64,000 nt of DNA, from contig NZ_CP029608.1 in NCBI RefSeq assembly GCF_003352185.1, forward strand, positions 4,092,001 to 4,156,000. The letters are read 5' to 3'. The translations under genes were made by a program, and so were the position numbers. The DNA comes from Pseudomonas kribbensis (lineage in GTDB: Bacteria; Pseudomonadota; Gammaproteobacteria; Pseudomonadales; Pseudomonadaceae). Numbering within the stretch: position 1 is the stretch's first letter; every line of letters begins with the position of its first letter. Below the pieces are notes generated by a model that saw nothing but the letters and a program-made list of their open reading frames with translations, was not told where the DNA came from and did no database searches. Shown one piece after another: positions 1-64,000 of this stretch.

Positions 1-2
1 TC

Positions 3-1568
3 AATCAGGGCGGCACGATGACCAGTGTGGCCGGCACAACGGTCTCCAATACCACGGTCAATCAGGGCGGCTTGATGGTGCTGGGCGCCGCAGCCACCGC
101 CAGCGACACCACGCTGAACGACGGTGCCCTGCTGCGCCTCAAGGGTGACGCCGCATTGAACGGAGCCAACCGCCTCGATGGCCGGGTCGAGTTTGCCGAC
201 CCCGCCATCAGCGGCGCATTCCACACTCTGACCATCAACGGCCCGCTGACCGGCAGCGGAACATTTGCGATGAACACCGATCTGGCGTCGTTGCGCGGTG
301 ATCTGCTCAAGGTGCAAGGCCCGATCAGCGATCTGCACAGGTTGGTGGTGGCGGATTCCGGCAATGCACCGAGTGGCGCACAGCAGGCTCTGAAAATGGT
401 CGAGGGCAATGGCGGCAGTGGTGATTTCCAGCTGTTCGGCGGCACGGTCGATGCCGGGGCCTACCGCTACTCGCTGCAGAAACAGGGGAATGACTGGTAT
501 CTGGGCAAACCGGCGATCAGCACTCCGGATGAAAGTATCCAGGAGCCGCAGGTTCCACCGGTCGATGGCCAACCGGAAACCGTGGTGCAACCGGGAGTGA
601 TTCAACCGCCAGCGACACCGCAGCCTCAGCCTCAGCCTCAGCCGCAATCACAGATTCTGAGTAAAGGTGCGAACGCCGCCGTCGCCAACCAGGCCGCTAC
701 TGCCGCATTGCTTGATGCGCAAAACGGCAGCACCCGACAGCACTTTTCCGATTTGCGTTCGGGCAAGGATCAGGGCGGCTTCTGGGCCCGGGGTTACGGT
801 GCCGAACAAAAACTCGACACCCGCACCAGCCGTGCTTTTCAGCAACAGGCCAACGGCATGGAAATCGGTGCCGACACCGCGCTGCCGACGGCCAGTGGAA
901 CGCTGTATGTCGGCGCCCTGTTCGGTCAGGGTCAGGGCCGCCAGGATTTCGGTGAGCGCAGTAAAGGCACGATCGACAGCACCACGCTGGGCGCCTACGC
1001 CAGCTATCAGGATCAGAGCGGCTTGTATGTCGACGGTGCCCTCAAATATTCACGGCTGAACAACGAGATCAAGATCACCAGCAACCTCGGCGAACCGGTC
1101 AAGGCTCATTACGACAACCATGCCGTCAGTGCCGAGGCGCAGATCGGCAAGGTCATCGATCTGGGCCGGGACTGGTTCGTCGAACCTCAGGTCGGCGTGC
1201 AGGTCACGCGCATCAGCGGCGGACGTTACACCGCCAGCAATGGGCTGGATGTACAGCAGGATGCGCTGACCTCGGTGCAGAGTCGGGTCGGTGCGCAGTT
1301 CGGCCGCGAGCTGCAACTGGACAAGGGCCTGCGGATCAAACCGTACGTCAAGGCTGCGTGGGTCACCGAACATGCTGGCGACAGCGAAGTGAAGGTCAAC
1401 GGCGCACGCCTGGACAGTCGCCTGCCCGGATCACGAGCGGAACTGGGTGGCGGGTTGATGCTGACCGCAGCACAAAATCACCATGTGTATGTCGAGGGGC
1501 AATATGCCAAAGGCCGTGATATCGAACAGCCCTGGGCGGTGAATGTCGGGTATCGCTACAACTGGTAA
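3..1568 (+). CDS. Autotransporter, C-terminal part (partial at 5' end)
   Basis: The reading frame is open from base 3 and the gene begins upstream of the window, so only the last 521 residues are seen. The first part is a passenger of the AIDA/pertactin kind with short repeats; the phrase TTVNQGG sits in a DNA repeat that also opens the window (bases 1-15 and 57-71). A proline/glutamine linker, PQPQPQPQPQ, lies near bases 618-655. The rest, from about base 775, is an outer-membrane beta-barrel (GFWARGYG at its start) ending in the YRYNW signature, with a terminal aromatic residue that barrel-assembly machinery recognises. This is a type V secretion protein that displays its passenger on the cell surface. 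A strong terminator follows directly, so it is the last gene of its transcript. The ligand or adhesive role cannot be judged from this fragment. Confidence 0.9.
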   Translation, partial: NQGGTMTSVAGTTVSNTTVNQGGLMVLGAAATASDTTLNDGALLRLKGDAALNGANRLDGRVEFADPAISGAFHTLTINGPLTGSGTFAMNTDLASLRGDLLKVQGPISDLHRLVVADSGNAPSGAQQALKMVEGNGGSGDFQLFGGTVDAGAYRYSLQKQGNDWYLGKPAISTPDESIQEPQVPPVDGQPETVVQPGVIQPPATPQPQPQPQPQSQILSKGANAAVANQAATAALLDAQNGSTRQHFSDLRSGKDQGGFWARGYGAEQKLDTRTSRAFQQQANGMEIGADTALPTASGTLYVGALFGQGQGRQDFGERSKGTIDSTTLGAYASYQDQSGLYVDGALKYSRLNNEIKITSNLGEPVKAHYDNHAVSAEAQIGKVIDLGRDWFVEPQVGVQVTRISGGRYTASNGLDVQQDALTSVQSRVGAQFGRELQLDKGLRIKPYVKAAWVTEHAGDSEVKVNGARLDSRLPGSRAELGGGLMLTAAQNHHVYVEGQYAKGRDIEQPWAVNVGYRYNW

Positions 1569-1580
1569 ATTGCGGGCAAT

Positions 1581-1617
1581 AAAAATGGCGAACGGTCAAT
1601 CCGTTCGCCATTTTTTG
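1581..1617 (+). terminator. Rho-independent terminator after autotransporter
   Basis: A 15-base arm, AAAAATGGCGAACGG, is followed by loop TCAAT and its complement ending in a run of six to seven T. It starts 12 bases after the autotransporter stop codon and lies between convergent genes. The A-run on the other side could also let it serve the minus-strand gene at 1641. Confidence 0.9.
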
Positions 1618-1640
1618 TTCAGGTCACCCGAACCGTGCTC

Positions 1641-2204
1641 TCAATCATCCGGCATTTCCGGCGGCTTGGCGGGTTTCGCAGGTTTTGCCGGTTTGCCGTT
1701 CTTCGTTCCCTTGGCCGGTGCCGCCTCGGTGGCCGCTGGAGGTGGAGGCGCGGCTACCAGTTCCTTCTCGGCGGCCGGCAATGCATCGATGGTGTCGAAG
1801 ACTTTCTTCAGGTCCACCGACTTCGCCTCCTCCCCGGCGGCCGACAGTTTGGTTTCCCCGTCCTTGCCCATCAGAAAGACTTTCGGATAGGCCCCGGCAC
1901 CCAGCTTCAGCGAGCGCAGCAACGCCATGGTGTCCTGTTGGCCAAGATCCTTGCCGTCGAGCTGCCCGGCCATATTGAGGATGGTGTAGACCTTGAGCTT
2001 GCGGTCGGCGATCCCCTGCTTGTTGGCCGGGTCCTCAAGGGACTTTTTCAGGCTCACCCAGACCGGGTCGACCGTACTGCTGGCGATGACGATCAAGGGG
2101 CGGTAATTGCCTTTGTCGACATCCAGAGGGGAATCGTTGTCCCCGGCGAACAAGGGGCCGGCAATCGCCAGCAAGAGTGTCAGGGTCAATGACCTGATGA
2201 GCAT
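1641..2204 (-). CDS. DUF4174 domain protein, exported
   Basis: This is a secreted protein of about 187 residues with a signal peptide (LTLTLLLAIAGPLFA, cleavage after AFA-like GPLFA). The body (GNYRPLIVIASS, then KVFLMGKDGETKL) matches the DUF4174 family, a thioredoxin-like fold of unknown function. I prefer the second ATG at 2204: the Shine-Dalgarno AAGGAG touches the first ATG at 2210 but sits six bases from the second. The C-terminus is low-complexity, rich in Ala, Pro and Lys (repeats of PAK near the end), and probably disordered. It is convergent with the autotransporter and probably a single-gene unit. DUF4174 membership is recognised from the motif pattern; no biochemical role is known to me. 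Confidence 0.8.
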   Translation of the reverse strand: MLIRSLTLTLLLAIAGPLFAGDNDSPLDVDKGNYRPLIVIASSTVDPVWVSLKKSLEDPANKQGIADRKLKVYTILNMAGQLDGKDLGQQDTMALLRSLKLGAGAYPKVFLMGKDGETKLSAAGEEAKSVDLKKVFDTIDALPAAEKELVAAPPPPAATEAAPAKGTKNGKPAKPAKPAKPPEMPDD

Positions 2205-2415
2205 GCGCATCTCCTTTTGATATCCACGCTCTAATGATTGCGCATCGTGGCGATTGTTCCGGGGTTGCCCGGCAAATATGTTTCGCCTTGTTCAAAGCGT
2301 AGGTCAGCAACGATTTTGCGCAACCGGACGGGCGCGATCCTGTCGCCCATTTGTTTACCTTTTATGACCGCCTCGGAGCGACTGTCGAACTTGCCGGGTC
2401 ATGCCGGCACGCGGA

Positions 2416-3201
2416 TCAGAACGCCAGTTTGTAACCGATCAACACCAGCATCGTCGCCAGGCACGGACGCAGCAGTTCATCGGAGACCCGACCGGTCAGG
2501 TGGCTGCCGAGCCAGATGCCTGGCAACGAACCCACCAGCAGGAAGCCCAGCACGCCCCAGTCCATGTTGCCCATGCTCGCGTGGCCGAGGCCGGCGACCA
2601 GGGTCAGCGGTACGGCGTGGGCGATTTCGGTGCCGACCAGACGGCGGGTCGGCAGCAGCGGATAGAGGATGAACAGCGCGACGGTGCCGAGGGCGCCGGC
2701 GCCGATGGAGGTCAGGGCGACCATGGTGCCGAGGATCAGGCCGGTGATCACCGTCATGATATTCAAGCGAGTGCCGCTGGGGTTGTAGTTGCCACCGGCG
2801 CGTTTGTGGGCGAATTCCAGCAGGCGCTTCTTGAACAGAATCGCCATTGCCGTGGCGAACAGCACGTAGCCCAGCGCCTGCTTGATGATGGCGTTCATCG
2901 CATCCGGTGCGGTGTGCAGGGTACTGAGGAACCACAAGGTCATCGCCACCGCCGGGACACTGCCCAGGGTCAGCCAGCCGGTGATGGCCCAATCGATGTT
3001 CTTGTTCTTCCTGTGCACCAGCACGCCGCTGGATTTGGTGATGGCGGCGTACAGCAGGTCAGTGCCCACCGCCGTGGCCGGGTTGATGCCGAACCACAGC
3101 AGGATCGGCGTCATCAACGAACCGCCGCCGACACCGGTCATGCCGACGATAAAGCCCACCACCAGCCCGGCAATCACCAGGCCGAAATTTGCCAATTCCA
3201 T
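2416..3201 (-). CDS. TauE/SafE-family sulfite/sulfonate exporter-like membrane protein
   Basis: This is a 261-residue inner-membrane protein with about eight predicted helices. The N-terminal signature FGLVIAGLVVGFIVGMTGVGGGSLMTP contains the G-V-G-G-G-S motif typical of TauE/SafE (DUF81) proteins. A second half repeats the pattern (GLILGTMVALTSIGAGALG), as expected for an inverted-repeat transporter. Family members export sulfite, sulfoacetate or other organosulfur anions, but many are uncharacterised, so the substrate here is open. No sulfur-metabolism genes lie next to it. Neighbours on the same strand are about 100 bases upstream (MFS exporter) and 210 bases downstream, so it may be transcribed alone. 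Confidence 0.9.
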   Translation of the reverse strand: MELANFGLVIAGLVVGFIVGMTGVGGGSLMTPILLWFGINPATAVGTDLLYAAITKSSGVLVHRKNKNIDWAITGWLTLGSVPAVAMTLWFLSTLHTAPDAMNAIIKQALGYVLFATAMAILFKKRLLEFAHKRAGGNYNPSGTRLNIMTVITGLILGTMVALTSIGAGALGTVALFILYPLLPTRRLVGTEIAHAVPLTLVAGLGHASMGNMDWGVLGFLLVGSLPGIWLGSHLTGRVSDELLRPCLATMLVLIGYKLAF

Positions 3202-3303
3202 GAAGACATCCAGAAGACGACAGGAAAAATCTGGCCCGCAGCATAGCGATTTTTCTTATAACCACCTATATCGATCCGATCTATCGTTATGCCATTTCGT
3301 GCT

Positions 3304-4518
3304 TCAGTGCTGCCGCCGGCCAGGTTTGAAACTGTGGGTGGAATTGATCCACACCGTGGCCAGCGCGATCAGCGACAAAATCAACAGCGCCCACGGAAAC
3401 GACATCGCCCCCGCCCGGTCCAGCAGCAACCCGCCAAACAGTCCGCCGCCGGCAATCGCCACGTTCCACGAAGTGGTGAGCATCGCCTGCACCACATCGA
3501 CATGGTCACCGGCAGAGTCCGCAGCAGCGGTAAGCAGCAACGTCGCCGAGCCGCCGAACGACAATCCCCACACCGCCATGCAGGCATAAATCAGCCACGG
3601 CGACGGTGCGGCCAGCGCCAGCACCAATGCGGTCACGGCAAACACCGCGAGGCTGATCAGAGCCAGTCCGCGCAGCCAGCGATCCACCAGCAGGCCGATG
3701 ATCCAGATCCCCAGCAGCGAACACAGACCGAACACCAGCAGCACCAGATCGACCCGCTCGGCGAGGCCGGCCTGCATCAGGAACGGGGCGATATAGGTGT
3801 AGAGAATGTTGTGGCCGAGCATCCAGGTCAGCACCACGAACAGTACCGGGCGCACGCCGGGCAAGCGCAGCGATTGCATCAGCGGCAAACGTTCGGCGCG
3901 GGCTTGGCCCGGACGATCCGGCACGGCGATGACGATCCACGCCGCCAACACCAACGCCAGTGCCGACATGATCCCGAACGAGGCGCGCCAGCCGATCACA
4001 TTGCCCAGCCAGGTGCCGGCCGGCGTTCCCAGCGACAACGCCACCGGGGTGCCGAGCATGGCAATCGCCAGCGCCCGGCCCTGCTGATGCACCGGCACGA
4101 TGCCCCGGGCGTATCCGGCCATGATTCCCCAGGAAAGCCCCGCCGCCATCCCGGCCAGGAACCGCGACGCCAGGGTCACGCCGTAATGAGTGGAAAACGT
4201 GGTGACGGTGTTGAACAGCAGAAACCCGCCGACCGTCATCAGCAGCACCCGCTTGCGCCCCCAGCCACGGGTGGCGACCGTCAGCGGAATCGCCGCGACA
4301 ATCGAGCCCAGTGCATACAGCGTCACCAGTTGCCCGGCCAGCACTTCGCTGACGTTCAAGCCCGCCCCGATCTGCGGCAACAGACCGGCCGGCAGGGTTT
4401 CGGTGAGGATGGCGATGAAGCCGGTCATGGCAAACGCCAGCAACGCGGCGTAGGGCAGTTTGTCCGTGCGGGTGGCACGTTCCAGGCGGGTGAATTCGGC
4501 GCTTGCGGGGTCGGTCAT
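3304..4518 (-). CDS. MFS transporter, DHA1-type exporter
   Basis: This is a 404-residue major facilitator protein with 12 predicted membrane segments. The helix 2-3 loop has the family motif around TRGWGRKRVLL, and the N-terminus (LPYAALLAFAMTGFIAILTETLPAGLLPQI) is typical of the DHA1 efflux branch that includes sugar and purine-nucleoside exporters of the SotB/NepI kind. I start it at the ATG at 4518 (MTDPASAEF), which has AGGGAG 11 bases upstream; the frame stays open to 4584 without a better signal. The substrate is not deducible. It is separated from the downstream lipoprotein by about 80 bases on the same strand. Confidence 0.88.
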   Translation of the reverse strand: MTDPASAEFTRLERATRTDKLPYAALLAFAMTGFIAILTETLPAGLLPQIGAGLNVSEVLAGQLVTLYALGSIVAAIPLTVATRGWGRKRVLLMTVGGFLLFNTVTTFSTHYGVTLASRFLAGMAAGLSWGIMAGYARGIVPVHQQGRALAIAMLGTPVALSLGTPAGTWLGNVIGWRASFGIMSALALVLAAWIVIAVPDRPGQARAERLPLMQSLRLPGVRPVLFVVLTWMLGHNILYTYIAPFLMQAGLAERVDLVLLVFGLCSLLGIWIIGLLVDRWLRGLALISLAVFAVTALVLALAAPSPWLIYACMAVWGLSFGGSATLLLTAAADSAGDHVDVVQAMLTTSWNVAIAGGGLFGGLLLDRAGAMSFPWALLILSLIALATVWINSTHSFKPGRRQH

Positions 4519-4599
4519 GACAGGTGCAGCTCCCTTTGAGTCAAATCGGACGACGAATTGTATACAAACACAGCCGTCCGCCACTCTACCCGACTTGAC

Positions 4600-5349
4600 T
4601 CACTGCACTGGCAAAAAATTCAAAAACAGCAGGCTCTGGGCGTAATTCAAACCGATGCGCCGGTAGCGTTCGTCGAGCATCTGGGTCAGCAGATCGAGGC
4701 GCGCCACCACTTTGCCGAACTCGGTAGCGAAGCTCAGGTTGCTGCCCTCTTCTGAAATTTCGTTGGAGAACAGCAGCGGTTGGCCTTCCTTGTTCTGACG
4801 CTGGGCAAGGATCCACGTGGCCTTCTCGATATTGCGCGCCGCGTTGTTGACGAAGGTCGGGTTGATCGCATCGGTCATGTAGAACTCGATGCGGTTGCCG
4901 TGGGCCGTGACCAGCATGCTGCCGATGGCATAGATGAAGGCGCCGACCCGGTCACCGAGAAACTCCGGGCTCATGGCATAGCTCAGCGCTGCCAGGTCTT
5001 TTTTGCCGCCAAGGGTCGGCAGTGGTTGCTGCTGCTCGATGGCCAACCGCACCTGCTTGACCGCCGTGCGAATGTCGAGGAAGCCGGATTTGCGCAATTC
5101 GTCCGGGTTGCGCAAGTACAACTTGCCCATCAGGCGATAGAGGCTGTCGAGGTTGTCGCGCATCGCCAGGGTGGCCATGCGGTCGACGCTGGTCTGGAGA
5201 AACTCCTGAGGCCTGCCCTCGCGCATCTGGCTGATGAAATTGTTGCCGTCCTGATGGCTGCAAGCGCCGAGCAACAGCGTCGACAGGCAGGCCAGCAACA
5301 GGCACGGGCGATGAATGAATGCAGCGATGTGGGGCAAAACTCTCGGCAT
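4600..5349 (-). CDS. Putative lipoprotein of unknown family
   Basis: This is a protein of about 249 residues with a lipoprotein signal peptide: hydrophobic stretch, then lipobox LLGAC with the acylated cysteine near residue 30, then SHQDGNN. The mature part is helix-rich, with no motif I recognise. Features include FISQMREG, DSLYRLMGKLYLRNP, and a glycine-rich patch GAFIYAIGSMLVTAHGNRIEFY that could be a membrane-contacting helix pair. The ATG at 5367 (MSVKEFMPRV) is an alternative start. It faces the galM-like gene head to head across an AT-rich 245-base spacer. It is probably anchored to the inner leaflet of the outer membrane. I do not assign a function. Confidence 0.75.
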   Translation of the reverse strand: MPRVLPHIAAFIHRPCLLLACLSTLLLGACSHQDGNNFISQMREGRPQEFLQTSVDRMATLAMRDNLDSLYRLMGKLYLRNPDELRKSGFLDIRTAVKQVRLAIEQQQPLPTLGGKKDLAALSYAMSPEFLGDRVGAFIYAIGSMLVTAHGNRIEFYMTDAINPTFVNNAARNIEKATWILAQRQNKEGQPLLFSNEISEEGSNLSFATEFGKVVARLDLLTQMLDERYRRIGLNYAQSLLFLNFLPVQ

Positions 5350-5594
5350 GAATTCTTTGACGGACACATTCCTGTGCGGCGGGAGTCACCGCAACCTGGC
5401 CATGGATAGAGCCGGGGATTTCGCAAAAGTGCAGTGCCGCAGCGGTTTCCCGACTTTCGGCGTTTGATGAATCACCATTTAGTCCGACTTTATTTTTGCA
5501 ATAAACGTTTAATCGTCTATAAATCTTCATTCGTACGACAATTAGCATGACTATTTAGTGATTTTGAAAACAACAACAAAAAGGAAGGTCAACC

Positions 5595-6743
5595 ATGCTT
5601 CAATCCCGACACTCACTCTGCGGCCTCGGACTGTCCCTGATGATCGCCACCCTCTCCGCCCAGGCCGCCGGCCTGTCCAGCGAACACAAAGCCTTCGGCA
5701 AAACCAATGACGGCACCCCCGTCGAGCAATACATCCTGCGCAACAGCCACGGCATGCAGGCCACGGTCATCACCTACGGCGCGACCTTGCAGGCGCTGCA
5801 GGTGCCGGACAAGCACGGCAAGCTCGACGACATCGTCCTCGGCTTCGACGATGTGCAGGGTTACCAGAAAGGCACTGCGTACTTCGGCGCGACCATCGGC
5901 CGCTTCGGCAATCGCCTGGCCGACGGCGCATTCGAACTCGACGGCAAACGCTATCAAGTACCGCAGAACGACAAGACCAATGCCTTGCACGGCGGCACTC
6001 AGGGTTTCGACAAAAAGGTCTGGAAGGCACAGGAAACCAAAGACAAGGATTCGGTCGGCGTGACCCTGACCTACCTGTCGGCGGATGGCGAAATGGGTTT
6101 CCCCGGCAACCTCACCACCGAAGTGACTTACCGCCTCACCGACAACAACGAACTGCGCATCGACTACAAGGCCAGCACCGACAAACCGACGGTGCTCAAC
6201 CTGACCAACCACAGCTACTTCAACCTCGCCGGCGCCGGCAATGGCGACATCCTCAAGCAGGTCGCCACCCTGCACGCCAGCCACTACACGCCGGTCACCG
6301 CCAAACTGATCCCGACCGGCGAACTGGCCCCCGTGGCCGGCACACCGATGGACTTCACCCGACCCACCGCCATCGGCCAGCACATCAAGGCGGACCATCC
6401 GCAATTGAAATTCGCCGAACCGCAACACGGCGGCTTCGATTTCAACTGGGCGCTGGACACCAAGGGTGACGTCAGCAAACTCGCCGCCGAAGTCAGCGAC
6501 CCGCAATCCGGTCGCCACCTGCAACTGTTCACCAACGAACCCGGCGTGCAGTTCTACACCAGCAACTTCCTCGACGGCACGGTCAAGGGCAAGGGTGGCA
6601 AGATCTATCCGCACTGGGGCGCGTTCACCCTGGAGACCCAGCACTATCCGGACTCGCCGAACCAGCCGAACTTCCCGAGCACCCGGCTGGATCCGGGACA
6701 GAGCTACACTCAGAGCGTGGTGTTGAAGTTTTCCGCGAAGTAG
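5595..6743 (+). CDS. galM: Aldose 1-epimerase (galactose mutarotase), periplasmic
   Basis: A 382-residue GalM homologue that interconverts alpha and beta anomers of aldoses. Catalytic residues are all present: His132 in NALHGG, His206 in LTNHSYFNLAG, and the general base Glu347 in FTLETQHYP. The typical C-terminal NFPSTRLDPGQ follows. Unlike cytoplasmic GalM of the gal operon, it starts with a signal peptide (cleavage near SAQAAG), so it should act in the periplasm on incoming sugars. The Shine-Dalgarno AAGGAAGG lies just upstream of the ATG. The preceding spacer is AT-rich (ATAAACG, CTATAAAT) and probably holds its promoter. No sugar catabolic genes are adjacent, so the physiological sugar is unknown. 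Confidence 0.93.
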   Translation: MLQSRHSLCGLGLSLMIATLSAQAAGLSSEHKAFGKTNDGTPVEQYILRNSHGMQATVITYGATLQALQVPDKHGKLDDIVLGFDDVQGYQKGTAYFGATIGRFGNRLADGAFELDGKRYQVPQNDKTNALHGGTQGFDKKVWKAQETKDKDSVGVTLTYLSADGEMGFPGNLTTEVTYRLTDNNELRIDYKASTDKPTVLNLTNHSYFNLAGAGNGDILKQVATLHASHYTPVTAKLIPTGELAPVAGTPMDFTRPTAIGQHIKADHPQLKFAEPQHGGFDFNWALDTKGDVSKLAAEVSDPQSGRHLQLFTNEPGVQFYTSNFLDGTVKGKGGKIYPHWGAFTLETQHYPDSPNQPNFPSTRLDPGQSYTQSVVLKFSAK

Positions 6744-6833
6744 CCACCCTCGCCTCCTTTCTGGAACCGGACGGAACCCGTGGGCTATCCTGCTGCCCAC
6801 CAAGGTATCGACCGTTTCGGAAAGGAGGTTTGA

Positions 6834-7655
6834 ATGCGTACCCTCGAACTGGCTGGCGTGCAGGTTCCGGTGATTGGCCAGGGCACCTGGCGCATGGGCG
6901 AAGACCGCTCGGCGCACAAGCGTGAAGTGGCGGCCCTGCGCAGCGGCATCGAGCTGGGCATGACCCTGATCGACACCGCCGAAATGTACGCCGAGGGCGG
7001 TGCCGAAAGCGTAGTCGGTGAAGCCATCGCCGGCCTGCGCGATCAAGTGTTCCTGGTGAGCAAAGTCTACCCGCACAACGCCAGCCGCAAAGGCATACCC
7101 CAGGCTTGCGAACGCAGCCTGCGCCGGCTCGACACCGATTACATCGACCTCTATCTGCTGCATTGGCGCGGCCAGTATCCGCTGGAAGAAACCGTCGAGG
7201 CCTTCGAGCGCCTGCGCGAGGACGGCAAGATCGGTCGCTGGGGCGTGTCGAACTTCGACGTGGACGACCTCGAAGAACTGTCTTCATCGGCCTGTGCGAC
7301 CAATCAGGTACTGTACAACCTGGAAGAGCGCGGCATCGAATTCGACCTGTTGCCATGGTGCCAGCAACAGCGCATGCCGCTGATGGCGTACTGCCCGATC
7401 GGCCAGGGCGGCGCGATGCTCGCCGAGCCGGTGCTGAAACAGATTGCCGCTCGTCACGACGTGACCCCGGCACAGGTTTCGCTGGCGTGGATTCTGCGTC
7501 AGGATGGGGTGATTGCGATTCCCAAGGCCGTGCGCCCGGAACACGTGCAGCTCAATGCACAAGCGGCGCAGCTGCAACTCGATGCCGGGGATCTGGCGGC
7601 GCTGGACCAGGCGTTTCACGCGCCACAACGCAAGCAGCGGCTGGCCATGGTCTGA
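6834..7655 (+). CDS. Aldo/keto reductase, YeaE-like
   Basis: This 273-residue NADPH-dependent aldo/keto reductase has the catalytic tetrad Asp47 and Tyr52 (LIDTAEMYAEGG), Lys77 (LVSKVYP) and His110 (LYLLHWRG). The sequence closely follows the E. coli YeaE pattern (VGQGTW.MGED, CATNQVLYNL, LLPWCQQQ.MP, IPKA), a branch reported to reduce methylglyoxal and other small aldehydes. The start is secure: GGAGG lies seven bases before the ATG. The gene runs into the DUF1810 gene 29 bases downstream, so the two are probably co-transcribed. A detoxifying role is likely by family; the real substrate is inferred only. Confidence 0.92.
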   Translation: MRTLELAGVQVPVIGQGTWRMGEDRSAHKREVAALRSGIELGMTLIDTAEMYAEGGAESVVGEAIAGLRDQVFLVSKVYPHNASRKGIPQACERSLRRLDTDYIDLYLLHWRGQYPLEETVEAFERLREDGKIGRWGVSNFDVDDLEELSSSACATNQVLYNLEERGIEFDLLPWCQQQRMPLMAYCPIGQGGAMLAEPVLKQIAARHDVTPAQVSLAWILRQDGVIAIPKAVRPEHVQLNAQAAQLQLDAGDLAALDQAFHAPQRKQRLAMV

Positions 7656-7684
7656 GCCACCGCCGACTGACAGAGGGCTTCGCC

Positions 7685-8155
7685 ATGAGAAGCACTGATC
7701 AGGACGATCCATTCAATCTGCAACGTTTCGTGCTCGCCCAGGACCCGGTGTTCGAACGGGTCCAGCGCGAGCTCGGCGAGGGCCGCAAGCGCAGCCACTG
7801 GATGTGGTTTGTGTTCCCGCAGTTCGCCGGGCTCGGCGGCAGCGAGATGTCCCGGCGCTTCGCCATCAGCTCCGCCGGTGAAGCCCGGGCCTATCTGGCC
7901 CATGAGCTGCTCGGCGCCCGGCTGCGCACCTGCGCGCATCTTGTGCTCAATGTGCCGCAGCGTTCGATTGCCGAAATTTTCGGCCACCCGGACGACCTGA
8001 AATTCCACTCATCGATGACCCTGTTCGCCCAGTTCGCTGACGACGACAGCCTCTGGCATCAAGCGCTGGAGCGTTATTTCCACGGCATTCAGGACGAATG
8101 GACCCTGCAACTGCTGGACTCAAAACAGGCCCAGTTGCCCCCCGATCAGGGTTGA
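7685..8155 (+). CDS. DUF1810 domain protein
   Basis: This is a 156-residue protein of the DUF1810 family. It has the family hallmarks [19 protein letters not shown], then [11 protein letters not shown], and the terminal half with [27 protein letters not shown]. The start is the ATG at 7685, preceded by AGAGGG; it lies 29 bases after the aldo/keto reductase stop. Family members are small alpha-helical cytoplasmic proteins with no firm biochemical function; some annotations call them calpastatin-like, which I do not rely on. Its last 36 bases overlap the 3' end of polB on the other strand, so the two transcripts are complementary at their ends. Confidence 0.88.
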
Positions 8156-10480
8156 GAAATCGTCGTCGACAAACGGCAGGATCGCATCCGCCACCGGTTG
8201 CAGCTGGCGGGTGATGTAGTGGTCGTAGTCGATGGCCACGCGGCGCACTTCCAGCGGCTCGGGGCCGGCCAGGGTGATCACGTAGCTGATCCAGCCGCCG
8301 TTCTGGTATTGCCGGGGGCGACCGTGCTGCGCGTTGTAATCGTCAGCCAGTCGCGCCGCACGCACGTGGGGCGGCACGTTGCGTTCGTAGTCGTCGAGGG
8401 TGCGGCGCAGGCGCTTGCGGTAGACCAGTCGCTCGTCGAACTCGCCGGCCAGGGTCTTGCGCACGTACTCACGCACATAGTCCTGATACGGCTTGCGCTG
8501 GAAGATCCGCTCGTACAACTCCTGCTGAAATTGCCGGGCCAGCAGCGACCAGTCGGTGCGCACGGTTTCCAGGCCTTTGTAGACCATTTCCTCGCTGCCG
8601 TCGGCGCGGGTCACCAGACCAGCGTAGCGTTTTTTGCTGCCCTCCTCGGCGCCGCGAATGGTCGGCATCAAAAAACGTTTGTAGTGGGTTTCGAACTGCA
8701 ATTCGAGGGCGCTTTCCAGCCCGTACTGCTCGCGCACATGCTCGCGCCACCAGTCGTTGACGTGCGCAACCAATGCCCGACCGATTTGCGCTGCCTCCTC
8801 CTGACCGTGGGGGCGACGCAGCCAGACGAAGGTCGAATCGGTATCGCCATAGATCACCGCGTGGCCCTGAGCCTCGATCAACTGCCGGGTACGCAGCATG
8901 ATTTCGTGACCGCGCAGGGTGATCGACGACGCCAGCCGCGTATCGAAAAACCGGCAACCGCTGGAACCGAGCACGCCGTAAAAGGCGTTCATGATGATCT
9001 TCAGCGCCTGGGACAGCGGCGCGTTGTGTTCGCGTTTGGCAGTCTCGCGACCCTCGGCGACCCGGGCGACGATGGACGGCAGGCAATGCCGGGTGCGAGA
9101 GAAGCGAGCGCCGCGAAAGCCCGGCACCGAATCGGCGTCATCCGGATGCTGCAAACCTTCGATCAACCCCACCGGGTCGATCAGGAAGGTGCGGATGATC
9201 GACGGATAAAGGCTCTTGTAGTCGAGCACCAGCACCGATTCGTACAGCCCCGGCTGCGAGTCCATGACAAACCCGCCGGGACTGGCCTGCGGAGGATTGG
9301 TACCAAGGTTCGGCGCCACGAAACCCTGACGGTGCATCAACGGCATGTACAAATGGGTAAACGCCGCCACCGACCCGCCGCTGCGATCCGCCGGCAGGCC
9401 GGTGACGCTGGCGCGCTCCAGCAAGAATTTCAGCAGCTCGGTCTTGGCGAAGATTCGCGTGACCAGTTCGCAGTCCTTGAGGTTGTACTTGGCCAGCGCC
9501 GGTTTGTCCTCGGCGAACATGCGGTTGATCTCGTCCATGCGCTGGTACGGGTTGTCGATGGACTTGCCCTCGCCGAGCAACGTCTGGGCGACGTTCTCCA
9601 GGCTGAACGACGGGAAACTCCAGGTCGCCGAACGCAGGGATTCGATGCCATCGATGATCAGCCTTCCTGCCGCTGCCGCGAAGTAATGAGTGCGGCTGCC
9701 GTGTTCGCGCCACTGCATTTCCTCGCCGCCGCGCCCGAGCTTGAGCGGTACGCCGAGGCGCCGGGCGTGTTCATGGAGGATGCGCAGGTCGAACTGCACG
9801 AGGTTCCAGCCGATGATCGCGTCGGGGTCGTGGCGGGCAAACCAGTCGTTGAGTTTCTTCAGGATCAGGGTGCGCGATTCGCAGTACTCAAGATCGAAGT
9901 CGACGATGCTGTCATCGCCGTTCGGCGCACCGAGCATATACACCTGGCGCTCGCCGCAGCCTTCGAGGGCGATGGAGTACAACTCGCCCTGCTCGGTGGT
10001 TTCGATGTCCAGCGAGACCAGTCGCAGTTGCGGACGATAGTCGGGTGCAGGCTTGAGATGAGCGTCGAGCAGCACACCGTCGGCATCGGGCGTGCCACTG
10101 AACCATACCGGCGCGGTGATGAAACGCTCCATCAGGTAGCGCTCGGGCGGTCGCACATCGGCTTCGAAGACATCGACACTGTGGCGGTTAAGCGCGGTTT
10201 CCAGACGCATCAACTGACCGTGCTGCTGGCAATACAGACCGAGCACCGGGCGATGCTCGAAATCCTGCAGGGCCAGGGGGCGCAGTTCGACGTTCTTTTC
10301 GTCCGCCAGCACCCGCTCGGCCTGCTCGCGCTGCACAGCCGGAATGAACGCCACAGACGGCTGATGCGGCAGGCGTACGCGGCGCGGCCCGGCGTCGGTC
10401 GCCAGCCAGAACTCGACTTCGGTGCCGGCCGGGGTATCGCGCCAATGCCGGGTCAGGACGAAGCCCTGCTGTAAATCCAC
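8120..10480 (-). CDS. polB: DNA polymerase II (family B)
   Basis: This is a family B DNA polymerase of about 786 residues, close to E. coli Pol II (783). The N-terminal half holds the 3'-5' proofreading exonuclease: Exo I DIET near residue 157 and Exo [14 protein letters not shown]. The polymerase half has motif [10 protein letters not shown] near residue 419, motif [18 protein letters not shown], and motif C YGDTDST near residue 545, with both catalytic aspartates. Pol II takes part in translesion synthesis and replication restart. The frame is open to 10534, but I start at the GTG at 10480 (MDLQQGF), with GAGG eight bases upstream; the GTG one codon earlier is equally possible. I looked for a LexA box upstream and found none. 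Confidence 0.95.
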
Positions 10481-10669
10481 CACTGCGACCTCAAGAATTG
10501 ATTCAGACAGGCATTCTACGCGGCATTGCAGCAACGAGTGATAAAGGCGTCGTCAGGAAAAAACCCGTCAAATGACGTTTTTTGCGTGTTATCTGCCGTT
10601 TTGCGACCTTGCTCTGTGCGCCACGGTCTACGATGCTTGGAGAACAACGACAACACCTGAGTAACCGCC

Positions 10670-11110
10670 ATGAAAACCGTCGCCCAGCTGCTCAAGCTCA
10701 AAGATCAGAAAAATCAGGAAGTGCACCAGATCAAGCCCGATCACATGGTGCTCGAAGCGCTGATGAAGATGGCCGAGAAAAACGTCGGCGCCTTGCTCGT
10801 GGTGGAAGACGAAAGAGTGGTGGGCATCATCAGCGAGCGCGATTACGCGCGCAAACTGGTGCTGCACGGGCGCTCATCGGTGGGCACGCCGGTGCGCGAC
10901 ATCATGGTGGCGAACGTGATCACGGTGGACACCCACCAGACCGTCGACACCTGCCTGAGCATCATGTCCGACAAACGCCTGCGTCACTTGCCGGTGGTGG
11001 AGAACGGCAAACTGCTGGGCCTGCTGTCAATCGGCGACCTGGTCAAGGAAGCGATTGCCGAACAGGCCGAGCTGATCAAACAGCTGGAGCAGTACATTCG
11101 CGGGGAATGA
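10670..11110 (+). CDS. CBS-domain pair protein
   Basis: A 146-residue protein made almost wholly of two CBS domains (about residues 10-60 and 75-135), each with the usual beta-alpha-beta-beta-alpha pattern: HMVLEALMKMAEKNVGALLVVED then HQTVDTCLSIMSDKRLRHLPVVENG. Stand-alone CBS pairs bind adenosine nucleotides and act as energy or ionic-strength sensors for partner proteins; the partner here is unknown. Its TGA is immediately followed by the end of the glutathione transferase gene on the other strand, with no spacer. It is divergent from polB across about 190 bases. Confidence 0.92.
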   Translation: MKTVAQLLKLKDQKNQEVHQIKPDHMVLEALMKMAEKNVGALLVVEDERVVGIISERDYARKLVLHGRSSVGTPVRDIMVANVITVDTHQTVDTCLSIMSDKRLRHLPVVENGKLLGLLSIGDLVKEAIAEQAELIKQLEQYIRGE

Positions 11111-11734
11111 TCAACCGGGCCAGTGCCTTGCAAAGACCGGCGCCAGCACCGGGTGCCGGTCGATGCGTTGCAGCCAAGCATAAAACCCCGGCCGGGCCTG
11201 ACGCAGGTGTTCGCGGGTGCCGGCCCAGCGCGTCACCACTGCCGCCAAGACATCCAGCGCGCCCGGTGTTTCATCGTCCAGGTACAGCTCGGCGGAAAAC
11301 TGGTCGGCGAACACTTCCCACATCCAGTGCAATCGCTCCCGGGCGCCGGCTATCAGGTTCTGCCGTGACGCCTCGTCCGGCATCACCAGCCAGCGCTCGG
11401 GGTAGTCGATGACGCCGATGGCCCCGTAGCAATTGCTGACGATATACACCAGTCCGCGAATGGCCTGGTCACGGTCGGCAACTTCGACCGGCAGCAGGCC
11501 TGACTTGGGAAAACTCAGCCCCAAGTGAATCAGGATCGCCGCGCTTTCGGTGAGTGCGCTGCCATCGGGCAATTGCAGGGTCGGAATCTGCTTGAGCGGA
11601 TTAAGCCTGGCCAGTTCCTGCGCCGCTTCGGCGCTGGCTTCGGTATCGATGAAGCGATAAGCGATCTGGCACAGTTCGAGCGCTGCCTCGATGGCCGCTG
11701 CCCCTGAATTCCTGTGGCCGTAAAGTTGATACAT
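11111..11734 (-). CDS. Glutathione S-transferase family protein
   Basis: A 207-residue protein with an N-terminal thioredoxin-like domain (MYQLYGHRNSGAAAIEAALELC) and the conserved PTLQLPDGSALTESAAIL segment that binds the gamma-glutamyl part of glutathione. A helical C-terminal domain follows. The start is the ATG at 11734, with GGGGGG(A) just upstream; the frame is open to 12007 without a better start. The Ser in RNSGAA may be the catalytic hydroxyl. It abuts the CBS gene tail to tail with no spacer. Conjugation or glutathione-dependent reduction is the family role; the substrate is unknown. Confidence 0.88.
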   Translation of the reverse strand: MYQLYGHRNSGAAAIEAALELCQIAYRFIDTEASAEAAQELARLNPLKQIPTLQLPDGSALTESAAILIHLGLSFPKSGLLPVEVADRDQAIRGLVYIVSNCYGAIGVIDYPERWLVMPDEASRQNLIAGARERLHWMWEVFADQFSAELYLDDETPGALDVLAAVVTRWAGTREHLRQARPGFYAWLQRIDRHPVLAPVFARHWPG

Positions 11735-11822
11735 GTTCCCCCCTCGAAATAGCGACTCCCCGTCTGCCCTGGAGTGTAGAAGGCGCGGCGGATATCGCCG
11801 CCGCGAGCCGATGATTGAAGCG

Positions 11823-12911
11823 TCAGTCCCGGGCCATGCAACGCCGATAGCGCTCGTCGACCCGTTTGGCGAACCACGCGGTGGTGAGCTTGCGGGTGAT
11901 CTTCGGGCTCTGCAGGACAATCCCCGGCAGCACCGCTCGGGGCAACGATTTGCCTTCTGCCTTGTCCGCCAGTTCGAAGACCCGTTGATATAATTTGGTT
12001 TCTTCAAATCCCAGAGTGTTGCCCTTCTCCAGTTGCTCGCGGATCACCGGATTGCGCATGCCCAATGACTTGCCAAGCTTGCGCACCGCCAGTTCGGTGG
12101 TGCCCGGCATGATCGAGTCGTAGCGAATCAGGTCGCCATCCAGCGCCAGCGGCACACCCGACACGCGACTGACTGCATTCTGAAACGCCGCATTGCGACT
12201 GGCGTACCACCCGGCATTGAAGTCGGCAAAACGGTACAGCGGCTCGCGATAACTTACTGGGTAACCCAGCAAATGGGCGATGCCGAAGTACATGCCGCCT
12301 CGGCGAGTGAACACTTCGTGGCGAATCGTGCCGCTCACCGGATACGGATACCCCTTGGCGTGCTGCTCGGCGAATTCGATGCTGACCTGCATCGGCCCGG
12401 CGGTGTGCACCGGGTTGAAGCCGCCAAACAGCGTGCGCCCCATCGGCACCATGCCGATAAAGTCATCGAAAATGGCGCTCAGGTCTTTCTCGGTACGTGC
12501 CGCGTTCAGGCGCTCGCTGTAGCTCTTGCCGTTGGGTGAACGCACCTGCAAGGCGCCACTGACCAACAGGCTCGGGATGTGCACTTTGGCGGCGCGCCGG
12601 TCGATCTCGTCGCGGGCGATCTTGCCCAGACCGGGCACTGGCGGGTCGACCTGAAAGGTGGATTCCTGCTCGGCGACGGCCAGCACCGAACACAGGTTTT
12701 GCGTGGTCGGACTGATGCCCTGGGCGGCGAACGCGGTGTAGATGTCCGTGGCCCAGCCCTGGCGGTCGGCGGTTTTCGCCGGCAGCAGGCGCACGATCTG
12801 CGCCTTGACCTCGGCCGGTGGGCGCGGGGCCGGCTCCTGGCTGCGCTGCCCGGCGCAACCGGCCAGCACCAACAGCGCAGCGAGGCTGAGAAATAATCGA
12901 GGGCTTTGCAT
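11823..12911 (-). CDS. DUF1615 lipoprotein
   Basis: This is a 362-residue lipoprotein. The signal peptide ends in lipobox LVLAGC (Cys near residue 19), followed by a Pro-rich spacer. The body contains LCSVLAVAEQESTFQVDP, reminiscent of lytic-transglycosylase-like proteins in which a Glu-Ser pair (here QES) ends the catalytic helix; GPMQVSIEFAEQHA and GYPVSYREPLYRFADFNAGWYASRNAAFQ also fit that fold. The family is DUF1615. I infer, but cannot prove, a peptidoglycan-related role in the cell envelope. The true start is the ATG at 12911, as the signal peptide begins there; the frame is open upstream to 13367. Confidence 0.85.
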   Translation of the reverse strand: MQSPRLFLSLAALLVLAGCAGQRSQEPAPRPPAEVKAQIVRLLPAKTADRQGWATDIYTAFAAQGISPTTQNLCSVLAVAEQESTFQVDPPVPGLGKIARDEIDRRAAKVHIPSLLVSGALQVRSPNGKSYSERLNAARTEKDLSAIFDDFIGMVPMGRTLFGGFNPVHTAGPMQVSIEFAEQHAKGYPYPVSGTIRHEVFTRRGGMYFGIAHLLGYPVSYREPLYRFADFNAGWYASRNAAFQNAVSRVSGVPLALDGDLIRYDSIMPGTTELAVRKLGKSLGMRNPVIREQLEKGNTLGFEETKLYQRVFELADKAEGKSLPRAVLPGIVLQSPKITRKLTTAWFAKRVDERYRRCMARD

Positions 12912-13095
12912 AACGCTCCATGAAGTCCGTTGAGCCGGGTTTACCCTACGCTCAATCCCGGGTTGCAGGATAGGACTGCGGGCCGGCGACGCTGTTCCAT
13001 CGCCCCGTTTGGCAGGCCAACTGGCCGTGCCCGCCCGCTGATCCATACTTGCTGCTGCACACTCAGTGGCAAAGGGCACGCGAGGAGGACAGACC

Positions 13096-14625
13096 ATGAA
13101 CCGCAGTGACGTTCTGATCATCGGCGCAGGCCCCACCGGACTGGTACTGGCCCTGTGGCTGAGCAAACTGGGCGTGCGCGTGCGCATCCTCGACAAGACC
13201 TCCGGCCCCCGCACCACCTCACGGGCGCTGGCGGTGCAGGCGCGAACGCTTGAGCTGTACCGGCAACTGGACCTCGCCGAAGCCGTGGTGCGCAACGGGC
13301 ACCGGGTGGCGGCGGCGAATTTCTGGGTCAAGGGCAAACCCGTTGCGCAACTGCCGCTCAACCGCATCGGCGAAGGCCTGACGCCTTACGCCTTCCTGGA
13401 AATCTACCCGCAGGACGAACACGAACGACTGCTGATCGACCGCCTCGAAGACTACGATGTGACCGTCGAACGCAACACGACGCTGGAGAGTTTCACGGAA
13501 AACGGCGACGGCCTCACCGCGCATTTGCGTCTGCCGGATGGCGAGCAGGAGATCTGTCAGGCCTGCTACCTGGCCGGTTGTGACGGCGCCCGGTCGGTGG
13601 TGCGCAAGACCCTCGACACCGGTTTCCCCGGTGGCACCTATCAACAGATCTTTTACGTCGCCGACGTAAAGGCCAGCGGCCCGGCGCTCAACGGCGAATT
13701 GCATCTGGATCTGGATGAGGCGGACTTTCTCGCGGTGTTCCCGCTGGGCGGCGAAGGTCGCGCACGACTGATCGGCACCGTGCGCGACGAACGTGCGGAT
13801 CGTGCCGAAACCCTGGAGTTTTCCGATGTCAGCAGCCGCGCGATCGAACACTTGAACGTGCACATCGAAGACGTCAACTGGTTCTCCACTTACCGCGTGC
13901 ATCACCGGGTGGCGGATCACTTTCGCAAGGGCCGGGCGTTTCTGCTTGGCGACGCGGCCCACGTGCACAGCCCCGCCGGCGGTCAAGGCATGAACACCGG
14001 CATCGGCGATGCGATCAACCTGGCCTGGAAACTCGCGGCGGTGCTCGGCGGCGCAGCCACGCCAAAGCTGCTCGACAGCTACGAAACCGAACGCATCGCC
14101 TTCGCCCGGCGCCTGGTGTCGACTACCGACAAGGTCTTCAGCTTCGTCACCGCCGAAGGGCGAATGGCCGACCTGTTGCGCACACGGCTGGCACCGTTCG
14201 TGATCCCGAAAATGGCCTCATTCGAGACCAGCCGCGAATTCCTGTTTCGCACGGTGTCGCAAATCACCGTCAACTATCGGGGCATGGCGTTGAGCGAAGG
14301 CGTGGCCGGGCACGTCCACGGCGGCGACCGTTTACCGTGGGCCCATGATGGCGAGGGGGACAATTACGAACCGCTGCGCAACCCGTGCTGGCAGGTGCAT
14401 GTGTACGGCGACACCAGCGACGAGATGATCGCCTGGTGCAATGAGCATCACTTACCGCTGCACGTGTTCGACTGGCGCCCGGCGTTTGAAACGGCGGGAC
14501 TGGGGCGCAACGGCTTTTACCTGCTGCGCCCGGATACGTACGTGGCGATTGCCGACAACAGCGCGGATCCGAAGGTGATCGAACGGTATTTTCGGGACCA
14601 TGGGGTCCGGCCGTTTTTTGCTTGA
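13096..14625 (+). CDS. FAD-dependent monooxygenase (PheA/TfdB-type)
   Basis: This is a 509-residue class A flavoprotein monooxygenase. It starts at the ATG at 13096 with GAGGAG upstream. It shows the Rossmann motif IIGAGPTGL (about residues 8-16), the DG motif CDGARSVVRK, and the second FAD motif GDAAHVHSPAGGQGMNTGIGDA near residue 285. The C-terminal thioredoxin-like extension is typical of phenol hydroxylase-type enzymes. Such proteins hydroxylate aromatic rings with NAD(P)H and oxygen. No ring-cleavage genes lie nearby, so the substrate is open. It lies at the boundary of an AT-rich region that begins about 100 bases after its stop codon. Confidence 0.9.
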   Translation: MNRSDVLIIGAGPTGLVLALWLSKLGVRVRILDKTSGPRTTSRALAVQARTLELYRQLDLAEAVVRNGHRVAAANFWVKGKPVAQLPLNRIGEGLTPYAFLEIYPQDEHERLLIDRLEDYDVTVERNTTLESFTENGDGLTAHLRLPDGEQEICQACYLAGCDGARSVVRKTLDTGFPGGTYQQIFYVADVKASGPALNGELHLDLDEADFLAVFPLGGEGRARLIGTVRDERADRAETLEFSDVSSRAIEHLNVHIEDVNWFSTYRVHHRVADHFRKGRAFLLGDAAHVHSPAGGQGMNTGIGDAINLAWKLAAVLGGAATPKLLDSYETERIAFARRLVSTTDKVFSFVTAEGRMADLLRTRLAPFVIPKMASFETSREFLFRTVSQITVNYRGMALSEGVAGHVHGGDRLPWAHDGEGDNYEPLRNPCWQVHVYGDTSDEMIAWCNEHHLPLHVFDWRPAFETAGLGRNGFYLLRPDTYVAIADNSADPKVIERYFRDHGVRPFFA

Positions 14626-14661
14626 GCATAGGGCGCGGCACGGCTGAAACCTGATCAAATA

Positions 14662-14678
14662 GTAGCTTTGTGCTACCA
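14662..14678. repeat. Short inverted repeat upstream of the Nudix operon
   Basis: GTAGC and GCTAC flank TTTGT about 95 bases before the first gene of the three-gene operon. It could be a small hairpin or an operator half-site pair. It sits where the base composition switches from GC-rich chromosome to AT-rich insert. Confidence 0.4.
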
Positions 14679-14767
14679 TGCCACCCATCCATTCAGCGCC
14701 GTCGAACTCTGACTGGTAATTTTGAATCTTTTCAGATCATTTCCGACCTACTGTACCGAGGACGATT

Positions 14768-16516
14768 GTGTATAAAGGAATTTTCAAACATGTATTGCTT
14801 ACACTCGCAATACTTTACCTATACGACCTTACCTTCAAAACATCAGAATTTTACTTTCAGCTTATCGGCGCACTCATTGTAAACGTTCTTTTCTGGGACC
14901 TTACAACTAAACGCTACCTGACAAAATTCAGCGCCCCCTTCACGCTTATCTGGAAATGGAAAGCAAAAATCTTTCTCACCGATCCAAGCCCGCAAAACCT
15001 CACAAAACTCAAAGAATTTTTCAAACGCTGGATTCTCAAAGATGACAGCCTCACACGCGAATTCATTGACGGGCTTTCTGACAAATCAGCCGCAGCACTG
15101 GTGATTACCCTACAAGGTGAGAAAGATATAAAACAATCGAGTTCACTTAAATTTTCAGACTTCAAAACAGCCGTCAGCAAAGCTTCGAAATGGCACGAAT
15201 ATCGGCGTTTTCTTCTTAAAAAAGCGACGTCCGACTTCCCTTCTACCCAAAAAATCGTAGAGTCGTTGCCCCCCCTTTCCGACTATGTGATTGGTGACGA
15301 CCTAAAGCTCGTATCAGATGACGTATTCTCGAAAAAGCTTGACGATACCGACAACGAAGTCATTCACATCTTCACAACAACTTCACAACTTTCCTCTGAC
15401 TTCATCACCACCATTTCCAATCACAAGGAAGATATTAAAACTCTGCATTTTTATATCTGCAGCCCCTACATTGATACTCACAAATCTCTGCTTGACCTCA
15501 AACAGGAATATGAAAACCCTGCGTTCACCAGACAGTGGGGCCAATTTGTTGACCACGCAGATTACGGTGTAAACATTGAAGCTGACATGATCCGCAGGAT
15601 GATCAAGATTCTCGGTGCCATTCGCGAACTGTCCAAGCTTTCGAAGGACCTGAACATCGAGTTGCACCTCTTCACTGAACGTTATCCCGGCGTGAAAATA
15701 AAAATGCTGGAGCAGCAGGGTTATGCACAAATTCAGCCCGGACCTCTGACTTACGCCAACAACATCTACCGATTTGCAGTGGATGTTGTGCAGTACGATC
15801 AGATAAAAACCTTAAAAGAAGACTTGAAAAACTTCCGCGAAAGCAATCAAGTAGAAACAATCAAACTCGACAGCACGTCAAGAAAAGCCATCACCGAACA
15901 AGCCATAAAAGAAATGTGCCAATGGCTGTACACACAAGGTTTTACATCAAAAGAGCTTTCCAGCTCACAAAAAAGAATAAGGGACACCGCCAAGGATCCT
16001 GAATCGGACAAAATAATTAATGACATCTCGCGCACTCTGTTAAAAGTTTCCGAACTCCTAAAGACCGGCGATCAAGTTAGTGAAATCAAGTCACCTGATG
16101 GGACAGTCACTCACTTCTCCGTAGCTCTGATGATCGAACAAAACAAAGAAATACTGTTAATAAAAAAATCCGACAGCTTCTATCAGGAAAAATACAGCAT
16201 TGTCGCCGGGCACGTGAATCGACATGAAACCCCAGTAGAGGCTATCCACAGAGAAGTTTATGAAGAATTGGGTGTTACCCTGACTTCACCTCAACTGATT
16301 GCACCGGCGTTTTTACTTGACGACGCCTGCCGTCACGGGGGCAATAGACATCTATGGTTTGTATTCAAGGCTCAACTGACCAGTCAAAACTTCATTCTCG
16401 ACAGTTCCGAAATCAGTTACACCAAGTTTGTTCCAGTCGAGAAGCTTTCAGGCTACACAGACAAACTCACCCCCGGCGCACTCGGCGTACTCAAGCAACT
16501 GGGCTATCTGTCATGA
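14768..16516 (+). CDS. Two-TM membrane protein with unknown middle region and C-terminal Nudix domain
   Basis: A 582-residue protein that starts at GTG with GAGGA six bases upstream. Two hydrophobic segments lie at about residues 6-23 and 28-44, so it is anchored in the inner membrane with most of the protein in the cytoplasm. Residues 60-370 form a region I do not recognise (VIHIFTTTSQLSS, TLHFYICSPYID, IELHLFTERYPGVKIKML), with a helical stretch near 350-370. Residues about 440-582 are a Nudix hydrolase; the Nudix box G-x5-E-x7-R-E-V-x-E-E-x-G-V is complete at 481-503, so it should bind metal and hydrolyse a nucleoside diphosphate derivative. GC content is about 35-40% on sample lines, against above 60% in the flanks, which points to horizontal origin. 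Its TGA overlaps the next gene's ATG (ATGA). Confidence 0.8.
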   Translation: MYKGIFKHVLLTLAILYLYDLTFKTSEFYFQLIGALIVNVLFWDLTTKRYLTKFSAPFTLIWKWKAKIFLTDPSPQNLTKLKEFFKRWILKDDSLTREFIDGLSDKSAAALVITLQGEKDIKQSSSLKFSDFKTAVSKASKWHEYRRFLLKKATSDFPSTQKIVESLPPLSDYVIGDDLKLVSDDVFSKKLDDTDNEVIHIFTTTSQLSSDFITTISNHKEDIKTLHFYICSPYIDTHKSLLDLKQEYENPAFTRQWGQFVDHADYGVNIEADMIRRMIKILGAIRELSKLSKDLNIELHLFTERYPGVKIKMLEQQGYAQIQPGPLTYANNIYRFAVDVVQYDQIKTLKEDLKNFRESNQVETIKLDSTSRKAITEQAIKEMCQWLYTQGFTSKELSSSQKRIRDTAKDPESDKIINDISRTLLKVSELLKTGDQVSEIKSPDGTVTHFSVALMIEQNKEILLIKKSDSFYQEKYSIVAGHVNRHETPVEAIHREVYEELGVTLTSPQLIAPAFLLDDACRHGGNRHLWFVFKAQLTSQNFILDSSEISYTKFVPVEKLSGYTDKLTPGALGVLKQLGYLS

Positions 16517-17232
16517 CCATCGTCATCAAACTGCCAGGTGCAGGCATGATCAAAAAGGGGCCGGCCACCTCCAGTATCGAATGGCTGGGTTACCGAGACT
16601 ATCGGATAGACGCCGGTTTCTACCGTGACCTGCTCACCTTGATCTCCTCTCGGAATGACACCCACAAACTGGTGATCGTCTCGGGCGGCGTCGGCTCGCA
16701 CCTGCAACTGAACCTTGCAAAAGAACTGGGTGCCAGCAGCGATGACCTGAAAATAATCGGCACAGATCATGTGAGAACCTTGCAGCGAATCTTCCTTTCC
16801 TGCTGCGAAAAATACGACGCCGTCGTACATGACACACTTCTGCCCGTTCATGAGTTGAAAACGGTCATGGCCGCCAGCGATGCATCGGTCTTTTTTGTCG
16901 ATCCCGATACACGATTTGCATCCACCGACTCCCTGGCAGCGGCGGCGGCACAGGCGATATCCGCCGACAGACTGATCGTCTTCAAGGCAAAGGTGCCTTT
17001 GTTTTCCGCAGGATTCGATGCCCCCACACGTATCGAGAAATGGCCGATAGACAACCTCATTGAGCGCGCCGAGTCCTTTGAAGCCCTGAACTCCGGACAC
17101 TACATCATGGACAGGGCGTCACTGGAAATCATCCGCGACGCCGGCATCAGCAGCTATCTGCTTGCGCCGGAAAATTACTCAGCCTTGTTTGACATTGAAC
17201 AGTGCGACCAGGCTACGGAGATCGTTTTGTGA
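16513..17232 (+). CDS. Amino-acid-kinase-superfamily (UMP-kinase-like) protein
   Basis: A 239-residue protein coupled to the preceding gene by ATGA. The fold signs are those of the amino acid kinase superfamily: an N-terminal beta strand with Lys (IVIKLPGAG, Lys6), a glycine-rich loop after the second strand (LVIVSGGVGS, about 55-64), and the late segment STDSLAAAAAQAISADRLIVFKAKV (from residue 137), which matches the T-D-x-x-A-A-x-x-A-x-x-x-x-A-D pattern that binds ATP and contacts the substrate in UMP and aspartate kinases. The first loop reads LPGAG rather than the canonical SGE of UMP kinase, so the substrate may differ. Base composition is near the chromosomal average, unlike the gene before it. 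A nucleotide substrate is inferred from the neighbours. Confidence 0.7.
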   Translation: MTIVIKLPGAGMIKKGPATSSIEWLGYRDYRIDAGFYRDLLTLISSRNDTHKLVIVSGGVGSHLQLNLAKELGASSDDLKIIGTDHVRTLQRIFLSCCEKYDAVVHDTLLPVHELKTVMAASDASVFFVDPDTRFASTDSLAAAAAQAISADRLIVFKAKVPLFSAGFDAPTRIEKWPIDNLIERAESFEALNSGHYIMDRASLEIIRDAGISSYLLAPENYSALFDIEQCDQATEIVL

Positions 17233-17792
17233 GTGTTTTGAGTGACGCCGATATTCTGCAAGCACAGAACGGTGCGGAGCTGGAAATCATCGATTTCGAT
17301 GTTCAATGCCTGCGCTCGTCCAGCTATCTGCTTCGGTTGCACGACCGATTGCTGGTTCGCGATTCCGCGCCGGTCGTCATCGACAGCCGCTCAACGGACA
17401 CGGCTTCCTTATTCAGCGAAGTCACGATACCGGCCGAAGGTTATGTGTTGGAGCCCGGAAAACTTTACCTGGCTTCATCGGTGGAAAGGCTGCGGTTGGG
17501 GCACAACCTGTGTGCCGATATGGGTCTGCTGTCGTGCTATGCCCGCATTGGACTGAATCTGAATTTCGGTTCCAATTTCGTGGCAGCCACTTTCGGCATG
17601 GGCATCGCCTCAAGGCTGACACTGGAAATCATCAACCTGTCTCACGACCGCATTCGAATCTATCCCGGTGTCAAGTTCTGCCACTTGCGATTCCATCAAC
17701 AGCTTTCTCCTAGCAGCTCCCCGTATTCGGGTATTTATGCGGCTGGAGAACAGACACTGCCAACGAACTTCAACCTCAAACCGGCGCGATAA
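17229..17792 (+). CDS. dCTP deaminase-like protein (DCD/dUTPase superfamily)
   Basis: A 187-residue protein with a GTG start that overlaps the kinase gene's stop (GTGA); GGAG lies eight bases upstream. It keeps the dCTP deaminase landmarks: SCYARIG at 102-108, where Arg106 matches the conserved Arg of E. coli Dcd, and LTLEIINL with Glu133 at the place of the catalytic glutamate, then the terminal beta strand IRIYPGVKFCHLRF. The length is close to E. coli Dcd (193). Members deaminate dCTP to dUTP, or act as dUTPases, or both; phage-defence deaminases that drain dCTP also belong here. The exact activity is not decided by these motifs. It ends the three-gene operon; hemB is convergent 25 bases further on. 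Confidence 0.78.
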   Translation: MSVLSDADILQAQNGAELEIIDFDVQCLRSSSYLLRLHDRLLVRDSAPVVIDSRSTDTASLFSEVTIPAEGYVLEPGKLYLASSVERLRLGHNLCADMGLLSCYARIGLNLNFGSNFVAATFGMGIASRLTLEIINLSHDRIRIYPGVKFCHLRFHQQLSPSSSPYSGIYAAGEQTLPTNFNLKPAR

Positions 17793-17817
17793 ACGCCGGC
17801 GCAACACTGTTCCGGTT

Positions 17818-18792
17818 TCAGATCCCGGCCAGGGCCAGGTCCATCGCAAAGTAAGTGAAGATCAGATCCGCACCGGCGCGCTTGATCGCACCGAGGCTTT
17901 CGCGCACCACGCGATCTTCGTCGATGGCCCCGGCCTGGGCGCCGAACTTGATCATCGCGTACTCGCCGCTGACCTGATACGCCGATAACGGCAGGTTCGA
18001 GGCTTCACGGATGTCACGGATGATGTCGAGGTACGCGCCGGCCGGTTTGACCATCAGCGCATCGGCGCCTTCCTGCTCGTCGAGCAACGATTCGCGCAGG
18101 GCTTCACGGCGGTTCATCGGGTTCATCTGATAGCTTTTGCGGTCGCCTTTCAGCGCGCTGCCACCGGCCTCGCGGAACGGGCCGTAGAGCGCCGAGGCGA
18201 ATTTGGTCGAGTAAGCCATGATCGGAATCTGCGTGAAGCCGGCATCGTCCAGCGCCCGGCGAATCGCCCGCACCTGGCCGTCCATCGCCGCCGACGGCGC
18301 GATCACATCGGCACCGGCACGGGCGGCAGCCACGGCTTGCTTGCCGAGGTTGATCAGGGTCTGGTCGTTGTCGACTTCATGGTTGTGCATCACGCCGCAA
18401 TGGCCGTGGTCGGTGTACTCGCAGAAGCAGGTGTCGGACATCACGATCATTTCCGGCACCGCGTCCTTGGCGATCCGCGACATGCGCGACACCAGCCCGT
18501 TTTCGCGCCAGGTGTCGCTGCCGTTGGCGTCCAGGTGATGGGACACGCCGAAGGTCATCACCGACTTGATCCCGGCACGGGCGTAACGCTCGATCTCGCT
18601 GGCCAGTTTGCGCTCCGGAATGCGCATCACGCCGGGCATGCTCTTGATCGGCACGAAGTCATCGATTTCTTCTTCGACGAAGATCGGCAGTACCAGATCG
18701 TTGAGCGAAAACTCGGTTTCCTGGAACAGGCTGCGCAGGCTCGCATTGCGGCGCAGACGGCGTGGACGTGCTTCGGGGAACTGACTGGACAT
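17818..18792 (-). CDS. hemB: Delta-aminolevulinic acid dehydratase, zinc-type (porphobilinogen synthase)
   Basis: A 324-residue enzyme that condenses two 5-aminolevulinates to porphobilinogen in heme synthesis. Both active-site lysines are present: Lys197 (MAYSTKFAS) and the Schiff-base Lys249 (LMVKPAGAY). The metal site is of the zinc kind, with Cys122, Cys124 and Cys132 in [14 protein letters not shown]. The sequence tracks the E. coli enzyme closely. The main HemB of P. aeruginosa is magnesium-dependent and lacks this cysteine triad, so this gene looks like a second, zinc-dependent copy. AGGAAAGG lies upstream of the ATG. It is convergent with the deaminase-like gene. Confidence 0.95.
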
Positions 18793-18897
18793 GGGGCCTT
18801 TCCTGAAAAACGGGCAGATGAGACGAAAGTCGTAGGGGGCGAAGCTTATGCCTTGCGGGGGACGGGGTACAAACCTGGATCAATCAACAGTGCATTA

Positions 18898-18926
18898 CCG
18901 GGCGCGCAATAATGTGCGCACCCGGC
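18898..18926. repeat. Hairpin between hemB and glutathione transferase
   Basis: CCGGGCGCGCA and GTGCGCACCCGG flank ATAAT, giving an imperfect GC-rich stem. There is no T-run on either strand, so it is at best a weak terminator or processing signal for the minus-strand transferase gene that ends at 18937. Confidence 0.45.
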
Positions 18927-18936
18927 TCACACCGAC

Positions 18937-19635
18937 TTATGAAGGGATGGTCAAACCGCGCACCACCGCCGGCCGCGCCAGAAAGCGCTCCAGCACCCGG
19001 GTGACGTTCGGGAAGTCCTTGATGCCGACCAGATCGCCCGCCTCGTAGAACCCGATCAGGTTGCGAACCCACGGAAACGTGGCGATGTCGGCGATGGTGT
19101 AGCGTTCGCCCATGATCCAGTCACGTCCTTCGAGGCGGGTGTTGAGGACGCTGAGCAGGCGTTTGCTTTCGTCGACGTAGCGGTCGCGGGGACGCTTGTC
19201 TTCGTAATCCTTGCCGGCGAACTTGTTGAAGAAACCGAGCTGGCCGAACATCGGGCCGATGCCGCCCATCTGGAACATCAGCCACTGAATGGTTTCGTAG
19301 CGCAGCGCGCCTTCCTGGGCCAGCAACTGGCCGCTTTTGTCGGCGAGGTAAATCAGGATCGCGCCGGACTCGAACAACGGCAGCGGTTTGTCCTCGGGGC
19401 CGTGGGGGTCGAGGATCGCCGGGATCTTGTTGTTCGGGTTCAGTGACAGGAACTCCGGGGACATCTGGTCGTTGGTGTCAAAGCCCACGCGGTGCGGCTC
19501 GTAGGGCAGACCGATCTCTTCGAGCATGATCGAGACCTTGACGCCGTTGGGGGTCGGCAGGGAATAGAGCTGAATCCAGTCAGGGTACTGCGCCGGCCAC
19601 TTCTGGGTGATCGGGAACGCGGACAGATCGGTCAT
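18937..19635 (-). CDS. Glutathione S-transferase (YfcG/YghU-like)
   Basis: A protein of about 232 residues. The N-terminal thioredoxin-like domain has IQLYSLPTPNGVKVSIMLEEIGLPYE, the asparagine-containing active-site loop (TPNG) of the Nu-class/YfcG-YghU transferases. NNKIPAILDP and LFESGAILIYLADKSG then form the glutathione-binding segment. This branch acts mostly as disulfide-bond reductases using glutathione rather than as conjugating enzymes. I start at the ATG at 19635 (MTDLSAF); the ATG three codons upstream is an alternative. The following 295 bases to the histidine phosphatase gene hold no gene that I can support. Confidence 0.9.
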   Translation of the reverse strand: MTDLSAFPITQKWPAQYPDWIQLYSLPTPNGVKVSIMLEEIGLPYEPHRVGFDTNDQMSPEFLSLNPNNKIPAILDPHGPEDKPLPLFESGAILIYLADKSGQLLAQEGALRYETIQWLMFQMGGIGPMFGQLGFFNKFAGKDYEDKRPRDRYVDESKRLLSVLNTRLEGRDWIMGERYTIADIATFPWVRNLIGFYEAGDLVGIKDFPNVTRVLERFLARPAVVRGLTIPS

Positions 19636-19869
19636 GTGTAGCATCCAGTCACAAAATGAAAGGCCTGAGCATAATCCACGTTTTCCGCGCTGGCTCGGGT
19701 TCTTTTTGTCCCGGCCAGCGGACTTACTTAAATCCGCAACATCCTGTCGCTAACCTTGCGCCTGCCCGTTCTGTGACATCGCTAAAGTGCGCCCCGGCGA
19801 GCGGATCGAACCAACGGCCTCGTGAGAGCTCCAAGGAAACCATTCAAGACAGGGAAATGACCCGGGCCC

Positions 19870-19883
19870 GACCGCCTGCGGTC
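19870..19883. repeat. Small palindromic stem GACCG-CCTG-CGGTC
   Basis: A five-base-pair perfect stem with a four-base loop, in the leader about 50 bases upstream of the histidine phosphatase start. It may be a leader hairpin. I see no other recognisable element in the spacer 19636-19930. Confidence 0.35.
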
Positions 19884-19930
19884 TAGAGGTTTGTCAGCCT
19901 TAACCGAACAGACTGAAGACCCCTTATCTC

Positions 19931-20605
19931 ATGACGAACTTGATGAAAGTCGCCAGACGCTTCAAACATCGCGCCTACGTTGCCCTGCCCTCGCTGCTGG
20001 CGGTGAGCGCGCTGTTTCTGTCCCTCGAATCCAGCGAAAGCCGCGCGCAACCGGTGGACGGCACCCAGACCCTGATCTTTCTGCGTCACGGGGAAAAACC
20101 TGCCGGCGGGCTCGGCCAGCTCAACTGCCAGGGCCTGAACCGAGCCATCGAGCTGTCGACCCTGCTGCCGGAGAAGTTCGGCAAGGCCGACTACGTGTTC
20201 GCCGCCAACCCGACGCGCAATGTCGAGGAAGGCGAGCTGGACAACTCCTACAGCTACATCCGCCCCCTGATGACCATCAGCCCCGCCGCGATCAAGCTCG
20301 GCCTGCCGGTGAACATCGAGTTCTCGGCCAATGACACCAGCGACCTGGCCCGGGAACTGATCGCCGACAAGTACCACAACTCGATCATCTACACCGCGTG
20401 GTCCCACGGTTACCTGCCGGAGCTGATCAACAAGGTCGCCGGCAAGGCGGTGGGCGAGAAACAGACCATCACCGAGGACTGGGCGTCCGGTGACTATGAC
20501 TCGCTGTACGTGCTGACCCTGACCTGGCACAACGGCAAAGCCAGCCTGCAAAGCCACAGCTACAAGCAGGGGCTGGACAACGGCAAGGTCACTTGCCCGA
20601 CCTGA
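19931..20605 (+). CDS. Histidine phosphatase family protein, exported or membrane-anchored
   Basis: A 224-residue protein with an N-terminal basic region and one hydrophobic helix (VALPSLLAVSALFLSL, about 17-33) that is a signal peptide or anchor, then SRAQPVDG. The phosphatase signature RHGEK follows in LIFLRHGEKPAGGL, where the His is the phosphate acceptor. A second catalytic His lies in AWSHGYLPEL. It is therefore a periplasmic branch-2-like histidine acid phosphatase relative. The substrate is not known. A REP pair lies just after its stop codon, typical for transcript ends in this group. Confidence 0.85.
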   Translation: MTNLMKVARRFKHRAYVALPSLLAVSALFLSLESSESRAQPVDGTQTLIFLRHGEKPAGGLGQLNCQGLNRAIELSTLLPEKFGKADYVFAANPTRNVEEGELDNSYSYIRPLMTISPAAIKLGLPVNIEFSANDTSDLARELIADKYHNSIIYTAWSHGYLPELINKVAGKAVGEKQTITEDWASGDYDSLYVLTLTWHNGKASLQSHSYKQGLDNGKVTCPT

Positions 20606-20631
20606 GTTTTGTACTGCCTGATCTCCCCCTT

Positions 20632-20723
20632 TCGCGGGCAAGCCCGCTCCCACATTCAATCTTGTGCCGAACTCAAATGACCGGTTCAGCAGATCTCCAG
20701 TGTGGGAGCGGGCTTGCCCGCGA
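20632..20723. repeat. REP inverted pair (BIME-like)
   Basis: Two copies of a 23-base element are in perfect inverted orientation: 20632-20654 (TCGCGGGCAAGCCCGCTCCC at its start) and its reverse complement at 20701-20723. Each copy contains its own GCGGGC-AA-GCCCGC palindrome. This is the common repetitive extragenic palindrome of fluorescent pseudomonads. It lies between convergent genes. Confidence 0.92.
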
Positions 20724-20743
20724 AGAGGCCGCTGAATACAGCA

Positions 20744-21847
20744 TCAAGCCTTCTGATTCAGGCGATCGTGCAGATATTCAAGGACTGCTTTCTGCTCCCC
20801 GGCAAACTCGATCCGCGCACCCTTCTTCTCGCGCTGGAACACATACATCGGGTCGTAATACTCACGCAGCAAGCCTTCGATCCAGCCCTGGTGCAAGTCC
20901 ACCGAACCACTGCGCCCCTGCTCGGCCAGTGCGTCTTCCATCAACAACAGCATTCGCCGGTGGCGTTCGCCGCCCAGACGTTTCTGCACATTGTTCAGGC
21001 TCTCGAGCAAGCGTTCAGAGAACAGCACGAAACCCTGCTCGCCATGCACCGCCGAAAACTCGGCCGACAGGTCCACCACGTAATCACGCAGGATCCGCTG
21101 CACCCGATCCTCGAAGCTGTCCTCCAGCCAGACCATCGGGTACTGCTGCATGCCCTGATACAACGGCAGCGGCAGCGCGCAACTGCCTACCACCCGGCTC
21201 TCGTCTTCGAGGACGAACTGGTCGATACCGGCGTCGCGTTTCTTGAGAAGGTCGATGGCCAGGCGGTTTTCGAAGTCGATGTTCGATGGCTGGCCGGTGG
21301 CGCGCTTGCCGAAGCTGGAGCCGCGATGGTTGGCGTGGCCTTCCAGATCCAGACCGTTACGCAACTGCACCAGCAGTTCGGTCTTGCCAGTGCCGGTCAT
21401 GCCGCCCAGCAGCACGAAATCACACTGGTTCACCGCTTGTTCGAGGGTGTCGATCAGGAAGTTGCGCAGGGCCTTGTAACCGCCACCGATGCGCGGATAG
21501 TCGATCCCGGCCTCGCTCTTGAGCCACTGCTGGGTGATCTGCGAGCGCAGGCCACCGCGAAAGCAATAGAGATAACCGTCAGGATGGGCCCGGGCGAATT
21601 CGGCCCAGGCCTCGATGCGTTCGGCCTTCACCGCGCCGGACACCAGATGGTGGCCCAGTTCGATGGCGGCCTGCTGACCATGCTGTTTGTAGCAGGTGCC
21701 GACCTTTTGCCGTTCGAGGTCATTCATCAGCGGCAGATTGACCGCCCCGGGGAACGCGCCCTTGTGAAACTCGACCGGCGCACGGGCATCCATCAGCGGC
21801 CGGTCGTTGAGGAAAATGTCGCGGTAATCGGTGCAGTCGCGGAGCAT
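20744..21847 (-). CDS. selU: tRNA 2-selenouridine synthase
   Basis: A 367-residue enzyme (also called MnmH/YbbB) that replaces the sulfur of 2-thiouridine at the wobble position of Lys, Glu and Gln tRNAs with selenium, using selenophosphate. The N-terminal rhodanese domain has the catalytic Cys95 in [11 protein letters not shown]. The C-terminal part has a P-loop, GGMTGTGKT at 148-156. The start ATG overlaps the selD stop as TGATG, so SelU is translationally coupled to its selenium donor enzyme. The start was chosen on that overlap; an open frame continues upstream. Confidence 0.95.
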
Positions 21848-22881
21848 CAAATCACCTCGACTGCGTGGGTCTGTCGCTCGACCAGCTCGCCGATCGGCGC
21901 CAGGTTCAGGCCCAGCTCTGCGGCTACCGCGAGGAATTCGGCGTTGCCTTCCGGGGTCACGGCCAGCAGCAGGCCGCCGCTGGTCTGCGGATCGCACAGC
22001 ACCCGCTTGTGCAGTTCCTGCACGCGTCCGAGCTTGCTTGAATAGCTGTCGAAATTGCGCAAGGTGCCGCCGGGTACGCAGCCCTGATCGAGGTAGTACT
22101 CGACGCTGTCCAGACGCGGCACGCGGTCATAGGCGATGCGCGCGGTGAGGTGGCTGCCGTCGGCCATTTCCACTAGATGCCCGAGCAGGCCGAAACCGGT
22201 GACGTCGGTCATCGCGGTCACTCCGGACAACTTGCCGAAACGGCTGCCGGGTTTGTTCAGCGTGCACATCCAGTCCCGGGCCACGCCAATGTCGGCGTTA
22301 CGCAGCTTGCCCTTCTTTTCCGCGGTGGTGAGGATGCCGATGCCCAGCGGTTTGGTCAGGTACAGCAGGCATCCGGCGGTGGCGGTGTCGTTGCGCTTCA
22401 TGAAGCGCTTTTCCACCAGACCGGTGACGGCCAGACCGAAGATCGGTTCCGGCGCATCGATCGAATGGCCACCGGCCAACGGAATACCCGCCGCGTCGCA
22501 CACCGCACGACCACCGCGAATCACTTCCCGCGCCACTTCCGGCGCCAGTACGTTCACCGGCCAGCCGAGGATGGCAATGGCCATCAACGGGTCACCGCCC
22601 ATGGCGTAGATATCGCTGATCGCATTGGTCGCGGCGATACGGCCGAAGTCGAACGGGTCATCGACGATCGGCATGAAGAAGTCGGTGGTCGACACCACAC
22701 CGCGTTCGGCATCGATTTCATACACCGCCGCGTCATCGCGCGAGGCGTTGCCGACCCACAGTTTCGGGTCGAGGTTCTGCGCGCCGCTGCCGGCAAGGAT
22801 CACTTCCAGCACCTGCGGCGAAATCTTGCAGCCGCAACCGGCACCGTGGCTGTATTGGGTCAGACGGATGGGTTCGCTCAT
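21847..22881 (-). CDS. selD: Selenide, water dikinase (selenophosphate synthetase)
   Basis: A 344-residue enzyme making selenophosphate from selenide and ATP. The N-terminal motif [14 protein letters not shown] carries the catalytic Cys16 (a cysteine rather than selenocysteine form) and Lys19. Further on come the AIRS-type ATP-binding segments with [13 protein letters not shown] and [18 protein letters not shown]. It forms a two-gene operon with selU (TGATG overlap). No selA or selB lies in the window, so the local selenium use that can be documented is tRNA modification. Confidence 0.96.
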
Positions 22882-22935
22882 GGGGCAACCTCTGGCTGGG
22901 AATGGGGCGGATTCTAGCAGAGGGGATTGCCGAGC

Positions 22936-22960
22936 AAAAAAAACCGCCCTTTCGGGCGGT
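22936..22960 (-). terminator. Rho-independent terminator after giant autotransporter
   Basis: Read on the minus strand, ACCGCCC-GAAA-GGGCGGT is followed by eight T. It lies 20 bases after the stop codon of the autotransporter gene and just before the selD gene, so it separates the two transcripts. Confidence 0.93.
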
Positions 22961-22979
22961 CAAAGTGCTTCGACCACGA

Positions 22980-25900
22980 TCAGAAGCTTTGGCTGAAGCT
23001 GATGGTCATCGCGCTGTCGTTGTTGTCGCTGGACACCTGGCCCGAATAGCCGATGCCGAGCTTGCCGGTCGGGCTGATCTGGAAGTCCACGCCGGCTTCG
23101 AGCAGTGCGCTGTCCTTGGCGATCGGCACGCCCTGGGTGCTGAACGACGCACCGCCGTCGATGAAGGTCAGGTCGGCATCCGGCTTGGTATCGCCGTAGG
23201 CATGCCGCCAGCCGATGGCTGCGCGCGGGGTCAGTTGACTGCCGTTGGCCAGGGTCACCAACTTGCCGATGCGCACACCGAGGGTCGAGTAGGTGATGTC
23301 CTGATCGGCATCGCCCTTCAGGCGCCCCACTCCGCCTTTTTCCTTGGCGGTGTCGCTGTCGTAGTTGACGTAGGCCAGGCCGGCGAACGGTTCGATGGCC
23401 ACGCCGGCCGCATTGATGGCGTAACCCACTTCACCGAACACCTGGGCACTGCGGGCATCGTAGTCAGCCTTCAGACGGTCGTTGTAGGCACCGACGCTGA
23501 CGTCGCGTTTGGTTTCGATGCTGTGCCAGCTGTAAGCCGCGCCGAGGCGCACGGCCAGTGCATCGAACTGCGAACTCAGGTACGCCGCCAGGTGGTAGCT
23601 GTCGACCTTGGCATCGGAGTTGCGATCGTGGGCGTTGAGGTTGCCACGGGTGTAACCCGCGGCCATCCCGGCGCGCCATTGATCGTCGAGCTGCTTGTCG
23701 GTGCCGAGCATGAAACCGCCGAGGCTGCGATCGACTTTCGCCGTGTTGCTGTCGCCGCCCATGTCGCCCCAGGCACCGATGGCACGGGCCCAGCCGACCA
23801 TTTCACCGTGACAGCCGCTGCTGCTCAACTGGGTGTCACTCGGTGCCAGCGTGCGACGTGGATCGTCCGACGCGCTGCAAGTCGGTTGACGCATGCGGTC
23901 GTTGACCGCTTCACGCACGAAACGTGAATCCTCAAGGACCGCGCTCGCGGTGCTGGCATGGATTTCCCCCGACAGACTGTCGAAGGCGTGACGCGCACCG
24001 GCCACGCTGAGGTTGACGATTTCGTTCTGCAAAGCAGCGCCCGCCGGACCGTTGCGCATCAATGCCGAAGCGGTGTTGCGCTGGTTGCGGGTGGCGGCCA
24101 CGTCGGCGAACGAATTGCCGTTGCGGCTGACCACCAGGTTCACCGCGTCAGGGCTGTACACCAGCGCCGTGTCGAGGAACGCGTATTGCGGCAGATCGGC
24201 GGCGCTGAACGTGCCATTCACGCCACCGCCGGCGGTGATCAGTGAGTACACGGTGTTGCCGGTAAACGGCGCCAGGCTGTTCACTTGCAGGCCACCGCCC
24301 AGGGTTGCCGTGCCGCCGACAGCCAGAGGCGTAGCGGTTGGCGAGCTGACGGTCAGGGCCAGCACACCGTCCGGGGCGTTGGTCAGGTTGCCCGCCACAC
24401 TCAAGGTGCCGTCACCGCCACCGGAGGCCACCACACCGTGGTTGACCACCGAACCGACGCTGCCGTTACCGCTCAGGGCTGCGCCGTTGGCCACGGTCAC
24501 TTGTCCGCCCAGAGAGGCGCGCGCCGCACGGCTGCCGACTTGCAGCACACCTTGATCCACCGACACGGTGCCGCTGAATGGTTGGTCGCCGGTCAACAGC
24601 ATGCGCGCCGCACCGCGTTTTGCCAGTGCGCCGACGCCACTCAGACGACCATTGAACTGGCCATCGGTGTTCTGCTGGAACACTACCGAAGCGTTATCGA
24701 CGATATTGCCTTGCAGGCTGGTGGTGTTACCGACCAGCGTACCGCCGCTGACGGTGGTGCCACCGCTGTAAGTGTTGGCTGCGGTGAGGATCAGGGTGCC
24801 GGAGTCGAGTTTCTCGATCCCGCCAGTGCCAATCAATGGCACATCGATTTGCGTGGTAGCGCCGGCATTGACGCGGATCGGCGCCGGTGTGCCGCCAGGT
24901 CCGTTGACCGGGGTCAGCGTATCGCCGGCATCCGGTACCAGGCTGTAGCCGTTGACGAGGAATTGCAGCCCGGTGAAGTTCTGATTGCCCTGCACGGTGA
25001 CCGTCCCGCCCTGCCCGCCGAACACCGCGAACTGGCCGTTGGAGCCCAGCGCCTGAGTACCGGTCGGGTCGGTCCAGTTGGTGCCCGGACCCCACACGCC
25101 ACTGCCGCCTCCGATGCTGCCGTCCGGGTTGGTCTTGCCGCCGTTCCAGAACTGCACTTCGCCCGGCGTGTTCTGTACCAGCAGGTTGACCTGATTGGCC
25201 AGCGCGGTTTGCAGGGTCAGATTGGCCGCCGAAACCGGCAGGCTGCCGTAGACCAGACCGTTGTCGGTGAGCATGCCGCCGTAGCTGAACAGTTGATACA
25301 CACCGGTGCCGAAGCCGCCGGCGTTAGTGATGTTCAGCGTACCGTCGAGGGTCAGGTTGCCGGCAACGTTGACCACGGTTGTGGAGCTGGCGGCCGAGCC
25401 GAGGGTGAAGTCCAGATTGGTCCCCGAAGACAACGCCAGGGATCCGACCGACAACGGCGTCGCGCTGCCGCCACCCAGCAGGGTCGCACCGCTGGCCAGT
25501 TGCACGGCGCCACCGAACTGGCCGCTGCCGCCGATTTTCGCGCCGCTGGCGACATCGACGCTGGCGCTGTTGAGCACGCCATTGACGTTCAGCGTACCGG
25601 CCTGAACCGAGGTGTTGCCGGTGAAGGTGTTGTTGCCGGTCAACAGCAAGGCGCCGGTACCGGTTTTGTTCAGGATGCCGGCGCCGGTCAGATTGCCGGT
25701 GTAGCTGCCGTCGCTGTTTTGCTCGAAGGTCAGCGTCGCGTTGTTGACGATGGCGCCTTGCAGACTGCTGGTGTCGCCACGGGTGCTGCCGCCGTTCAGC
25801 GTGGTGCCGCCGCTGTAGGTGTTGGCGCCACTGAGCAACAGATCGCCATTGCCGTTTTTCACCAGGCTGCCGCTGCCGGTGACCGCACCGATCAGCGTGG

Positions 25901-28900
25901 TGTTCTGGTTGCCGGCCAGGGTCAATTGCGCACCCAGATTGATGGCGTTGGCCAGTTGCAGCGCCGAGGTGCTGTCGAGGGTGCCATTGCCCGACACAGT
26001 CAGAGCACCGCTGCTGATCGCGCTGTTGTTGCCCAGAACCAGCGTACCGCCGGCGAGCTGGGTACCGCCGCTGTAGGTGTTGCTGCCATTGAGCGTCAGG
26101 CTCGATGGGCCGGTCTTGATCAGGCTGCCGCTGCCGCTGACCACGCCGCCGAGGGTCAAGGCGTTGGATCCGGCGACGGTGAGTCCGCCATTGAGCACCA
26201 CATCATTGGCCAGGCTGACGGCCGTGTTGCTGTCCAGCGCCGTGCCGTTGGCGGCGGTCAATATGCCAGTGCCGAGGGCCGCATTGTTGCCGACCACAAT
26301 CTTGCCGCCATTGAGCGCGGTGCCGCCGGTGTAGCCGTTGGCGGCGTTGAGCACCAGGGTGCCGGTGTCGTATTTGCCCAGTGTGCCGGCGCCGTTGAGC
26401 GCAACGCCCACGGTGGCGGTGACGTTCGGATCGACCCGCACGGTGGCATTGCCCAGCGAACCGTTGACCAGATTCAGCGAACCCGCCGTGCCGTTCTGCA
26501 GGTTGTAGCCGTCGGTGACGAACTGCATGCCGGTGATGGTTTGCGCGCCGTTGACGGTCACGGTGCCTGCCGCGCCCTGGAACACTGCGAAGCTGTTAGT
26601 CCAGGCCTGATTGGTGGTGCCGTTCACATCGGTCCAGTTGGTGGTGCCGGTGCCCCAGGTGCCGCTGCCGCCATCCACCGAACCGTTGGCGACGAGTTGG
26701 TTGCCGTCCCAGAACTGCACGGTGACGCCCGGGGCGGTGACCAGCAGGTTGATCTGGTTGGCCAGTGCGGTTTGCAGGGTCAGGTCGCCCGGGGTGACGC
26801 TGCCGGGAATGGTGCCGATCAGCATGCCGTTGTCGGTCAGGCCGCCGGTGTAGTTGATCAACCGGTAAACGCCGCTGCCGAAACCGCCGATGTCGCTGAC
26901 GTTGAGGGTGCCGTCGAGGGTCAGATTACCGCCGACGTTGACCAGCGCATTGCCGCCACCGGACACCGGTGCGCCGAGGCCGACGTCGAAGTTGGAGTTG
27001 GCGTTGAACACCAGCGAATTCACCGACAGGGTGCTGCCGGTGGCGCCGGCCAGATGACCGCCATCCGCCACGGTCACCGCCCCGCCGAGCGAGCCGCCGC
27101 CGGTCAGGGTGCCGCCGCTGTTGACCAGTACGCTGGCGCTGTCCAGCGAGCCACTGACGTTCAAGGTGCCGGCGTTGACCGTGGTGTTGCCGGTCAGGCT
27201 GTTGAGGCCGGTCAGGGTCAGCGTACCGGTGCCGAGTTTGCTCAGCTCGCCGGTGCCGGTGAGTACGCCGTCGAAAATGCTGCTGGCGTTGTTGCCGCCG
27301 ATGCTCAGGGTGTTGCCGCCGCCGATCAGTGCGGTACCGCTGCCGGTCAGGCTGGCGAGGCTGCCCGAACCGCCGAGGTTCAGCGTCGCCGCAGCGCCGA
27401 GATTGACCCCGGCGTTGCTGCCCAGTGCCGAGTTGCCCAGCGTGGTCAGGCTGCCGGACTGCACGTCGAAGGTGCCGCTGAAGGTGTTGTTGCCGGTCAG
27501 CGTCAGGTCGGCCAGACCGTTCTTGGTCAGGGTGCCGGCCCCGGCGATCACGCCACCGAGGGTCAGGTTGTTGTTGCCGGCCACGCTGAGGTTGGCATTG
27601 ACGTTGAGGTTGTTGGCCAGTACCAGCGGCGCCGTGGTGTCGAGGGTCGATGCGCCCGCCACGGTCACCGTGCCGGAACCCAGGCCCGCCGAGGTGCCGA
27701 GGGTCACGGTGCCGGCGTTCAGCGTGGTGCCGCCGCTGTAGGTGTTGATGCCATTGAGGGTCAGGTTCGAGGCGCCGTTCTTGATCAATCCACCGGTGCC
27801 GCTGACTACGCCGCTGATGGCTACGTCGCTGTTGCCGGTGTTGGTCAGGTTGGCGTTGAGCACCACGTTGTTGCCCAGCGACACCGAGGTGTTGCTGTCC
27901 AGCGCCGAGGCACCGGCCACGGTCAGGTTGCCCAGACCGAGGGCGCCGTTGCTGCCGGCGGTCAGGGTGCCGGCATTGAGGGTGACGCCACCGAGGAAGT
28001 TGTTGGCTCCGGACAGGATCAGGTTGGCCGCACCATTCTTGGTCAGGCTGCCGGCGCCGTTGATGGCGCCGCTGAGGGTCAGATCGTTGCTGCCGACGAT
28101 AGCGAGGTTGCCCGCCAGGTTGATCGCGTTGGCCGCGCTGAAGGCGCCGCTGGCATCCAGGGTGGTGCCGTTGGCCGCGTTCAGGGTGGCCGAGCCCAGC
28201 GCGCTGTTCGACGCCAGAATCAGACCGCCCGCGTTCAGTGCCACCGGCCCGAGGAAGGCGTTGTTGCCGCCAAGGGTCAGGCTGGCCGAACCGTTCTTGA
28301 TCAAACCGCCGGTGCCGGAAATCACACCGTTGAGGGTCAGGGCATTGCTGCCGAGCACGGTGAGGTTACCGTTCAACGTGGTCGCGTTGGCCAGGGTCAC
28401 GGCGGTGTTGCTGTCCAGTTGCGTGCCGGCATTGGCGATCAACGCGCCAGTGCCCAGCGCAGTGTTGCTGCCAACCACCAGGGTGCCGCCGTCCAGTTGC
28501 GTGCCGCCGGTGTAGCTGTTGGCGCCGTTGAGCACCAGGGTGCCGGCGTCGAGTTTGTTAAGAATGCCGCTGCCGTCGATGTTCACACCGACCGTGGCAG
28601 TCACGCCCGGATCGACCCGCATCGCCGTGGTGCCACCGCTGCCGTTGACCGCGGTCAGCAGACCCGACGTACCGTTGACCACGTTGTAGCCATTGGTGAG
28701 GAATTGCATCCCGGTGAACAGTTGCGTGCCGTTGACCGACACCGTGCCCGCCGTGCCCTGGAACACCGCGAAGTCGCCGGCCCAGGTCTGGTTCAGCGTG
28801 CCGTTGGAATTGGTCCAGTTGGTGCCGCCGGCATCCCAGGTGCCAGTGCCGCCATCCACCGTGCCGTTCGGGATTGTCTGGCTGCCGTCCCAGAAACGCA

Positions 28901-31900
28901 GGTTGGTGTTCGGCGCCGACACCACCAGGTTGACCTGGTTACCGAGGGTCTGCACGAGGATGTCGCCGAGGCCGTAACCCACCGGCACGCCGGCCACGGT
29001 CAGGCCGTTGTCGGTCAGTGCACCGATGAAGTTGAACAGCCGATAGACACCGACACCGAAACCGCCGGCATCGGTGACGTTGAGATTACCGTCGAGGGTC
29101 AGGTTGCCGCCGATGTTCATCAGCGACGAAGTCGATGGCGTGGCGAGGCTTGCGTCGACGTTGCTGTTGGCGGTGAGGATCAGCGACGAGGTGGAAAAGG
29201 TATTGCCCGAGGACAAAGCCAGATGACCACCGCTGTTGACGGTGATGACGCCAAGCGCCGAACCGGTACCCGTGAGGGTCGCACCGTTGTTGACGTTGAG
29301 CTGGGTGCTGGCCAGCGATCCGGTGAGATTCAGCGTGCCGGCGTTGACATTGGTATTGCCGGTAATGCCGCTGCTGCCGGTGAGGTTCAGCGTCCCGGTA
29401 CCGACCTTGGTCAGCGCACCGCTGCCGCCGAGGTCGCCGTCGAAGGTGCTGGTGCTGTTCACGCCGCCCACGGTCAGGGTGTTGCCGCCGGCGATCTGCA
29501 CACTGCCGCTGCCGCTCAAGCCGTTGAGGCTGGCGCTGCTGTTGAGATTGAGATTGGCACCGGCACTAATGTTGGCGCCGGAGGTGTTGCCCAGCGCCCC
29601 GCTGCTCACGGTAGTGACGCTGCCGGAGGCGATGTTCAGCGCACCGGTGAAGGTGTTGTTGCCGCTGAGCGTCAGGTCGCCGAAGCCGTCCTTGGTCAGG
29701 CTGCCGGCGCCATCGATCACGCCGCTGAGGTTCAGGGTGTTGCTGCCGGCCAGGGTCAAACCGGCGTTGAGGGTGATGTTGTTGCCAATGCTCATGCCGG
29801 CGCTGGTATCCAGCGTCGAAGCGCCACCGACGGTCAGGCCGCCACTGCCCAACGCAGCGGCCGAGCCCAGTGTCAGCGTACCGGCGTTGAGGGTGCTGCC
29901 GCCGCTGTAGGTGTTGGTGCCGTTGACGGTCAGGTTGGCCGCGCCGTTCTTGATCAACTGGCCGGCGCCGCTGATCACACCGCCGAGGGTCAGGTCCTGG
30001 GTGCCGCCGACGCTCAGAGCCGCATTGAGCACGACCGCGTTGGCCAGGCTGACCAGCGGCGAACTGCTGTCGAGGGTTGCTGCGCCGCCGACAGTCAAGG
30101 CGCCGGTGCCGAGGGCCGAGCTGTTGCCGGCGGTCACTGTACCGGCGTTCAGCGTGGTGCCGCCGACGTAAGTGTTGGTGCCATTGAGGTTCAGATTGGC
30201 CGCGCCGTTTTTCACCAGACTGCCGGCTCCGGCGACAGTGCCGGTGAGGGTCAGGTCTGCGCTGCCACCCACATTCATCGCACCGGCCAGGTTGACCTGA
30301 TTGCCCAGCGTGACGGCGGTGTTGGTGTCCAGCGTGGTGCCCGCCGCGGCGTTCAATGCGCCGCTGCCGAGCGCGGTATTGCTGCCGACAATCAGCTTGC
30401 CGACGTTGAGTGCGGTGTTGCCGAAGTAGGTGTTGGCGCCGTTGAGAATCAGGTCGGCGGGGCCGCTTTTGGTCAGGCCGCCGACACCGGAGACCACGCC
30501 CGCGAGGGTCAGCGCGTTGCTGCCGCCGATGGTCACGTTGCCGCCTAGGTTGACGTTGTTGGCCAGGCTGGTCGCGGTGCTGGCGTCCAGCGTGGTGTTG
30601 TTGCCGGCATTGAGCACGCCGGTACCGAGTGCGGTATTGGAGCCGACGATCAGTGTCCCGGCGTTCAGCGACGTAGAACCGGTGTAGGTGTTGTTACCGG
30701 TCAGGGTCAGCGTTGAAGAACCGGTCTTGATCAGGTTGCTGCCGCCGCTGATCACGCCGCCGAGGGTCAGCGGGTTGGCGCCGCCGGCAGTCAGGTTGGC
30801 GTTCAGCGCAATCGCGTTGTTCAGCGTCACGTTGGCGCTGCTGTTGAGCGTTGCGCTCCCCCCCACGGTCAGCGTGCCGGTACCGAGTGCCGCGCCGTTG
30901 CCGACGGTCAGGCTGCCGGCGTTGAGCGTGGTGCCACCGGTGAAGGTGTTGGCGCCGTTGACGGTCAGGTTGGCGGTGCCGTTCTTGATCAACTGACTGG
31001 CACCGCTGAGCACGCCACCCAGGATCAAGCCGTTGCTGCCAGCGATGGACAGGTTGCCGTTGAGGGCGACGTTGTTGTTCAGGATGACCGAGGTGTTGCT
31101 GTCGAGGGTCGCGGCATTGGCAACGGTCAGGTCGCCGCTGCCCAATGCGGCGGCGTTGCCGACGGTCAGGGTGCCGGCGTTCAGGGTGGTGCCGCCGCTG
31201 AAGGTGTTGGCGCCGTTGAGAACCAGGTTGGCCGCGCCGTTCTTGGTCAGCCCGCCGCTGCCACTGACCACGCCGCCGAGGGTCAGGTTGGCGTTGCCGG
31301 CGATGTTCAGGTTGCCGCCGAGGGCGACGGCGTTACTCAGGGCCACGGCGGTGCTGGCATCGAGGGTGGTGCCTGCCGCCGTGGTCAGTGCGCCGGTCCC
31401 GAGCGCGGTGTTGGAGCCGACGATCAGCGTCCCGTTGTTCAGCGTGGTACCGCCGGAGAAGGTGTTGTTGCCGCTGAGGGTCAGGTTCGCGGTGCCGCCC
31501 TTGATCAGGCTGCCGGCGCCGCTGATGACGCCGCTCAGGCCAAGCGCCTGAGTGCCACCGATGGTCAGCCCGCCCGCCAGCGCCACTGCGTTGGCCAGGG
31601 TCACCGCCGTGGTCGCATCCAGCGTGGTGCCGGCCGCAGCGTTCAATGCGCCGGTGCCGAGGGCTGTGTTGCTGCCGACGAACAAGGTGCCGCCGTTGAG
31701 CGCGGTGGTGCCGCTGTTGGTGTTGTTGCCGGTCAGGGTCAGGCTGGCGCTGCCGCTCTTGGTGATCGCGCCGGTGCCGGAGACGATGCCGGCCAAAGTC
31801 AGGGCGTTGCTGCCGAGCACGTTCAACGCACCGGTGATGCCGACGTTGTTGGCCAGGGTCACGTTGCCGGTGCTGTCGAGGCTGGTGCCGTTGCTGGTGT

Positions 31901-33497
31901 TGAGGACCCCGGTGCCCAGGGCGTTGTTGTTGCCGACGCGCAAGGTGCCGGCGCTGAGGCTGGTGATCCCGGTGTAGGTGTTGATGCCGTTGAGGGTCAG
32001 GCTGCCGCTGCCGGTTTTGGTCAGGTTGGCGGCGCCGCTGATCACCCCGCCCAGGGTCAGCGCACCAGTGCCGGTCGCGGTCAGGGTGCTGTTGAGCGTG
32101 ATCGCGTTGGCCAGCGAAATCGGCGCCGTCGCCGAGATGCTCGAAGAGCCGCCGACGGTGATACCGCCGGTACTGAACGCCTGGTTGTTGCCCACCAGCA
32201 CCACACCGCCGTTGAGTACGGTGTTGCCGGTGTAAGTGTTGATGCCGTTGAGGTTGAGCTGACCGCTGCCGATCTTGGTCAGGCCACCGGTGCCGGAAAT
32301 CACACCGTTCAGGGTCGTACCGTTGATGCCCTGCAAGGTCAGGCCGCCGGCACCGAGGTTGATCTGGTTGGCCAGCGTCAAACCAGCGTTGCTGGCCTGA
32401 AGGATGCCGCCGTTGGACGTCAGCACACCGCTGCCGAACGCGCCGTTGTCGTTGAACTGTGCGACACCGCCATTGAGGGTGGTCGCACCGCTGACCAACG
32501 GACCCTGCAAGGTCCAGGTGCCGCTGTTGAGGGTCAGGTTGTTGAAGTTGACATAGACCGCGCTGGACGCCGTGCCGGTCCCGGTAGTGCCGCCGCCGAG
32601 GCCGATCGGGTTTTGCAGGATCAGCGTGTTGGTCCCCGCCGCGCCGCCATCGATCGTGCCGGTCGGGGCGAAGGTCAGGTTGACGCCGATCAGGCCTCCA
32701 AGGCCGACGGAGACTTGCACGCCGTCACCGACGTTAACGCTCGAACCGGTGATCGCGTAGAAGGTGTTGGTGCTGCCCGCCCCCATCGACAAACCGCCGG
32801 TGATGTTACCGGCGTTGGTGAAGGTGTTGCCCGCCACTGACGTTTCGAACGCCATCCGGCCGTTGATCGTGCCGCTGGCGCTGTTGGTCATGTTGACCTG
32901 CGAACCGCCATACACCCCGACCACCGGGGTATCGGCCAGGGTAATGCCGCCGACCGACAGCCCGGTCGAGGTAATCGTGCCGTCGTTGGTGATGGTCGTG
33001 GTGCCCGACACCGAGTTGTTCACGGCAATCCCCAGACCGTCGATGCTGGTCAGGTTGAGGCCGAGCAGCATGCCGGTGCCGCGAATGATCCCGGTGGTGT
33101 TGTTGGCGATGCTCACCGTGCTGGTCGCGCCGGTGCCGATGAACGCGCCGCCACTGAGAATCGAAACCAGGCCGAGCAACGCCGGGTCGAGGGTGCCGGA
33201 GTTGTTCAGGTTGATGTTGGCCCCGGTCAGGTTGATCACCTTGCCGCCCAGCGTCGCGTTCATCTGCGCGCCGTTGGTGACGTTGACCGTCACGCCGCTG
33301 CTGGCGCTGCTGTAGTCATTGAGAAACAGCGGCAGGGTCGGAACACCCGAACAGGTGATCGTCGAGCCCGCGGCCGAGCAGGTGGCGAACGCCTGCTCGC
33401 TGACCCCGCCGAACAGAAGTCCGGCGACGCTCAGGTGCACTGCAAGGGAAAGTGGGGAAAAGCGCGAAACGAGGGCGACACCAAACCTTGCTTCCAC
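22980..33497 (-). CDS. Giant autotransporter with beta-strand repeat passenger
   Basis: A 3505-residue type V secretion protein with a GTG start and a strong GGAG seven bases upstream. A signal peptide (cleavage after QAFA) is followed by a passenger. From about residue 420 to 2985 I count some 24 copies of the autotransporter-associated beta-strand repeat, each like L-x-G-x-N-T-Y-S-G-G-T-T-L-N-A-G-T-L. Most sit in a longer unit of about 70 residues (ALGTGAL, TLDSNTAVTLANAV, GVISGAGSLIKNGAANL). Three long insert modules near residues 1532, 2259 and 2782 each begin F-W-D/N-G and run through NWTD, FAVFQG and GMQF. The barrel spans about 3230-3505 and ends in SFSQSF. It probably forms a long beta-helix at the surface for adhesion or aggregation. 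It is divergent from tsx. Confidence 0.95.
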   Translation of the reverse strand: MEARFGVALVSRFSPLSLAVHLSVAGLLFGGVSEQAFATCSAAGSTITCSGVPTLPLFLNDYSSASSGVTVNVTNGAQMNATLGGKVINLTGANINLNNSGTLDPALLGLVSILSGGAFIGTGATSTVSIANNTTGIIRGTGMLLGLNLTSIDGLGIAVNNSVSGTTTITNDGTITSTGLSVGGITLADTPVVGVYGGSQVNMTNSASGTINGRMAFETSVAGNTFTNAGNITGGLSMGAGSTNTFYAITGSSVNVGDGVQVSVGLGGLIGVNLTFAPTGTIDGGAAGTNTLILQNPIGLGGGTTGTGTASSAVYVNFNNLTLNSGTWTLQGPLVSGATTLNGGVAQFNDNGAFGSGVLTSNGGILQASNAGLTLANQINLGAGGLTLQGINGTTLNGVISGTGGLTKIGSGQLNLNGINTYTGNTVLNGGVVLVGNNQAFSTGGITVGGSSSISATAPISLANAITLNSTLTATGTGALTLGGVISGAANLTKTGSGSLTLNGINTYTGITSLSAGTLRVGNNNALGTGVLNTSNGTSLDSTGNVTLANNVGITGALNVLGSNALTLAGIVSGTGAITKSGSASLTLTGNNTNSGTTALNGGTLFVGSNTALGTGALNAAAGTTLDATTAVTLANAVALAGGLTIGGTQALGLSGVISGAGSLIKGGTANLTLSGNNTFSGGTTLNNGTLIVGSNTALGTGALTTAAGTTLDASTAVALSNAVALGGNLNIAGNANLTLGGVVSGSGGLTKNGAANLVLNGANTFSGGTTLNAGTLTVGNAAALGSGDLTVANAATLDSNTSVILNNNVALNGNLSIAGSNGLILGGVLSGASQLIKNGTANLTVNGANTFTGGTTLNAGSLTVGNGAALGTGTLTVGGSATLNSSANVTLNNAIALNANLTAGGANPLTLGGVISGGSNLIKTGSSTLTLTGNNTYTGSTSLNAGTLIVGSNTALGTGVLNAGNNTTLDASTATSLANNVNLGGNVTIGGSNALTLAGVVSGVGGLTKSGPADLILNGANTYFGNTALNVGKLIVGSNTALGSGALNAAAGTTLDTNTAVTLGNQVNLAGAMNVGGSADLTLTGTVAGAGSLVKNGAANLNLNGTNTYVGGTTLNAGTVTAGNSSALGTGALTVGGAATLDSSSPLVSLANAVVLNAALSVGGTQDLTLGGVISGAGQLIKNGAANLTVNGTNTYSGGSTLNAGTLTLGSAAALGSGGLTVGGASTLDTSAGMSIGNNITLNAGLTLAGSNTLNLSGVIDGAGSLTKDGFGDLTLSGNNTFTGALNIASGSVTTVSSGALGNTSGANISAGANLNLNSSASLNGLSGSGSVQIAGGNTLTVGGVNSTSTFDGDLGGSGALTKVGTGTLNLTGSSGITGNTNVNAGTLNLTGSLASTQLNVNNGATLTGTGSALGVITVNSGGHLALSSGNTFSTSSLILTANSNVDASLATPSTSSLMNIGGNLTLDGNLNVTDAGGFGVGVYRLFNFIGALTDNGLTVAGVPVGYGLGDILVQTLGNQVNLVVSAPNTNLRFWDGSQTIPNGTVDGGTGTWDAGGTNWTNSNGTLNQTWAGDFAVFQGTAGTVSVNGTQLFTGMQFLTNGYNVVNGTSGLLTAVNGSGGTTAMRVDPGVTATVGVNIDGSGILNKLDAGTLVLNGANSYTGGTQLDGGTLVVGSNTALGTGALIANAGTQLDSNTAVTLANATTLNGNLTVLGSNALTLNGVISGTGGLIKNGSASLTLGGNNAFLGPVALNAGGLILASNSALGSATLNAANGTTLDASGAFSAANAINLAGNLAIVGSNDLTLSGAINGAGSLTKNGAANLILSGANNFLGGVTLNAGTLTAGSNGALGLGNLTVAGASALDSNTSVSLGNNVVLNANLTNTGNSDVAISGVVSGTGGLIKNGASNLTLNGINTYSGGTTLNAGTVTLGTSAGLGSGTVTVAGASTLDTTAPLVLANNLNVNANLSVAGNNNLTLGGVIAGAGTLTKNGLADLTLTGNNTFSGTFDVQSGSLTTLGNSALGSNAGVNLGAAATLNLGGSGSLASLTGSGTALIGGGNTLSIGGNNASSIFDGVLTGTGELSKLGTGTLTLTGLNSLTGNTTVNAGTLNVSGSLDSASVLVNSGGTLTGGGSLGGAVTVADGGHLAGATGSTLSVNSLVFNANSNFDVGLGAPVSGGGNALVNVGGNLTLDGTLNVSDIGGFGSGVYRLINYTGGLTDNGMLIGTIPGSVTPGDLTLQTALANQINLLVTAPGVTVQFWDGNQLVANGSVDGGSGTWGTGTTNWTDVNGTTNQAWTNSFAVFQGAAGTVTVNGAQTITGMQFVTDGYNLQNGTAGSLNLVNGSLGNATVRVDPNVTATVGVALNGAGTLGKYDTGTLVLNAANGYTGGTALNGGKIVVGNNAALGTGILTAANGTALDSNTAVSLANDVVLNGGLTVAGSNALTLGGVVSGSGSLIKTGPSSLTLNGSNTYSGGTQLAGGTLVLGNNSAISSGALTVSGNGTLDSTSALQLANAINLGAQLTLAGNQNTTLIGAVTGSGSLVKNGNGDLLLSGANTYSGGTTLNGGSTRGDTSSLQGAIVNNATLTFEQNSDGSYTGNLTGAGILNKTGTGALLLTGNNTFTGNTSVQAGTLNVNGVLNSASVDVASGAKIGGSGQFGGAVQLASGATLLGGGSATPLSVGSLALSSGTNLDFTLGSAASSTTVVNVAGNLTLDGTLNITNAGGFGTGVYQLFSYGGMLTDNGLVYGSLPVSAANLTLQTALANQVNLLVQNTPGEVQFWNGGKTNPDGSIGGGSGVWGPGTNWTDPTGTQALGSNGQFAVFGGQGGTVTVQGNQNFTGLQFLVNGYSLVPDAGDTLTPVNGPGGTPAPIRVNAGATTQIDVPLIGTGGIEKLDSGTLILTAANTYSGGTTVSGGTLVGNTTSLQGNIVDNASVVFQQNTDGQFNGRLSGVGALAKRGAARMLLTGDQPFSGTVSVDQGVLQVGSRAARASLGGQVTVANGAALSGNGSVGSVVNHGVVASGGGDGTLSVAGNLTNAPDGVLALTVSSPTATPLAVGGTATLGGGLQVNSLAPFTGNTVYSLITAGGGVNGTFSAADLPQYAFLDTALVYSPDAVNLVVSRNGNSFADVAATRNQRNTASALMRNGPAGAALQNEIVNLSVAGARHAFDSLSGEIHASTASAVLEDSRFVREAVNDRMRQPTCSASDDPRRTLAPSDTQLSSSGCHGEMVGWARAIGAWGDMGGDSNTAKVDRSLGGFMLGTDKQLDDQWRAGMAAGYTRGNLNAHDRNSDAKVDSYHLAAYLSSQFDALAVRLGAAYSWHSIETKRDVSVGAYNDRLKADYDARSAQVFGEVGYAINAAGVAIEPFAGLAYVNYDSDTAKEKGGVGRLKGDADQDITYSTLGVRIGKLVTLANGSQLTPRAAIGWRHAYGDTKPDADLTFIDGGASFSTQGVPIAKDSALLEAGVDFQISPTGKLGIGYSGQVSSDNNDSAMTISFSQSF

Positions 33498-33575
33498 GGG
33501 TTACTCCTTTCGTGGCCAATTTCATCCTTGAAGGCGTGCGACAGCGGCAAGATTCAACACGCGTATCAAGCGTAT

Positions 33576-33597
33576 GACGGTCATCAGATAAACCGTC
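33576..33597. promoter_or_regulatory. Inverted repeat GACGGT-N10-ACCGTC upstream of giant autotransporter
   Basis: Six-base arms, perfectly inverted, lie about 80-100 bases before the autotransporter start codon. A direct repeat of GCGTAT (33561 and 33570) adjoins it. The position suits an operator, but I know no regulator with this consensus. Confidence 0.4.
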
Positions 33598-33810
33598 TAT
33601 TCCAGACACACGCTAGTTGATGCCCTGCGATGGGGCATTGATTAAATAGTGTTAATACTTTTGTGCGATAAGGCGCTGCGGTGATACTTCCAGCCGTTCT
33701 GAACAGAGTTTTGAGGTGCTTGATACGGGCCAGGCCCGCACCTGACCGAGGTGCCAGATAAACCACCGAATTGATCGATTTTTCAGGGCATTGCGAAAAT
33801 TGGTACGGCT

Positions 33811-33828
33811 TGTGCAAACGTTTGCGAG
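33811..33828. promoter_or_regulatory. LacI/PurR-type operator palindrome upstream of tsx
   Basis: GCAAACGTTTGC is a perfect 12-base palindrome with central CG (33814-33825), flanked by TGT and GAG. It matches the core of the PurR operator consensus, which has GCAAACGTTTGC inside, and the general LacI-family pattern. It lies about 80 bases before the tsx start codon. Control of a nucleoside channel and permease by a purine- or ribonucleoside-sensing repressor would make sense. No LacI-family gene lies in the window. Confidence 0.65.
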
Positions 33829-33905
33829 TCGCTGTTGACCGCATTTTCGTAACAAAACCGTACAGCCCCGAAAAACCGGGCCCTGATCCGCAAAAAGGAC
33901 TTTGA

Positions 33906-34865
33906 ATGCACGTTTCTTCCTGCCGCCACCGTCGTGGTGCGCGACCGTTTGCTGTTTCCCTGCTACTGGCCGGCGTTACCGGAGTTCTCAGCCACACCGC
34001 GCTGGCGCAACCTGCCCTGCCCGAGGAGTCCGCCCAGGGCGAAGCCCTCAGCCCCGAAGCCAGCCCGCCGAAAAAAGGCGCGTACCTGTCGGACTGGTAC
34101 AACCAGGACCTGATGCTGATCGGCAGCAAGGACATCAGCTTCGGCCCGCAACCGGCCGACGATATCTACCTGGAATACGAATACTTCGGGCGTAAAGGGC
34201 CGTTCGAGCTGTACGGCTACATCGACATTCCGAAGATCTTCAACATCGGCAACAGCCACGACAAAGGCGTGTGGGATCACGGCTCGCCGGTGTTCATGGA
34301 GCACGAACCGCGCATCTCCATCGACTACCTCGCCGGCCGCAGCCTGGCCATCGGGCCGTTCAAGGAATGGTACGTGGCGTTCGACTGGATCTACGACCAC
34401 GGCAGCCGCAAGGAAAACCGCGCCAACACGCTGTACAGCGGTCTGGGGACCGACATCGACACCCACTCGCGGGTCAACCTGTCGGCCAACCTGTACGGGC
34501 GCTACCAGTGGGAAAACTATGGCGCCAGCAATGAATATTCGTGGGACGGCTACCGTGCGCAGCTCAAGTACATCGTGCCGATCGACAAATTCAGCAACGG
34601 TGCCTCGCTGACCTACATTGGTTTCACCAACTTCGACTTCGGCTCGGACCTGCACAAGGACAACCCGGCGCGCACCGCCAATGCCACGGTAGCGACCAAC
34701 GTGTTGCTGTACTCGTTCACCCACCTGCGCTTCACCCTGGTCGGTCGTTACTTCCACAACGGCGGCAACTGGGAGGACGGCAGCGAGCTGAACTTCGGCG
34801 ACGGCAACTTCCGCGCACGTTCCAACGGCTGGGGTTACTACGCCGGCATCGGTTATCAGTTCTGA
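33906..34865 (+). CDS. tsx: Tsx-like nucleoside-specific outer membrane channel
   Basis: A 319-residue protein with a signal peptide (cleavage near HTALA) and a mature beta-barrel very like E. coli Tsx. Shared stretches include [42 protein letters not shown]-like, [13 protein letters not shown], YRYQW-like [32 protein letters not shown] and a C-terminal [10 protein letters not shown] ending in Phe. Tsx forms a substrate-specific pore for nucleosides and deoxynucleosides. It is followed 14 bases later by a purine nucleoside permease gene, forming an uptake pair from outer membrane to periplasm. The upstream palindrome suggests purine-linked repression. Confidence 0.93.
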   Translation: [319 protein letters not shown]

Positions 34866-34879
34866 ATCCAGGAGCCATC

Positions 34880-35902
34880 ATGAAAGCAATGACGCGTGTA
34901 TCACTGGCCGTTGCGGCCCTGCTCTACTCCACCGCCTGGGCGGCCGAGGCACCGATTCAACCGAAAGTGGTGCTGATCACCATGTTCGCCCCGGAAGCGC
35001 AAAACTGGATCGAGCGCCTCGAACTCAAGCAGGAGATCCGCGTGCCGGGCCTGTCGGCCGAGTACCCGACCGTCCGCTGCAACACGCAGCAGGTGTGCCT
35101 GATGACCACCGGCATGGGCCAGACCAACGCCGCCGCCTCGACCCTGGCACTGGCGCTGTCGCCGAAATTCGACCTGCGCAAAAGCTACTTCCTGATCGCC
35201 GGGATTGCCGGCATCAGCCCGAAACACGGGACCATCGGCACTGCTGCTTGGGCGCACTACCTGGTGGAGTTCGGCACCCAGTGGGAACTGGATTCACGCG
35301 ATGCGCCGTCGAGCTGGCCGACCGGTTACCTCGGCATCAACACCAAAGGTCCGAACGAAAAACCGCCGCTGGACTACAAGACTGAGGTCTTCGAACTCAA
35401 CCCGAAACTGCAGGAAAAAGCCTTCGCCCTAAGCCACAAGGTCGAACTGAGCGAGAGCAAGGAATCGTCGGCGTGGCGCCTGAAATACCCGGCAGCACCG
35501 GCCAATCAGCCACCGGTGGTCACCCGCTGCGACACGCTGGCGGGCAACACCTGGTTCTCCGGCACGCGCCTGAGCGAACGCGCCGAGGTCTGGACCAAAC
35601 TGCTGACCGACAACAAAGGTGAATACTGCACCACCCAACAGGAAGACAACTCCACCTACGAGGCTTTGTTGCGCGCCAGCCGCGAGGGCCTGGTGGACGT
35701 GCAGCGCCTGGCCGTGGTGCGCGCCGGCTCCGACTTCGACCGCCCGGCGCCGGGCGGCAGCGAAGTGGACAACCTGCTCAAGTACGCCGATCAGGGCGGA
35801 TTCGTGCCAGCCCTGGAAAACCTCTACCGCACGGGTAATCCGCTGGTGCAGGACATCCTCAAGCACTGGTCAGCGTGGGAGCACGGCGTGCCGGACGCAT
35901 AA
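34880..35902 (+). CDS. Purine nucleoside permease (NUP family)
   Basis: A 340-residue protein with a signal peptide (STAWA, then AEAPIQPK) and the NUP-family body: KVVLITMFAPEAQNW, TTGMGQTNAAAS, YFLIAGIAGISPKHGTIGTAAWA and WFSGTRLSE. The family fold resembles purine nucleoside phosphorylase, and members were described as nucleoside permeases in yeast. In bacteria the exported form may bind or cleave nucleosides in the periplasm. The start ATG at 34880 has AGGAG five bases upstream and lies 14 bases after tsx, so one operon is likely. Whether it transports or acts as an enzyme is not settled by sequence. Confidence 0.9.
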   Translation: MKAMTRVSLAVAALLYSTAWAAEAPIQPKVVLITMFAPEAQNWIERLELKQEIRVPGLSAEYPTVRCNTQQVCLMTTGMGQTNAAASTLALALSPKFDLRKSYFLIAGIAGISPKHGTIGTAAWAHYLVEFGTQWELDSRDAPSSWPTGYLGINTKGPNEKPPLDYKTEVFELNPKLQEKAFALSHKVELSESKESSAWRLKYPAAPANQPPVVTRCDTLAGNTWFSGTRLSERAEVWTKLLTDNKGEYCTTQQEDNSTYEALLRASREGLVDVQRLAVVRAGSDFDRPAPGGSEVDNLLKYADQGGFVPALENLYRTGNPLVQDILKHWSAWEHGVPDA

Positions 35903-35905
35903 GGA

Positions 35906-36862
35906 TCAAGGCATCAGGATGACCTTGTCACCGCTGCCCTGATTCACATCGGCATAGCGCGCCAGTCCTTCGGCCAACGGTGCTTCGACCAGTCCTTGCG
36001 GCAGTGGCAGCAAGTCTTCGTCGAAGAACCGGCCGAACTGCTCGAGCATCGCCGCACAGGCTTCAACGCCGTACAGCAACGAGTTGATGCCGACCACGGA
36101 GCCACCCTTGCGATACAGGGCCAGCGCCGGCAGTTGCACATGGCCGTCCACCGGTGCGGCGACGATCGCAATGCGCCCGAACGGTGCCAGCGCCGGCACC
36201 GAGGCCGGCAGCCAGAACCCGGTGGTGTCGAAGATTACGTCGGCACCGCCGCGGTATACCGCGTTGACCTGAGCGCCGAGCTCTTCAGGCTTGTCCAGCT
36301 GGATCGTCTGATAACCCTGCGCCTGCAAATCCTTGACCTGCTCCGGCCGCCGCGCCGCCCCCAACAACTGCGCGCCACGCACCTTGGCCAGCGCCAGTGC
36401 CGCCGTTGCCACCGCCCCGCCGCCGATCACCAGCAAACGGGTTTCGGCATTCACCAGACTGCGCTCCAGCGCATCCCACGCCGTGGTGTAAGGCACGCCG
36501 AGGCTGGCGGCCTGGGTGAAACTCAGGTGCGAAGGTTTGTGCGCCACGCCATTGGCCGGCAGTTTGACGAATTGCGCATGGGAGCCATCGGCAAAAAAGC
36601 CCAGTTCGCGCCCGGTGCCCCAGACTTCCTGACCGATCAACGCCGGCGGCCCTTCGACCACCACCCCGGCAAAGTCCCGACCGGGAATGCGCGGCAGCGT
36701 GGTGTACGGGAAACGCCCGAGCACGTTCTTCACGTCGCTGGGATTGAGGCCCGCCGCCTTGATCTGCACCAGCACCTCATCGGCCCCCGGCACCGGCGTC
36801 GGCACCTCGACGAAGCGCAGGGAAGACAGGTCGCCGGTTTTATCGAATTGCAGTGCTTTCAT
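35906..36862 (-). CDS. Zinc-independent alcohol dehydrogenase / quinone oxidoreductase-like protein (MDR superfamily)
   Basis: A 318-residue medium-chain dehydrogenase/reductase. The GroES-like N-terminal domain has GADEVLVQIKAAGLNPSDVKNVLG and PRIPGRDFAGVV. The Rossmann domain has a nucleotide loop reading LLVIGGGAVATAA, then GADVIFDTTG. The structural and catalytic zinc ligands of alcohol dehydrogenases are missing, so an NADPH quinone- or enone-reductase activity is more likely. I start at the ATG at 36862 (MKALQFDK), preceded by GGTGGATG; the ATG four codons upstream is an alternative. Its end is three bases from the end of the convergent NUP gene. Confidence 0.88.
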   Translation of the reverse strand: MKALQFDKTGDLSSLRFVEVPTPVPGADEVLVQIKAAGLNPSDVKNVLGRFPYTTLPRIPGRDFAGVVVEGPPALIGQEVWGTGRELGFFADGSHAQFVKLPANGVAHKPSHLSFTQAASLGVPYTTAWDALERSLVNAETRLLVIGGGAVATAALALAKVRGAQLLGAARRPEQVKDLQAQGYQTIQLDKPEELGAQVNAVYRGGADVIFDTTGFWLPASVPALAPFGRIAIVAAPVDGHVQLPALALYRKGGSVVGINSLLYGVEACAAMLEQFGRFFDEDLLPLPQGLVEAPLAEGLARYADVNQGSGDKVILMP

Positions 36863-36892
36863 GAGTTCATCCACCGAATGAAAAAAGGAAAT

Positions 36893-37066
36893 TCAGGACA
36901 ACCAGCCGCTGACCAGTTGCCGGCCCAGCGGCCACAACTGCTCGCCCGCCAGCATGCCCAACAGGCCGACCAGCGCGATGGCCGGTGGCGCCGGGGAACG
37001 GAAATCCAGCGCGCCATACAACAGGCCGACGCCCAGACCGATGCCCAGGGAAATCAGGTAGTTCAT
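36893..37066 (-). CDS. XapX-domain small membrane protein
   Basis: A 57-residue protein with two hydrophobic helices: LISLGIGLGVGLLYGALDF and PPAIALVGLLGMLAGEQL. This is the XapX/DUF1427 family. GGAG lies seven to eight bases before the ATG. It sits between the oxidoreductase (30 bases on) and the AraC regulator on the same strand; the three may be transcribed together. Function is unknown. Members often neighbour small-molecule metabolism genes. Confidence 0.85.
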   Translation of the reverse strand: MNYLISLGIGLGVGLLYGALDFRSPAPPAIALVGLLGMLAGEQLWPLGRQLVSGWLS

Positions 37067-37155
37067 GGGATCACTCCGCCACATAAAGGGAATGGGCAAA
37101 GTCTAGGGAAGGCTGTGCGAAAGCACCGGCCAAGGACTTCTGAATTTCGGCCAAA

Positions 37156-37944
37156 TCAGCCTGGAAGCTGCCCGCCACTGAATTGCGAAGGCGCCACGCC
37201 CAGCTCACGACGGAACATATCGCTGAAACTGCTTGGCGAATAACCCAGTTCCCGGGCAATCGCGCTGACCGGCACGCCCTGGATCAACTCGGCCACTGCC
37301 GTCGCCAGTTGCACCTGCCGCCGCCACTCGGCGAAGCCCATGCCCAGACCTTCCTTGAACAACCGCGCCAACGTTCGCACGCTGGCCCCAGCGTTTTCGG
37401 CATGTTGCTCGAAAGGAATCTCCAGCGACGGCGCGGCCATCACCGCCTGACACAGACTCATCAGCCGCCGGTCGGCATCGTCCGGCAACGGGATCTTCAA
37501 CTGTGAACGCCTTGCGCGTTTCAGCTCCAGCAGCGCCAGCCCGACCAGCGCCTCGTAATATTCGGCATCACCGCTGTCGCCCTGCTCCACCAGCCCGACG
37601 ATCAGCTCGCGCAGCAAACCACCGACCTCGATCACCTGCACCGTCTGATCCAGCGTCGCTGCCAGCGCCGGGCGCAGGTAGATATTGCGCATCTGCAAAT
37701 CCGACACCACCCGAATCCCGTGGGGCACCCCTGGCGGCAACCACACCGCCCGCTGCGGCGGAACCACCAGCGCCTCGTGCGGGGTCTCGACCCACATCAC
37801 CCCGCTCATCGCATACAACAACTGCCCCCAGACATGCTCGTGCGGCTCGATGAACAAACCACGCGGATAAGTGCGCGCCAGCGGCTGCACCGGCACATCG
37901 GTATCACTCAGATCGGGGGGCGCGGCGAGGGCCATGGCGAACAT
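37156..37944 (-). CDS. AraC-family transcriptional regulator with cupin sensor domain
   Basis: A 262-residue regulator. Residues about 20-100 form a cupin-type sensor (HEHVWGQLLYAMSGVMWVET, WLPPGVPH with metal-ligand-like histidines). The C-terminal AraC domain has two helix-turn-helix units, ENAGASVRTLARLFKEGLGMGFAEWRRQ and GVPVSAIARELGYSPSSFSDMFRRELGVAP. The arrangement resembles NimR/YeaM-type regulators that control adjacent transporters. The ATG at 37935 is an alternative start; neither has a clear ribosome binding site. The likely targets are the XapX and oxidoreductase genes downstream, or itself. Confidence 0.9.
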   Translation of the reverse strand: MFAMALAAPPDLSDTDVPVQPLARTYPRGLFIEPHEHVWGQLLYAMSGVMWVETPHEALVVPPQRAVWLPPGVPHGIRVVSDLQMRNIYLRPALAATLDQTVQVIEVGGLLRELIVGLVEQGDSGDAEYYEALVGLALLELKRARRSQLKIPLPDDADRRLMSLCQAVMAAPSLEIPFEQHAENAGASVRTLARLFKEGLGMGFAEWRRQVQLATAVAELIQGVPVSAIARELGYSPSSFSDMFRRELGVAPSQFSGGQLPG

Positions 37945-38081
37945 TCATCAGAGTTGGCGAAGGCGTCATGGTAACCAGTGCGCCCGGTCAATCGCCATTG
38001 ATAGATACCGTCGGACAATCCGAGTGAATTTTCCCGGTGCGCAGCGATCCTTCTATTACCACAGGGAGGAAGAACGGCTTT

Positions 38082-38309
38082 ATGAACAACGCAAAACTGT
38101 ACGTCATCGATTACACCCTTCACGGCACGCCAAAGTCGTTCATTATCCGCTCGGACAAAATGGACAACACCGAGGCGTGGCACTGGGCAAGCTGCGACGC
38201 CGGGGTGGGTCGCATCCCGCGCTTCGGCCGGGAAAAAGTGCAAAAGACCAGCAAGCCGATGGCAGAAAAATTCGGCGTGGAAAATGTCACGTGGCGACCG
38301 GCGAGCTAA
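38082..38309 (+). CDS. Small conserved protein of unknown function (DUF6555-like)
   Basis: A 75-residue basic protein starting at MNNAKLYVIDYTLHG, with GGGAGGA 11 bases upstream of the ATG. It reads KSFIIRSDKMDNTEAWHWASCDAGVGRIP and ends VENVTWRPAS. I believe it belongs to a Pseudomonas-restricted family (DUF6555), though from memory only. It has no signal peptide or membrane segment. The compact mixed alpha/beta pattern with conserved Trp and Cys residues suggests a folded cytoplasmic protein. It is followed 38 bases later by another small gene on the same strand. Confidence 0.75.
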   Translation: MNNAKLYVIDYTLHGTPKSFIIRSDKMDNTEAWHWASCDAGVGRIPRFGREKVQKTSKPMAEKFGVENVTWRPAS

Positions 38310-38347
38310 GCTTGCGCGCAGACGGGGACTCTTTCGGGGGAACACAC

Positions 38348-38620
38348 ATGACAACCATCAGCAGCCCGGCGCATCTGGACTACAGTCTGGACACTGCCTC
38401 CGGCCGAGTCACCCGAAGCATCGACTGCCCGGTTGGCCTGGAGCCCGTCGAAAACGATCCCTACTGCTTCGCCCTGCGCGTCCCGGCCCCGCAGCCGGAA
38501 GACCTCGAACAGGCCGTTACCGTCGACGTCCGGGTCGAAGGCCGACGCCTGCAAGGCACCGTCCGCCACACCGAACGCCTGGACGACGACAGCCTGAAAC
38601 TGCAAGTGGAGCCTGACTAG
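38348..38620 (+). CDS. Small hypothetical protein
   Basis: A 90-residue acidic protein with GGGGGAA seven bases before the ATG. The pattern is mostly beta (SGRVTRSIDCPVGLEPV, CFALRVPAP, TVDVRVEGRRLQGTVRH). I do not recognise a family. A good terminator overlaps its stop codon, which supports it as a real gene and as the end of the transcript started by the previous small gene. Confidence 0.7.
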   Translation: MTTISSPAHLDYSLDTASGRVTRSIDCPVGLEPVENDPYCFALRVPAPQPEDLEQAVTVDVRVEGRRLQGTVRHTERLDDDSLKLQVEPD

Positions 38621-38632
38621 GCTCCACTTTTT
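38606..38632 (+). terminator. Rho-independent terminator overlapping stop codon
   Basis: GTGGAGCCT and AGGCTCCAC form a perfect nine-base-pair stem around loop GACT, followed by TTTTT. The TAG stop codon of the preceding gene lies inside the hairpin. Confidence 0.93.
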
Positions 38633-38643
38633 CATGCAGCCCG

Positions 38644-38811
38644 TTATTTCGGATGCGCGCAATGGCAACCCTTGCCAGAGCACTCTTCACCGCCCTTGTG
38701 ATGATGAGCGCAGGCCTCACAGCAATAGTGCTTGCCGTGCGCCACGTAGGAATGCTCGCCTTCCTTGATCTTGCAGCTACATCCCGGGCAATCGCATTTT
38801 CTATCGGCCAT
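38644..38811 (-). CDS. Metallothionein (Pseudomonas type)
   Basis: A 55-residue protein with ten cysteines (positions 6, 8, 11, 13, 30, 31, 34, 44, 49, 51) and eight histidines. CDCPGCSCKI, YCCEACAHHH and CSGKGCHC are typical of bacterial SmtA/BmtA-type metallothioneins. It binds zinc or cadmium in a Cys/His cluster in the cytoplasm. The start is the ATG at 38811 (MADRKCDC), with AAAGGAG nine bases upstream; the frame is open a little further without a signal. It is a single-gene unit, convergent with the small gene before it. The run of three histidines and the long His-rich tail are those of the Pseudomonas group. Confidence 0.93.
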   Translation of the reverse strand: MADRKCDCPGCSCKIKEGEHSYVAHGKHYCCEACAHHHKGGEECSGKGCHCAHPK

Positions 38812-38925
38812 GGAACAGACTCCTTTGGTGGTGGTTGTCTGAGGCTGAAGGAACAAGCCGTGCTACCAGTGTAGAAGGTGAAAAGCACCAGACAACCCAA
38901 CAACCAAACCACCCACTCCCCCACC

Positions 38926-38946
38926 ACTCACCACTCACCACTCACC
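38926..38946. repeat. Tandem heptamer repeat
   Basis: Three full copies of ACTCACC lie in a row, with degenerate CCACC and CCCACTC copies before them. The tract is C/A-rich. It is probably a slippage-prone microsatellite with no known role. Confidence 0.8.
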
Positions 38947-38948
38947 AC

Positions 38949-39245
38949 GATGAGCGTTAGCTCGAGTACCGCTTTTGATCGCGAGGCCCGTCGGCAGGCT
39001 GAGTGGAGGGATTGATCCGGGGGTGGGAGCGCAGCGACCGTGCGGCGCAGCCGCATGCATCGAGAGGAGGTGCAGCGAAGCAAACCGTAGGCGATGCCCC
39101 CGGATCGATCCCGGAGCGAAGGAACCCGAGCCACAGCGAGGGCCGTACGTCAGGGCCTAAGACCTTTGGTTACTTTGGGGCGTTTGCCAAAGTGACCCGC
39201 CGTAAGGGCGGAACCCTAAGAAGCCGTTACCGCAGCAACGGATAT
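38949..39245. repeat. Putative dispersed Pseudomonas repeat element with hairpin
   Basis: The segment contains a strong hairpin, GGTTACTTTGG at 39168-39178 and CCAAAGTGACC at 39187-39197 (11 pairs, one a G-T wobble), followed by CGCCGTAAGGGCGGAACC. I remember this combination as a frequently repeated intergenic sequence in fluorescent pseudomonads. It also has short internal palindromes such as GCGGCGCAGCCGC. No transposase or target duplication is visible. Confidence 0.6.
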
Positions 39246-39249
39246 GTAC

Positions 39250-39705
39250 TCAACCCACCTGCCGAACACTGCTGCGATACATGAATACCAACGCCAACCC
39301 CAAACACCCCATCGCCAAAACCCGGCTCGAAGACAGCTCAATAGCCGGATTCCCCAACCACCCAAAATTATCGATCAGCATCCCCATTCCAAGCTGCCCG
39401 ACAATCACCGCCACCGTGGCCACGGCCGTACCAACGCGCGGCACCGCCCCGACCATGACCATCATGTAAACCACGCCAAACAAAGCACCGCTGAGCTGCC
39501 ACTTCGGCACGTCCAGCAGGCTGACGGCATGAGCAGACTCGAAAAACAGGATCAGCAGCCCCGTACTCACCGCGCCAACCACGAAAGTCAGGAGGCTACT
39601 GCGCAACACCCCAACAGTCTCCCCCAACCGCCCATTGATCGCCGCCTGCACACTCAACACCGCACCGGCCAACACCACCACCGCCAGCAAAATCACCAGA
39701 CTCAT
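39250..39705 (-). CDS. Half-size DMT transporter (YdcZ/DUF606 family)
   Basis: A 151-residue membrane protein with five predicted helices. It matches the DUF606/YdcZ family of the drug/metabolite transporter superfamily (LAGAVLSVQAAINGRLGE, KWQLSGALFGVVYMMVMVGAVPRVGTA, IVGQLGMGMLIDNFGWLG). The ATG at 39705 lies four bases after the stop codon of a homologous gene, so the two are translationally linked. Such half-size proteins usually pair as dimers in opposite orientation to form the pore. The substrate is unknown. Confidence 0.88.
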   Translation of the reverse strand: MSLVILLAVVVLAGAVLSVQAAINGRLGETVGVLRSSLLTFVVGAVSTGLLILFFESAHAVSLLDVPKWQLSGALFGVVYMMVMVGAVPRVGTAVATVAVIVGQLGMGMLIDNFGWLGNPAIELSSSRVLAMGCLGLALVFMYRSSVRQVG

Positions 39706-39709
39706 CTCA

Positions 39710-40198
39710 TCAACCCCGCGCAATCAAAATCAATGCCGCCACAATCAACCCCAACGCCAGCCAGCGCTCACCGTTGACCTTCTTGCGCGTAGCGCCAAAC
39801 CAGCCGAAATGGTCAATCAGCACACTCTTGCCCACCTGCCCCGACAGAATCGCAATCATCGTCATCGCAATCCCGATATGTGGTGTCGCCAGCGTCAACA
39901 CCACCACATACATCGGCCCCAGAAACCCGCCGATCAACTGCCAGCGCGGCAGATCCGTCAGCGCCGGCCCCTTCTGCGGGCCCGCAAACAGCAACAGCAA
40001 AAACAAAATCGCCGAGCCCACCCCGAAGATGCTCAAGGTCGCCCACAGATGCCCGACCTGCTCACCCAGCGGCCCCAGCAACCCGGCCTCCACCGACAAC
40101 CCCATGCCGGCCAGAATCACCAGCGGCAACAGCAACAAGCGCAAACCCGGCCGCGCGACCGGCGCCGGCGCGGCACTTACTTCATCAAACGACTGCAT
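39710..40198 (-). CDS. Half-size DMT transporter (YdcZ/DUF606 family), paralogue
   Basis: A 162-residue homologue of the next gene, with five predicted helices and the same landmarks (LPRWQLIGGFLGPMYVVVLTLATPHIGIAMT, ILSGQVGKSVLIDHFGWFG). The pair probably forms a heterodimer. The N-terminus has an extra 20-residue polar segment. It is divergent from a LysR regulator across about 110 bases, so LysR control of the pair is likely. Confidence 0.88.
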   Translation of the reverse strand: MQSFDEVSAAPAPVARPGLRLLLLPLVILAGMGLSVEAGLLGPLGEQVGHLWATLSIFGVGSAILFLLLLFAGPQKGPALTDLPRWQLIGGFLGPMYVVVLTLATPHIGIAMTMIAILSGQVGKSVLIDHFGWFGATRKKVNGERWLALGLIVAALILIARG

Positions 40199-40231
40199 CT
40201 GAAAAATCTCTGAAGGAAACGATGGCGCGGA

Positions 40232-40258
40232 TTATCGGCTGGCGCAGCTATGCGATAA
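40232..40258. promoter_or_regulatory. Inverted repeat in the DMT/LysR divergent promoter
   Basis: TTATCG-N15-CGATAA lies midway between the DMT pair and the LysR gene. The symmetry and position suit a LysR-family regulatory site, which typically has short inverted arms with a T-N11-A core. Confidence 0.5.
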
Positions 40259-40309
40259 ATGGGAGCATCCTGACAACACTTTTGCGCAACTCGCACAGCA
40301 GGAATGACG

Positions 40310-41245
40310 ATGCACGGGCTCAACGAACTGGGATTCAAGGCGCTAAGGCTGTTTGTGGCGGTGCTCGACCACGGCAGTTTTTCCGAAGTCGCCCGCCGCG
40401 AAGGCGTGGCGCCCTCCTCGATTTCCCGACAGATTCAGTTGATGGAACAGGCGCTGAACCAGCAACTGCTTTACCGCCACACCCGCGCAGTCACGCCGAC
40501 CGAAGCCGGGCGCATGCTCGGTCACCACGCGCGGCTGGTGCTGGTGCAACTGGAGGAAGCCGAACAAGCGTTGCAGGAACAGCAAAGCGAGCCCACCGGG
40601 CTGGTGCGGATCAATGCTCCAGTGGTATTCGGCCAGCGCCATCTGACGCCATGGCTGGGCCGCTTGTGTGAGCGCTATCCAAAGCTGCAACTGGATATCC
40701 AGCAGACCGATCACTACATCGACCCGCTGCAGGAAGGCGCCGACCTGCTGTTCCGCATCGGCCCGCTGCACGATTCGAGCATGCAGGCACGGATCCTCGC
40801 GCCGCACCGCTTTCAGGTCGCGGCCAGCCCGGCGTATCTCAAGCGTTTCGGCACGCCGCAACATCCTGAAGACCTGGCCCGCCATCAATGTCTGACCTAC
40901 AAGGGTGCGACCGGTCAGCAGCGCTGGTTTTTCCGGCAGGATCAGGGTGAATGGACGCCGTATTCGGTCAAAGGCCCGATCACCGGCAACCATGCGGACA
41001 CGTTGACCCAGGCTGCCGAGCAAGGGCTGGGGCTGGTGATGTTTCCGTCATGGCTGATCGGCGAGGCCGTGCGCGAGGGCACGCTGGTGCCGGTGCTGGG
41101 GGATTATCAGGTGTCGAACAGTGTGGAGCCGCAGCAGATTGCGGTGCTGTGGCCGGGGAGCCGGCGGTTGTCGGTGAAGGTGCGGACGGTGATTGATTTC
41201 TTTGTTGAGTGTTTTGGGGAGGTGCCGTATTGGGACAGACCCTGA
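40310..41245 (+). CDS. LysR-family transcriptional regulator
   Basis: A 311-residue regulator. The winged helix-turn-helix spans about residues 6-64 (ALRLFVAVLDHGSFSEVARREGVAPSSISRQIQLMEQAL), and the periplasmic-binding-protein-like effector domain spans about 90-300 (GLVRINAPVVFGQRHL, GADLLFRIGPL, GITGNHAD-like, EQGLGLVMFPSWLI). I prefer the ATG at 40310, because AGGA touches the ATG at 40304 but is well spaced from this one. It is divergent from the two half-size DMT genes, the usual layout for a LysR regulator and its target. The effector is unknown. Confidence 0.92.
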   Translation: MHGLNELGFKALRLFVAVLDHGSFSEVARREGVAPSSISRQIQLMEQALNQQLLYRHTRAVTPTEAGRMLGHHARLVLVQLEEAEQALQEQQSEPTGLVRINAPVVFGQRHLTPWLGRLCERYPKLQLDIQQTDHYIDPLQEGADLLFRIGPLHDSSMQARILAPHRFQVAASPAYLKRFGTPQHPEDLARHQCLTYKGATGQQRWFFRQDQGEWTPYSVKGPITGNHADTLTQAAEQGLGLVMFPSWLIGEAVREGTLVPVLGDYQVSNSVEPQQIAVLWPGSRRLSVKVRTVIDFFVECFGEVPYWDRP

Positions 41246-41266
41246 CGGTCTGTCCCGACAACGCCA

Positions 41267-42949
41267 TCAGATCCGGAATTGCCCGACCAGTTTGCCCAGC
41301 CGCTGCCCCAGATCCGCCAGGCTGCGCGAAGTCTGCGCCCCCAACTGTGTCTCATCCGCCACGTTATCCACCGCCACCGCAATCTGATGCACGCTGCGGT
41401 TGATCTCTTCCGCCACAGCCGTCTGCTCCTCGGCAGCACTGGCGATCTGGGCGTTCATCGAGTTGATGGTTGCAATCAAATCCGCCATGGCATCCAGCGA
41501 TGCCCCCGCCTGATTGGCCTGAGCCGACGTGCCGTCACCCGCCTCGCTGGACCGGCGCATCGCTTCAACCGCCGACTGCGTACCGGCCTGCAAACGATCA
41601 ATCATGCCCTGGATTTCCTGCGTGCTGATCTGCGTGCGCGAAGCCAGCGCCCGCACCTCATCCGCCACCACCGCAAACCCGCGCCCGGCCTCACCGGCCC
41701 GGGCCGCTTCGATCGCGGCGTTCAGTGCCAACAAGTTAGTCTGCTCGGCAATCGAGCGGATCACTCCGAGCACGCCGACAATCGACGACACGTCCTGCTG
41801 CAGGCTGTCGAGGGACACGCCGCTGCTGCGGATGTCGTCCACCAACGCATGAATCTGTTTGATGCTGCCGGCCACCACGCGCTTGGCGGTCTGGCCTTCT
41901 TCGTCGGTCTGCTGCGCGGCGACGGCGGCGTTCTGTGCGCTCTTGGCGACTTCTTGCGCGGCGGCGGACATTTCGTTGATCGCCGTCGCCACCTGATCAG
42001 TCTCGTGACGCTGACGCTCCATGGCCTGATCGGAGCGCTGGGCCTGATCCGAGACTTGCGTCACCAGCCCGGTCAGTTGTGTGGTCATCTCGGTGATCTG
42101 CCGCACCAGGCTGTGGATCTTGTCGACGAAGCGGTTGAACGAGCCGGCCAGTTCGCCGAGTTCGTCCTGACTGGTGATGGTCAGACGCCGGGTCAGGTCG
42201 CCCTCGCCAGCGGCGATGTCGTCGAGGTTGGCTTTCATCAGGTTCAGCGGCCGCAGAATGGTATTGGCCAGCACCAGCCCCGCTACCGCAATCACCAGCA
42301 GCACGACCACCGCCACGCCGACGATGCTCAGCACCACGCCTTCCATGCGCTCCTGAACCTGGGCCTGGACCAGCGCCACTTGCGCCTCGATGCCGTCGAG
42401 GTTGACCGACGTACCGACCGCCATGTCCCACTTCGCCAGGTATTCGGTGTAGCCGAGTTTCGGCACCAATACTTGCGCATTGCCCGGCAGCGGCGAGCTG
42501 TATTGCAAGTAGTGAGTACCGTCCTTCGCCACTTTCACCAGGTCGCGATTGACGTAGACGCCGTTCGGGTCGCGATTGTCCTTGAAGCTTTTGCCCACGC
42601 CTTCGGGATCGGTAGACTTGAACAGGCGCACGGTCTCGGAATCGTAGCCGAAGAAGTAGCCATCCTTGCCGTACTTGATGCCCGACAGCAGCTTGATCAC
42701 CTGCGCCCGTGCGTCGGTGTCGCCGGGGGCGGCAGCGTCGTAAAGCGGTTTGATGGTGGTCATGGCCACCGCGACGTAACTGGCCAGAGTGGCCTTGGCG
42801 TCGCCGAGCAGGCGTTCGCGGGTCTGTTCGACTTCCTTGTGCGCCTGTTCCTGGAGGATGAACAGCGTGGTCAGGCTGATCACCAGCGCAAAGAGCAAGA
42901 CCGGAAGGACGGCAAGGGACAGGACTTTAGCCTTGAGACTCAGGCGCAT
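41267..42949 (-). CDS. ctpM: Methyl-accepting chemotaxis protein with single Cache domain (CtpM-like)
   Basis: A 560-residue chemoreceptor. TM1 is at about 12-32, then a periplasmic single Cache domain (about 38-190, with [14 protein letters not shown] and [13 protein letters not shown]), TM2 near 200-222, HAMP ([16 protein letters not shown]) and the signalling domain with the conserved hairpin tip [24 protein letters not shown]. Single-Cache receptors of this kind bind small carboxylates. The gene order with the next loci matches PAO1 PA2652 (CtpM, malate taxis) as I remember it, so that is the best guess. A sigma-28-like promoter lies upstream. Assignment of the ligand is inference. Confidence 0.88.
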
Positions 42950-42990
42950 GGGGGCTCACTCTTTTGGTTTTATTGGCGTGGTTAAAGGCG

Positions 42991-43017
42991 TTAACGGCAC
43001 GCAAGACCAAAAGTTGA
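42991..43017 (-). promoter_or_regulatory. Sigma-28 (FliA)-like promoter of the ctpM-like receptor
   Basis: Read on the minus strand: TCAA-N15-GCCGTTAA, against the flagellar sigma consensus TAAA-N15-GCCGATAA. Three of four and seven of eight positions match with exact spacing. It lies about 45 bases before the start codon. Chemoreceptors are classic sigma-28 targets. Confidence 0.7.
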
Positions 43018-43038
43018 GCTGAGTCCTGACGCTATTCC

Positions 43039-43130
43039 CTGTGGGAGCCAGCCTGCTGGCGATAGCGGTGTATCAGTCGCCAAATGTGTTGACTGATCCG
43101 GCGTTATCGCCAGCAGGCTGGCTCCCACAG
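43039..43130. repeat. REP inverted pair, second sequence class
   Basis: A 26-base element at 43039-43064 (CTGTGGGAGCCAGCCTGCTG at its start) is repeated as a perfect reverse complement at 43105-43130. Its core CAGCC-TGCTGG differs from the pair at 20632. It lies between two minus-strand genes, after the antiporter end and before the receptor promoter. Confidence 0.92.
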
Positions 43131-43144
43131 GAGAAATGGGGGTG

Positions 43145-44464
43145 TTACAAGACCATCGCGGCCATCCAGCCGGCCGCCAGCAACGGCAGGTTGTAGTGCA
43201 GGAAGGTCGGCACCACGGTGTCCCAGATGTGGTGGTGCTGGCCGTCGATGTTCAGGCCGGAGGTCGGGCCGAGGGTCGAGTCCGAGGCTGGCGAGCCGGT
43301 GTCGCCCAGGGCCCCGGCTGTGCCGACGATGCAGACGATCGCCATCGGACTGAAGCCCAGCTGCACGCACAGCGGCACGAAAATCGCCGCGAGGATCGGC
43401 ACCGTGGAGAAGGACGAACCGATGCCGATGGTCACCATCAGCCCCACCAGCAACATCAGCAGCGCGCCAATGGCCTTGCTGTGATCGATCTGCGCCGCCG
43501 CGCTTTCGACCAGCGTGCGCACTTCACCGGTGGCCTTCAATACTTCGGCAAAACCCGAAGCGGCGATCATGATGAAGCCGATCATCGCCATCATTTTCAT
43601 ACCTTCGGTGAACAGGCCGTCAGTCTCGCGCCACTTGACGATGCCCGACGCCGAGAAAATCAGGAAACCGGCCAGCGCCCCGATAATCATCGAGTCCAGC
43701 AGCAGTTGGATAATGAAGGCTGCAGCAATAGCCAGACCGGCAATGCCAATGGTCATCGGGTTGTAGGCGACGCTGACTTGTTCAACCTGTTCGATCTTCT
43801 CCAGATCGTAGACACGCTTCTTGCGGTAACTGAAGAACACCGCCATCAACAAGCCAAACACCATGCCCGCCGCCGGGATGGCCATCGCATGCATGACGTT
43901 GACCTGGCTGATGTCCACGCCAGCCTTGCTGACGTTGGCCAGCAGGATCTGGTTGAGGAAGATGTTGCCGAAACCCACCGGAAACACCATGTACGGCGTG
44001 ATCAGGCCAAACGTCATGACGCAGGCGATCAACCGGCGATCCAGTTGCAGCTTGGTCAATACATATAGAAGCGGCGGCACCAGCAATGGAATGAACGCAA
44101 TGTGGATCGGCAGGATGTTCTGCGAAGCAATCGCCACCACCCACAGCAGACCGATCAGCAGCCATTTGACGCTGCCGCCACCGGATGCGTGCTGACGATC
44201 GACCATCGCCAGGGCCTTGTCGGCCAGCGCATGGGCCAGGCCGGACTTGGCAATCGCCACGGCGAAAGCGCCGAGCAACGCGTAGGACAACGCCACCGTC
44301 GCCCCGCCGCCCAGGCCACTGTTGAAGGCCTTGAGCGTGGCGTCGATGCCCAGGCCGCCGGTCAGGCCACCGACCAGCGCACCGACGATCAACGCGATCA
44401 CCACATGCACCCGGGACAGGCTGAGGATCAGCATGACGCCGACCGCAGCAATCACTGCATTCAT
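43145..44464 (-). CDS. Na+/H+ antiporter family protein
   Basis: A 439-residue membrane protein with about 11-12 helices. Signatures include [16 protein letters not shown] [61 protein letters not shown], and near the C-terminus [24 protein letters not shown]. The last stretch, with its Gly/Asp/Ser-rich re-entrant loop, is typical of the NhaC/YuiF branch of the ion transporter superfamily. It may exchange sodium for protons or carry an amino acid or carboxylate. Its place between two chemoreceptor genes matches PA2653, a probable transporter in PAO1 by my recollection, which hints that it carries a ligand sensed by one of them. Confidence 0.85.
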
Positions 44465-44778
44465 TTCACTACCTCAAAAACACGACGGTAAAGCCATTCA
44501 CCGCCAGACAGGATGAGTCCGGCCGGCAAGCCACGAAGGTCGCCAGCGGATTTGCATAGAGGGTCTTATTAGAAGGGCGCGCACTGTGCCGCAGAGCGCG
44601 CGCAGTGTCAAAGCGACCGGTCGCGTCACTGTGTAACTTTCCATGATCAAACCGGCGACAACGGCATATCCGCCACAAAGTGCGTCAATTCGCCATATTG
44701 CGTTTGCGCCATAAAGAAAGTCGAAACGCGGCCGTTACAGTGCAAAGTCTCAGATATTTATCGAATAAGGACGTCTCC
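44465..44778. other. 314-base divergent intergenic region, antiporter/tlpQ
   Basis: No gene is supported. It holds the divergent promoters for the antiporter and the TlpQ-like receptor. The only element I can name is the sigma-28-like promoter at 44712-44738. The middle part has GC-rich short palindromes (GCGCGC around 44590-44605) of unknown role. Confidence 0.7.
44712..44738 (+). promoter_or_regulatory. Sigma-28 (FliA)-like promoter of tlpQ
   Basis: TAAA-N15-GCCGTTAC at 44712-44715 and 44731-44738, against the consensus TAAA-N15-GCCGATAA: a perfect -35 and six of eight at -10, with exact spacing. It lies 40 bases before the receptor start codon. Confidence 0.7.
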
Positions 44779-46926
44779 ATGTCGCTCAGACAACTTTCCA
44801 TCCAATGGAAAATCACCCTGCTCGCCGGCCTCTGCCTGGCCGGTATCGTGACCCTGTTGGTGGGTCTTTCGCTGTATCGCATGGAGCACAGTTCCGAACT
44901 GGTCAAAGCCTCCAGCATGGAGATGCTCACCGAATCGGCCCAGGCGCGCATCGAATCCCAGGGCGAAGTTCAGGCGGCGGGCATTCGCCAGCAGTTCATG
45001 GACGCCTATCAATATGGCCACGGTTTTTCGCGCCAGGTGCTGTTCCTGCGCGAACAGGCCGAGAAGCGCTTTCTCGATGCCTTCGACCTGCGCGAAGACA
45101 TGACCCGTCAGGTGAAATCGGCGTTGCAGGCCAACCCGGAACTACTCGGCCTGTCGCTGGTGTTCGAAGCCAATGCACTGGACGGCAAGGACGAGCTGTT
45201 CGCCGGGCAAAGTGAATTGGGCAGCAACGACAAGGGCCGCTTCGCCCTGTACTGGTCGCAGCCGACCCCGGGCAAAGTGACCTCGATGGCGCTGCCGGAA
45301 AGCGACATGGCCGACACCAGCACCGGCCCCAGCGGCCAGGCCGCCAACGCCTGGTTCACCTGCCCGCGCACCACGCTCAAGCCGTGCGTGATCGAGCCCT
45401 ATTTCTATGTGATCGACGGGCAAAAGGTGCTGATGACCAGCATCGTCTTCCCGCTGATGGTCAACGGCAAAGTCATCGCCTCGCTGTCGGTGGACATCAA
45501 CCTCAACAGCCTGCAAGCAATCAGCCAAGGAGCCAGCAAAAAGCTCTATGACGGTCAGACCGCCGTGAGCATCATCAGCCCCGCCGGCCTGCTCGCCGGT
45601 TACAGCCCGGACGCCAACAAACTCAGCCAGCGCCTCGATGCCGTGGACACCACCAGCGGTGCCGAACTGCTGCGCTTGCTGGCTTCGAGCAAAACCGTCA
45701 GCAGCCTGCACAGCAATGCGCAGTTGAAAGTGCTGTCGCCGTTCCAGCCGATTCCTGGTGGTCCGTCGTGGGGCGTGCTGCTCGATGTGCCGGAAAAAGT
45801 GCTGGTGAGTCGCGCCGAAGCGCTCAAGCAGCAACTGGATGCCAGCAACACCTCGGGCACCCTGATCGAACTGAGCCTCGGCGTGCTTGCAGCACTGCTC
45901 GGCCTGCTGCTGGTGTGGCTGATGGCACGCAGCGTGACCAAGCCGATTCTCGGCGTGGCGCACATGCTGGAAGACATCGCCAGCGGCGAAGGCGACCTGA
46001 CCCGTCGTCTGGCCTATGACAAGAAAGACGAACTCGGCCAACTGGCCGGCTGGTTCAACCGCTTCCTCGACAAGCTGCAACCGATCATCGCCGAGGTAAA
46101 ACGTTCGGTGCAGGACGCGCGCAACACCGCCGACCAGTCCTCGGCCATCGCCACCCAGACCAGCGCCGGTATGGAGCAGCAATACCGTCAGGTCGATCAG
46201 GTCGCTACCGCGTCCCACGAAATGAGCGCCACCGCCCAGGATGTGGCCCGCAGCGCCGCGCAAGCCGCCGAAGCGGCCAAGGATGCCGACCGCGCCACGC
46301 GTCAGGGCCTGACCGTGATCGACCGAACCACCGCCAGCATCGACACCCTGGCCGCCGACATGAGTGCGGCGATGGTCCAGGTCGAAGGCCTGGCCGCCAA
46401 CAGCGAGAAGATCGGCACGGTGCTGGAGACCATCCGCGCTATCGCCGAGCAGACCAACCTGCTGGCCCTCAACGCCGCCATTGAAGCCGCCCGCGCCGGT
46501 GAAGCCGGACGTGGCTTTGCGGTGGTCGCCGACGAAGTACGCAACCTCGCCCGCCGCACCCAGGAGTCGGTGGAAGAAACCCGCCAGGTGATAGAACAAC
46601 TGCAAAGCGGCACGCAGGATGTGGTCGGTTCGATGGGCAACAGCCATCGTCAGGCTCAGGGCAGTGTCGAACAGGTCGGCCAGGCCGTAACCGCGTTGCG
46701 CCAGATCGGCGATGCGGTGACGGTGATCAGCGACATGAACCTGCAGATCGCCAGCGCCGCTGAGGAGCAGAGCGCGGTGGCCGAAGAGATCAATAACAAC
46801 GTGGCGACGATTCGTGATGTAACGGAGTCGCTGTCGGGGCAGGCGAATGAATCGGCGCGGGTGAGTCAGTCGCTCAATAGCCTGGCGAATCAGCAGCAGA
46901 GTTTGATGGATCAGTTCCGGGTTTGA
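44779..46926 (+). CDS. tlpQ: Methyl-accepting chemotaxis protein with double Cache domain (TlpQ-like)
   Basis: A 715-residue chemoreceptor starting at [11 protein letters not shown], with AAGGACG before the ATG. TM1 is at about 11-31. A large periplasmic double Cache domain (about 35-375) contains [20 protein letters not shown] and [39 protein letters not shown]2 follows at about 383-405, then HAMP ([13 protein letters not shown]) and the methyl-accepting signalling domain with [24 protein letters not shown] at the tip. By size and gene order it corresponds to PA2654 TlpQ, a receptor for polyamines and histamine; the ligand is inferred from that. A sigma-28-like promoter precedes it. Confidence 0.9.
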
Positions 46927-46932
46927 CGCTCA

Positions 46933-46967
46933 AACCCGCTCACCACAGATTCCTGTGGGGGCGGGTT
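46933..46967. terminator. Hairpin between convergent tlpQ and bqsS
   Basis: AACCCGC-tcaCCACAG-attc-CTGTGGgg-GCGGGTT forms a long interrupted stem in the 40-base convergent gap. It has no T-run, so it may act as a bidirectional RNA-end stabiliser rather than a strict terminator. Confidence 0.55.
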
Positions 46968-48280
46968 CACCGCCGGGGCAACTGAATCTCCACCTGCAAC
47001 CCGCCCCACTCACTTTCGCCAAGCACCAAAACCCCGCCCCACGTCTCGACAATATCCCGCACGATCCCCAGCCCCAAGCCATGCCCATGGGTCTGCTCAT
47101 CCAGCCGCGCCCCCCGGCTGAACACCTGATCGCGCTGCGCCTCGGGAATCCCCGGCCCATCGTCTTCCACGCTCAGCACAAAACCTTCAGCCATCTCGAC
47201 CACGCTCAGCCGAACCTCGGCATCCGCCCATTTGCAGGCGTTGTCCAGCAGGTTGCCGAGCAGCTCCAGCAAGTCTTCACGATCCCACGGCAATTGCAGT
47301 CCCGATGGCGCAACGTAACTCAACACCAGATGCTCACCGTGGATCATGTTCAACGTCGCCAGCAACCCCGGCAGCTCCGCATCGCAATCGAACAGCGCGC
47401 CCGGCAGCGCATCGCCGGACAGCCGCGCACGGTTGAGCTCGCGGTTCAGCCGTTGCTGAACCTGTTCCAGTTGTTCCTTGAGGATCTTGCGCAGCTCGGG
47501 ATGGGCATCGAGTTTTTCGTTCGAGGCCAGGCTCAACAGCACCGCCAGCGGGGTTTTCAGCGCATGCCCCAGATTGCCCAGGGCATTGCGCGAACGCTTG
47601 AGGCTGTCTTCAGTGTGCGCCAGCAAGTGGTTGATCTGCGCCACCAGCGGTTCCAGTTCTGCCGGCACTTGCTCATCGAGTTGTGAACGCTGGCCTTGCT
47701 GTAACTGGGCGATCTGTTCGCGAGCCTTTTCCAGTGGTCGCAAGGCGCGGTGCACGGTCAGCCGCTGCAGAATCAGGATCAGCAGCAACCCGGCCAGTCC
47801 AAGGCCCAGCCCGATCTGGCGCATGCGCTGGAAGCTCTCGCGCACCGGGGTGTAATCCTGAGCCACGCTGATGGAGATCGACAGGCCGAGCCGTCGATAG
47901 TCGGAGCGCAGCACCAACAGTTGCTGCCCGTCCGGCCCCAGTTGCAGGTTGCTGTGCAGACCGGGCTCCGGCAGCAGCGGCAGGTCCTGATCCCACAGCG
48001 AGCGTGAACGCCAGTGACTGTCGGCAAAGTCGATGCGGAAATAATGGCCGGAAAACGGCCGCTGATAAGCCGGCGACAGGTGTCGCTCATCCAGTTGCAA
48101 GCCTTGCGGGCCACGCACAAGCGCCACCAGCAGGCTCTCGCTGTCGTTGCGCAGGCCGGCTTCGAGGTAACGTTGCAAACCGACTTCGAATAGCCACAAA
48201 CTGGTTTGCGCCAGCACCACGCCGACAACCACCATCACGCTGATCAGGCCGAGACTCAAGCGGCGCTGGATCGATCTCAC
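46967..48280 (-). CDS. bqsS: Sensor histidine kinase, BqsS/CarS-like
   Basis: A 437-residue kinase with a GTG start that overlaps the regulator's stop (GTGA). TM1 is at about 8-28, a periplasmic sensor lies at about 29-165, then TM2, HAMP, HisKA with phosphorylated His239 ([10 protein letters not shown]), and a catalytic ATPase domain with LLDNACKWA (N box), DDGPGIP (G1) and GHGLGLGI (G2). With the regulator and two PepSY genes upstream, it matches the PAO1 bqs/car operon, which responds to extracellular Fe(II) and Ca2+. In PAO1 an RExxE motif early in the periplasmic part was linked to iron sensing; here residues 44-48 read RNDSE. The symbol rests on synteny and family resemblance. Confidence 0.85.
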
Positions 48281-48945
48281 GAAGCCTGTCCGCCGAACAG
48301 ATAACCCTGGCCGCGACGGGTTTCGATCACGCTTTTGCCAAGCTTGCGCCGCAGGTGGTTGACGTGGACTTCCAGCACATTGGAATCGCGCTCGGTCTCA
48401 CCGTCGTAGAGGTGTTCGGCGAGGTGGCTTTTGGAAAGGATCTGCTCCGGGTGCAGCATGAAGTAACGCAGCAGGCGGAACTCGGCAGCCGTCAGTTGAA
48501 TGTCGGCGCCGTCCCGCACCACGCACTGGCGGCCCTCATCCAGATGCAGCCCTGCGGCCTTGAGCGTCGGCTGGTTGGCCTGCCCCTTTGAGCGGCGCAG
48601 CAGCGACTGGATGCGCAGATGCAGTTCTTCCGGGTGAAAGGGTTTGGTCAGGTAATCGTCGGCGCCGGCCTTCAGGCCTTCAATGCGTTCAGCCCAGGAA
48701 TCCCGAGCGGTGAGGATCAGCACCGGCGTCGCCAGCCCGCCGGCGCGCCATTGCGCCAGCACTTCAAGGCCCGGCACGCCCGGCAGGCCCAGGTCGAGCA
48801 CGATCAGATCATAGGGTTCGCTGCGGCCCTGATAGACCGCGTCACGCCCGTCCGCCAGCCAGTCCACGGCATAACCCTGGCGTTGCAGGCCCGCGATCAG
48901 CTCATCGGCCAGGGGGACGTGGTCTTCCACCAGAAGCAAACGCAT
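48277..48945 (-). CDS. bqsR: OmpR-family response regulator, BqsR/CarR-like
   Basis: A 222-residue two-component regulator. The receiver domain has the acidic pair ED at 7-8, the phospho-acceptor Asp51 ([10 protein letters not shown]), Thr in ILTARDS and Lys in [10 protein letters not shown]. The C-terminal winged-helix DNA-binding domain ends [23 protein letters not shown]. It lies three bases after the PepSY gene and overlaps bqsS by four bases, so all four genes are one operon. By synteny it should control responses to divalent cations in the envelope. Confidence 0.9.
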
Positions 48946-48948
48946 CGA

Positions 48949-49275
48949 TCAATCTTCCTTGTCTTTCAGCAAACGGCCGGTGGCGGCTTCGAAATGCAGC
49001 TCGCGGGCCTCGCCTGCGGCGGTCAGGAGCTCGATTTCATAGATGTAGACATCGTGTTTCTCTTCCAGCTCGGCTTCCAGCAATTTGGCACCGGGATAGC
49101 GCTCCATCGCGTTATGCAGCACCTGCTCCAGCGGCAGAATCACGCCTTGCTGACGCAGGCGCAGGGCTTCGTCCTGATTCAGGTCGCGAGCAAGCGTCAC
49201 CGAGCAGAACGTAACAAGCGCCAGGGCCAGAAGTCCCGTGGCGCGCGTCGATGAATACGGCAAAAACAGTTTCAT
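48949..49275 (-). CDS. PepSY-domain periplasmic protein (second of two)
   Basis: A 108-residue exported protein with a signal peptide (LLALALVTFCSVTLA, then RDLNQDEALRL) and one PepSY-like domain (LEQVLHNAMERYPGAKLLEAELEEKHDVYIYEIELLTAAGEARELHFEAATGRLL). The start ATG overlaps the preceding gene's stop as TAATG. PepSY proteins are thought to modulate proteases or sensor kinases in the periplasm; here the partner is presumably BqsS. It corresponds to a bqsP/bqsQ gene of the PAO1 operon. Confidence 0.88.
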   Translation of the reverse strand: MKLFLPYSSTRATGLLALALVTFCSVTLARDLNQDEALRLRQQGVILPLEQVLHNAMERYPGAKLLEAELEEKHDVYIYEIELLTAAGEARELHFEAATGRLLKDKED

Positions 49276-49586
49276 TAAGTGTCCTGATGATCCCTGCGCA
49301 GCAGCCCGTCGCTCGCGTCCAGTTCCATTTCCCATTCCACGCCTTGCGAATCTTTCAGCTCGATCTGGTACAGATAAATGCCGTAACGCTTTTCCAGTTC
49401 GATATCGATGACGGTCGAATCCGGATGGCGAGTCATGACCGTGGCCTTGACCGTTTCAATCGGCACAATGGTACCAGCGTCGATCAGTTTCCGGGCTTCA
49501 TCCGCCAGCAGATCGCGTGTATGGGCGAGATTCGAGGTCAGACCGTAAAGGAGGAGCGCGATGAACAGGGGCGCGAGAATTTTCAT
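49275..49586 (-). CDS. PepSY-domain periplasmic protein (first of two)
   Basis: A 103-residue paralogue of the next gene, first in the operon. The signal peptide is ILAPLFIALLLYGLTSNLAHT, then a PepSY-like domain (IVPIETVKATVMTRHPDSTVIDIELEKRYGIYLYQIELKD, WEMELDASDGLLRRD). AGGAAAA lies upstream of the ATG at 49586. Two acidic PepSY proteins before the regulator and kinase is the distinctive layout of the bqs operon. They may bind cations or tune the sensor. Confidence 0.88.
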   Translation of the reverse strand: MKILAPLFIALLLYGLTSNLAHTRDLLADEARKLIDAGTIVPIETVKATVMTRHPDSTVIDIELEKRYGIYLYQIELKDSQGVEWEMELDASDGLLRRDHQDT

Positions 49587-49733
49587 GGGTTTTCCTGATG
49601 TCCGGTGTTTCTTCCTGAGCGCCACCTTAGTGATTCGAACTTAACTGAAACTGAATGGCCATCACCGGGCCAGTTTCAGCAAGGCCGGCAACATGTGCTT
49701 ATAATCTTTCGCTTGCTAACGATCGAGACCGGT

Positions 49734-50813
49734 ATGACAGCCATCCACATCAAGTTCCCTGCCCTCACCCTCAAGGCCGGCCCGCGCGCCATGGCACGCA
49801 TCCGCGCCCAGGGCCTGAACGCTGCCGACGTCGGTACTCTGCCCGGCGCAGCCGGCGGACCGAAGGCGCTGGGGATTCAGGGGCTGGATCTGGCGCTATT
49901 CGGCGAGTGGCTGCCGGCGGCACCGCGCGAGCGTTCGCTGATCGGTGCATCGGTGGGTTCCTGGCGCTTCGCCAGCGCCTGTCTGCCGGACGCCGCCGAA
50001 GGCATTCGCCGCCTCGGTCATCTGTACACCGAGCAGAACTTCAACAAGGGCGTGACCATCAGCGACGTCAGCCGCAGTTCGCAGCGCATGCTCGACGACC
50101 TGCTCGACGGCCGCGATGCGGTATTGCTCGACAATGCCCATTACCGCTTGAACATCATGGTGGTCAAAAGCCACGGCGGGCTGGCGGACGACCATCGTGG
50201 CCGGCTCGGGCTGGCGCTGGGCTCGGTGATCGCCGACAACCTGCGAGGCCGGGCGCGGCTGTCGCGGCACTTCGAACGGCTGATCATCCACGACCCGCGC
50301 CTGGCGCCGCCGGTGCACGCGCTGAACGATTTCCCGTCGCGCTTCGTCGCCCTCAATGCCGGTAACCTGCGTCAGGCGCTGCTGGCCTCGGGGTCGATCC
50401 CGATGGTCATGGAAGGCGTGCGCGACCTGCCGGGTGCCGGCGCCGGCACCTTCCGCGACGGTGGCCTGCTGGACTATCACCTCGACCTGCCCTACAGCGG
50501 GGACGGCATCGTGCTCTACCCGCACTTCACCGACCGGGTGATTCCTGGCTGGTTCGACAAGACCCTGCCGTGGCGTAAAGCCTCGACCGAGCGCCTGCAA
50601 GACGTGCTGTTGCTGGCGCCGTCGAAGGAATACCTGGCGCGCCTGCCCTACGGCAAACTCCCCGACCGTAACGACTTCAAGCGCTTCATGGGCGATGCAC
50701 CGAGCCGGCAGAAATATTGGCGAGCGGCGATGGACGAGAGCCGCCGGCTGGGCGACGAGTTCCTTGAACTGACTGCCAATGGTCGCCTCGCCGAGCGCTT
50801 GCTGACCCTTTAG
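49734..50813 (+). CDS. Patatin-like phospholipase
   Basis: A 359-residue protein with the patatin catalytic dyad: Ser73 in GASVG (G-x-S-x-G) and Asp242 in RDGGLLDYH, plus an oxyanion-type glycine loop GAAGGPKAL (38-46) near the N-terminus. It has no signal peptide, so it is probably cytoplasmic, acting on membrane phospholipid or acyl lipids. TATAAT at 49700-49705 could be its -10 element. It starts at the ATG at 49734 ([11 protein letters not shown]); the frame is open to 49605. It is divergent from the PepSY operon. Confidence 0.85.
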
Positions 50814-50899
50814 TCAGCACAGCCGGGGACAAGCTGGTAAACTCGCCGCCTGCCCGAATTCGCTGCGGCGAACGCCATCTGAACAGAGCTGAAATCACT

Positions 50900-51256
50900 G
50901 TGGAAATCTTCAAGGAATTTACGTTCGAATCCGCCCACCGCCTGCCCCACGTACCGGACGGCCACAAGTGCGGACGCCTGCACGGTCACTCGTTCAAAGT
51001 GGCGATTCACCTGAGCGGCGACCTCGACCCGCACACTGGCTGGATCCGTGATTTCTCCGAGATCAAGGCGATTTTCAAGCCGCTGTACGAGCGTCTGGAT
51101 CACAACTACCTGAACGACATTCCGGGCCTTGAGAACCCGACCAGCGAAGTGCTGGCCAAGTTCATCTGGAATGAATTGAAGCCCCTGCTGCCGGAACTCA
51201 GTGCGATCCGCATCCACGAGACCTGCACCAGCGGTTGCATCTATCGCGGCGAGTAA
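50900..51256 (+). CDS. queD: 6-carboxytetrahydropterin synthase
   Basis: A 118-residue QueD-type enzyme of the PTPS family, making 6-carboxytetrahydropterin from dihydroneopterin triphosphate, the step before QueE in queuosine synthesis. Zinc ligands His13 (ESAHRL), His28 and His30 (LHGHS) and the catalytic Cys24 (KCGRLHGH) are present. LDHNYLND and the C-terminal E in [10 protein letters not shown] bind the pterin. It has a GTG start with only a weak Shine-Dalgarno. A clear terminator follows. Other queuosine genes are not in the window. Confidence 0.94.
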
Positions 51257-51270
51257 ATCCCGCGACACAA

Positions 51271-51297
51271 AAAACCACCGAGACCGGTGGTTTTTTT
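51271..51297 (+). terminator. Rho-independent terminator after queD
   Basis: AAAACCACCG and CGGTGGTTTTTTT form a stem around a short AGAC loop, followed by a T-run. It lies 14 bases after the queD stop codon. Confidence 0.93.
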
Positions 51298-51340
51298 ACG
51301 CCTATGCTTTTTGGCTCGAACCCGCCAAGAGGACAGGCCC

Positions 51341-52153
51341 ATGACGGACTGGCTGCTGGATCAGGTCTTTGATTTCAACGGGCGACAGATTCGCCACGGG
51401 GTGCGCGGCGACGGCCCGCCGCTGGTGTTCGTGCATGGCACGCCCTTCTCTTCCTGTGTGTGGCACCGCATCGCGCCGCATTTTTTTGCCACGCATCGGG
51501 TGCATTACTTCGACTTGCTGGGCTACGGGCGCTCCGAGCAACCGGACGCCGACGTCTCCCTCGGCGTGCAGAACGAATTGCTCGCGCAGTTGCTGGATCA
51601 CTGGGGCCTGCAACGCCCGGACGTGGTCGCCCACGACTTCGGCGGCGCCACCGCCCTGCGCGCGCACCTGCTCAACGGCAAGGATTACCGCACCCTGACG
51701 CTGATCGACCCGGTGGCGCTGACGCCCTGGGGCTCGCCGTTCGTGCAGCACGTGCGCCAGCATGAAGCGGCGTTCAGCGGCCTGCCGGATTACATCCAGC
51801 GCGCCATCGTCCCGACCTACATTCGCGGGGCCATTCACCGGGATATTCCCGATGATGAACTGGCGCCCTACGTGCAGCCGTGGCTGGGTGATCCGGGGCA
51901 AGCGGCGTTCTACCGGCAGATCGCGCAGATGGATCAGCGCTACACGCAGGAAGTACAATCGCTGTACCCGACGATCCGCTGCCCGGTGCAGATTCTCTGG
52001 GGCGAAGAGGATCAGTGGATTCCCATCGAACGCGGACGCGAGCTGCACAACATGATCCCCGGATCGCAGTTTCATCCGATTCCGAATGCCGGGCATCTGG
52101 TGCAGGAAGATGCGCCGGAAGCCATTGTCGCCGCGCTGCTGCGTTTTCTCTGA
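51341..52153 (+). CDS. Alpha/beta hydrolase with aspartate nucleophile
   Basis: A 270-residue alpha/beta-fold hydrolase. The oxyanion segment is VHGTPFSS, the nucleophile elbow is VAHDFGG with Asp99 in the nucleophile position, the acid candidate is Asp224 (WGEEDQWIP) and the base is His252 (NAGHLVQED). An aspartate nucleophile is the mark of haloalkane dehalogenases and epoxide hydrolases rather than serine esterases. However, the halide-binding Asn and Trp of dehalogenases are replaced (Thr in HGTP, Phe after Asp99). It ends 170 bases before codB and may share no promoter with it. Confidence 0.87.
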   Translation: MTDWLLDQVFDFNGRQIRHGVRGDGPPLVFVHGTPFSSCVWHRIAPHFFATHRVHYFDLLGYGRSEQPDADVSLGVQNELLAQLLDHWGLQRPDVVAHDFGGATALRAHLLNGKDYRTLTLIDPVALTPWGSPFVQHVRQHEAAFSGLPDYIQRAIVPTYIRGAIHRDIPDDELAPYVQPWLGDPGQAAFYRQIAQMDQRYTQEVQSLYPTIRCPVQILWGEEDQWIPIERGRELHNMIPGSQFHPIPNAGHLVQEDAPEAIVAALLRFL

Positions 52154-52323
52154 GCCGAAAAATAACCGGCCTGATGGCTCCCACATTGTGCTTCAGCGGA
52201 GGCAGGCGCACCGCTTTCGCGCCAAATCCGCTCCCTCGTCTATACATAATCTCGCCAATTGGTAACTGGCACGACCGCTGCAACCACTTCGCGTCCTCCC
52301 CTTTCCAGCAAGGAACGCCCGCC

Positions 52324-53595
52324 ATGACGCAGAACGATCCCGGCAACGACTACCCCCTCAGCGAAGTCCCCATGAACGCGCGCAAAGGCCTGGCCTCGAC
52401 GGCGATGGTGCTGCTGGGCTTCACGTTTTTCACCGCGACCATGTTTGCCGGCGGCAAGCTCGGCGTGGCGTTCGACTTTGGCGAGATGATGGCGGTGATC
52501 ATCATCGGCAATCTGCTGCTGGGCCTGTACGCCGCAGCGCTGGGTTACATCGCCTTCAAGAGCGGCCTGAACTCGGTATTGATGGGCCGATTCTGCTTCG
52601 GCGAAGTCGGCAGCAAGCTCAGCGACCTGATCCTGGGTTTCACCCAGATCGGCTGGTACGCCTGGGGGACGGCGACGGCAGCGGTGGTGCTCGGCAAATA
52701 TTTCGCCCTGGACGACGGCACGGTGCTCGGGCTGATGGTGCTGTTCGGCCTGGTGTTCTGCGCCACGGCGTATGTCGGTTATCGCGGGCTGGAGATTCTG
52801 TCGTACATCGCGGTGCCGGCCATGATGTTGCTGCTGATGCTGTCGATGTGGGTGGCTACGGTGAAGGTCGGCGGCCTCGATGGTTTGCTGGCCGTGGTGC
52901 CGACCGGTTCGCTGGACTGGTCAACCGCCATCACCCTGGTGTTCGGCACCTTCGTCAGCGGCGCGACCCAGGCCACCAACTGGACGCGTTTCTCACGCTC
53001 GGCGCGGGTCGCCGTACTGGCCAGCCTGATCGGCTTTTTCATCGGCAACGGACTGATGGTGCTGATCGGCGCTTACGGCGCCATCGTCTATCAGCAGCCC
53101 GACGTGGTCGAGGTGTTGCTGCTGCAAGGTTTCGCCATGGCCGCGATGGCCATGCTGTTGCTGAACATCTGGAGCACCCAGGACAACACCATCTACAACT
53201 TCGCTGTCGCCGGCTGCAACCTGCTGCGCACCGGGCGCCGCAAGACCGTGACCCTGGCCGGTGCGGTGATCGGCACGCTGCTCGCGCTGTTGGGCATGTA
53301 TGACATGCTGGTGCCTTATCTGATCCTGCTCGGCACCGTGATTCCACCGATTGGCGGGGTCATCATGGCCGACTTTTTCTTCCGCTGGCGCGGTCACTAT
53401 CCACGCCTGGCCGACGCACGGCTGCCGGCCTTCAACTGGCCGGGGCTCGGGGCCTACGCGGTTGGCACCCTCGCGGCGTTTCACTCGCCGTGGATCGCGC
53501 CGCTGGTGGGGATCGCCGCTGCCGCGCTAACGTATGTCATCGTCACCAGCCTGCTGGGCGCCCGCCGCGCCAGCGCGCCACTACAAGACCTATAA
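52324..53595 (+). CDS. codB: Cytosine permease (purine-cytosine permease family)
   Basis: A 423-residue transporter of the NCS1 family with 12 predicted helices, importing cytosine with a cation. The N-terminus (YPLSEVPMNARKGLASTAMVLLGFTFFTATMFAGGKLG) is very like E. coli CodB, as are LMGRFCFGEVGSKLSDLILGFTQIGWYAWGTAT, the segment FVSGATQATNWTRFSRSA and IWSTQDNTIYNF. It lies 14 bases before the cytosine deaminase gene, the same order as in the E. coli codBA operon. No purine riboswitch or obvious operator is seen upstream. Confidence 0.95.
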   Translation: MTQNDPGNDYPLSEVPMNARKGLASTAMVLLGFTFFTATMFAGGKLGVAFDFGEMMAVIIIGNLLLGLYAAALGYIAFKSGLNSVLMGRFCFGEVGSKLSDLILGFTQIGWYAWGTATAAVVLGKYFALDDGTVLGLMVLFGLVFCATAYVGYRGLEILSYIAVPAMMLLLMLSMWVATVKVGGLDGLLAVVPTGSLDWSTAITLVFGTFVSGATQATNWTRFSRSARVAVLASLIGFFIGNGLMVLIGAYGAIVYQQPDVVEVLLLQGFAMAAMAMLLLNIWSTQDNTIYNFAVAGCNLLRTGRRKTVTLAGAVIGTLLALLGMYDMLVPYLILLGTVIPPIGGVIMADFFFRWRGHYPRLADARLPAFNWPGLGAYAVGTLAAFHSPWIAPLVGIAAAALTYVIVTSLLGARRASAPLQDL

Positions 53596-53609
53596 GAAGG
53601 ATTTGCCTG

Positions 53610-54851
53610 ATGCACATCATCAACGCCCGCCTGCGCAACCAGGAAGGTCTGCACGAACTGCACCTGGAAGACGGCCTGATCCGCAGCATTGCGCGCCAGA
53701 CCGAAGCGCCGACCCTGGGCCCCGACGACCTCGACGCCGGCGGCAATCTGGTGGTGCCGCCCTTCGTCGAGCCGCACATTCACCTCGACGCCACCCTGAC
53801 CGCCGGCGAGCCGCGCTGGAACATGAGCGGCACGTTGTTCGAAGGCATCGAATGCTGGGGCGAGCGCAAGGTCACCATCACCCAGGAAGACACCAAGACC
53901 CGCGCCAAGAAAACCATTCAGACCTTGGCCGCCCATGGCATCCAGCACGTGCGCACCCACGTCGACGTCACCGACCCGCAACTCACCGCGCTCAAGGCGA
54001 TGCTCGAAGTCCGCGAGGAAAGCCGTCACCTGATCGATCTGCAAATCGTCGCGTTCCCCCAGGAAGGCATCGAGTCGTTCCGCAATGGTCGCGAGTTGAT
54101 GGAAGAAGCGATCCGCATGGGCGCCGATGTGATCGGCGGGATTCCGCATTTCGAATACACCCGCGATCAGGGCGTCAGCTCGGTGAAGTTTTTGATGGAC
54201 CTGGCCGAACGCACCGGCTGCCTGGTGGATGTGCACTGCGACGAAACCGACGACCCGCATTCGCGCTTCCTTGAAGTGCTGGCCGAAGAGGCCCGCAGCC
54301 GCGACATGGGCGCACTCGTGACAGCCAGCCACACTACCGCGATGGGTTCCTACGACAACGCCTACTGCGCCAAACTGTTCCGCCTGCTCGGGCACTCGGG
54401 AATCAGTTTTGTCTCCTGCCCGACCGAAAGCATTCACCTGCAGGGCCGCTTCGACAACTTCCCGAAACGCCGGGGCGTGACCCGCGTCAACGAGCTGCTG
54501 GAAGCCGGCATGAACGTCTGCTTCGGTCAGGATTCGATCGTCGACCCGTGGTATCCGCTGGGCAACGGCAACATCCTGCGCGTGCTCGAAGCCGGGCTGC
54601 ACATCTGCCACATGCTCGGTTACCGCAACCTGCAAAGCGCACTGGATCTGGTCACCGACAACAGCGCCAAGGCCATGCACCTCGGTGAGCGCTATGGCCT
54701 GGAACAGGGTCGCCCGGCCAACCTGCTGATCCTGTCGGCGGACAGCGATTACGAAGTCATCCGCAGCCAGGGTCTGCCGCTGTATTCGATCCGTAACGGC
54801 AAGGTGTTGGTGAAGCGGCAAATGCCGGTGGTGGAGTTCATCGAGGGGTGA
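53610..54851 (+). CDS. codA: Cytosine deaminase
   Basis: A 413-residue amidohydrolase converting cytosine to uracil and ammonia. Metal ligands are His56 and His58 (EPHIHLD), a His in DVHCDETDD, and an Asp in FGQDSIVDPW. The last motif and the neighbouring IHLQGRFD mark the cytosine deaminase branch. AAGAAGGA lies upstream of the ATG. With CodB it forms a salvage operon for pyrimidine and nitrogen supply. The downstream spacer holds a long inverted repeat that may end the transcript. Confidence 0.96.
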   Translation: MHIINARLRNQEGLHELHLEDGLIRSIARQTEAPTLGPDDLDAGGNLVVPPFVEPHIHLDATLTAGEPRWNMSGTLFEGIECWGERKVTITQEDTKTRAKKTIQTLAAHGIQHVRTHVDVTDPQLTALKAMLEVREESRHLIDLQIVAFPQEGIESFRNGRELMEEAIRMGADVIGGIPHFEYTRDQGVSSVKFLMDLAERTGCLVDVHCDETDDPHSRFLEVLAEEARSRDMGALVTASHTTAMGSYDNAYCAKLFRLLGHSGISFVSCPTESIHLQGRFDNFPKRRGVTRVNELLEAGMNVCFGQDSIVDPWYPLGNGNILRVLEAGLHICHMLGYRNLQSALDLVTDNSAKAMHLGERYGLEQGRPANLLILSADSDYEVIRSQGLPLYSIRNGKVLVKRQMPVVEFIEG

Positions 54852-54900
54852 ATGGCGGTTATGGTTCGGGGCGGCCTTATCGCAAAACGATAGAGCTGCC

Positions 54901-54916
54901 CTGTCAGATCTGACAG
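54901..54916. repeat. Perfect 16-base palindrome
   Basis: CTGTCAGATCTGACAG is fully self-complementary, 50 bases after codA. It could bind a dimeric regulator or form a cruciform. I do not know a matching regulator. Confidence 0.7.
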
Positions 54917-54943
54917 GCGACAACCGCAGCGAACCGGCTCACA

Positions 54944-54998
54944 GTGAAGTCCAAGGGATCCATCGTTCCCGGGGGGGCGATCATGAAAGGGACTTCAC
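54944..54998. repeat. Long inverted repeat between codA and the epimerase-like gene
   Basis: GTGAAGTCC (54944-54952) and GGACTTCAC (54990-54998) are perfect inverted arms, with inner ATCG/CGAT pairs closing a G-rich loop (CCCGGGGGGG). It covers the stop codon of the minus-strand gene. It is a plausible bidirectional transcript-end structure without a T-run. Confidence 0.6.
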
Positions 54999-55987
54999 CT
55001 TTTTGTCTGCTGCGCGGTGCCGAACAGACGCACGCCAGTCAGTTCACCGCCCTGTTCTTCCAGTAATACCGGTGCCGTCCCGCCCGGCATGACCACCTGC
55101 ACTTCTCCCGCCGACACCCAGCCCACCCGCCACGCCGCACACGCCACCGCGCTGGCACTGGTGCCGGAAGACGCCGTCGGGCCTTCGCCCCGTTCGAATA
55201 CTCGCGCGGCGATGCGTTGATCACCTGCGTGCATCGCCCATTGCAGATTGACCCCGGCCGGGCACGGCTGGCCGGCGCCGACGGGCATGGCGAAGGCGAT
55301 GGCGGTCAGGCTGTCGGCCAGCGACGACTCAAGCATCTGCGCGTTGCCCGGCAATGCGGCTTCATCCTGCACCAGCGTCACACAATGGGGATTGCCGATG
55401 CGCACGAACTGGCTGTGTTCCCAGGCAGGATCGAGTTGCGCCAATGGCCTCACGCGGCTGACTTCCACGTTGTTGAACTGCGCGGGTTCAACGCCGACTG
55501 CACCGACGGCTGCCGGACCGAAACCGGGTTGCCCGAGATCCAGCCAGAAGCCTTGCACGCCTGCCGCTTCAGCGGGATTGACAGCAACGGGCACAGGCGA
55601 TGACGCATCCTGTTTGTCGTGATGCACCTGCAACGATGCGCCCTCTTCCGGCATCAGCCCTTGTTCAAGCAGGGCCTGAGAGAAAATCGTCAAGCCGTTG
55701 CCACTGCGCTCGGCCAGCGTGCCGTCGGTGTTGACGATCAGCAGATCGAAGGGTGGTGAGGCCTGAAACGGGCCGATCAACAAGCCATCGCTGCGATGAT
55801 GTTTGGCACCGGCAGGACGAATCGCGTCAGGCCATTGGCAGAATGTCTCAATGGCCTGCTCGCTCCATGCGGTTCTGAATAAAGCGGCATCTTCAGCGCT
55901 GGCCGGCAGGTTGATGCCCGCCTCACGCACCTGTCGGGGTGAAACCACGCCATAGATATTGCCCCGTGCATCATAGAACCTGGCCAT
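54995..55987 (-). CDS. Diaminopimelate epimerase-like protein lacking both catalytic cysteines
   Basis: A 330-residue protein with the two-domain DapF fold signs: NTDGTLAERSGNGLTIFS in the first half, IGNPHCVTLVQD before the second, and ERGEGPTASSGTSASAVACAA followed by MPGG. In DapF the two active-site cysteines lie in QCGNG and ACG(S/T)G. Here they are Ser95 (ERSGNG) and Ser274 (ASSGT). Racemisation by the normal two-cysteine mechanism is therefore unlikely. It may bind a related ligand or catalyse an isomerisation without cysteines, as PhzF-like relatives do. AGGAAGA lies before the ATG at 55987. The neighbours (codA, vgrG) are not lysine-synthesis genes. Confidence 0.85.
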   Translation of the reverse strand: MARFYDARGNIYGVVSPRQVREAGINLPASAEDAALFRTAWSEQAIETFCQWPDAIRPAGAKHHRSDGLLIGPFQASPPFDLLIVNTDGTLAERSGNGLTIFSQALLEQGLMPEEGASLQVHHDKQDASSPVPVAVNPAEAAGVQGFWLDLGQPGFGPAAVGAVGVEPAQFNNVEVSRVRPLAQLDPAWEHSQFVRIGNPHCVTLVQDEAALPGNAQMLESSLADSLTAIAFAMPVGAGQPCPAGVNLQWAMHAGDQRIAARVFERGEGPTASSGTSASAVACAAWRVGWVSAGEVQVVMPGGTAPVLLEEQGGELTGVRLFGTAQQTKR

Positions 55988-56145
55988 GCGTCTTCCTGCT
56001 CTCACGTTCCTGTCAGCGCTCCACTCTACTGCCTGACGGGATCGACAACCACGAATAAGCATCAGCAAAAGTGATATCACTTCGCCAAGAAATATTTCGT
56101 ATCAACTTCAAAAAAGCCTTCTAAACCGGTGCTTTCATGGCATGT

Positions 56146-56168
56146 GCGCAACTTTTTGCGCAACTTTT
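56146..56168 (+). promoter_or_regulatory. Direct repeat upstream of vgrG
   Basis: Two copies of GCGCAACTTTT (56146-56156 and 56158-56168) lie about 90 bases before the vgrG start. Twelve-base spacing puts the copies about one helical turn apart, as for a tandem activator site. No regulator is known to me. Confidence 0.45.
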
Positions 56169-56256
56169 AGCCTTTATGATCCGACTCGGTTCTGGATCAG
56201 GTCTTCGCCGACGGTAGAACTTTCAGGAGATTCGGTTTCATTTCAAGGAGCGCCAA

Positions 56257-58674
56257 ATGTTCAATCCGGCCAACGAAACGCACTTCAGCCTGACGGTCGA
56301 AGACTACGTGGGCGACCTGCAAGTCCTGTCGTTCACCGGTACCGAAGGCATCAGCCAGCCGTTCCGTTTCGACCTGGAACTGGTCAGCGAAAACCCGGAT
56401 CTGGACCTGGAAAAGCTCCTGCACAAACAGGCGTTCCTCGCCCTCGACCCGCAAGGCTCCGGCATCCACGGCCAGATCTACCGCGTCGCCCAGGGCGATG
56501 CCGGCAAGCGCCTGACCCGCTACAAGGTGTCGCTGGTGCCGCAGTTGCAATACCTGCATCACCGTACCAACCAGCGCATCTACCAGCAGATGTCGGCGCC
56601 GAAAATCATCGCGCTGATCCTCGACGAGCACGGCATCAAGGGCAACGCCTACAGCTTCCAGCTCAGCCAGCCGTGCCCGGATCGCGACTACTGCGTGCAG
56701 TACGACGAAACCGACCTGCACTTCGTCCAGCGCCTGTGCGAAGAGGAAGGCATTCACTACCACTTCCAGCACAGCCAGAAAGGCCACCTGCTGGTGTTCG
56801 GTGACGACCAGACCGTGTTCCCGAATCTCGGCCAGCCCACCGCGTATGTGCAGGGCAGCGGCATGGTCGCCGAAGAGCCGGTGATCAAAGGCTTCCGGCT
56901 GCGTCTGGAAACCCGCACCAGCCGCACCACCCGCCGCGATTACGACTTCGAAAAACCTCGCTTGCAAATGGAAGCGGCCTACAAACCGGACGGCGAGAGC
57001 ACTGAGCCGGATCTCGAAGACTACGACTACCCCGGCCGCTTCATCGACCGCGCGCGCGGCAAGTTCCTCAGCCAGCGCGCCCTCGAACGTCACCGCGCCG
57101 ACTACCGTCAGGCCGAGGGTCGCGGCGACCAGACGAAACTGGTCAGCGGCCACTTCATGGAAATGTCCGACCACCCGCGCAGCGAGTGGAACGACCTGTG
57201 GCTGCTCACGGAAATCTTCCACGAAGGCAAACAGCCGCAAGTCCTCGAAGAATCGGTGACCAGCGACACCACCGACAACAAGGATGACTTCCACCAGGGC
57301 TACCGCAACCGCTTTCTCGCCACCCCGTGGGACGTGTTCTACCGCCCGGCCCTCGAACACCCGAAACCCCGCGTGCTCGGCAGCCAGACCGCCATGGTCA
57401 CCGGCCCCAAAGGCGAAGAAATCCACTGCGACCAGTACGGCCGCATCAAGGTGCAATTCCACTGGGACCGCGAAGGCCTGGCCGACGACAAAACCAGCTG
57501 CTGGCTGCGCGTCTCCAGCTCCTGGGCCGGCGACCGCTACGGCGCCATCTCCATCCCGCGCATCGGCATGGAAGTCCTCGTCACCTTCCTCGAAGGCGAC
57601 CCCGATCAGCCACTGGTGACCGGCTGCCTGTACCACAAGGAAAACCCGGTGCCGTACGCCTTGCCGGCGAACAAAACCCGCACCGTCTTCAAAACCCTCA
57701 GCTCCCCGGGCGGCGGTGGCTACAACGAACTACGCATCGAAGACAAAAAAGGCGCCGAACAAATCTTCATCCACGCCCAGCGCGACTGGGATGAAAACGT
57801 CGAGCACGACCAGAAGATCCGCGTCGGCAATGAACGCCACGACACAGTGGTGAAGAACACCTACACCGAGCTCAAGGCCGAAGAACATCGCACCACGATT
57901 TCCGACCGCAAAGTGGAAGTGAAGGCGAATGACCACCTGACCGTGAACCAGGACCAGCACATCAAACTCGGCACCGCGCAGTTGACCAGCGTGGGCAAGG
58001 AAATCCACCTCAAGGCCGGGGACAAAATGGTCATCGAGGCCGGCAGCGAACTGACCGTCCAGGCCGGTGGCAGCTTCATCAAACTCGACGGCGGCGGGAT
58101 TACCGTGATCGGCCCAGTGGTGAAAATCAACGCCGGGGGATCGGCCGGATCAGGCTCCGGGATTGCGATCCTGATGCCGCTGTTGCCGATTCCTGCGCCG
58201 TCGGCCAAGGCCGGCAATCTCATGGCGCCCGCACAACCCGGCGTAATGCCGACCAAGCCCGAGCCACGGGAATACTTTTTCGACATTACCCTGACCGACG
58301 TGCCCGGCGATGAAGGTTTCCCGCTGGCCCACACCCTCTGGCAGATCGTCCAGGACGGCGTGGATGAACCGTTGCTCGAAGGTCAGACCGACGACAACGG
58401 ACGCGTCAACATCGACGAGCCGCAACGCCTGAAACTCTCCAGAGCCTATGCCGAAGCCGGCCCGCTGTGGCTGTGCTATCCGGGGCAACGCGTGCCCGTG
58501 GCCCTGCATGACGAACCGTCGGACGCCGACAAGGAGCGCTTCGCTCTCGCTGCCCTCGACTTTCATGACAGCACCCGCCACCGCACCATCAACACCGCCA
58601 GCAACGAACGCAGCAAGCAGGACTTGCTCACCGACGGCGACCTGTACAGCCGACTGCACAGCACGGACGAATGA
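56257..58674 (+). CDS. vgrG: Type VI secretion tip protein VgrG with C-terminal extension
   Basis: An 805-residue spike protein. The gp27-like part spans about residues 10-340 (TEGISQPFRFDLEL, LCEEEGIHYHFQH), the OB-fold gp5-like part about 375-470 (DQYGRIKVQFHWDREG, SSWAGDRYGAISIPRIGMEVLVTFLEGDPDQPLVTG), and the repetitive beta-prism needle (DUF2345) to about 640. After a Pro/Ala-rich hinge, residues about 670-760 look like a transthyretin-like beta sandwich (ITLTDVPGDEGFPL, EGQTDDNGRVNI). Such extensions dock phospholipase effectors. AAGGAG lies six bases before the ATG. Its stop overlaps the effector's start (ATGA). The structural T6SS genes are elsewhere, so this is an orphan vgrG island. 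Confidence 0.96.
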   Translation: MFNPANETHFSLTVEDYVGDLQVLSFTGTEGISQPFRFDLELVSENPDLDLEKLLHKQAFLALDPQGSGIHGQIYRVAQGDAGKRLTRYKVSLVPQLQYLHHRTNQRIYQQMSAPKIIALILDEHGIKGNAYSFQLSQPCPDRDYCVQYDETDLHFVQRLCEEEGIHYHFQHSQKGHLLVFGDDQTVFPNLGQPTAYVQGSGMVAEEPVIKGFRLRLETRTSRTTRRDYDFEKPRLQMEAAYKPDGESTEPDLEDYDYPGRFIDRARGKFLSQRALERHRADYRQAEGRGDQTKLVSGHFMEMSDHPRSEWNDLWLLTEIFHEGKQPQVLEESVTSDTTDNKDDFHQGYRNRFLATPWDVFYRPALEHPKPRVLGSQTAMVTGPKGEEIHCDQYGRIKVQFHWDREGLADDKTSCWLRVSSSWAGDRYGAISIPRIGMEVLVTFLEGDPDQPLVTGCLYHKENPVPYALPANKTRTVFKTLSSPGGGGYNELRIEDKKGAEQIFIHAQRDWDENVEHDQKIRVGNERHDTVVKNTYTELKAEEHRTTISDRKVEVKANDHLTVNQDQHIKLGTAQLTSVGKEIHLKAGDKMVIEAGSELTVQAGGSFIKLDGGGITVIGPVVKINAGGSAGSGSGIAILMPLLPIPAPSAKAGNLMAPAQPGVMPTKPEPREYFFDITLTDVPGDEGFPLAHTLWQIVQDGVDEPLLEGQTDDNGRVNIDEPQRLKLSRAYAEAGPLWLCYPGQRVPVALHDEPSDADKERFALAALDFHDSTRHRTINTASNERSKQDLLTDGDLYSRLHSTDE

Positions 58675-61600
58675 CCATGACGGATTCCGCTACCCCCTAC
58701 AACGGCGTTCGCCACAAGGAAGTCAGCCAGATCAACACGGCCGCCGGCAAAGCGCTGCCCGCCGTCAATGCGCCAGACTTTTTCATTCAGGACAAGTCTG
58801 CCTTCGCGCCCAAGCGCAGCGGCAACCAGGTGCGTTTTTTCACCACTGGCGAGGATTACTACAAGGATCTGGCCAAGGAAATCGCCAAGGCCGAAACCTC
58901 GATTTTCATTACCGGCTGGCAGGTCAACTACGACGTCACCCTGGACGGCAAGCAGACCTTGTGGGAATGCCTGAGCAATGCCCTGAAAAAGCCCGGCCTG
59001 AAAATCTACGTCATGCCGTGGCTGAGCCCGGCAGCAAGCGTCGGCACTCATGACTTCGAAACCATGCTCGCGGTTTTCCAGCTCAATGCCGGGCTGAAGG
59101 TGCCGCGTGCCTTCTGCACACCGGCCATCCAGCAAAGCGACATGAAGGGCCTGGGCTCGACTTTTTCCCATCACCAGAAGTGCGTGGTGATCGACAACAA
59201 GATCGGCTATGTCGGCGGTATTGACCTGGCGTACGGACGCCGTGACGACAACAACTTCAGCCTGGATGCCAGCGACCGCAAGGGTAACGACGCCTACAAC
59301 CCGGGGATCCCGCATCTGGGCTGGATGGACATGGACAAACACGTCAGTCGAGCCGGCCTGCTGCTGGGCACGCTGTTCGACCTGTCCAGACCACTGGCCG
59401 AAACGACCATCGGCACCGAAAAAACCAACGTCAAACTGGCGTTGCCCAGTCGCGCTGCCGTGATCAACGCCGTCGCGGCGATTCAGAACTTCTTCGCCAG
59501 CCCGCCCCTGCCCGTTCTGGATCGGGCAATGAAGGCGGGCAAAAGTCTGAAGGAATACGTGTCCTCCATCGATCCTTTGGCCAGGCCCAGGGAATATCTG
59601 ACCGACGCGGCCATCCGCAATATCACCGCGCTGATCAAACACAACTGGACACGTCTGCCGCTTGCCGAACCGCTCAAGGGCCAGGCTCAAGTGTGGATTC
59701 GCGAAGTCGAAAGCAGCGCCGGCAATTTGCAGGCTTCGCTGCGTCTGAAGAGTTACGAGCTGATCAACAACTGGACGAATTCGACCGATCTCGGCCGCCT
59801 CGTCGCGATGTTTTGCGACAAGGGTTACGACGCGATGCCCGCAGAAAAAATGGGCTGGCTGAACAACATCGGTCAATTGACCACTTCATTGCTCGGGCAC
59901 TTTTACGCGTTGCTGCAAGACCGCGTGGCCAATCACCAGGAACCCTTTGTCTATCTCAAACACAAACCGCAGCCGCTGGCTTCGGCAGATTACAGCCGAC
60001 TGGACAAGGATCAGCCGCGCATGCCGTGGCAAGACGTTCACAGCCGCATCGAGGGGCCGTCGGTGTACGACCTGTCGCGCAACTTCATCGACCGCTGGAA
60101 CGGACAACAGGCCTACATCGCCGAGATCAAGAGCCTGGAAAAGACCACTGTCATCGTCGCCCTGATGGAGTGGGTCAACACCCTGGTCAGGGACGCCGGC
60201 CTGCCCCACCACCTGGACCTCAACAATCAGATCAGCCTGAAGTTGCCCATGCCCAAACCGGTGTGGATCGATCAGGCCCCGACCCTGCCGACACCACCAC
60301 AGACCGCGCAAGGCGGCGTCAGCGTGCAGGTGTTGCGCAGCGCTTCAGCCGCGATGACCACTCAGGAAGCCAAAGGGCGAAACCAGGCCAAGGTCAACCT
60401 GCCGCTGCCCGAGGGTTTCAACGTTGGCGGCGTCCAGGACAATTGCCTGCGCGCCATGCTGCAGACCATTTCCAGTGCCCAGCACTTCATCTACATCGAG
60501 AACCAGTTCTTCCAGACCGACTTCGGTGACGAGGGCGAACTGGCGGAAGGTCGGCCGCTGTCCGGCCCGATGGCCAGCCTGCGCGACCCATCCACTTTGA
60601 ACGAGAATTTCGTCGCCCGGATCAAGTTGCGTGAAGCGATGGAAGACCAGGACTTCACCCGGATCGACTGGAAAGAAGTCAACGCCATCAGCAAGGAACC
60701 CGGCGAAGAGGCCCGCACCTTTCTCAAAAGTTTCCTGGCGATCTGGCAGACCAACGCACAGGGCTGGCTGACGCAGAAACTGGGAAAAGAACAGAAGCTC
60801 ACCAACAGCATCGGCAAGGCGCTGGCCGACCGCATCGGCCGGGCAATTGCCGAAAACCGTCCGTTCCACGTGTACCTGATTTTGCCGGTGCACCCGGAAG
60901 GCGCGCTGAATGTGCTGAACCTCATGCACCAGGTTCATCTGACCATGCAAAGTCTGGTATTTGGCGAACAGAGTCTGGTCAAACGCATTCAACGGCACAT
61001 GGCGATGAAGGACATGATGGATCGCGGGGCGAGCAAGGAAGAGGCCGGGAAGATTATTGAGCGGGTGGATAGCAAAAATAAGCCAGTTTATGCGCAACAA
61101 GACTGGTCAAAATATTTGACCCTGCTGAACCTTCGGACTTGGGCCACCCTCGGTGATAGAGTCGTCACTGAACAAATCTACGTGCACAGCAAGTTGTTGA
61201 TCGCGGATGATCGGGTAGCGATTCTCGGCAGCGCCAATATCAATGATCGCAGTCAATGCGGGACACGTGACTCAGAGCTGGCAGTCATTGTGCGCGACAG
61301 CGAATCGACTGAAGCGAAGCTGGACGGCAAACACAACCAGAAGGTAGGGAAGACAATCAATAAGTTGCGCAAGGATTTGTGGAAGAAGCACTTCGGGATG
61401 AGTCAGGCGAAGAAAGATGGCCCTGTGGCTCACTTCACTGTTTCGGACGAAGTTCTCGATCAGCCTGCTGCTGAAAAGACCTGGAAAGCCATTCAGATCC
61501 AAGCCGCTAGCAACTCAAAGGCATATGAATACTCCTTTAACTTCATTCCGCGAAACTTCAATCAATCACAAGTAATCGAATCTTCAACTGCCCAGCAGTA

Positions 61601-61922
61601 TCAAGAGGGATTTCCATCTCCAATTTGGCCAACTTGGACTTATCGTTCAACGTTGCATATGAATCTTGGCGGCCAAATATCGGACCCATTGCCACATGAG
61701 CAAGGCTTCTGGGAAAGTAAAACTCTAGCTGGTGTGAGAACGTATCCTGCTCCCATTGGGGTTAGAGGCTTTATTACTGCTTTACCCATCTATTGGACAA
61801 AAGGCGAGAACAATGAATCAGGGTTGAACCTGACAATCATTGCTCACAATCAGGACAAAAAAAACGACGTACATATCGCAAGTTTACGCGAAGCGTCACA
61901 TCGAAATGAGCACAGTTCATGA
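58671..61922 (+). CDS. T6SS phospholipase D effector (Tle5/PldA-like)
   Basis: A 1083-residue protein with two HKD catalytic motifs, H168-Q-K170 to D175 ([10 protein letters not shown], then [12 protein letters not shown]) and H839-S-K841 to D846 ([24 protein letters not shown]). This is the phospholipase D architecture of the Tle5 family of antibacterial (and in PldA also host-directed) effectors. It cleaves membrane phospholipids of target cells. There is no signal peptide, as expected for a VgrG-delivered toxin. It is coupled by ATGA to vgrG before it and to the immunity gene after it. From about base 61060 the DNA becomes clearly AT-richer (about 42% GC on a sample line), so the C-terminal 280 residues may have been exchanged. 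Confidence 0.92.
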   Translation: [1083 protein letters not shown]

Positions 61923-63025
61923 CTCGAGTTATCATTACCTTCGCCGGCCTGCTGCTGAGCACTCAATCAGCCTTTGCCGAGGCAACCTTTCATGAATGCC
62001 TGGGACGCACCAAATTCGAGTCGCCAGAAGCATTCGAATGGGCAACCTTTGCGGTTGAACGCAGCAACATGAAAGGCGCGGGGGGGCATGTATTCTCTAA
62101 AAATGTTCATGCCGTGGGTGACTATGTCAGTTATGACTATGACGAAATGACCATCAGAATCAGCGATGTCACAACACGGGAGAGTTTTGACAGACAACGC
62201 AACGCCATTGTTTACGAAACTGAAAACTATAAAAAAACTCTGCAGGACGACCTTAAGACCAACGAGTACCTGTTGGCGTCTATAAAGGAGATGAAGTACT
62301 CCGACGACATCGTTAAAACCCAGGAGAACCGAATCAGCCAGTTGGAACAACGGATTAAAAAAACCAAAAAATACGAACACGATCTAGGTATACCCGACTC
62401 CCACGTCCTCGGCAGCAAAGAAACGCCCTACGAATTCCTGCTCTGGCGCAACAACCGGGTGTTCTACTTCAACATGAACAAACCCGCCGAAAACTCCGCA
62501 CAACGGATCAAGGACCTTGCCGCCCGCTTCGAAGCCCGCGACCTCTATCAAGTGCCCGAAGGCCCCGGAATCTGTATGCCCTACGGATTTATCCATGACG
62601 ACGGCAAAACCGGTTTCAACGTCAAGAACAGCCTGCGCTTCACCAGCACGCCCAACGTCATCATGAGCCTGATCAATGCCTCACTCGGCAACCACGCCAA
62701 ACCCACCGACGGCACCTACGACACCGACTACCGCCCCGGCTACGACGCCGAAATCTGGAAAAAGTCGAAGATCATGGAGAAGTTCTATATCGGCGACCGC
62801 ATGACCACCCTCGAAGGCTGGCGTCTGGACCCACGCCCGGAAACTGCCGAGCAAGATCGCGCCTGGTTCGCCATCGCCCACGTCGGCGGTCTCGCCAGCC
62901 CGCTGATCGCAGCGCAGATGTTCACTTTCCAGAAAGGCACCGACGGCCTGAAAGATCTGGTGCCCCCGCCCGAGGCTGTCGTACCGCGCTTTTTGAAGTT
63001 GACGCAAAGCATCCGCGAGCAGTGA
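61919..63025 (+). CDS. Periplasmic T6SS immunity protein (Tli4-family-like) for the Tle5 effector
   Basis: A 368-residue exported protein with signal peptide IITFAGLLLSTQSAFA, overlapping the effector stop (ATGA). The middle has a helical, possibly coiled-coil stretch (about 100-145, Lys/Glu-rich). The C-terminal half (YQVPEGPGICMPYGFIHDDGK, then GWRLDPRPETAEQDRAWFA) recalls the Tli4-type immunity family. Tle5 effectors act on the periplasmic face of membranes, so a secreted antidote fits. The first half is AT-rich like the effector's end; the second returns to chromosomal composition near 62390. The family name is from memory; the immunity role rests mainly on position and export. Confidence 0.82.
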   Translation: MTRVIITFAGLLLSTQSAFAEATFHECLGRTKFESPEAFEWATFAVERSNMKGAGGHVFSKNVHAVGDYVSYDYDEMTIRISDVTTRESFDRQRNAIVYETENYKKTLQDDLKTNEYLLASIKEMKYSDDIVKTQENRISQLEQRIKKTKKYEHDLGIPDSHVLGSKETPYEFLLWRNNRVFYFNMNKPAENSAQRIKDLAARFEARDLYQVPEGPGICMPYGFIHDDGKTGFNVKNSLRFTSTPNVIMSLINASLGNHAKPTDGTYDTDYRPGYDAEIWKKSKIMEKFYIGDRMTTLEGWRLDPRPETAEQDRAWFAIAHVGGLASPLIAAQMFTFQKGTDGLKDLVPPPEAVVPRFLKLTQSIREQ

Positions 63026-63135
63026 TCCGTTCTCGCCGACCGGCCTGATCGGGAACTCAAGGTCGCGGCCCATGGACTGATATGCAAGGATGTTGCCCTG
63101 CATCACGCCATAGACCGCAAGACCAAGGACGTTTC

Positions 63136-64000
63136 ATGACTGCCATCAACACCCCGCCTCCCCTCGCTCCCGGACGCCTGCAACAGATGTCCACGCGCAT
63201 CGCCTTCTTCATTGCCGGGCTCGGCATCGCCGCATGGGCGCCGCTGGTGCCGTACGCCAAGGCACGGGCCGGGCTCGATGAAGGGACGCTGGGTCTGTTG
63301 CTGTTGTGTCTGGGGGTGGGTTCGATTCTGGCAATGCCGCTGGCGGGGATTCTGGCCACGCGATTCGGCTGTCGGCGTGTGGCAACCGGTGGCACGTTGC
63401 TGATTTGCGCGGCGTTGCCGTTGCTGGCGACGGTGTCGTCGATTCCGGCGTTGATCGCCACACTGTTCATGTTCGGCGCCGGGCTCGGCACGGTGGATTC
63501 GACGGTGAACCTGCAAGCGGTAATCGTCGAACGGGCCAGCGGCAAGAACATGATGTCGGGGTTTCACGGCCTGTTCAGCCTCGGCGGGATCGTCGGCGCG
63601 GCGGGCGTCAGCGCCCTGCTCGGCCTCGGCTTGTCGCCATTGGCGGCGATGCTGGTGGTGGTCGTGGTGTTGATCGCGGCGCTGTTCAAGGCTGTGCCGC
63701 ACATGTTGCCTTACGGCAGTGAAAGCTCGGGGCCGGCGTTCGCAGTACCCCACGGAATCGTGCTGTTCATCGGTGGCATGTGCTTCATCGTGTTCCTCAC
63801 CGAAGGCGCGGCGCTGGACTGGAGCGCGGTGTTTCTGGCGCAGGAACGCGGGATCGATACGGCGTATGCAGGCCTCGGCTACGCAGCGTTCGCGCTGACG
63901 ATGACTGCGGGTCGTTTGACCGGTGACCGGATCGTTCGCGCACTGGGTGCGACGCGGATCATTCTGTTCGGCGGCCTGCTGGCGGCGGCGGGATTGTTTC
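63136..64000 (+). CDS. MFS transporter (YbjJ-like), partial at 3' end
   Basis: The first 288 residues of a major facilitator protein are in the window, and the frame is open to the last base. It begins MTAINTPPP with AAGGAC upstream. About eight membrane helices are visible. The helix 2-3 loop ATRFGCRRV and the helix 4-5 segment GAGLGTVDSTVNLQAVIVERASGK (the latter with conserved Asp, Asn and Gln) are typical of the FucP/YbjJ-like branch. NMMSGFHGLFSLGGIVGA follows. The substrate is unknown; sugar or drug transport is possible. It is not coupled to the T6SS island (110-base gap). Confidence 0.87.
   Translation, partial: MTAINTPPPLAPGRLQQMSTRIAFFIAGLGIAAWAPLVPYAKARAGLDEGTLGLLLLCLGVGSILAMPLAGILATRFGCRRVATGGTLLICAALPLLATVSSIPALIATLFMFGAGLGTVDSTVNLQAVIVERASGKNMMSGFHGLFSLGGIVGAAGVSALLGLGLSPLAAMLVVVVVLIAALFKAVPHMLPYGSESSGPAFAVPHGIVLFIGGMCFIVFLTEGAALDWSAVFLAQERGIDTAYAGLGYAAFALTMTAGRLTGDRIVRALGATRIILFGGLLAAAGLF

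Follow-up and report, generated by a model that had tools for sequence, protein, structure and literature searches.

A compact operon of three overlapping genes, encoding a Nudix protein (P1), an amino-acid-kinase-family protein (P2) and a dCTP-deaminase-like protein (P3), lies beside hemB in the window (the whole stretch of 64,000 nucleotides analysed here, which is part of a complete chromosome of 6.32 Mb) and recurs in other bacterial genera. Our preferred reading, to which we give a probability of roughly 0.4, is that this trio was acquired horizontally as an accessory operon with translational coupling, that it acts on some pyrimidine nucleotide and that it most likely serves to counter phages or other invading DNA. 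More specifically, the trio might represent a class of defence system not yet described, in which UMP-kinase and dCTP-deaminase paralogues, turned to a new use, cooperate with a Nudix protein that is tethered to the membrane and has a new sensor domain, so that one specific pyrimidine nucleotide is made and destroyed in the infected cell; this proposal is tentative, with the odds somewhat against it. The interpretation offered by the first-pass annotation, a candidate nucleotide-based system of this general kind, is partly supported; it retains its footing because the trio co-occurs elsewhere and no biosynthetic cluster was seen around it.

Organization of the operon

P1 (positions 14768–16516; 582 residues, GTG start), P2 (16513–17232; 239 residues, ATG start) and P3 (17229–17792; 187 residues, GTG start) are all encoded on the forward strand and together span 3.0 kb (14768–17792). 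The open reading frames were read at the coordinates given in the first-pass annotation, and the two junctions it had described were found there: P1 and P2 overlap by 4 nt as ATGA, and P2 and P3 by 4 nt as GTGA. The assignment of P1 draws on its reading frame, Pfam, hydropathy and a predicted model. All three proteins match Pfam families above the gathering thresholds, P1 with NUDIX (4.9e-15), P2 with AA_kinase (PF00696, 1.9e-11) and P3 with DCD (8.9e-25). The overlaps suggest that P1, P2 and P3 are translationally coupled, and they may also control the stoichiometry of the three products, as had been proposed.

A promoter scan returned two sites against 3.6 expected by chance. Terminator-like sites are in excess (nine against 3.7 expected, sd 2.1), with seven of the nine on the minus strand and eight within the trio genes. 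An Rfam search gave no match, and a repeat search returned nothing beyond short chance-like matches.

Insertion site and sequence divergence

The whole insert runs from the stop codon of a monooxygenase gene to the end of the hemB gene (14626–17817), and separates these flanks by 3.2 kb in the window; the same interval measures 17–137 bp in four relatives (G016, G011, G019 and G005). In a wider sample of 149 genomes of the genus, 103 had a match and the gaps were read by hand; besides G000, 38 genomes had two matches, and 33 of these had both flanks within 10 kb on one contig. The gap is shorter than 300 bp in 27 of the 33, about 0.66 kb in G033 and G036, and 4.2–9.3 kb in G029, G071, G061 and G073. 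The cargo of G029, a peptide-export-type ABC transporter and a ThiF-like adenylyltransferase, is unrelated to the trio, and G071 and G073 carry what we judge by eye to be TonB-receptor operons. The monooxygenase–hemB gap thus looks like a general variable site.

The GC content of P1 (43.7%), P2 (54.4%) and P3 (53.9%) lies below that of the window (61.6%), and as judged from its sequence the trio is a horizontally acquired, low-GC insert. A second species of the genus (genome G312, locus L019) holds the trio at the same chromosomal site. Between these two trios pN is 0.13–0.24 and pS 0.66–0.77, with the synonymous sites of P1 saturated, against a pS of 0.28–0.43 in the flanks. Since the trio is far more diverged than its flanks, the comparison suggests that it arrived separately in the two lineages, or that one allele was replaced, at a single site; the values also suggest purifying selection.

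Distribution and conservation

Five loci were read, comprising the window, L019 and three found when the P1 middle domain was used to scan the contigs of 84,980 species genomes, namely Stenotrophomonas nematodicola (L002), Klebsiella sp. BIGb0407 (L003) and Aeromonas bivalvium (L004, whose P1 includes a masked stretch). Co-occurrence in other genomes, which had been put forward as a check, was borne out: the order P1–P2–P3 is conserved in all five loci, across four genera, with overlaps of 4–14 nt. Order and overlaps are thus kept even though the P2 proteins of the other four loci are only 32–74% identical to that of the window, and pN is well below pS between the two copies from the window's genus; this pattern of sequence conservation confirms that the trio is more than a chance association.

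Carriage is sparse. The trio was found in two of 398 genomes of the window's genus (the window's own counted), in one of 369 of its class (again the window's own), in two of 394 of the Klebsiella order, neither of them new, and in one of 198 of the Stenotrophomonas family, not new either. These carrier counts are lower bounds, since the first-look patterns were strict and near records may be missing. Protein searches yielded, besides the window's own clusters, at least 11 relatives of P1 (with the best 7999 candidates scored), one of P2 and 20 of P3 (one partial); named relatives include proteins from Pantoea, Pectobacterium, Rouxiella and Pyxidicoccus, known here from proteins alone.

Every carrier also has, elsewhere in its genome, a bacterial PyrH above the cut-off and a second, weak Dcd-type match; the latter was read and aligned in the window genome, where it is a Dcd with a KYQGQ tail. 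A DCD-type match in G1422 had no P1 or P2 adjoining it, by eye, within 3.5 kb. Carriage by plasmids found no support: P3 matches 14 plasmid records, all of them distant proteins and none at 80% coverage, and P1 matches a single plasmid record via its Nudix part. Carriage by phages fared no better, as P1 has no phage match and P3 matches at least 100 phage records, none at 80% coverage; among the 15 matches listed, identity is 28–31% and most carry the annotation dCTP deaminase or dUTPase. A pattern scan of viral contigs gave no relative of P1, P2 or P3, and the DNA of the Klebsiella trio had no match in E. coli genomes.

P1, a Nudix protein whose middle domain is undescribed

P1 consists of N-terminal hydrophobic helices, a helical linker, an alpha/beta domain (residues ~170–345) and a C-terminal Nudix domain (~446–580), which is thus preceded by some 440 residues. 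The Nudix box (residues 481–503; 16208–16276, forward strand) reads GHVNRHETPVEAIHREVYEELGV. The complete box (GX5EX7REUXEEXGU), which the first-pass annotation had recognized in the window, is present in all 14 rows of the P1 family, the window's P1 included, and the Nudix fold is backed by a good predicted model of that protein. Structures near this part in a fold search with the P1 model include NudI, MutT2, MutT and NUDT15, and in PADLOC it matches the candidate model PDC-S07 (6.1e-8).

The claim that two helices tether P1 to the membrane holds better for the family than for the window protein. The predicted model places helices at residues 2–22 and 28–47 (block pLDDT 61–78), and the best 19-residue hydropathy mean exceeds 1.6 in 12 of the 14 family rows; the two rows below this value are P0015, which lacks the N-terminus, and the window P1 itself, at a weaker 1.53. 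P1 is probably membrane-anchored.

The middle domain has no convincing match in Pfam or the PDB by sequence, and we regard it as undescribed at the level of sequence family, though it may adopt a known fold. Its strand and helix order had raised the suspicion of a PLD domain; the HxKxxxxD motif is absent from all eight sequences inspected, and HMM–HMM comparison with 20 PLDc_2 segments gave a probability of 1.4%, so that membership of the PLD superfamily is unsupported by sequence profile. The results of the fold search with the whole P1 model were filled by Nudix hits.

P2, a kinase-like protein

With the P2 family profile, archaeal UMP kinases come first (PDB 2ij9, E 1e-8), and the folds nearest the predicted model agree with this result. 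The SGGxG and TD motifs are present in P2 of all five loci, and the N-terminal Lys is replaced by Arg in three. P2 scores 28.8 bits against the NCBIfam equivalog TIGR02076, below its cut-off of 158, and in none of the five carriers does it match the bacterial PyrH model TIGR02075 at E 0.001; it has no PADLOC match. The kinase-like assignment of the first-pass annotation thus stands at the level of the Pfam family, and its fold is backed by a poor model only (pLDDT 53.6). By sequence P2 is an amino-acid-kinase-fold protein nearest to archaeal UMP kinases, with putative kinase activity.

P3, a dCTP-deaminase-like protein with an altered site

The Pfam DCD match spans residues 3–157 of the 187 of P3, and the solved structures near it in a profile search include a dCTP deaminase. 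Ser102, Arg106 and Glu133 are invariant in all 20 family rows, which agrees with the earlier reading that the Arg and Glu are kept, and they align with the Ser, Arg and Glu of canonical dCTP deaminases (2qxx and the window genome's own Dcd), positions that we take to be catalytic with roles as in the E. coli enzyme. Other features depart from the canonical proteins. After Arg106 the loop has been rebuilt; it is four residues longer in the alignment with 2qxx, and a conserved AATFG-type sequence takes the place of the DPG of 2qxx and of the EPE of the Dcd encoded elsewhere in the window genome. The C-terminal tail is a conserved GIY...F..KP instead of KYQGQ; the KYQGQ-type tail is absent from P3 in all five trios, and that other Dcd of the window genome carries it. 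P3 scores 75.6 bits against the Dcd equivalog TIGR02274, below the cut-off of 92.8. Since loop, tail and score all differ, P3 is, as far as its sequence tells, a paralogue of the Dcd type whose site has been altered.

The anti-phage dCTP deaminases (AvcD/DCD), to which P3 had initially been likened, are of the zinc type. That analogy is weak: P3 matches the zinc-independent DCD family and has no PADLOC match, and the zinc-deaminase motif ([HC]xE...PCxxC) is absent from P1–P3 of the five trios, a negative that is weak for the Aeromonas P1 with its masked stretch.

Genomic neighbourhood

A location in defence islands, the other check put forward with the first-pass annotation, is clear at one of the five loci and suggestive at another; at the remaining three the trio sits among other genes. 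In Stenotrophomonas the ~5.5 kb following P3 encode a GmrSD-like protein, an FRG protein, an Eco29kI-type restriction enzyme, a C5-methylase and an HNH nuclease, clearly a defence island. In Klebsiella the next gene, convergent with the trio, encodes a TrlF-family ATPase that scores above the cut-off of its family and matches the anti-phage protein Ppl below the Ppl cut-off, and upstream lie a phage-type repressor and phage families of unknown function; this neighbourhood is suggestive of defence. No defence genes were seen near the window, L004 or L019 (the last two mostly by eye). The window and L019 share the flanks of their common site and, by eye, nothing else nearby, and inspection of the ORF lists by eye revealed no neighbour common to all five loci. 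On these grounds of association, a defence role for the trio is plausible.

Proposed function and alternatives

Pyrimidine enzymes occur among the solved structures near each part of the trio, namely NudI and MutT2 for P1, UMP kinase for P2 and dCTP deaminase for P3, and genes so tightly coupled are usually functional partners. We favour a joint pyrimidine module because such relatives are common to all three parts and the coupling is tight. In the mechanism that we envisage, P1 would be tethered to the inner membrane and its middle domain would sense infection or a ligand and thereby control the Nudix domain; P2 and P3 would handle a pyrimidine nucleotide, by making, converting or binding it, and its subsequent hydrolysis by the Nudix domain would alter or drain a pool needed by the phage. 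The pyrimidine substrate, the tether, the sensing, the activities of P2 and P3 and the role in defence are all steps that we infer.

The same enzymes might instead serve nucleotide hygiene, with P2 and P3 processing, and the Nudix domain destroying, a damaged or unusual pyrimidine nucleotide of certain niches. The presence of the house-cleaning enzymes MutT, NudI and NUDT15 among the near Nudix folds is in keeping with this, as is the placement of three of the five trios among non-defence-like genes; hygiene enzymes are, however, usually core genes, whereas the trio occurs in two of 398 genomes of the genus, and the ~440 residues ahead of the Nudix domain, with their hydrophobic helices and undescribed domain, also speak against a role that we hold to be rather unlikely. 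It is more unlikely still that P2 and P3 produce or modify a nucleotide messenger which P1, as a membrane effector, binds or clears through its Nudix domain in a CBASS-like logic. Two N-terminal helices and a separate alpha/beta domain would suit such an effector, and P2 and P3 both come from nucleotide-binding families, but no nucleotide cyclase or CD-NTase model in Pfam or PADLOC matches the trio, CD-NTase matches are likewise absent among eight nearby window proteins, and a Nudix box intact in 14 of 14 rows looks enzyme-like rather than receptor-like.

The ABC-transporter and ThiF-like cargo that G029 carries at the same site hints that genes for competition may be acquired there, and the trio could accordingly belong to a pathway that makes a pyrimidine-nucleoside antimetabolite, or confers self-immunity to one; five loci that share no neighbour, as far as the eye can tell, make this improbable to a similar degree. 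Least likely of all, with little chance of being right, is that ordinary divergent metabolic genes were mobilised together and have no special joint function. Nudix, kinase and dCTP-deaminase families are each common in metabolism, as that reading would have it, but order and overlaps conserved across four genera argue against it, as do the PyrH and second Dcd-type match that every carrier has of its own.

If our preferred reading of a coupled accessory operon directed at a pyrimidine nucleotide is true, housekeeping-type pyrimidine enzymes have been recruited as a unit, and the orphan middle domain of P1 gains a function. Defence scans lean mostly on islands and known domains. The trio is easily missed, because it stands alone among other genes at three of the five loci and its relatives are annotated gene by gene, as 'NUDIX hydrolase', 'uridylate kinase' and 'dCTP deaminase'.

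Comparison with known systems

As far as searched, the families are known, their combination is undescribed and one domain belongs to no described family; among the literature matches listed, titles and abstract openings held no description of a Nudix, kinase and dCTP-deaminase-like combination, and an earlier mention is possible. Each protein resembles a known enzyme and departs from it. P3 belongs by profile to the same family as Dcd (TIGR02274, PF22769) and keeps its Ser, Arg and Glu, but falls below the equivalog cut-off and lacks the DPG or EPE loop and the KYQGQ tail. P2 shares the amino-acid-kinase family and the SGGxG and TD motifs with archaeal UMP kinases (TIGR02076; PDB 2ij9 and 2brx), but scores far below their cut-off and has exchanged the N-terminal Lys for Arg in three of five loci. 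Unlike NudI, MutT and NUDT15, P1 has its Nudix domain fused to hydrophobic N-terminal helices and an unmatched domain.

At the level of systems, the trio differs from CBASS in having no CD-NTase. With the anti-phage zinc-dependent dCTP deaminases it shares the idea of hitting the dCTP pool, and differs from them in that P1–P3 carry no zinc-deaminase motif and neither P2 nor P3 has a PADLOC match. The candidate defence systems of DefensePredictor include a dUTPase, a predicted nucleotide kinase and a pyrophosphohydrolase domain (PMC13092281); the words deaminase and nudix are absent from the main text of that paper, which neither confirms nor excludes the trio. To judge from that main text, these nucleotide-modifying candidates are the nearest concept to the trio that we found (PMC13092281).

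Variable content between the monooxygenase gene and hemB

The gap between the monooxygenase gene and hemB (14626-17817 in the window), which carries the Nudix, kinase-like and dCTP-deaminase-like trio, varies in content across the genus, as seen by comparison with three loci bearing other cargo (L038, L039 and L041). At this site, G029 has a peptide-export-type ABC transporter together with a ThiF-like gene, and G071 and G073 have what we judge by eye to be TonB-receptor operons with sigma/anti-sigma-like genes. Between the window and L019, the trio locus of another species at the common insert site, synonymous divergence is much greater in the trio than in the flanking genes, which suggests that the trio was gained repeatedly or that its alleles were replaced. 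By eye, the flanking-gene gaps of three empty sites (L021, L022 and L023) contain palindromic sequences, which we take to be REP-like.

Other features of the window and genome

Elsewhere in the same genome, a second region (G000:C1:6052866-6053246) has 66% identity to part of hemB and is probably a second porphobilinogen synthase gene. On the minus strand of the window, a 3505-aa open reading frame (22980-33497) consists of numerous repeats that resemble one another, together with a C-terminal stretch; its product has the appearance of an autotransporter adhesin of very large size.
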